Positions 1 to 21,033 of a stretch of 21,033 nucleotides of DNA are shown here, one piece after another. Each line of letters begins with the position of its first letter. The stretch's first letter is position 1. Made by a program: the position numbers and the translations under genes. Location: positions 1 to 21,033 of IMG/VR virus record IMGVR_UViG_3300029266_002051; one strand, 5' to 3'. This DNA is from a virus. A model generated the notes under the pieces. The model made no database searches, was not told the origin of the DNA, and saw only the letters and a program-made list of their open reading frames with translations.

Positions 1-44
1 ACGGAAATCTGACGTTATATGAAACTGTGGTTTCTGTCATATAA
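1..44 (+). CDS. C-terminal end of an upstream gene (partial)
   Basis: In the frame starting at base 3 the sequence reads GNLTLYETVVSVI and then stops with TAA at 42-44. It looks like the alternating hydrophobic end of a real protein that begins left of the window. Nothing identifies its family. An ATG at 19 in another frame opens a 26-codon reading frame (MKLWFLSYN...) ending at 99, but it has no ribosome binding site. The call rests only on plausibility, so confidence is low. Confidence 0.25.
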   Translation, partial: GNLTLYETVVSVI

Positions 45-47
45 TGT
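12..47 (+). other. Stem-loop at the 3' end of the upstream gene
   Basis: Bases 12-20 (acgttatat) pair with 39-47 (atataatgt) with one G-T wobble. Inside this, 21-25 (gaaac) pair with 30-34 (gtttc) around a TGTG loop, leaving a four-base bulge at 35-38. No T-run follows on the plus strand, so a classic intrinsic terminator is not supported. It could stabilise or process the 3' end of the transcript that stops at 44. Confidence 0.35.
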
Positions 48-308
48 AAATAGAACCAATCGACTTGAACGCTGGGTGTCGGCAGATAGTTTAAATTAAA
101 TCCTCTAGGGACTCCGACAGAAATGCGCGGTTGAAGGTTCCGATTTGCTTCGTGCAAGAAAAAGGATAGGGCATCCCAAATATGATCAACAGCGATAAGT
201 AATACGATTGTATTACTACAATTAAAAAACCCGTCCTATTTGATACAATAGTATCACTTAGGGCATCACGAATAACTTGAGAAAAGTAAACAATACAAGG
301 AGATTGCA
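45..308. other. Non-coding stretch with several inverted repeats
   Basis: No convincing gene lies here on either strand. The long minus-strand frame across it has no ribosome binding site and an unlikely protein composition. Inverted repeats are visible: TGTCGG at 77-82 with CCGACA at 114-119, a perfect 8-bp hairpin at 198-217 (AGTAATAC, loop GATT, GTATTACT), and a perfect 6-bp palindrome at 241-256 (TGATAC, AATA, GTATCA). The last two share GATAC/GTAT-type half-sites and could be operators or leader structures for the gene at 309. No good -35/-10 pair was found. Confidence 0.3.
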
Positions 309-515
309 ATGCTTACATGTTTGATAGTTGCAGGATCATTATGGGTAGGTGATGAGAGTAGAATGTTTCCAACACAAGGGTCGTATTATTTCCATAGATT
401 CAAAGAAACCATAAAGGTATATGGTGCTGATGGTGCCAGATACGGTAGTTTCATTATTCCAAAAGAATTTGATGGGGAAACTATCATGACAGTTTTCAAG
501 AATTGTTCTAAATAG
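309..515 (+). CDS. Small orphan protein, 68 aa
   Basis: No family was recognised. The start is well supported: AAGGAG sits 7 nt before the ATG. The first 13 residues (MLTCLIVAGSLWV) are hydrophobic, but there is no typical basic start or clear cleavage site, so export is only a possibility. The rest is mixed, with aromatic residues (SYYFHRF) and a single late Cys. It stands alone between the non-coding stretch and the tRNA, and ends 6 nt before the tRNA, so both may share a transcript. Confidence 0.6.
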   Translation: MLTCLIVAGSLWVGDESRMFPTQGSYYFHRFKETIKVYGADGARYGSFIIPKEFDGETIMTVFKNCSK

Positions 516-521
516 AGTTTT

Positions 522-596
522 GCGAGAGTAGCTTAGTGGTAGAGCAAGACGCTCATAACGTCCAGGTCGTAGGTTCGATCCCTACCTCTCGCACCA
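522..596 (+). tRNA. tRNA with CAU anticodon (Met or lysidine-modified Ile), CCA encoded
   Basis: The cloverleaf can be read directly. The acceptor stem is GCGAGAG (522-528) with CTCTCGC (586-592), then A and the encoded CCA (594-596). The D-arm runs from GCTT to GAGC. The anticodon loop is CTCATAA, giving CAT at 554-556. The variable loop is AGGTC. The T-arm is GTAGG, TTCGATC, CCTAC. CAU could mean elongator Met or, if position 34 becomes lysidine, Ile reading AUA. The sequence does not decide this, although an AUA-reading tRNA would suit an AT-rich phage. The pair at the top of the anticodon stem is a mismatch (A-C). Confidence 0.93.
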
Positions 597-606
597 AATT
601 TATATA

Positions 607-614
607 TATAAATA
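607..614 (+). promoter_or_regulatory. T4-type late promoter box
   Basis: An exact TATAAATA lies 10 nt after the tRNA and 31 nt before the ATG at 646. It sits inside an alternating TA run (599-613), so chance is a concern. It matches the late box seen before other genes here, and a gp33-type coactivator is encoded at 13774. Confidence 0.45.
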
Positions 615-645
615 GCAGCATAGAAATCAATAAAGGATATTTCAA

Positions 646-1050
646 ATGGCAATCAAACCCCCCGCATGGGCGAAAGGTGCACATCCGACTACTAATGGTT
701 GGATGAAAGGTAGAGAACTTCTTGTAGCAAGAAAGATATCTCAAGCAGAAATTGATGAGTGGAATGGTATTGCACCAGCACCCAAAGCAGCACCAGCACC
801 CAAAGCAGCACCAACTGCGCCAGTAGTGGTAACTAAAACAAACGATCAAATGCTTTCAACTCCAGAGACAATTATTCCTATTGATATGTTTAATAATAAA
901 AGTCAGAAGCATGAAGAAGAAGTTTCTTCTGACATTGATAATATGTCAAAAAGAGAACTGGAAGTATTTGCACGAACTAAGGGCGTGGAACTAGACCGCC
1001 GCCATAGTAAAAAATCACTACTCAGTCTTGTAAAAGGTATTGTGGGATAG
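646..1050 (+). CDS. Ala-Pro-Lys linker protein with C-terminal SAP/HeH-like domain, 134 aa
   Basis: The N-terminal part (residues 1-43) has the pattern PPAWAKGAHPTTNGW...GRELL and was not matched to a known family. Residues 43-62 form a flexible linker of repeated APAPKA units encoded by an exact 18-bp tandem repeat. The C-terminal 35 residues (SKRELEVFARTKGVELDRR...) look like a small helix-extended-loop-helix or SAP-like nucleic-acid-binding domain, a resemblance by eye only. AAGGA lies about 9 nt before the start. The gene follows a late box at 607, so expression late in infection is possible. The same APAPKA linker occurs near the C-terminus of gp32 in this window. Confidence 0.7.
   Translation: MAIKPPAWAKGAHPTTNGWMKGRELLVARKISQAEIDEWNGIAPAPKAAPAPKAAPTAPVVVTKTNDQMLSTPETIIPIDMFNNKSQKHEEEVSSDIDNMSKRELEVFARTKGVELDRRHSKKSLLSLVKGIVG
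772..813 (+). repeat. 18-bp tandem repeat encoding APAPKA
   Basis: Two identical 18-bp units (772-789 and 790-807) are followed by a 6-bp partial third copy. The unit length is a multiple of three, so copy-number change would lengthen or shorten the linker without breaking the frame. Confidence 0.85.
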
Positions 1051-1054
1051 TCTT

Positions 1055-1324
1055 ATGGATGTTAAGGGACCAGCATTTTCACATAATTATGCAAGTCAAC
1101 CACTTGAATTGATTGTAAAAACGCAACAAGCAAAGGATTTTCATATGGATCAGGTAGATAAGCAGAGGCGATTTGTCGAGCAAACTGTATCTGATCCATA
1201 TAAAATGCTCAGACAATCTTATGAAGGTTCTCACGGCACATATGATGCTGGGGGTAAAAAGGTATCGAAACCAGTGTTTGAATCAAATGCTGACAATGTA
1301 AAAAGTGTGGATATTAAAGCATAA
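1055..1324 (+). CDS. Conserved-looking small phage protein, 89 aa
   Basis: No family was recognised. The ATG at 1055 was preferred to the in-frame TTG at 1040 because GGGATAG lies about 6-7 nt upstream of it, overlapping the previous stop. The protein is hydrophilic, with a Gln/Lys-rich middle (residues 20-45) and a Gly/Tyr-rich patch (YEGSHGTYDAGG). No signal peptide or membrane segment is visible. Its close position behind the linker protein suggests co-expression. Confidence 0.65.
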   Translation: MDVKGPAFSHNYASQPLELIVKTQQAKDFHMDQVDKQRRFVEQTVSDPYKMLRQSYEGSHGTYDAGGKKVSKPVFESNADNVKSVDIKA

Positions 1325-1343
1325 TATGCTGAAAGTTTAAAGT

Positions 1344-1580
1344 ATGGAAGAATCTAGGTTAATTTTAATAACAGATTTTATTGAACAAAAATTGAGAAAA
1401 GAAAAAGAGTTAGAATATTACTTGGACGAACTCAAAAAATTACAGATGAAAATTGGGTATCTGGAGCGTGAGGTTGGATTGACTAACCAGATTATTGATA
1501 TGATTAAGACTGAGCAAGTCTACGATATTAAAGAAAAAATGATTTCCAACACCAATGTTAAAACTATATCAAAGGACTGA
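1344..1580 (+). CDS. Small coiled-coil protein, 78 aa
   Basis: Residues 12-60 are rich in Glu, Lys and Leu with heptad-like spacing (EKELEYYLDELKKLQ...), suggesting an alpha-helical coiled coil. The ribosome binding site is weak (AAAG only). No enzyme motif is seen. Its stop lies just before the ATG of the next gene (1585), within the same operon-like run. Function unknown. Confidence 0.6.
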   Translation: MEESRLILITDFIEQKLRKEKELEYYLDELKKLQMKIGYLEREVGLTNQIIDMIKTEQVYDIKEKMISNTNVKTISKD

Positions 1581-1584
1581 AAAT

Positions 1585-1779
1585 ATGCCGATAGAATCTT
1601 TACCCTTAGATGGACCACTTAAAATGGCAAGTGAGGAAAATACTGATAAAACCCTACGGCAAGAATTGGTTACATATATGAAACGTGATGGTTTTATTAT
1701 CAGGCATACTGTAGTTCGAGTATTTACAAATAATGACTACATTGACCATAAAACCAGTATGGTTCTTGATCCAGAATAA
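1585..1779 (+). CDS. Small phage protein, 64 aa
   Basis: Start chosen at the ATG at 1585, which has AAAGGA about 9 nt upstream. An in-frame ATG at 1555 lies inside the previous gene and has no such site. The sequence starts MPIESLPLDGPLK and ends with a basic/aromatic segment (DGFIIRHTVVRVF) that resembles a single beta-hairpin. No family assigned. Confidence 0.6.
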   Translation: MPIESLPLDGPLKMASEENTDKTLRQELVTYMKRDGFIIRHTVVRVFTNNDYIDHKTSMVLDPE

Positions 1780-1802
1780 ATTATAAAAACAGGAGAGTAG
1801 CA

Positions 1803-2012
1803 ATGCGTGAACTATTATTAAAAGCGTTCAAGAGTCATACTCAAGGACACATTGATAAGCACCTAGCAAATGTAGAAGTATACCTGCATAACGCAGCAGG
1901 TGTAGGGGAACATCCAGATATCATTGAAGCAATGGAAATGGAGATGAATGAAGTTGCAAAATATCATGATATGATGGAAATGACTGAGAAATACTTTGCT
2001 CCAATCGAATAA
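1803..2012 (+). CDS. Conserved small helical phage protein, 69 aa
   Basis: Strong start: AGGAG lies 7 nt before the ATG. The pattern MRELLLKAFKSH...GHIDKHLANVEVYLHN...GEHPDIIEAMEMEM resembles a small helical protein that recurs in marine T4-like phages and has no known function (recalled, not searched). It is His- and Met-rich towards the end. The next gene overlaps its 3' end. Confidence 0.7.
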   Translation: MRELLLKAFKSHTQGHIDKHLANVEVYLHNAAGVGEHPDIIEAMEMEMNEVAKYHDMMEMTEKYFAPIE

Positions 2013-2658
2013 AGATATTATTAAAAATGGAATTAATAATTGTTGGGTGTCACCTATATTAAAAACTTCAATAACCAAAGATGAGTGTAGTCAATTATTT
2101 ACCGATATCATGATTGCCCACAGCGTTGATTCTAAAAGTGGAGATAAAAAAAGAAAAGAATTTAAAGGGTTATGTGATAAATCTGATAAAAATATGCATA
2201 TTGGAAAAATTGATATAAAGGAAGATTTGTTACTTAGAACTTGTGCTGATAGATTTTTTGGAGAATACTTTGATAAAGTATTAAATTTAAAGTTAAAAGA
2301 TTTTGATTATAGATATTCATCCGCTTTTAATATTAATCGCGGTAATGGGTCGATGCCAATTCATCAACATCAAGAGGTTGATTTTATTTCAGTTGTTTAT
2401 TTATATGCAGAGGCAGACGATGGACAAATAGTTCTACATGATCCAAGATGGGCAATAGCATCTAAAGGTTATAAAACTGAATTTTTAGATCATTATGGTG
2501 CTATAGAATTCACACCAAAAACTGGAGATGTTCTTGTGATGCCAGCGTACATTTACCACTCAGTTAAACAAAGTTTAGCACCGCTGAGAGTTTCTATGCC
2601 TATAGACTTAATTATTAATTCAAATGATGAGGAAATACAAAATGAAATATGTTATTGA
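1996..2658 (+). CDS. 2-oxoglutarate/Fe(II)-dependent oxygenase family protein, about 220 aa
   Basis: The C-terminal half has the pattern of the phage-rich 2OG-FeII_Oxy_5 type family: PIHQHQEVDFISVVYLY with H125 and E127 as likely iron ligands, a strand reading IVLHDPRW, then GDVLVMPAYIYHSV with distal H188, and R198 as a candidate 2-oxoglutarate anchor. Such enzymes oxidise protein, nucleotide or small-molecule substrates; the target here is unknown. The start is uncertain: a TTG at 1996 overlaps the previous gene by 17 nt, and a downstream GTG is possible. Its 3' end overlaps the HAD gene by 17 nt, so the two are probably translated together. Confidence 0.75.
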   Translation: MLQSNKDIIKNGINNCWVSPILKTSITKDECSQLFTDIMIAHSVDSKSGDKKRKEFKGLCDKSDKNMHIGKIDIKEDLLLRTCADRFFGEYFDKVLNLKLKDFDYRYSSAFNINRGNGSMPIHQHQEVDFISVVYLYAEADDGQIVLHDPRWAIASKGYKTEFLDHYGAIEFTPKTGDVLVMPAYIYHSVKQSLAPLRVSMPIDLIINSNDEEIQNEICY

Positions 2659-2974
2659 TATTGATGGAACGATTTGTAATGAGGTAATGAATACAGATGG
2701 TACTAAAAATTATGCACTACATGAACCTATGCCAGACCGTATTGCCAAAGTAAACGCACTATATGATGCTGGTCATACAATTAAATATATGACCGCAAGA
2801 GGTGCTGTAAGTAAAGTTGATTATTATGATTTGACTTCAGTTCAACTTAAAAAATGGGGTGCCAATTATCATGAGTTAAGTGTTGGCGAAAAAGAGCATT
2901 ACGATGTTTGGATTGATGATAAAGCGTTTTGGTCTGAAAACTTCTTTAGAAACACTGGCGAGACATACGAGTGA
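2642..2974 (+). CDS. HAD-superfamily phosphatase, 110 aa
   Basis: The N-terminus reads MKYVIDIDGTIC, the HAD motif DxDGT with nucleophile D6 and acid D8. The motif II threonine is in MTARG (T51). A Lys near 84 (motif III candidate) and the acidic pair IDD (92-93) complete the fold. At 110 aa it is a minimal HAD without a cap, like small phage-encoded HAD phosphatases acting on nucleotides, sugars or polynucleotide ends. The start has GAGGAAA about 7 nt upstream. It overlaps the oxygenase gene, which suggests a shared pathway. Confidence 0.82.
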   Translation: MKYVIDIDGTICNEVMNTDGTKNYALHEPMPDRIAKVNALYDAGHTIKYMTARGAVSKVDYYDLTSVQLKKWGANYHELSVGEKEHYDVWIDDKAFWSENFFRNTGETYE

Positions 2975-3012
2975 CATAACGTAACATACCATAATGAAAT
3001 AGATATATTTGG

Positions 3013-3020
3013 TATAAATA
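3013..3020 (+). promoter_or_regulatory. T4-type late promoter box
   Basis: An exact TATAAATA lies in the 72-nt gap after the HAD gene and 27 nt upstream of the ATG at 3047. The position is right for a short leader containing the GGGG ribosome binding site. It probably serves the genes from 3047 to 4440. Confidence 0.55.
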
Positions 3021-3046
3021 TTACTATATGCATGGGGTTTTAAATT

Positions 3047-3202
3047 ATGATTTTAACAGACCAAACAGAAGCAGAAAGATATCGCAAAATTCTCCTAGCA
3101 CAGGCATCTCAAATCGAGATACTGAAACAACAACTCCAGCAAGAAACTACAGAAAAATATAGTTACATTAAAAGAATTGCTGAGTTACTAGAAACGGAGT
3201 AA
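3047..3202 (+). CDS. Small coiled-coil protein, 51 aa
   Basis: An ATG at 3047 with GGGG 10 nt upstream opens a 51-codon frame ending TAA at 3200-3202. The product (MILTDQTEAERYRKILL...) is almost wholly helical with Leu/Ile heptads and many Gln/Glu, typical of a short coiled coil. No family recognised. It is first after a late promoter box and sits 7 nt before the secreted protein gene. Confidence 0.6.
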   Translation: MILTDQTEAERYRKILLAQASQIEILKQQLQQETTEKYSYIKRIAELLETE

Positions 3203-3209
3203 TAAAACT

Positions 3210-3623
3210 ATGAAGAAATTTGTGACTTTCTTAGGGTTTAGTGTTTTATCTTTTTTTATGATTACTTATACCAGTGTTGCACAAGAATCAAACGATAAAA
3301 TCCCTAATCCTCTTGTGCGCCCTATGCCTGAACCTGACACTTCTACTCAAACTGCTGTTGCTATACGAAGCATTTGTGACCAACCCCAAAAAATATTATC
3401 AGTAATTGAGGGGTATGATGAAATAAAATTATTCGATGCTTTTGGTATGACCTTTGTAGTCCCGCCAAATATGCCGCCCAGATATGCCAGACAATTAAAT
3501 GGTATTGCTTCAATGTATGTCAACTCTAATACTGGGACATATTCTATTATTTTTTCTGGTGAAGGTTTTTCATGTTTAATCCTCAACGGTAATAAATTTA
3601 CTCCAGGAGGAATGGATCAATGA
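3210..3623 (+). CDS. Exported protein with signal peptide, 137 aa
   Basis: Residues 1-24 form a clear Sec signal peptide: a basic start MKK, a hydrophobic core and an AQ cleavage site (SVAQ|E). The mature part has two cysteines far apart (CDQPQK, near residue 56, and SCLIL, near residue 121) that could form a disulfide in the periplasm. GGAG lies about 10 nt upstream. The protein resembles small exported proteins of marine myoviruses of unknown role (recalled). Its stop overlaps the next start as ATGA. The next product also has two cysteines, so the two may work together at the envelope or on the virion. Confidence 0.75.
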   Translation: MKKFVTFLGFSVLSFFMITYTSVAQESNDKIPNPLVRPMPEPDTSTQTAVAIRSICDQPQKILSVIEGYDEIKLFDAFGMTFVVPPNMPPRYARQLNGIASMYVNSNTGTYSIIFSGEGFSCLILNGNKFTPGGMDQ

Positions 3624-3934
3624 CCTATTCGGCATGGATACTTTACTCATTGTTTAGTCTAAATGTTGATGGTCAAGCATATGTTGTTCAAGGACATATG
3701 TTCAAAACTTCTCAAGAATGTGTTACATATGGAAAAACTTATATAAAACGACTTGGTGAAACGATGACTAACGATCTAACCAATAGGTATGGTTCTGGGA
3801 ATTACATTCCACTAGAAATAGGTTGTGTTCCAAAAAACTCTGAGGGTGTCGATGATCCATCTAAGCGTATACCCCTTGTCAGGATGCCAAGGGAAATGTA
3901 TCCGAAGATAGAAGATCAAGGTGTTATGTTATAA
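3620..3934 (+). CDS. Small two-cysteine protein coupled to the exported protein, 104 aa
   Basis: Starts inside the previous stop (ATGA) with GGAGGA about 5 nt upstream, so it is translationally coupled. Two cysteines (SQECVTYGK and EIGCVPKN) and a short hydrophobic N-terminus (YSAWILYSLFSL) give it the look of a small envelope or virion-associated protein, but no full signal peptide is obvious. The C-terminal third is Pro/Arg/Met-rich. No family recognised. Confidence 0.65.
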   Translation: MTYSAWILYSLFSLNVDGQAYVVQGHMFKTSQECVTYGKTYIKRLGETMTNDLTNRYGSGNYIPLEIGCVPKNSEGVDDPSKRIPLVRMPREMYPKIEDQGVML

Positions 3935-3935
3935 A

Positions 3936-4184
3936 ATGTTGTATGGCATGATTATTTCTTGGATTAATTTTATAAAAAGAAATATTCTTCGCCCTAAAAC
4001 TAATCCTAAATTTTTAAGGGAATTGTCAGATATGTACCATAAAGAAAGAACTGACAATTTTAGAGAGAACCTAAGAACTATGCTAGAAAGAGATAGAGAA
4101 ATCGAACATATAATTAAAAACCAACAGCAAGAATCTTATCACAATTATATTGCGCGAAGATTAAAGGAAACTGAAAATGAGTGA
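3936..4184 (+). CDS. Small protein with hydrophobic N-terminus and charged helix, 82 aa
   Basis: The first 18 residues (MLYGMIISWINFIKRNIL) are hydrophobic and could be a single membrane anchor. The rest is a strongly charged helix (RELSDMYHKERTD...) ending KETENE. The start was taken as the ATG at 3936, just past the previous stop; a GTG at 3921 or an ATG at 3948 are alternatives. The 3' end overlaps the next gene by 8 nt. A membrane role for this small protein is inference only. Confidence 0.55.
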   Translation: MLYGMIISWINFIKRNILRPKTNPKFLRELSDMYHKERTDNFRENLRTMLERDREIEHIIKNQQQESYHNYIARRLKETENE

Positions 4185-4440
4185 TGATATTTTTGACTTT
4201 GGATTTACAGCAGTTACTGAAGATGAGTTAGAGACAGTACAAGAACTCACTCAAAAATCCACATCAAGTGCTGAAAACCTAGATGCAGTTCAAGATAAAA
4301 TTGACCAACTGTATAATGCCATAATCCCATTACTTAATAATCTGAAGAAGAATCCAGAAAAAGATTATATCCATTGGCCAGACAGACTCAACAAAGTAGA
4401 ACAGTTTGATGATATGTTGACAAAGATTTACAAGTCATAG
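4177..4440 (+). CDS. Conserved T4-like phage protein, 87 aa
   Basis: Begins MSDDIFDFGFTAV and contains LYNAIIPLLNNLKKNPEKDYIHWP...VEQFDDML. This combination resembles a small acidic helical protein found widely in T4-like marine phages (recalled, not searched); its function is unknown. The start overlaps the preceding gene by 8 nt and is preceded by GGAAA. Helical content and small size suggest a protein-protein adaptor. Confidence 0.75.
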   Translation: MSDDIFDFGFTAVTEDELETVQELTQKSTSSAENLDAVQDKIDQLYNAIIPLLNNLKKNPEKDYIHWPDRLNKVEQFDDMLTKIYKS

Positions 4441-4442
4441 GT

Positions 4443-4471
4443 TTGCTAAATTCTTTTGTTATAAATACAAT
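4443..4471 (+). promoter_or_regulatory. Overlapping sigma70-like promoter and T4 late box before the internal-protein gene
   Basis: TTGCTA (4443-4448), a 17-bp gap and TACAAT (4466-4471) fit a moderate sigma70 promoter. An exact late box TATAAATA occupies 4460-4467 and overlaps the -10. The late reading fits better with the downstream product, which appears to be packaged in the capsid. Either or both could be used. Confidence 0.5.
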
Positions 4472-4504
4472 ATAACAACCATTGTCAGATAGGAAGAAAT
4501 CCAA

Positions 4505-5113
4505 ATGAAAAAATTTAATACTTTTATTGCAGAAAGATTTGTGAACGCTCTTCCAAATGATACTGAACTCAAGAGAAAATGGGTTGATGATGTTTGGGAC
4601 TTGTTGCAAAAGTCTTACGCTGAAATTGGTGGTATTAAAGGTAATGGTTTTCAAGACAAAGAAGCAATGATTGCTAAAATTCCCATGTGGAAAATGGCGG
4701 TAAAAGATGGTAAGTTACTTGCTGTAATTCTTTATAAAGACAAAGGTGGTAGAAAATCGGTTGCTATGGGTGCAGAAGGCACCGATCAGGCAAAGGCAAT
4801 TGTCTCGAATATGTTCCAGCAAGAAGTCAAAAGAGCATATGGAGAGAAAAGTAAAAAGGCACTTGGCGCAATGATGAAATCAATGCCTTGGGATGTGATT
4901 CAACCTTTTCTTATGACGCCAGAGCAAGTAAAGAGAACATCTGGTGATGATGTTCAACCTGTAGCAAAAATGAAAACTAGTGATTTACCTAAAGATGCTC
5001 AGTTTACACTTGATAAGTATCCTATGCTAAAACCTTACGGATATCTTCGCGCCCTTGGCGATGAAATGATTTTCAAAGTTTCTTTAGGATCACCTGGTAA
5101 AAAAATCAAATAG
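4505..5113 (+). CDS. Putative capsid-targeted internal (injected) protein, 202 aa
   Basis: The N-terminus MKKFNTFIAE|R closely resembles the capsid-targeting peptide of T4 internal proteins (MKTYQEFIAE|A), which the gp21 prohead protease cuts after a (I/L)xE motif. I8-A9-E10 fits that rule. By that analogy the protein would be packed in the head and injected with the DNA. The body (residues 20-115) has a helix-strand pattern (WVDDVWDLLQKSY, MAVKDGKLLAVILYKDKGGRKSVAMG) that recalls a GNAT-like fold, though no acetyl-CoA motif is certain. The C-terminus (AQFTLDKYPML...) is separate and basic. AGGAAG lies about 9 nt upstream, and a late box precedes the gene. Confidence 0.6.
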   Translation: MKKFNTFIAERFVNALPNDTELKRKWVDDVWDLLQKSYAEIGGIKGNGFQDKEAMIAKIPMWKMAVKDGKLLAVILYKDKGGRKSVAMGAEGTDQAKAIVSNMFQQEVKRAYGEKSKKALGAMMKSMPWDVIQPFLMTPEQVKRTSGDDVQPVAKMKTSDLPKDAQFTLDKYPMLKPYGYLRALGDEMIFKVSLGSPGKKIK

Positions 5114-5122
5114 AAAAACCCC

Positions 5123-5151
5123 TTGACAGGGTAATCATATAACCCTATTCT
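5123..5151 (+). promoter_or_regulatory. Sigma70 promoter, upstream of a tandem pair
   Basis: TTGACA (5123-5128), exactly 17 bp, TATTCT (5146-5151). The spacer is flanked by an inverted repeat AGGGT...ACCCT (5128-5146), a good place for a repressor to bind. It is 107 nt before the hydrolase ATG and is followed by a second promoter. Confidence 0.7.
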
Positions 5152-5201
5152 GTACTTGAAGGTAGAATCATTAGTTACTGAAACGAAATTAGTATCAGTA
5201 G

Positions 5202-5230
5202 TTGACAGTCTCTAATTTTTATACTAGATT
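5202..5230 (+). promoter_or_regulatory. Sigma70 promoter with adjacent inverted repeat
   Basis: TTGACA (5202-5207), exactly 17 bp, TAGATT (5225-5230). A 6-bp inverted repeat, TACTGA (5176-5181) and TCAGTA (5195-5200), ends one base before the -35 and could bind a regulator. Bases from 5225 on are a degenerate copy of the leader repeated at 5863 and 6565. It drives the hydrolase at 5258. Confidence 0.75.
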
Positions 5231-5257
5231 GTAGAAGTAACGAATCAGAGAGAGATT

Positions 5258-5836
5258 ATGAATATATTATATATCCACGGTTGGGGCAGCAAGTTTGACT
5301 CTTCCAACGATAAAGTGACGTTGTTGTCAAACTGCGGTGAAGTTTTTGGGGTCAATGTTGACTATACCAAAACCTTTGAGCAAATCAAAGAAACAGTCTA
5401 TAACGCAATGGTTGCAAATAAGATTGATTTAATCGTTGGCACCTCTATGGGTGGTTACATGGCACATAAGATGGGTACTGAATGTTCTGTTCCCTATGTT
5501 ATGATCAATCCTGCCACTGATCCTGCAACAACTCTTCAAAAGTATCTTGGTAGTGGTGTTGATTATTATAATCAAAAATACACTCTTCATGAGGATACAT
5601 TGACCTCTTTCCCACCTATGTCAGATTCAGAAAATGTTCCAGCATTACTGCTGTTAGATATGGATGATGATGTTTGTGACGCAAACAATACAAATCAAAT
5701 CTTTAAGACTAGCAAATGCGTTACCACCAATACTTGGACTAATGGTTCCCATAGGTTTGATCACATGGAAGAATCTATCCCTCTGATCAATGCATTTGAG
5801 GGTAAAAATCTTTCATATGGATTTGGTGCTAATTAG
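5258..5836 (+). CDS. Alpha/beta-hydrolase, YqiA/UPF0227-like esterase, 192 aa
   Basis: The N-terminus MNILYIHGWGS carries the oxyanion HG motif. The nucleophile elbow is GTSMGGY with S63. A likely acid is in LLLDMDDDV (D135-D138), and the catalytic His lies in GSHRFDH (165 or 169). Length and order match the small YqiA-type esterases, which hydrolyse short acyl esters. In phages its substrate is unknown; host lipid or surface ester modification are options. The start has GAGAG about 7 nt upstream. It is driven by two tandem promoters and is followed by its neighbour's own promoter, so it is a one-gene unit. Confidence 0.8.
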   Translation: MNILYIHGWGSKFDSSNDKVTLLSNCGEVFGVNVDYTKTFEQIKETVYNAMVANKIDLIVGTSMGGYMAHKMGTECSVPYVMINPATDPATTLQKYLGSGVDYYNQKYTLHEDTLTSFPPMSDSENVPALLLLDMDDDVCDANNTNQIFKTSKCVTTNTWTNGSHRFDHMEESIPLINAFEGKNLSYGFGAN

Positions 5837-5840
5837 TGTA

Positions 5841-5869
5841 TTGACACCATTCAGAAGTTACGTTAGATT
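5841..5869 (+). promoter_or_regulatory. Sigma70 promoter before the metallopeptidase
   Basis: TTGACA (5841-5846), exactly 17 bp, TAGATT (5864-5869). It starts 4 nt after the hydrolase stop. From 5863 to 5888 the sequence is identical to 6565-6590, covering the -10 and the first transcribed bases. Confidence 0.8.
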
Positions 5870-5902
5870 ATAAGAGTAAAGAGAATCACTTATGAGGTTA
5901 CA

Positions 5903-6559
5903 ATGCTCGTTTATCAATCATACCACCAACCAGTTGTAGACGCCCTGAAGCAAAATAACTGGGATCAGTCGGACATTCGTTCTTATCTGAATTATTTAGA
6001 AAAGAAAGATATACTTATCAGTTCAGGTCGTAAGCACGGCGAACATTCACGCGATAGTGATCGTTCTAAAGTCTATAACTCTGAATTCAAGTATGAGCGT
6101 ACCTATGGACAGGGCAGAGAGTTTAAGACACTAGCAGCAGCACAAAAATACTGCGATATGGTACTTAGATCACCTCTTTGGAAAAAATTAACAAAAGATG
6201 TCACCAGTATTGCCATTGGCACTTGTAAAGGTCATAGGATTGCTGGTCGTGCTTGGAGAAACAATATCGATCTGAACATCATGCATGGTATGACACAATA
6301 TGTTCTACTTCATGAAATGGCGCACTGCGCTGGAAATATGCACCATGATACTCAGTTTCGTATCGATTTGGTGAAACTTGTTTCTCGCTTTATTGGTAAA
6401 GAGCAAGCAGAATATCTTAAATCATGTTTCAAAGAAAAGAAACTAAAATTGAAGATCAATACCAATATTATGAAACCTGATGTTTGGATTAAGATGCATA
6501 ACAGAATGGAACTGGCAAGAGATAAAAAAACACTATCTTCTCTTGACATGGCAGCATAA
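5903..6559 (+). CDS. Zinc metallopeptidase with HExxHxxGxxH motif, 218 aa
   Basis: Residues 137-147 read HEMAHCAGNMH, the metzincin-type signature with three zinc-binding His (137, 141, 147) and catalytic Glu138. A strand before it (RAWRNNIDLNIMHG) matches the edge strand seen ahead of such helices. The overall layout recalls small phage/actinobacterial putative metallohydrolases of the TIGR04338 type (recalled, not searched). No signal peptide is present, so it should act in the cytoplasm or in the virion. GAGG lies about 7 nt before the start. The N-terminal 50 residues are helical and may bind a partner. The substrate is unknown. Confidence 0.78.
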   Translation: MLVYQSYHQPVVDALKQNNWDQSDIRSYLNYLEKKDILISSGRKHGEHSRDSDRSKVYNSEFKYERTYGQGREFKTLAAAQKYCDMVLRSPLWKKLTKDVTSIAIGTCKGHRIAGRAWRNNIDLNIMHGMTQYVLLHEMAHCAGNMHHDTQFRIDLVKLVSRFIGKEQAEYLKSCFKEKKLKLKINTNIMKPDVWIKMHNRMELARDKKTLSSLDMAA

Positions 6560-6571
6560 TATTATTAGATT
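6543..6571 (+). promoter_or_regulatory. Sigma70 promoter overlapping the end of the metallopeptidase gene
   Basis: TTGACA (6543-6548) lies within the last codons of the metallopeptidase (LDMAA). A 17-bp gap and TAGATT (6566-6571) follow. The -10 and initial transcribed region (6565-6590) are an exact copy of 5863-5888. It starts the long chain of small genes beginning at 6609. Confidence 0.75.
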
Positions 6572-6608
6572 ATAAGAGTAAAGAGAATCAATAGAGAAAG
6601 TTAGTTTA

Positions 6609-6788
6609 ATGGATGAGTATCGTGAAATCGCAATTATGTTACGGACACTGCTGCGTAACTCTGGTGCTGAGACACCAGAACATCCAATCCCAGCAATGCA
6701 AATTCTGGGTATCGCTGAGACCATCGAAGAAATGGCAGACGATATTGAGATGAAACTGATAATAGAAATGCAGAGGAATTGGGCATGA
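6609..6788 (+). CDS. Small acidic helical protein, 59 aa
   Basis: An ATG at 6609 opens a 59-codon frame (MDEYREIAIMLRTLLRNS...) ending TGA at 6786-6788. GAGAAAG lies about 8 nt before it. The product is Met/Glu/Ile-rich and helical. Its stop overlaps the next start as ATGA, which supports it being a real, coupled gene. No family recognised. Confidence 0.65.
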   Translation: MDEYREIAIMLRTLLRNSGAETPEHPIPAMQILGIAETIEEMADDIEMKLIIEMQRNWA

Positions 6789-7024
6789 GTTTTACCACAA
6801 TTCCTAGCACTAACACTACTAAATATGATGAGAGGCATGGTGGTCCATTCGATAGAGGTAGTGCTGATTCATACTACCGTAGAACACCTCGCCCACATTA
6901 TTTTACTGGTGCCACTGGATGTGGTAGTGAAATCACAGATCAACAAATGACTACTGAAGAGATTGGTGCTTACTGGGCAGGTTACGATGATAACCAAAGC
7001 AGTGGATTTTTTAAGGAGTGGTGA
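6785..7024 (+). CDS. Conserved small protein with GGPFDRGSADSYYRR motif, 79 aa
   Basis: Start set at the ATG at 6785 (AGAGGAA 7 nt upstream; ATGA overlap). The segment ERHGGPFDRGSADSYYRR...PHYF followed by a helical GAYWAGYDDN segment matches a short conserved pattern remembered from many phages and some bacterial genomes, of unknown function. It probably forms a small Tyr-rich, possibly nucleic-acid-associated, domain. Family function is unknown. Confidence 0.72.
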   Translation: MSFTTIPSTNTTKYDERHGGPFDRGSADSYYRRTPRPHYFTGATGCGSEITDQQMTTEEIGAYWAGYDDNQSSGFFKEW

Positions 7025-7025
7025 A

Positions 7026-7232
7026 ATGGGAATATACCGTCACGATAACCTAATATTAGATTTAACTGGACCTAGTAACTCTAAGTCGAGAGTATATCGT
7101 GATGGTATTTTAATTTTCCAAGGACAAAGTTCACATGCAGTTCCTATGTTTGTGAAAGAATGTAACAGTGAAGACGTAACTCGCAAATTTTATTCAAAAA
7201 ACGCTAGACAAAATTTGGCAAATGAGTTATAA
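7026..7232 (+). CDS. Small phage protein, 68 aa
   Basis: Start at the ATG at 7026 with AAGGAG about 9 nt upstream, directly after the previous stop. The product (MGIYRHDNLILDL...) looks like a small beta-rich domain with alternating strands (SRVYRDGILIFQG) then a basic helix. No family recognised. The next gene overlaps or follows closely. Confidence 0.62.
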   Translation: MGIYRHDNLILDLTGPSNSKSRVYRDGILIFQGQSSHAVPMFVKECNSEDVTRKFYSKNARQNLANEL

Positions 7233-7260
7233 TGGTTTAATTAATGATTCGGAGAAAAGT

Positions 7261-7539
7261 ATGAAAACGGCAACTACTCAAGCAGATCGAATGGCACTAA
7301 TCGCAGAGGTACATCAGAGATCAATAAAATTAAAGAAGTTGAAGGGAAGAGTCAAAACCCGCCCTCAAGTAAATCGAGAGTTTGTTAAACCCCTAGTAAA
7401 CAAAACTGATCTTGATGATAATAATATCAATCACTATACTGATGCCAGTAAATACGCAAAAGAATATTATGGTGATATTTTATATGAAACGAGGCGTTTT
7501 GATAATCCTGGAATTGGTGAAGATTGGGGTGACTATTAA
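7261..7539 (+). CDS. Small basic phage protein, 92 aa
   Basis: The ATG at 7261 has GGAG 8 nt upstream and is preferred to the in-frame ATG at 7222, which lacks such a site and would overlap the previous gene by 11 nt. The first half is Lys/Arg-rich (RSIKLKKLKGRVKTRPQVN), the second acidic and Tyr-rich (YAKEYYGDILYETRRF). A nucleic-acid contact is possible. Its stop shares one base with the next ATG. Confidence 0.6.
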   Translation: MKTATTQADRMALIAEVHQRSIKLKKLKGRVKTRPQVNREFVKPLVNKTDLDDNNINHYTDASKYAKEYYGDILYETRRFDNPGIGEDWGDY

Positions 7540-7814
7540 TGATCATCAATACCCATGGTTTTGAGGTAGAAGAAAATGAACACGCTGGTGAGAAAAGAGT
7601 CTATACTGATATCATCCCGCGCCCAGAACTATCTGAATTTGTTCGATCACTTAAAAATCAAGCGGGTGAAGAATGGAAGTCCAGATGCACTGAGCATTAT
7701 GCTTGGAAAGCAGCAGACCACATAATCGAACTTGAAAAGAAAATAGATTTCTATGAAAGTTTAATTCGTAAATATCATTTAGATAATGATGCGTTTACTG
7801 GAGCAACAACATGA
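7539..7814 (+). CDS. Small acidic protein with C-terminal coiled coil, 91 aa
   Basis: Coupled start (TAATG, one shared base). The N-terminal half is mixed (HGFEVEENEHAGEKRVYTDI), while residues 55-85 are helical (WKAADHIIELEKKIDFYESLIRKY cut short here as ELEKKIDFYESLI). No enzyme motif. The gene ends in an ATGA overlap with the next. Function unknown. Confidence 0.6.
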   Translation: MIINTHGFEVEENEHAGEKRVYTDIIPRPELSEFVRSLKNQAGEEWKSRCTEHYAWKAADHIIELEKKIDFYESLIRKYHLDNDAFTGATT

Positions 7815-8158
7815 CAATGCACTTGATTCAAGGAATGACATCTAACAGCACTAAAAAACGTAAATTGAAACGAACCGCAGGTTGGAAAAAATATCAAGAC
7901 GATCACAAAGATTTTTTGAAAAAAATGGGCATTGGTAAGCGAATAGAACTCAAAGGTGTTGATGTAATAGACAATACACATAGACGTAAACAAGAATTGT
8001 CCAATGTCATATGTTCAAACGGTATCAAAAAAGATACCCCACAACTGACTGCTGAATCTGGTATCGCTGGTATCGTGACCACTCACAAATCAAATCTAAT
8101 GCCTATACGTAAAGACAATAGGCAAGGTATGATTGATGCAGCAAATATGCGTAGATGA
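7811..8158 (+). CDS. Small basic phage protein, 115 aa
   Basis: Starts in the previous stop (ATGA). The sequence is Lys-rich near the N-terminus (STKKRKLKRTAGWKKYQDD) and contains MGIGKRIELKGVDVIDNTHRR, a conserved-looking core. The C-terminus reads MIDAANMRR. High positive charge suggests nucleic-acid binding, but no named domain is seen. It belongs to the coupled chain 6609-8690. Confidence 0.62.
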   Translation: MTMHLIQGMTSNSTKKRKLKRTAGWKKYQDDHKDFLKKMGIGKRIELKGVDVIDNTHRRKQELSNVICSNGIKKDTPQLTAESGIAGIVTTHKSNLMPIRKDNRQGMIDAANMRR

Positions 8159-8171
8159 TACGAGGATTAAT

Positions 8172-8390
8172 ATGTTTACAGTAGAACACGAATTTGACTA
8201 TTCCACAGTAGTTATCATGGACAACGAAAATAATGCAGATGAGGTTGAAATTATATTTGATGAGGATCGTGTTTATATAAGACAGTATGATGATGAAGAT
8301 GATTTTAATATTGTAGTGATAACTCCAAAAATGTTTGAGGAAATAATTGCTGCATATGATATGTCCGAAGGTTCATATGTGACTAGGTAA
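8172..8390 (+). CDS. Small very acidic protein, 72 aa
   Basis: Start set at the ATG at 8172 with GAGGA 6 nt upstream; an earlier in-frame start inside the previous gene lacks a site. The product is markedly acidic (VEIIFDEDRVYIRQYDDEDDF), mostly beta-strand then a helix, like small acidic proteins recurring in marine myoviruses (recalled). Such proteins sometimes mimic DNA, which is speculation here. Confidence 0.65.
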   Translation: MFTVEHEFDYSTVVIMDNENNADEVEIIFDEDRVYIRQYDDEDDFNIVVITPKMFEEIIAAYDMSEGSYVTR

Positions 8391-8405
8391 TTGGAGATAA
8401 TAGTT

Positions 8406-8690
8406 ATGAATCTAGCAAGACACGCCAATAAAGTGATTAAAAATAATCCCAATATGATGATACCATATTACCTTATGGGAGCATATGCTTACTATGAAGA
8501 GTCTGACCCTATTTTCTCAGATAGTTACTTTGATAACCTAGCAAAAAACATCTTAAAAGAATGGGATAATGTGGAGCATTACCATAAACATTTGCTAGAT
8601 AGAGAGGTGCTTGAAGCAGGAAGTTATCTTGGTCAATACCCCACAATTGTAATTGACGCACTGAAACATCTCAAAAGAAAAAAGAAATAA
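8406..8690 (+). CDS. Small protein resembling the N-terminal helical subdomain of NAD+ DNA ligase, 94 aa
   Basis: The ATG at 8406 (GGAG about 9 nt upstream) was chosen over a TTG at 8391. The segment PYYLMGAYAYYEESDPIFSD followed by SYFDNLAKNILKEW recalls the YY..DDP.ISDxEYD helix pair of NAD+-dependent ligase domain Ia, but the adenylation core is absent. T4-like phages carry such stand-alone proteins with unknown role. The tail is Lys-rich (HLKRKKK). It precedes guaC by 18 nt. Confidence 0.6.
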   Translation: MNLARHANKVIKNNPNMMIPYYLMGAYAYYEESDPIFSDSYFDNLAKNILKEWDNVEHYHKHLLDREVLEAGSYLGQYPTIVIDALKHLKRKKK

Positions 8691-8708
8691 CTTTAAAGAG
8701 GAAAAAAT

Positions 8709-9728
8709 ATGCTAATTTATGATGATATTAAACTTGACTATTCGGACGTTCTTATTCGACCAAAACGATCAACGCTAACATCTCGATTTGAAGTTGATAT
8801 GTCAAGAAAATATGTATTCAAACACAGTGGTAAAAATTGGAAGGGTGTGCCAATTATGGCATCTAACATGGATACTGTTGGTACTTTTAATATGTCAAAA
8901 TCTTTAAGTAATTATGATATGGTTACATGCATTGCTAAACATCACAATGCCGATGGGACTTGGAAAACAATCAACGATGCTTCGATGAGTAGTAATTTGT
9001 GTGTCATGGGTGGTATCTCCGATAAAGATATGAGCAATACTCAAGAGATTTACAAATCAAGTAAAGCATTTTTTCTGGGATTAGATGTTGCTAATGGTTA
9101 CACAATTAGTTTTGTCGATGCAGTAAAAAGAATGCGAGACCTAGAACCCAACTCTACGATCATTGCTGGTAATGTTGTGAGTGCTGATATGACCCAAGAG
9201 TTAATTCTAGCGGGTGCTGATATTGTTAAAGTTGGTGTTGGACCAGGTTCTGTCTGTACAACACGAATTAAAACAGGAATTGGTATGCCACAGTTGAGCG
9301 CAGTTATTGAATGTGCCGATGCAGCGCATGGTATGGATGCTCATATCATTGCAGATGGTGGTTGCACTACTTCTGGAGATATGGTCAAAGCATTTGCTGC
9401 TGGTGCAGATTTTGTAATGATTGGTGGTATGCTTGCTGGTCATGATGAATGTGATGGTATTTTAGATAATGGCAAAATGAAATTTTATGGTATGGCGTCC
9501 GAATCTGCTATGGATCGTCACAGAGTGGGTAATAGGCAGTACCGTGGTGTTGAAGGTAAAACCGTCACAGTAGATCATAGAGGTCCAGTAGAACTAACTT
9601 TAATTGATATTCTCTCTGGTATTAGGTCTGCTTGTACTTATGTTGGTGCAAGTAAACTCAAAGATTTATCTAAATGTGCAACATTCGTAAGGGTAAATAA
9701 TACACACAATACTGTATTTAATGGTTGA
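8709..9728 (+). CDS. guaC: GMP reductase (GuaC), 339 aa
   Basis: Converts GMP to IMP with NADPH, linking guanine to adenine nucleotides. The match to bacterial GuaC runs from end to end: [11 protein letters not shown] at the start, [13 protein letters not shown], the catalytic loop [15 protein letters not shown] with Cys183 (E. coli Cys186), SDGG-type ADGGCT phosphate site, [26 protein letters not shown], and SACTYVGA near the end. At 339 aa against about 347 it lacks only small insertions and looks intact. It has no CBS domains, which separates it from IMP dehydrogenase. AAAGAGG lies about 9 nt upstream. It is last in the run starting at 6609. Confidence 0.95.
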
Positions 9729-9753
9729 CACCACAGTCAGGTTGCGATAATAT
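9725..9753 (+). promoter_or_regulatory. Sigma70 promoter at the end of guaC
   Basis: TTGACA (9725-9730) overlaps the guaC stop. After exactly 17 bp comes TAATAT (9748-9753). It is 23 nt before the ATG at 9776 and drives the next small-gene run. Confidence 0.75.
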
Positions 9754-9775
9754 GGTTATATAAAAGGAGATCACA

Positions 9776-10030
9776 ATGAATCAGTTTATGAGTAATCTAC
9801 TAGAAGCAATCGGAACTGAAGTATCTGGTTCCCACGGGGATAAACCTTTTCTTGGTCGTATCGTAGATTCGAAACCCAAGAGAGATTTTACAAGATGCGG
9901 CAAGTGGTTTGGAAAAGATATTCAAATTACTGTCGCGTGTGAAGACACTAATGAGTTATTTTTTATTGACGGTATCGCTCTACTGAATGGTAAAGATTCA
10001 TCATTCTCTAATCTTCACGTTTATTTCTAA
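9776..10030 (+). CDS. Small phage protein, 84 aa
   Basis: Strong start (AAAAGGAG about 7 nt upstream). The product has a Gly/Lys-rich stretch (EVSGSHGDKPFLGRIV) and ends in beta-strand-like sequence (LFFIDGIALLNG). Two cysteines (TRCGK, VACED). No family recognised. It is the first gene after the promoter at 9725, followed closely by three more. Confidence 0.62.
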   Translation: MNQFMSNLLEAIGTEVSGSHGDKPFLGRIVDSKPKRDFTRCGKWFGKDIQITVACEDTNELFFIDGIALLNGKDSSFSNLHVYF

Positions 10031-10039
10031 GGAGTAGAA

Positions 10040-10201
10040 ATGACCTACATAGATACAAAGGTATATGAAATTTGTGCGGATGGTAAATTTTTAACTACCA
10101 TCCGTGAAATTAGTGAATTTTGTGCTATCAATAAATTCAAAAACATGTATACATGTCCAGATGGTAAAATCACAGCAACATTATGGGAACCTAAAACATG
10201 A
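10040..10201 (+). CDS. Small protein with three cysteines, 53 aa
   Basis: An ATG at 10040 with GGAG 6 nt upstream opens a 53-codon frame ending TGA at 10199-10201. The product (MTYIDTKVYEICADGKF...) has three Cys and a helix (TIREISEFCAI) resembling a small helix-turn-helix fragment, though this is weak. Its stop overlaps the next ATG (ATGA), supporting a real gene. Confidence 0.62.
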   Translation: MTYIDTKVYEICADGKFLTTIREISEFCAINKFKNMYTCPDGKITATLWEPKT

Positions 10202-10461
10202 AATTTTCTGAACTAGAATTTGCGCCCATGTCACATGGCGGCAATCAAGCAATATTATATTTTGGTAGAAACTACGGTCTTTCTATTATAGATAATGGGT
10301 ACGGTAGAGAAAGTGATCTGTATGAGGTCGGTACGTTGTTTGAGAAACAACTCGCCAATGTTTTACCATCACATACAGGTGATGATACGGTTGTAGGTAA
10401 TTGTACTGAAGCGCATGTTGAAATGATTATCGAAGCAATGGAAAGAAAATCAGCATTATAA
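10198..10461 (+). CDS. Conserved small marine-phage protein, 87 aa
   Basis: Coupled start in ATGA. The opening MKFSELEFAPMSHGGNQA, then YGLSIID and GRESDLYEVGTL, follow a pattern recalled from a small protein common in marine phages and metagenomes; its function is unknown. The last third is a helix (EAHVEMIIEAMER). No catalytic motif. Confidence 0.68.
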   Translation: MKFSELEFAPMSHGGNQAILYFGRNYGLSIIDNGYGRESDLYEVGTLFEKQLANVLPSHTGDDTVVGNCTEAHVEMIIEAMERKSAL

Positions 10462-10473
10462 AAGGAATTATGT

Positions 10474-10677
10474 ATGGGACTAGAAAACGAAAACTATGTA
10501 TGGGAACCAGTTAAGCATATTGATAATGTGCGAATACAAATTCTACAAGAGGAAATAGAGTATTATAAAACACTCATTGAACCTCAAGATTGTGGATTTA
10601 TTCATACGACAATAAATTTTTTAGAACAAAGAATAGAAAATCTTGCTGGTAAAAAGAAGGAATTTCCCTTCAAGTAA
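10474..10677 (+). CDS. Small helical protein, 67 aa
   Basis: AAGGA lies 7 nt before the ATG at 10474. Residues 16-55 look helical (NVRIQILQEEIEYYKTLIE, then INFLEQRIENLAG), suggesting a helical hairpin or short coiled coil. No family recognised. It ends the small run; a 53-nt AT-rich gap follows. Confidence 0.58.
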   Translation: MGLENENYVWEPVKHIDNVRIQILQEEIEYYKTLIEPQDCGFIHTTINFLEQRIENLAGKKKEFPFK

Positions 10678-10730
10678 CAGCAATTTTTACGGTATATTTT
10701 TTATAATTATTTAAAACTTTAAGGTATTTT

Positions 10731-12032
10731 ATGTCAACATATAAGACCCGTTTATCTGACTCTATCGATATTATTAAAACTTTTGATAAAAATATTTGGA
10801 ATAATCTTTCTGTAGAGAATAAAGATTGTAATAGTTCGACTGCAACTATTGTTGTTAGGTCTAATGATCGTCTTGTGGATAGAGGTTGTATATTAAACAA
10901 CTTAGTTCAAGCAGGATATAATGCAAAGGTCAAGTCTAAGTCTGGGCAAGGTGTTGACCCAATATTCATTGAGGGTTTTAATAACCTTCATAGTAGACTA
11001 ATTATTCTAATAAAACCTCTGGGTGGTGGCATGGGAGAAACGACTCTAAATGCATCTATTACAGAATTGTTTCCAGCAATTTGCTATGAACTAAACCATA
11101 ATCCAGAGACAAATATATTAGAATTTTATGATTGGTTACTTAAAGTTAAAGTTGATGAATTGAAGTGCGTCAATCCAAAAGATGTACTCGCTGCTAAAGA
11201 CACCATAGTCAAAGCAAAAAACTCTACAAAATTTACCGAAAAAATGATGAACGCTATCGGAGTTTATAAATATCTCAAAGAAGAGGGAAATAATAAACCT
11301 ATCCACCAAGTCCACTGGGGATATAGGGCAAAACCAAATGGAGTTGATCCTAACCATCCTGGAGATATATTTTTAGAGTTTATGGACGGTTCCATACTAG
11401 GTGTATCTATTAAAGCAGGAGGAATTAATACTAAAGAACCTAAATTAAACACTTATGTCAATCCTATATTTACGGCATTTAAACAACATAAGAGAGTTTC
11501 TGCCTTGCGACGAAAACTTCATACGCAAGTCTATTCCAATATATTAGGGATGCCACCCTCTGGTTCATATGATAAATCCAAAAGACAAATCACTTCTCGA
11601 CTCCTACTAGATTTAAATACAAATGACAACAGCAAATATGAAAAACTTTATGATAAACACTTAGATATTTGCCGTGGTGCTGTTACAGATTTATTTAATA
11701 TGAATAAAAATGATACGTTAGATTATATCACCAAAGGAATTTTACGAAGTTATTCTGATGTACCAACTAAAGTAATTAAAGCAATAAATGATAATTTCGA
11801 AGAAATCACAGCAGATAATCAACTCATTTCATTTTTACCATGTGTGGAAAATATTGAATGTTACAAAAGCAAAAAATCTAAACAAAATTGGTTTATCGAC
11901 TTGAAATCGAATCAAACAGTTGCTACTATGGAGATGTCTATAAGAACAAATAAATCTGGTGATGCTGGCGAGAAAAAACTTGGGCAATTTTTCAATCTTG
12001 CTGTTAAATACAACAACTTAAAAATAAGTTGA
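10731..12032 (+). CDS. Orphan 433-aa protein, possible PD-(D/E)xK-type nuclease
   Basis: AAGG lies about 8 nt before the ATG. The centre (residues 195-245) reads HWGYRAKPNGVD...GDIFLEF, a strand, then GVSIKAGG and EPKLNTYVNP. An acidic residue on one strand followed by a hydrophobic-x-K strand is what a restriction-endonuclease-like core looks like, but the middle acid of (D/E)xK is Ser here, so the call is weak. The N-terminal 90 residues include RSNDRLVDRGCI and IILIKPLGGGMGETTL. The gene is AT-rich, much longer than its neighbours and ends at its own downstream promoter, so it may be a separately acquired module. Confidence 0.6.
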   Translation: MSTYKTRLSDSIDIIKTFDKNIWNNLSVENKDCNSSTATIVVRSNDRLVDRGCILNNLVQAGYNAKVKSKSGQGVDPIFIEGFNNLHSRLIILIKPLGGGMGETTLNASITELFPAICYELNHNPETNILEFYDWLLKVKVDELKCVNPKDVLAAKDTIVKAKNSTKFTEKMMNAIGVYKYLKEEGNNKPIHQVHWGYRAKPNGVDPNHPGDIFLEFMDGSILGVSIKAGGINTKEPKLNTYVNPIFTAFKQHKRVSALRRKLHTQVYSNILGMPPSGSYDKSKRQITSRLLLDLNTNDNSKYEKLYDKHLDICRGAVTDLFNMNKNDTLDYITKGILRSYSDVPTKVIKAINDNFEEITADNQLISFLPCVENIECYKSKKSKQNWFIDLKSNQTVATMEMSIRTNKSGDAGEKKLGQFFNLAVKYNNLKIS

Positions 12033-12057
12033 CAACTCAAAAAATGTATGGTATAAT
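12029..12057 (+). promoter_or_regulatory. Consensus sigma70 promoter
   Basis: TTGACA (12029-12034) overlaps the stop of the 433-aa gene; exactly 17 bp later is a perfect TATAAT (12052-12057). It is 26 nt before the ATG at 12084. Confidence 0.85.
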
Positions 12058-12083
12058 TTTGTATATCATGAAAAGGAAAATAG

Positions 12084-12374
12084 ATGCTAAGTAAATCAGA
12101 ACTAATCGACCAACTTCAAACTGGAGTTTATGCAGTAACATTTACAAAAGTGAACGGTGAAAAGCGCAAACTGCACGGTACTCTAATGAGTGATATTCTT
12201 GGTGACATCACCTTATCTACAACTGAACAAATTGAATCTAGGGAAGACACTATTCCTGATGATCTTGACCGTATTTCGGTTTGGTGTCCTGACATTTCTG
12301 CTTGGAGAGCATTTAAACCGTCAAAACTAATTTCTTTTGAACGTCTACAAACAGCGCCAGAGCAAATGGTATGA
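12084..12374 (+). CDS. WYL_2/DUF2693-like small beta-barrel protein, 96 aa
   Basis: The pattern SELIDQLQTGVYAVTFTKVNGEKRKLHGTL followed by ISVWCPDISAWRAFKPSKLISFE fits the short Sm/SH3-like barrel family (DUF2693, WYL_2) found in phages and bacteria. It may bind nucleic acid or a protein partner; the function is not known. AAGGA lies 7 nt before the start. Its stop overlaps the next ATG (ATGA). Confidence 0.75.
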   Translation: MLSKSELIDQLQTGVYAVTFTKVNGEKRKLHGTLMSDILGDITLSTTEQIESREDTIPDDLDRISVWCPDISAWRAFKPSKLISFERLQTAPEQMV

Positions 12375-12625
12375 TCGTAATTGATCAATATATATTAAGT
12401 GCAATTGTAACGGTTGCACTTCTTATTTCCTATCGTATAGGATATAGGGCATCTGTTGAAAAAAGAGACGATCTTAGAGTCGAAAGGATTGTTGATCATA
12501 CGGTAGATAAACTTTGTAATGAAGGTTATGTTGTTTATAAGAAACACGATGATGGTGAGGTGGAATTAATCCAATTGCCAGAGTGGGTCTTAGAAAAAGA
12601 GGACTTGACTTTTATTCAAAAATAG
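12371..12625 (+). CDS. Single-span membrane protein, 84 aa
   Basis: Residues 6-25 (QYILSAIVTVALLISYRIGY) form one membrane segment; the positive residues after it (RASVEKR) predict a cytoplasmic C-terminus. The soluble part (DHTVDKLCNEGYVVYKKHDDGEVELIQ) resembles a small helix-strand-strand unit recurring in marine T4-like phages (recalled). Coupled to the previous gene. The next promoter's -35 lies inside its 3' end. Confidence 0.7.
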   Translation: MIVIDQYILSAIVTVALLISYRIGYRASVEKRDDLRVERIVDHTVDKLCNEGYVVYKKHDDGEVELIQLPEWVLEKEDLTFIQK

Positions 12626-12633
12626 ATTATAGT
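12605..12633 (+). promoter_or_regulatory. Sigma70 promoter before the 370-aa gene
   Basis: TTGACT (12605-12610), exactly 17 bp, TATAGT (12628-12633). From 12623 the sequence TAGATTATA...GTAA..CACTTAT.AGG parallels the leader at 5864 in order and spacing, although here TAGATT is not at the right distance to be the -10. Confidence 0.65.
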
Positions 12634-12664
12634 AATAAAAGTAAGCACTTATAGGAAAAAACAC

Positions 12665-13777
12665 ATGGCACAATTGAAAAAACGAAAAACATTTTCTCGC
12701 AAAACCCAAACAGGTTTTGCTGCTGCGCCAACAGATAATTTTCAGCATTTCAATGACTATGTACGCATTGAAGTTGATAAGAAAGATATTGCCAGCAAAG
12801 TAAAAAATCATGTGAAGGCAGCACTCTCTAAAGAAGATGCTAAGATAGCACTACAAGCACCTGATTGGGCAATCACACAATCTTCTGGTCTTGCAGCAAC
12901 TATTGCATGGGCAGAACTAAAATTAGATTTCCCTTCTTGGTGGGATGCTGAGTCAGTTCTTAAAAAACAGATTAATGAAATTTTACGCCTTGGAAAAGAA
13001 AAGTCTCTAAATAAGAAAAATTACATTGGTGTTGTTGGAGCAAGTAGTCAAAGAAAATCACCAGCAGAAATTATAAAAGAGCGCACTAGCGATTTCATTG
13101 GTGGAATTGAATTGATCATTGATGATTGGAAAAATGAACAAGAATTTTCTATCTATAACGAGATGAAGAAACTTGATGTACCATATATCACTGCCAAGGC
13201 AACCTATGATCATTATATGCCATTGAAGGGCGAATTAGAAGAACTGGTTAATAAGAAAACTGCTGATCTGGTTGAGGGATATTCCCATATGAAGGTGGGT
13301 GATCGTAAAAAACATTTGAAGTTTGTGGACAACATCCTCACAGACATTGAAAAATATATGAACGCAAAAAAAGCAACTCGCAAACCACGCAAACCTGTAG
13401 TAAAATCAGCAGACAAACAAGTAACAAAAGTCCAATATCTAAAAGATTCTGCTGAGTTCAAACTGGCGTCTATTAATCCAACATCTATGATTGGCGCGAT
13501 GAGAATTTATTTATTTAATGTTAAGACCAGAGCATTAACTGAATTGATATGTGAAAAGAGTTGTGGTTTTGTTGTGAAAGGTACGACCCTTCAAGGTGTT
13601 GACCTAGAAGCATCTAGGATCACTAGATTGCGTAAACCAGAAGTCTTCCTTCCAGTAGTGCTAAAAAAGACTTCAAATCAGATAAACAAAGAATGGTCTA
13701 GTCTCACCACAAAGACAACCACCGCAAATGGCAGAATTAATAAAGATACGATAATTTTAAGGGCAATGGATAAATGA
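12665..13777 (+). CDS. Conserved marine T4-like phage protein of unknown function, 370 aa
   Basis: The N-terminus is strongly basic (LKKRKTFSRKTQTGF). Residues 60-160 are helical with WAITQSSGLAATIAWAEL and FPSWWDAE; residues 175-260 look like a long helical stalk ending in a Lys/Arg-rich patch (KKATRKPRKPVVK). The C-terminal third is beta-rich (MIGAMRIYLFNVKTRALTEL). No catalytic motif is evident. The basic ends suggest contact with DNA or RNA. AGGA lies about 9 nt upstream, and the stop overlaps the gp33 start (ATGA), so the two are co-translated, hinting at a role near transcription or replication. Confidence 0.7.
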   Translation: MAQLKKRKTFSRKTQTGFAAAPTDNFQHFNDYVRIEVDKKDIASKVKNHVKAALSKEDAKIALQAPDWAITQSSGLAATIAWAELKLDFPSWWDAESVLKKQINEILRLGKEKSLNKKNYIGVVGASSQRKSPAEIIKERTSDFIGGIELIIDDWKNEQEFSIYNEMKKLDVPYITAKATYDHYMPLKGELEELVNKKTADLVEGYSHMKVGDRKKHLKFVDNILTDIEKYMNAKKATRKPRKPVVKSADKQVTKVQYLKDSAEFKLASINPTSMIGAMRIYLFNVKTRALTELICEKSCGFVVKGTTLQGVDLEASRITRLRKPEVFLPVVLKKTSNQINKEWSSLTTKTTTANGRINKDTIILRAMDK

Positions 13778-14004
13778 TAGAAAAAAACTTTATGAACAGG
13801 GCAAAGTTCAGTAAATTAATAGAAGAACAAGTAATTGACAAAAAACTAGGTTATATTGATGCTGTTGTTGAAGTATGCGGTATTACTGAACTGGAACCAG
13901 AAGACGTAAGTAAATTCATATCACCAGTAATAAAAGAAAAGATAGAAGCGGAGGCAATGAGTCTTAACTATTTACCCAAACAGAATGAATTGATTTTTGA
14001 ATGA
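13774..14004 (+). CDS. 33: gp33-type late-transcription coactivator, 76 aa
   Basis: Residues 7-70 follow the short pattern of the phage late-transcription coactivator family: FSKLIEEQVIDKKLGYIDAVVEVC, an acidic turn, VSKFISPVIKEKIEAEA and LNYLPK. In T4, gp33 bridges RNA polymerase and the sliding clamp to activate late promoters, together with gp55. This phage version is shorter than T4 gp33 (112 aa) but is like those of marine T4-like phages (recalled). The ATG at 13774 overlaps the previous stop; an internal ATG at 13792 (MNRAKF) could be the true start. Late boxes at 607, 3013, 4460, 19831 and 20335 fit its presence. Confidence 0.75.
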   Translation: MIEKNFMNRAKFSKLIEEQVIDKKLGYIDAVVEVCGITELEPEDVSKFISPVIKEKIEAEAMSLNYLPKQNELIFE

Positions 14005-14174
14005 TACGCTGGTATGATTATATAGCAATATCACTTATGTCGATAGTGATGTTGCCGTGTATATTGACAATATTACCACCTTCAATTAATCTAAATGCTC
14101 TTTTGGTTTTCATAGGTTTGAACGCAGTATGGGAAATGTATTGTGACAAAAGACTAAGTGTTGAAAAAAAATGA
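14001..14174 (+). CDS. Small two-span membrane protein, 57 aa
   Basis: An ATG at 14001 overlaps the gp33 stop (ATGA) and opens a 57-codon frame (MIRWYDYIAISLMSIVML...) ending at 14174, itself overlapping the next ATG. Two hydrophobic segments (about 7-24 and 31-42) separated by PPS suggest a hairpin in the inner membrane with a short basic tail. Similar tiny membrane proteins follow gp33 in related phages as far as recalled. Function unknown. Confidence 0.65.
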   Translation: MIRWYDYIAISLMSIVMLPCILTILPPSINLNALLVFIGLNAVWEMYCDKRLSVEKK

Positions 14175-14356
14175 CTGATAAAAGCATATATGAATTTTTA
14201 GAAAGTCTGGAAAGACCTGACAAATACACTAATATAGATCATACAACAGCACTAATCGATGAATATGGATTCAGTAAAGAATACGCTGAGAAAATTCGAA
14301 GTGAATGGGTATTAGAAGTTTTCAAAAGAATACCTTTCACTCCCGTGGAGAGTTAA
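14171..14356 (+). CDS. Small helical protein, 61 aa
   Basis: Coupled start in ATGA. The product (MTDKSIYEFLESLER...) is helical and acidic with no motif that identifies it. It stands in the compact run between gp33 and gp32, so a role in replication or transcription is possible by position only. Confidence 0.58.
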   Translation: MTDKSIYEFLESLERPDKYTNIDHTTALIDEYGFSKEYAEKIRSEWVLEVFKRIPFTPVES

Positions 14357-14357
14357 A

Positions 14358-14480
14358 ATGAGTGACAGAGAAGTTACCGAATTTATAGCAATGTTTAAAG
14401 GAGTACTACCAGACCCAGATCACTATCCAAAATCTTTCGACTATTATTATGAACTATATAAACATATCAAGGGGAAATGA
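14358..14480 (+). CDS. Very small protein, 40 aa
   Basis: An ATG at 14358, one base after the previous stop, with GGAGAG about 8 nt upstream, opens a 40-codon frame (MSDREVTEFIAMFKG...) ending TGA at 14478-14480, directly before the next ATG. The strong spacing on both sides argues for a real gene. It is Tyr-rich near the end (SFDYYYELYKH). No family recognised. Confidence 0.55.
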   Translation: MSDREVTEFIAMFKGVLPDPDHYPKSFDYYYELYKHIKGK

Positions 14481-14675
14481 ATGTTTGAACTAATTATTAT
14501 GATGATGCTATTTTCGAATAACAATCAAGAGTTTTTTGACGCTAGTCAAGCAAACATTAATGATGGAAAAACTTGGCAATATGTGGGCGCACAACCTGTA
14601 CCAGAAGGTCATGTTGCACTTCCATCAGTAAATCCAGACACTGGTGAAGAGACCATTATCTTCCAGAGAAAATAA
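14481..14675 (+). CDS. Small conserved-looking protein, 64 aa
   Basis: AAGGGG lies about 6 nt before the ATG. A hydrophobic, Met-rich start (MFELIIMMMLF) is followed by DGKTWQYVGAQPVPEGHVALPSV and TGEETIIFQRK, which resembles a small beta-sheet domain seen in marine phages (recalled). Whether the N-terminus is a membrane anchor is unclear. The gp32 promoter follows. Confidence 0.6.
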   Translation: MFELIIMMMLFSNNNQEFFDASQANINDGKTWQYVGAQPVPEGHVALPSVNPDTGEETIIFQRK

Positions 14676-14689
14676 TCTGATAAATATGG

Positions 14690-14718
14690 TTGACACACAC
14701 ACTAAATTATGATATAAT
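14690..14718 (+). promoter_or_regulatory. Consensus sigma70 promoter of gene 32
   Basis: TTGACA (14690-14695), exactly 17 bp, perfect TATAAT (14713-14718). About 48 nt of AT-rich leader precede the gp32 ATG, long enough for the translational autoregulation known in T4, though no pseudoknot could be shown by eye. A GATAAATA sequence (14680-14687) just upstream is one base off the late box. Confidence 0.88.
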
Positions 14719-14772
14719 ACAGTTATACTAAAAATATTACAGCAATAATTCAGCATATATGGAGAACACAAT

Positions 14773-15669
14773 ATGTCTTTCGCAAATCTAAAACGTAATC
14801 GCGGTCAAATTGATCGTCTTACTGCCGCAGCAACTGCCCAATCCAGCACAACAAAATCCTACGTCGATGACCGTATGTGGAAACCCACGGTTGATAAACA
14901 GAATAATGGTTATGCCGTTATTCGATTCTTGCCAGATGGTCAAGAAAGTTCTGAAGTACATTTCGTGCGTTATTGGGATCATGCCTTTAAAGGTCCAACT
15001 GGCAAATGGTATATTGAAAAGTCTCTAACTTCGATTGATCAACAAGACCCTGTCGGAGAATACAATTCGAAACTCTGGAATAGTGGTATTGAATCTGATA
15101 AGGAAACAGCACGGCGTCAAAAGCGGCGACTGCACCATGTTTCAAATATTCTGGTAGTTTCTGATCCTGGAAATCCAGATAATGAAGGCAAGATTTTCAT
15201 GTATCAATATGGTAAGAAAATCTTCGATAAACTTATGGATGCTTGGTCACCAGAGTTTGCGGATGAAACACCGATGAATCCATTTTGTATGTGGGAAGGT
15301 GCGGATTTTAAACTCAAAATTCGTGACGTTGAGGGTTATCGTAACTATGATAAATCTGAATTCTCAGCACCACGCCAAGTGTCGGAAAGTGATGAACGCC
15401 TAGAGGAAGTATACGACAAGTGTTATGATCTTTCAGAATTTACTGATGCGTCACAATATAAGTCTTATGCTGAACTCGAAACCAAGATGCGAAATGTTCT
15501 TGGTCAGACTGCACCAGAACCAACAATGGCGCAAACTGCTTCATTGGGTGAGGAAAAGGCACCAGCATTGGATGATAACATCCCAGACTATGCGCCAGCA
15601 CCTAAAGCAGAACCAGCAGGCGAAGACAATACTATGGATTACTTCGCAAGTCTAGTTAATGAAGACTAG
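14773..15669 (+). CDS. 32: gp32 single-stranded-DNA-binding protein, 298 aa
   Basis: Coats single-stranded DNA during replication and recombination and recruits replication partners. The OB-fold region matches T4 gp32 in order: NGYAVIRFLP, F-KGPTGKWYIEK, NILVVSDPGNPDNEGK, YGKKIFDK, WEGADFKLKI, NYDKSEF. The T4 zinc site (His and CxxC between KWYIE and the next helix) is missing: the region 83-97 reads KSLTSIDQQDPVGEY. The marine T4-like phages are recalled to share this. The N-terminus (residues 1-30) is the likely cooperativity domain. The tail is acidic and carries an APAPK linker before DYFASLVNED. GGAG lies about 9 nt before the start. Its stop overlaps the tape-measure stop on the other strand. 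Confidence 0.93.
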   Translation: MSFANLKRNRGQIDRLTAAATAQSSTTKSYVDDRMWKPTVDKQNNGYAVIRFLPDGQESSEVHFVRYWDHAFKGPTGKWYIEKSLTSIDQQDPVGEYNSKLWNSGIESDKETARRQKRRLHHVSNILVVSDPGNPDNEGKIFMYQYGKKIFDKLMDAWSPEFADETPMNPFCMWEGADFKLKIRDVEGYRNYDKSEFSAPRQVSESDERLEEVYDKCYDLSEFTDASQYKSYAELETKMRNVLGQTAPEPTMAQTASLGEEKAPALDDNIPDYAPAPKAEPAGEDNTMDYFASLVNED

Positions 15670-17708
15670 TCTCCATACATAGGAAATGCCCAGCGTAGCG
15701 CACTATCTGCTACGCTGGACAGACTACCACCGTTCAGCATAGTAGTGTTCTGTTGAACATTTGATGATGTAGAATTATCCATAATTACTGCGCCACCAGA
15801 TACTTTACCACTATTCGCTTTTGCCAATTTCTCAGCATCAAGAACTTCGGTTTCCAATCGATTAGACAGTTGATCGAGTCTCTGATCTGTTTCTATCCGC
15901 ATTCGTTGTGCTTCAGATTGATCGTCCTCTGTTCTGTCTAATGACCAATTCAAAAAAGTATCTCTTAGATTATTAACGCCACCTTCAAGGTCTGTACTAA
16001 AACCAATCGCGCCAGTTGCCATATCTGCTAAACTAGCAAAACTACCAGCAACACCTGAAAGCGAACCAGTAATACCTACTCCAATACTCTCAGTAAGAGT
16101 TTCTGGTTTAAATTTATTTAATGCTTCAGTAGCACCATTGATACCATCGTATGCTGCCATGCCAATCGCTAAGACTTGTCCTGCAATTGGAATTCCTCTT
16201 GCACCAGCAAGACCAATTTTTCCAAATTTAGCAAATTTACCTACGTTGGCAGACTCTGCCAGAGATAACGCACCCCCTGATATTTTACTTCCAAATTGAA
16301 CACCTTTTTTACCACCACGGTTCATATCATATAAATCGTCACCAGCACCAAACAGATTTCCAAATTTCTGGAAAATTCCTCGTTTTCCACCTCGCGCTCG
16401 ATTCTTCCCTTTACCTTTACCGTCACGATCAAGGTCGAGTCCACCGCCACTTAAAAGTTTTGATGCCAATGCCTTTGTAAGCGCAACCGTTGCAACAGTA
16501 TTTGCAGAGATTGCTAATGTCATTGCCCCTTGGATAACTGTCCCAATGAGATTGATACCAACACTTAACCCAGCAATTCCTAGTCTCAATAATTTCAGTG
16601 GACTCAGCAACCCACCCAAAGCAACGGTTAATGCGAGAATTTCTGCGATGCCAAATTCTTTACCAATAAATTCTTTTATAGTATCTCTCAATGGTCCAAG
16701 ACCTAAATCTTGTACTACACCTTCAAAAAATATTTTTGTCTCTTCCCACATGGTTTTCATACCATCAAGTGCTGTTTGAAGAGATGGAAATGCTGTAAGC
16801 ATTTGATTCACTGCTTCTTTCAAGACCCCAAAAGCACCACCTTCAGCAAAAGCACCACCGATTGATTTCAAAGCACTAGTCATTGTTTCACCAAAGAGTG
16901 GCATACCAAAAAGTTCATCTGCTTTGTTATTGATTGCATCAAGTATACTGAAACCTGGGTCTATGCCCAACTTATCCCTAAATCTTGAAACTAGAAATGC
17001 AACTGCACCACCAGCAAGAACTGTCGCTAAAATTGCTCCAGTAAAACCACCAAATCCTTGCATAATTTCGGAAACATTCGCTAGGTTTCCCAGCAGTCCA
17101 CCTTCTCTATTTCCAGACCGCGAAACACCTTTTTTGGCAAGAACTCCACCAACCTTTTTTCTATCACGTTTTTCTTCAATACCAGCAAGTTTTGCTTCTG
17201 CTTGGTTTGAAAGAAATTTAGAAAACATAGAAACTAAACTAGACATACTTTTGCCTATGTTTTTAATTTCGGATATTAATTTGGGATCAGTACCTTTACC
17301 AAAAAATTTACCAAATATATTTCCAAAGAATCCAAAAAACCCTCCAAATAACTTCTTAGTTCCTTCCCATGTTGCTTTTAGACTATCTCTTACAGATGTG
17401 AACGCTCTTATAAATGGTGATGTGAGAGTGGTGGCGAGTGCTGCGAAAGGTGCTGTAATGGCATTTGCTAGGTTTAATGTTAGCATCTTAGGCATCATTA
17501 CCAACGATCTTGCCATATCAGTAAGACTTTTTAGACCAGGAATTCGTATGCCACCGCCCATTTTTTGGACAGACTTTTCTAAATTGGTGAAACCTTTTTT
17601 GATTTCATCAAGTGTTGATTTATTCAACTCCATACTTCTGAGGTTAATATCAGCAATATCTCTGCTGTTTATTTCTCTTACCTCATTTATCGTTGTTCCA
17701 AATGCCAT
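15666..17708 (-). CDS. 29: gp29-like tape measure / tail length determinator, 680 aa
   Basis: Sets tail length and sits in the tail tube and hub. Support: position just downstream of the gp26 gene as in tail modules generally, length close to T4 gp29 (590 aa) but longer, and composition. Residues 10-50 are a charged coiled coil, then alternating hydrophobic helices (MMPKMLTLNLANAI, FFGFFGNIFGKFFG, FTGAILATVLAGGAVAFLV, and a long block near 350-415), a basic Gly-rich hinge (GKGKGKNRARGGKRG) and Ala/Gly-rich segments (GIPIAGQVLAIGMAAYDG). AGGA lies 7 nt before the start. The hydrophobic helices may form the channel in the host membrane, which is known for other tape measures. Sequence identity to T4 gp29 is not evident. 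Confidence 0.72.
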   Translation of the reverse strand: MAFGTTINEVREINSRDIADINLRSMELNKSTLDEIKKGFTNLEKSVQKMGGGIRIPGLKSLTDMARSLVMMPKMLTLNLANAITAPFAALATTLTSPFIRAFTSVRDSLKATWEGTKKLFGGFFGFFGNIFGKFFGKGTDPKLISEIKNIGKSMSSLVSMFSKFLSNQAEAKLAGIEEKRDRKKVGGVLAKKGVSRSGNREGGLLGNLANVSEIMQGFGGFTGAILATVLAGGAVAFLVSRFRDKLGIDPGFSILDAINNKADELFGMPLFGETMTSALKSIGGAFAEGGAFGVLKEAVNQMLTAFPSLQTALDGMKTMWEETKIFFEGVVQDLGLGPLRDTIKEFIGKEFGIAEILALTVALGGLLSPLKLLRLGIAGLSVGINLIGTVIQGAMTLAISANTVATVALTKALASKLLSGGGLDLDRDGKGKGKNRARGGKRGIFQKFGNLFGAGDDLYDMNRGGKKGVQFGSKISGGALSLAESANVGKFAKFGKIGLAGARGIPIAGQVLAIGMAAYDGINGATEALNKFKPETLTESIGVGITGSLSGVAGSFASLADMATGAIGFSTDLEGGVNNLRDTFLNWSLDRTEDDQSEAQRMRIETDQRLDQLSNRLETEVLDAEKLAKANSGKVSGGAVIMDNSTSSNVQQNTTMLNGGSLSSVADSALRWAFPMYGD
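15690..15718 (+). terminator. Perfect 10-bp hairpin just past the gp32 stop
   Basis: CCAGCGTAGC (15690-15699) pairs with GCTACGCTGG (15709-15718) around a 9-base loop, 21 nt after the gp32 stop. It lies inside the coding sequence of the tape measure C-terminus on the other strand (..SALRWAF..). No U-run follows, so it is more likely a block to opposing RNA polymerase, an mRNA 3'-end protector, or a factor-dependent terminator than a simple intrinsic one. Confidence 0.5.
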
Positions 17709-17723
17709 TTTTTAATCCTAGTT

Positions 17724-17912
17724 CTACTGTTGCGCTCTTGCTCTATCATTTTCTGCTTCAACATGCTGTATCAATAATGTAATGTATATTTCTCTTTCCC
17801 AAGGCATCATATTATCAAGTTCTGTTAACGAATATTTGTGATCTTGCATCAATTGGAAATTGGTCTTATAATGACTTAATAGGTTATCATGGGAAAGAGC
17901 AATTAAAAAAAA
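17724..17912 (-). CDS. Frameshift-accessed C-terminal extension of the gp26-type protein (about 60 codons)
   Basis: The frame stays open from the slippery T-run at 17912 down to TAG at 17724-17726 and reads, in part, DNLLSHYKTNFQLM, then LDNMMPWEREIYITLLIQHVEAEN. This acidic/aromatic helix pattern (PWERE.YI.LL) is like the T domain of tail assembly chaperones in many phages and like a small ORF between gp26 and the tape measure in T4-like phages. It has no ATG with a ribosome binding site at its 5' end; the only internal ATG (around residue 22) would remove a third of it. Best explained as reached by a -1 shift from gp26. If shifted, the product is a gp26-X fusion of about 295 aa. Confidence 0.55.
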   Translation of the reverse strand, partial: FFLIALSHDNLLSHYKTNFQLMQDHKYSLTELDNMMPWEREIYITLLIQHVEAENDRARAQQ

Positions 17913-18613
17913 TCATCTAATCCTTCCAACGTAAAGTTGTTTGGATGTTTACATTTCGCACAATCAAAATTTACAGTTTCAGACAACTTTGGCATAGTCT
18001 GAATCCATTCTTTTACTTTATCAAATTGTGTTGATGAAAGTGATCCGATAAAATCTTGAATTTCATCTTGACTTTCATCAGAAAGGTCAAATCTTTCGTC
18101 GGTTGTCTCCAAAACTTTCATACATTTACTAATCATTTGAAAAGTCTTTACTGTGTCGCTTGTCGTATCATCTCTATCCGCATCCATAATAGATTTAAAA
18201 TTAGGATAACCCATATGTAAGGTCATATCTTCAGTTATCGAAACTTCATTGGGTATAGCGTGTTCTGAAACTTCAACTTTTGATAGATCGATGGATACTG
18301 GGTTGTCTGCCTCACATTCCTCACATTTGATTGTAACGCTAGTGTTTTCTCCTACAGATTTTGATCTGAGTTTGAGAAACATATATTCAACATCAAAAGA
18401 AGTTAATTTGTTTTCATCAATCTCATCACCATCAACACATGCCATGATAGTATCAACAATTGCATTTACGGTTGCTTTTTTGTCTTCAGATTCCATTGCC
18501 AACATTAAGATTTTTTCTTCTTTAACAAGGTATGGTCTAAATCTGATTTTTGTCCCTGTTGATGGGACAGTCAATTCATATTTTGGTTTATCATTTAGTT
18601 TTGGTAGCGCCAT
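17903..18613 (-). CDS. 26: gp26-type baseplate hub / tail assembly chaperone protein, 236 aa
   Basis: Belongs by pattern to the T4 baseplate protein gp26 family (T4 gp26 is 208 aa): an N-terminal segment KYELTVPSTGTKIRFRPYLVKEEKILMLA, then helical stretches, and two Cys pairs, CEEC (97-100) and CAKC (218-221), that likely hold one zinc. Gene order tail-tube-like gene, this gene, short extension, tape measure is the classic order tube - chaperone (G/GT) - tape measure of contractile and long-tailed phages. GGAG lies 9 nt before the start, which shares one base with the previous stop (TAATG). It ends in DDFF at the slippery run, so a longer shifted form is expected. Confidence 0.78.
   Translation of the reverse strand: MALPKLNDKPKYELTVPSTGTKIRFRPYLVKEEKILMLAMESEDKKATVNAIVDTIMACVDGDEIDENKLTSFDVEYMFLKLRSKSVGENTSVTIKCEECEADNPVSIDLSKVEVSEHAIPNEVSITEDMTLHMGYPNFKSIMDADRDDTTSDTVKTFQMISKCMKVLETTDERFDLSDESQDEIQDFIGSLSSTQFDKVKEWIQTMPKLSETVNFDCAKCKHPNNFTLEGLDDFF
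17906..17927 (-). promoter_or_regulatory. Candidate -1 ribosomal frameshift site
   Basis: On the minus strand the zero frame reads GAT TTT TTT TAA, so T_TTT_TTT (17912-17906) is a perfect X_XXY_YYZ slippery heptamer directly before the gp26 stop. GGAAGGA (17927-17921) lies 8 nt upstream, the spacing at which a Shine-Dalgarno-like element stimulates -1 shifting in dnaX. A -1 slip continues into the 60-codon frame; a +1 slip hits a stop after five codons. Confidence 0.5.
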
Positions 18614-19221
18614 TATTTACTTCTCCAATTTGTGTATGTCAAGGATAGACTCATCTCAACAAGACCGTCGAGATCATTCTGTAATTCAATATTGTTCATT
18701 GATGTTGGAAATGCGCCCTCAAGCACACATGTGTATACTTTTTCTGATCTAGGATTACTTAGTCCACCTGGAACAACAAGAGGGTTATTGATGGGATATG
18801 TGGTTTCACTGTTTATATGGGCAAGTTGATGTATCACCACTTCTTTAGCATAACCACTACCATCTTCTCGATTACCGTACTTATAACCCAATTCATAAGT
18901 ATCGTTATTCACCGCTAAATTCATCCAACTTTCAATATATCTTTTTATATTGTAGTCGTTAGTTACATGAAATGATAAACTAATATCATCTACCACAAAT
19001 GTATTAGCAACTTTTTCTGTTACAATTCCAATTACTCTGTCTGCTGTTGAAATTGATCTTGCTGGTAATTGAACATTTTTGCAAAGTATATTTAAATCCT
19101 CACCACTTATATTCACTCCAGGAATACGTGGCAGTTCTACGTGGAAAAGGTTTGATTTTGCAATTCCTTTTCTGATGGTACTTTTGAACTTTTCTATAGT
19201 TTGTACTGGGATCGTTTGCAT
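18613..19221 (-). CDS. Tail-tube-fold protein (gp19/gp54 family), 202 aa
   Basis: The segment KSNLFHVELPRIPG near the start, LCKNVQLPARSIST, VVDDISLSFHVTNDYN, and the closing LEGAFPTSMNNIEL...VEMSLSLTYTNW are the strand and loop order of T4-type tail tube proteins (gp19) and the related tube initiator gp54. Its length lies between gp19 (163) and gp54 (320). Its place next to gp26/gp29 and across from gp48 favours a gp54-like tube initiator over the major tube protein, but this is not settled. GAGG lies about 9 nt upstream, and it shares TAATG junctions with both neighbours. Confidence 0.72.
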   Translation of the reverse strand: MQTIPVQTIEKFKSTIRKGIAKSNLFHVELPRIPGVNISGEDLNILCKNVQLPARSISTADRVIGIVTEKVANTFVVDDISLSFHVTNDYNIKRYIESWMNLAVNNDTYELGYKYGNREDGSGYAKEVVIHQLAHINSETTYPINNPLVVPGGLSNPRSEKVYTCVLEGAFPTSMNNIELQNDLDGLVEMSLSLTYTNWRSK

Positions 19222-19805
19222 TAGATCATACCTCTTGATATTTTATGCACTTTTGCTTGAGACATTTTTTGAAAATCAGCAGTCGGTAAAAAGGCAGCAA
19301 TCTCCCATTCTGGCGCTGGAACCAAAGCAAATCGACTTCTTACATGATTTGCCAAGTAATGTTTATAGCAAGGTCTAAAGTATTTAAATTGTGCAGCACC
19401 TTGAAGTAGTTCATAAGACATTTTAAATTTAGTAGAATCGTTATATTTCTTATTATTTGTAATTTCTAACAAACTATCAAGAAATTTTGCACGTAAGGTC
19501 ATAGGCAGATAGTGTAAATTTAATCCTGCAAAACCGCCTTTTGCTTTCCCAACTATGATTGTAAGAGGAAAACTATCATAGTATGGTAGTGTACTCTTGC
19601 CTTTTGGGTCATAGAAATACATGAACATCTTGCCAACTGCTGACCTATTTTGAAGTTTGAGTGACTCATCTTGCATGAGTTGATTTCTATTTAATTTACC
19701 CATTTTAGATGCTTTATCTCTAAACCAAGAAATTGATTCCTTAGTCCTAGGGGTAATACCCGCCCTAAATGCTTGTACTTCTAGATTTTGAAACAGATTA
19801 GACAT
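19221..19805 (-). CDS. Virion assembly protein, gp2-like DNA end protector (tentative), 194 aa
   Basis: The ATG at 19805 has GGGA about 7 nt upstream; an in-frame TTG at 19817 is less likely. The core FMYFYDPKGKSTLPYYDSFPLTIIV followed by GGFAGLNLHYLPMTLRAKFLDSL, then HYLANHVRSRFALVP, resembles a conserved T4-like marine phage protein usually placed beside gp4 and called DNA end protector gp2 (recalled, not searched). In T4, genes 2 and 4 are neighbours, which supports it. gp2 protects DNA ends after injection from host RecBCD and finishes the head. A structural protein of other role cannot be excluded; T4 gp53 does not fit. It has its own late box at 19831. Confidence 0.5.
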   Translation of the reverse strand: MSNLFQNLEVQAFRAGITPRTKESISWFRDKASKMGKLNRNQLMQDESLKLQNRSAVGKMFMYFYDPKGKSTLPYYDSFPLTIIVGKAKGGFAGLNLHYLPMTLRAKFLDSLLEITNNKKYNDSTKFKMSYELLQGAAQFKYFRPCYKHYLANHVRSRFALVPAPEWEIAAFLPTADFQKMSQAKVHKISRGMI

Positions 19806-19830
19806 GTGTATTCCCAAAGTTATTCAATGT

Positions 19831-19838
19831 TATTTATA
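19831..19838 (-). promoter_or_regulatory. Minus-strand T4-type late promoter box
   Basis: On the minus strand an exact TATAAATA lies in the 38-nt gap between the gp4 stop and the next start, about 26 nt before the ATG at 19805. It should give late transcription of the gene run down to the tape measure. Confidence 0.6.
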
Positions 19839-19843
19839 TGAAA

Positions 19844-20335
19844 TTATAGACGTTTTAATTTTTTCAACTTTGGTAATGGTTTAAGTTGCTTGGGCATGAT
19901 GCCCATTTTAGTCAATGTTTTTTCAGTCCAAATTTCGAACTTCCAACCTCTATCTTTAGCATATTGATCTGCTGCTTGCCATTTATTCATATTTTTAATA
20001 TATGTCATACCCTCATTGATATAACGCTTAGTTTGTCGAGTTGGAATCTTAGGTGGTCTGGTTTGGGAATCTGGTTTTATTTCTATGAGATAAGTTTTAT
20101 CATTCATCTTTATCTTTAAGTCCATAAAATACCTGTGATATTTTTTATCGACTTCATAGTAGTATGGAACTACCACTTCTTCAGATGACCATTCGGTAAT
20201 CTGGGATTGACTGTCGCACCATTGAAAAGCATATCTTTCCCACCCAGAACGATATATTACGTTATCTGGGTCGCCTTTATACTTTTTACGGTTTTTTATT
20301 TTGTATTTGCCTTTATGTGTTCTCATTTTTCTCAT
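19844..20335 (-). CDS. 4: gp4-type head completion nuclease, 163 aa
   Basis: Acts at the end of head assembly, preparing the packaged DNA or portal before the tail joins. The core is a PD-(D/E)xK fold: YRSGWERYAFQWC with Glu33, a strand HRYFMDLKI with Asp72, and LIEIKPDSQT with Glu85-Ile86-Lys87. Length 163 against about 150 in T4. The N-terminal 25 residues and C-terminal 15 (KQLKPLPKLKKLKRL) are very basic, suited to DNA binding. The first ATG has no ribosome binding site; an ATG three codons later has GAGA a few bases upstream and may be used (160 aa). It is first in the leftward operon. Confidence 0.85.
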   Translation of the reverse strand: MRKMRTHKGKYKIKNRKKYKGDPDNVIYRSGWERYAFQWCDSQSQITEWSSEEVVVPYYYEVDKKYHRYFMDLKIKMNDKTYLIEIKPDSQTRPPKIPTRQTKRYINEGMTYIKNMNKWQAADQYAKDRGWKFEIWTEKTLTKMGIMPKQLKPLPKLKKLKRL

Positions 20336-20365
20336 ATAAATAATGGTGTATCGAATGTATTTATG
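20335..20365. promoter_or_regulatory. Divergent T4-type late promoter boxes
   Basis: TATAAATA (20335-20342, plus strand) points toward the gene at 20377. CATAAATA on the minus strand (20365-20358), one base off the consensus, points toward gp4. The two boxes sit in a 41-nt gap between divergent genes; the plus-strand box overlaps the last base of the gp4 ATG on the other strand. Confidence 0.55.
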
Positions 20366-20376
20366 GAAAAAATAAC

Positions 20377-21033
20377 ATGCCAGGAACTAAACTAGAATTC
20401 CCACAGAACCATGCTGATCGTTATAAAGCAAGAATAAGATTTGAAACTCTGATAGTCGATCCTATTTCGGTAGGAAGTATCATGAATGCTCATGCTTCAA
20501 ATTCCACTGATCCTGCAAATTATGGGGCAGTTGCACCAGAAGGATTTACAAAATTCTTAGACTTAGGTGGTTCTTTTTCTAATAAGATACAGTTCAATGA
20601 TACAGAACTTTTAAGAAACCAAGTGAAACGAAGGTCTGGCGAAACTTGCCATCTCTATATGCCACCTTCAATACAAATACAAGACGGTGTTTCATATGAA
20701 AATGTGGAATTTGGGTCATTCGCAAGTGGTCTAAATCAGATATTAAATAGTGGATCAAATGCAACTGAGGCAGCACTCAAAGCAGTTACAGAATCCAGTA
20801 TTTTTACAGATGCCGCAAAGATCGTAAGCAGCGAATTTCAAAGTCAAGACTTGGCGAGAGTGGGAATTTCAAAACTTGTAAACACATTTTCTCCAGCAGG
20901 AGTTTCTGGTGCTGTTCGATCATCTTTACAAACAACCCCCAATCCTAATATGAGAGCAATATTTAAAGCAGTTAATTTACGAGAATTTTCTTGGGCATTT
21001 AAACTTATTCCAAACTCACAAGAAGAATCAGAT
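20377..21033 (+). CDS. 48: gp48-type tail tube cap / baseplate protein (partial, 219 codons)
   Basis: Runs off the right edge of the window. The N-terminus MPGTKLEFPQNHADRYKARIRF and especially the late segment TPNPNMRAIFKAVNLREFSWAFKLIPNSQEESD match the NPN...F..V..R.FSF.FKL.P.S..E pattern of the T4-like baseplate tube cap gp48 and its relative gp54. In T4 the cap forms on the hub and the tube grows from it. GGA lies about 9 nt upstream of the ATG. It is divergent from gp4, with a late box between them. Full length and C-terminal half are not visible; gp48 is preferred to gp54 because a tube-fold gene lies nearby. Confidence 0.75.
   Translation, partial: MPGTKLEFPQNHADRYKARIRFETLIVDPISVGSIMNAHASNSTDPANYGAVAPEGFTKFLDLGGSFSNKIQFNDTELLRNQVKRRSGETCHLYMPPSIQIQDGVSYENVEFGSFASGLNQILNSGSNATEAALKAVTESSIFTDAAKIVSSEFQSQDLARVGISKLVNTFSPAGVSGAVRSSLQTTPNPNMRAIFKAVNLREFSWAFKLIPNSQEESD

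Follow-up and report, generated by a model that had tools for sequence, protein, structure and literature searches.

A probable -1 frameshift signal between gp26 and a gp51-type C-terminal domain in a T4-like phage

In the model for phage lambda, many short and few long forms of the tail assembly chaperone sit on the tape measure, and the tail of the long form recruits tube subunits (PMC5009743). The listed hub assembly chaperones of T4 include gp26 and gp51, the latter being required for assembly without being part of the particle (PMC3004832). The tail assembly chaperones of T4-like phages were identified by Vladimirov, Gautam and Davidson in 2022 (Virology 566:9-15), as related by two later papers (PMC10885494, PMC12846349). 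According to the first of these, Vladimirov et al. described some T4-like phages that combine a short gene with a long fusion gene (PMC10885494), and the second cites them on -1 frameshift signals of the poly-T type in the TAC-N genes of such phages (PMC12846349). As far as these accounts convey it, the view of gp26 as a tail assembly chaperone is thus not new and belongs to Vladimirov et al. (2022).

The DNA analysed here, which we call the window, is a linear fragment of 21,033 bases from a marine T4-like phage, deposited as a virus record. We propose that its gp26 is the short form of the tail assembly chaperone, and that a -1 slip on the heptamer T_TTT_TTT yields a fusion of gp26 with the following -1 frame, named X, equivalent to T4 gp51. 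Based on sequence comparisons, we put the probability of this reading at about 0.9.

The gp26 locus and its T4 homologues

On the minus strand of the window, the genes of a gp4-type head completion protein, a DNA end protector and a tail tube/gp54-type protein (18613-19221; phrog_45 'tail tube', E 1.7e-29) are followed by gp26, X and a gene coding for 680 residues. The gp26-type ORF (17903-18613, minus strand), the putative short form or TAC-N, codes for 236 residues. Its ATG is preceded by an SD-like sequence, with an anti-SD energy of -6.4 kcal/mol, and its product matches PF12322, a T4 baseplate family (E 2.7e-59), and phrog_150 (E 4.5e-60). The gene ends with GAT TTT TTT TAA; the heptamer T_TTT_TTT occupies 17906-17912 (minus strand), and the 0-frame TAA directly after it 17905-17903. 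The -1 frame X (17724-17912, minus strand), the putative TAC-C, is read only after the slip. It comprises 62 codons from the first TTT, or 60 after the slip, and stops at 17726-17724. All these elements, including the GGAAGGA 8 nt upstream of the heptamer and the start-less character of the 60-codon frame, are present in the sequence as the preliminary description of this DNA had listed them. The predicted gp26-X fusion has about 296 residues, with DDFFLIALSHDNLLSHYK as the joint peptide.

X had been taken for an unknown frame, which it is not: it represents the known C-terminus of gp51, as it matches phrog_634, the 'baseplate hub assembly catalyst' family of T4 gp51, with an E value of 4.2e-27. 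A weaker match of X, to the end of the gp26 PHROG (E 7e-07), suggests that this family includes some joined gp26-X proteins. The profile of the fusion matches T4 gp26 through the body alone (3.9e-19) and T4 gp51 through both body and X (5e-15); the two T4 proteins also match each other (E 5e-06). Judging from these matches, T4 gp26 and gp51 are paralogues, gp51 being composed of a gp26 body plus an X-type C-terminus, and the window fusion would thus correspond to gp51. In the window, which is a fragment, X is found only in the -1 frame adjoining gp26, and there is no separate in-frame long-form gene as in T4. T4 gp26 reads TTC TTT at the position of the slip site, and neither T4 gene has a T-hexamer at the junction. 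The two T4 genes are divergent, on opposite strands, which is consistent with a duplication having replaced the frameshift.

The AlphaFold2 model of gp26 has a pLDDT of 92. Among PDB folds, the HK97 tail assembly chaperone was its most probable match (2ob9_B 0.91, 2ob9_A 0.85), at an E value of 0.35 and over 64 aligned columns. The model of X (pLDDT 77.5) is all-helical. Sequence searches of the PDB with X and gp26 returned no relatives; matches of X to HIV gp41 helices in that search were taken as chance. A fold search of X among viral models gave nothing significant, the best match being a gp51-type protein (E 0.71). NCBIfam yielded no match, and neither gp26 nor X matched lambda-type chaperone families in Pfam.

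The preliminary description had X end just before the tape measure. X does end 15 nt short of the next gene (15666-17708, minus strand, with its ATG at 17708), and the identity of the latter comes from its position and from matches of its counterparts. The only match of the window protein to a tape-measure PHROG is weak (phrog_4070, E 0.03), and no phage match was found by tblastn. In relatives, the large gene following X matches tape-measure PHROGs, with E values of 3.5e-9 in Cr30 and 1.8e-5 in phiM19. Based on position and on these counterparts, the 680-residue protein is probably the tape measure. The proposal that frameshifting recasts gp26 as a tail assembly chaperone agrees with our data while lacking novelty: the chaperone reading is supported by the gp26/gp51 homology, by the PDB fold search, where the HK97 tail assembly chaperone came out as most probable (E 0.35), and by the position of the locus.

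The plus strand of the window harbours genes for an IMP dehydrogenase/GMP reductase (8709-9728; PF00478, E 2.4e-67), a candidate auxiliary metabolic gene in a T4-like phage, for a UPF0227 family protein (5258-5836; PF05728, E 4.6e-20) and for a putative 2OG-Fe(II) oxygenase (1996-2658; PF13759, E 1.6e-07). A further ORF on that strand (8391-8690) ends with LKRKKK and has the dnaX-type heptamer A_AAA_AAG two codons before its stop.

Conservation of the slip site and selection on X

By itself, a T-heptamer is unremarkable in the AT-rich window (36% GC): across the 5,945 codons of its plausible genes, X_XXY_YYZ occurs in frame 32 times. The arrangement is more than chance because it is conserved across relatives. 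In a first set of loci, X is in the -1 frame behind an in-register TTTTTT in 159 of 159 cases. In a wider set, collected by similarity to the window and to a few relatives, so that divergent lineages devoid of the signal are under-sampled, 411 of the 413 loci that hold both parts have X in the -1 frame following T_TTT_TTN. Alignment of the junction in related phages, the check suggested at the outset, thus revealed conservation of both the T-run and the -1 frame. The two exceptions are T4, with its two genes, and Pseudomonas phage Cygsa01. The same arrangement is found in the isolates P-SSM2, S-PM2, Mosig, Cr30, phiM19, RHph_I34, the KVP40-type V09 and phiAS5. These span Kyanoviridae, Pootjesviridae, Emdodecavirus and Caulobacter phage Cr30, and within Straboviridae the arrangement occurs in three lineages, represented by V09 (KVP40 type), phiAS5 and Asswx_1. 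Given its recurrence in hundreds of independent contigs and in isolates, we rejected sequencing errors as its source.

Could the T-run simply follow from AT-richness of the genome and a conserved Asp/Asn-Phe-Phe at the end of gp26, the open -1 frame being a relic? The base composition of the window and its many X_XXY_YYZ sites would favour this, and both Phe residues are conserved at the protein level. Nevertheless, synonymous alternatives are never used: the codon before the slip is xxT and the first Phe is TTT in 66 of 66 dereplicated sequences, where codon usage predicts about 29 (kinship ignored). In addition, X is selected as a protein and homologous to gp51. The comparative data already contradict this explanation, to which we give practically no credence.

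Transcriptional slippage is known to occur at homopolymer runs, and RNA polymerase could in principle slip on the T-run and generate mRNAs of altered length that give access to the -1 frame. However, the last base of the heptamer varies among 406 loci (C in 244, T in 139, A in 22 and G in one), which indicates that six T in codon phase are kept rather than a longer run. Most relatives thus have only six T followed by C, which is short for bacterial slippage. The maintenance of a codon-phased heptamer and the presence of a helix at ribosomal spacing (see below) also point to the ribosome, making polymerase slippage highly improbable.

Counts of pairwise substitutions gave pN/pS values for X of 0.215 from the slip up to the first Met and of 0.222 in the remainder. 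The other two frames have values of 1.05 and 2.3, with about seven stops each. By this measure, amino-acid selection on X begins directly after the slip site, before any ATG. In the window, the first 18 codons of X behind the slip contain no ATG, GTG or TTG. The first ATG (17849-17847, minus strand) has no SD-like sequence, its anti-SD energy being +0.5 kcal/mol. In 57 of the 66 representatives this first ATG falls at index 18 or 19 after the slip, and over 218 sequences the mean anti-SD energy before it is -0.43 kcal/mol, against -3.56 kcal/mol at gp26 starts. The claim that the -1 frame has no usable start is thus borne out.

These data bear on the possibility that X is a small protein in its own right, a short 'gp51' made by reinitiation or internal initiation after gp26. 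Most database records do annotate separate gp51 genes, for instance in P-SSM2, P-HM2 and S-PM2, and in some relatives (V09, Cr30) an ATG overlaps the gp26 stop. Nevertheless, selection is of equal strength on either side of the first Met, although the annotated starts vary among records. Together with the mean lack of an SD at the first ATG, this equality means that separate initiation cannot explain the conserved first part. A separate X, for which the window offers no start close behind the slip, would also leave unexplained why the T-run is conserved and why a helix starts at +7. We thus consider this possibility unlikely and retain frameshifting as the probable route to X.

The gp51 starts given in databases are inconsistent: that of P-HM2 is short, those of P-SSM2 and S-PM2 are longer, and the gene is absent from the S-WAM1 and Asswx_1 annotations. 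This is as expected for a C-terminal half without a start of its own. Sullivan et al. (2010) noted cyanophage gp51 genes without the first ~200 residues (PMC3037559). Many cyanophage 'gp51' genes in databases are probably misannotated C-terminal halves. Two divergent lineages devoid of the signal were seen, Cygsa01 and the Vibrio phages K448 and D532: their -1 frame is still open, but the heptamer has disappeared and the gp26 stop overlaps with an ATG (TAATG). A third route to the C-terminal part, as a separate protein made by reinitiation, is possible in these three phages.

Elements flanking the slip site

The upstream GGAAGGA (17921-17927, minus strand) is SD-like and separated from the heptamer by 8 nt. 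The AGG element is placed like the SD of dnaX, and most relatives have a purine-rich, AGG-like element at the same distance. Over 66 sequences, the anti-SD energy is -5.5 kcal/mol, compared with -4.5 kcal/mol for synonymous sequences (Wilcoxon p 2e-5). The GGAAGGA of the window alone does not differ significantly from the synonymous expectation (p 0.41). The SD stimulator proposed earlier is thus weakly supported, by the recurrent distance and by a slight excess in strength of the group as a whole.

Downstream of the heptamer, we detected a helix of 10 bp in the window, between a 5' arm CUCUUUCCCA (17890-17899, minus strand; +7 to +16 nt after the heptamer) and a 3' arm UGGGAAAGAG (17792-17801, minus strand), located inside the W-E-R-E codons of X. 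The arms enclose an 88-nt loop. In a gapless alignment of 52 representatives of the window's clade, 92.9% of the cells are standard pairs, as opposed to 39-63% when one arm is slid by 1-3 columns. Neither the covariation score nor the number of cells with two-sided changes was reached by any of 500 shuffles. Without prompting, RNAalifold returned the helix as the only consensus structure of this clade, with 8 of the 10 pairs recovered. Two-sided changes are found at two of the ten pairs, C-G to U-A in 8 and U-A to C-G in 12 of the 52 sequences; their limitation to two pairs is attributable to the location of the helix in coding sequence. The states of these pairs need at least 7 and at least 9 changes on the gp26 tree, and thus do not reflect a single inheritance, with the proviso that the helix statistics are not fully phylogeny-corrected. 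For the window alone, a 121-nt stretch folds with a z score of -2.43 and the helix at its base. When folding was restricted to the 103 nt that follow the stop, no structure appeared (z 0.29), as these do not reach the 3' arm.

We extended the analysis to 219 representatives of all clades. The pairing probability is 0.65-0.92 at +7 to +16, compared with 0.50-0.64 in synonymous shuffles, and 0.84-0.92 versus 0.53-0.63 at +8 to +12. At +1 to +6 it hardly exceeds that of the shuffles. Pairing thus rises above shuffles only from +7, leaving a 6-nt spacer between heptamer and helix (17900-17905, minus strand; alignment columns 8-13). As a rule, -1 signals have spacers of 5-9 nt (PMC7618472), and the 6-nt spacer falls within this canonical layout. 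Over the first 45 codons, the MFE z score relative to synonymous shuffles is -2.36, with 63% of sequences below -2, whereas three control windows inside gp26 gave -0.5 to -0.8 and 10-15%, an excess of about 1.6.

When the window-type helix was tested over all clades pooled, its signal was diluted; it emerged once the clades were separated. In other clades the place of the 5' arm is kept and the partners differ. P-SSM2 has 11 bp closed at +36, S-PM2 14 bp at +44, P-HM2 6 bp at +23, S-WAM1 11 bp at +60 and phiM19 10 bp at +69. The window's clade pairs with the WERE codons ~100 nt away, whereas the P-SSM2 and S-PM2 types form a local hairpin and phiM19 and S-WAM1 use other sites. We put forward, at roughly even odds, that the 5' arm of the stimulator is fixed ~6-7 nt behind the slip across T4-like phages and that its 3' partner is exchanged between clades, all within the X coding sequence. 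If true, this place-keeping, partner-changing helix would be a good natural series for the evolution of signals inside coding sequence. No description of a helix with exchanged partners was found in the papers examined, which convey Vladimirov et al. (2022) at second hand, and the downstream helix may not have been described before. Going by these comparisons, the helix, absent from the preliminary description, is a stronger candidate stimulator than the SD-like element.

The programmed -1 frameshift proposed to join gp26 to the start-less frame is thus supported by three features read in the sequences: a conserved, in-register slip site, a start-less -1 frame under selection, and a 3' helix at canonical spacing. 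In the mechanism that we infer for the production of the fusion, a minority of ribosomes, held up by the RNA helix starting 6 nt downstream and perhaps assisted by the upstream GGAAGGA, would slip back one base on T_TTT_TTT. They would continue into the -1 frame and make the gp26-X fusion, the counterpart of a protein that has a gene of its own in T4. If lambda gpG/gpGT is a guide, the tape measure would then be coated by many short and few long forms, which would recruit tube subunits. A point against the model is that U_UUU_UUU slips weakly in E. coli relative to A_AAA_AAG (PMC5009743). The locus supplies exact sequences for testing the frameshift.

Comparison with known systems

The window locus resembles lambda G/GT in having a short ORF adjoining the probable tape measure gene and a predicted long form made by a -1 shift near the 3' end. 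It differs in the larger size of gp26 (236 residues) and in the absence of Pfam matches to lambda-type chaperone families. Lambda G/GT also uses another slip heptamer. With E. coli dnaX, the locus shares the succession of an upstream SD-like element, a heptamer and a downstream helix, with a spacer of ~6 nt. However, dnaX has A_AAA_AAG instead of a T-run and a tight hairpin instead of a helix closing an 88-nt loop, and the evidence for the SD part is weak.

In phage Adele (Vandenendeviridae/Andersonviridae), the TAC locus similarly harbours a start-less -1 frame between TAC-N and the tape measure, with a conserved poly-T (PMC12846349). Its motif is GTTTTT and the phage family is different; the likeness is one of arrangement and motif. 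Lastly, the gp26 body and the gp51-type C-terminus of the window are homologous to those of T4, where they are distributed over two genes on opposite strands rather than one gene and a -1 frame. The locus indicates that frameshifting supplies both chaperone forms in marine T4-like phages and in some phages related to them, in place of the two genes used by T4.
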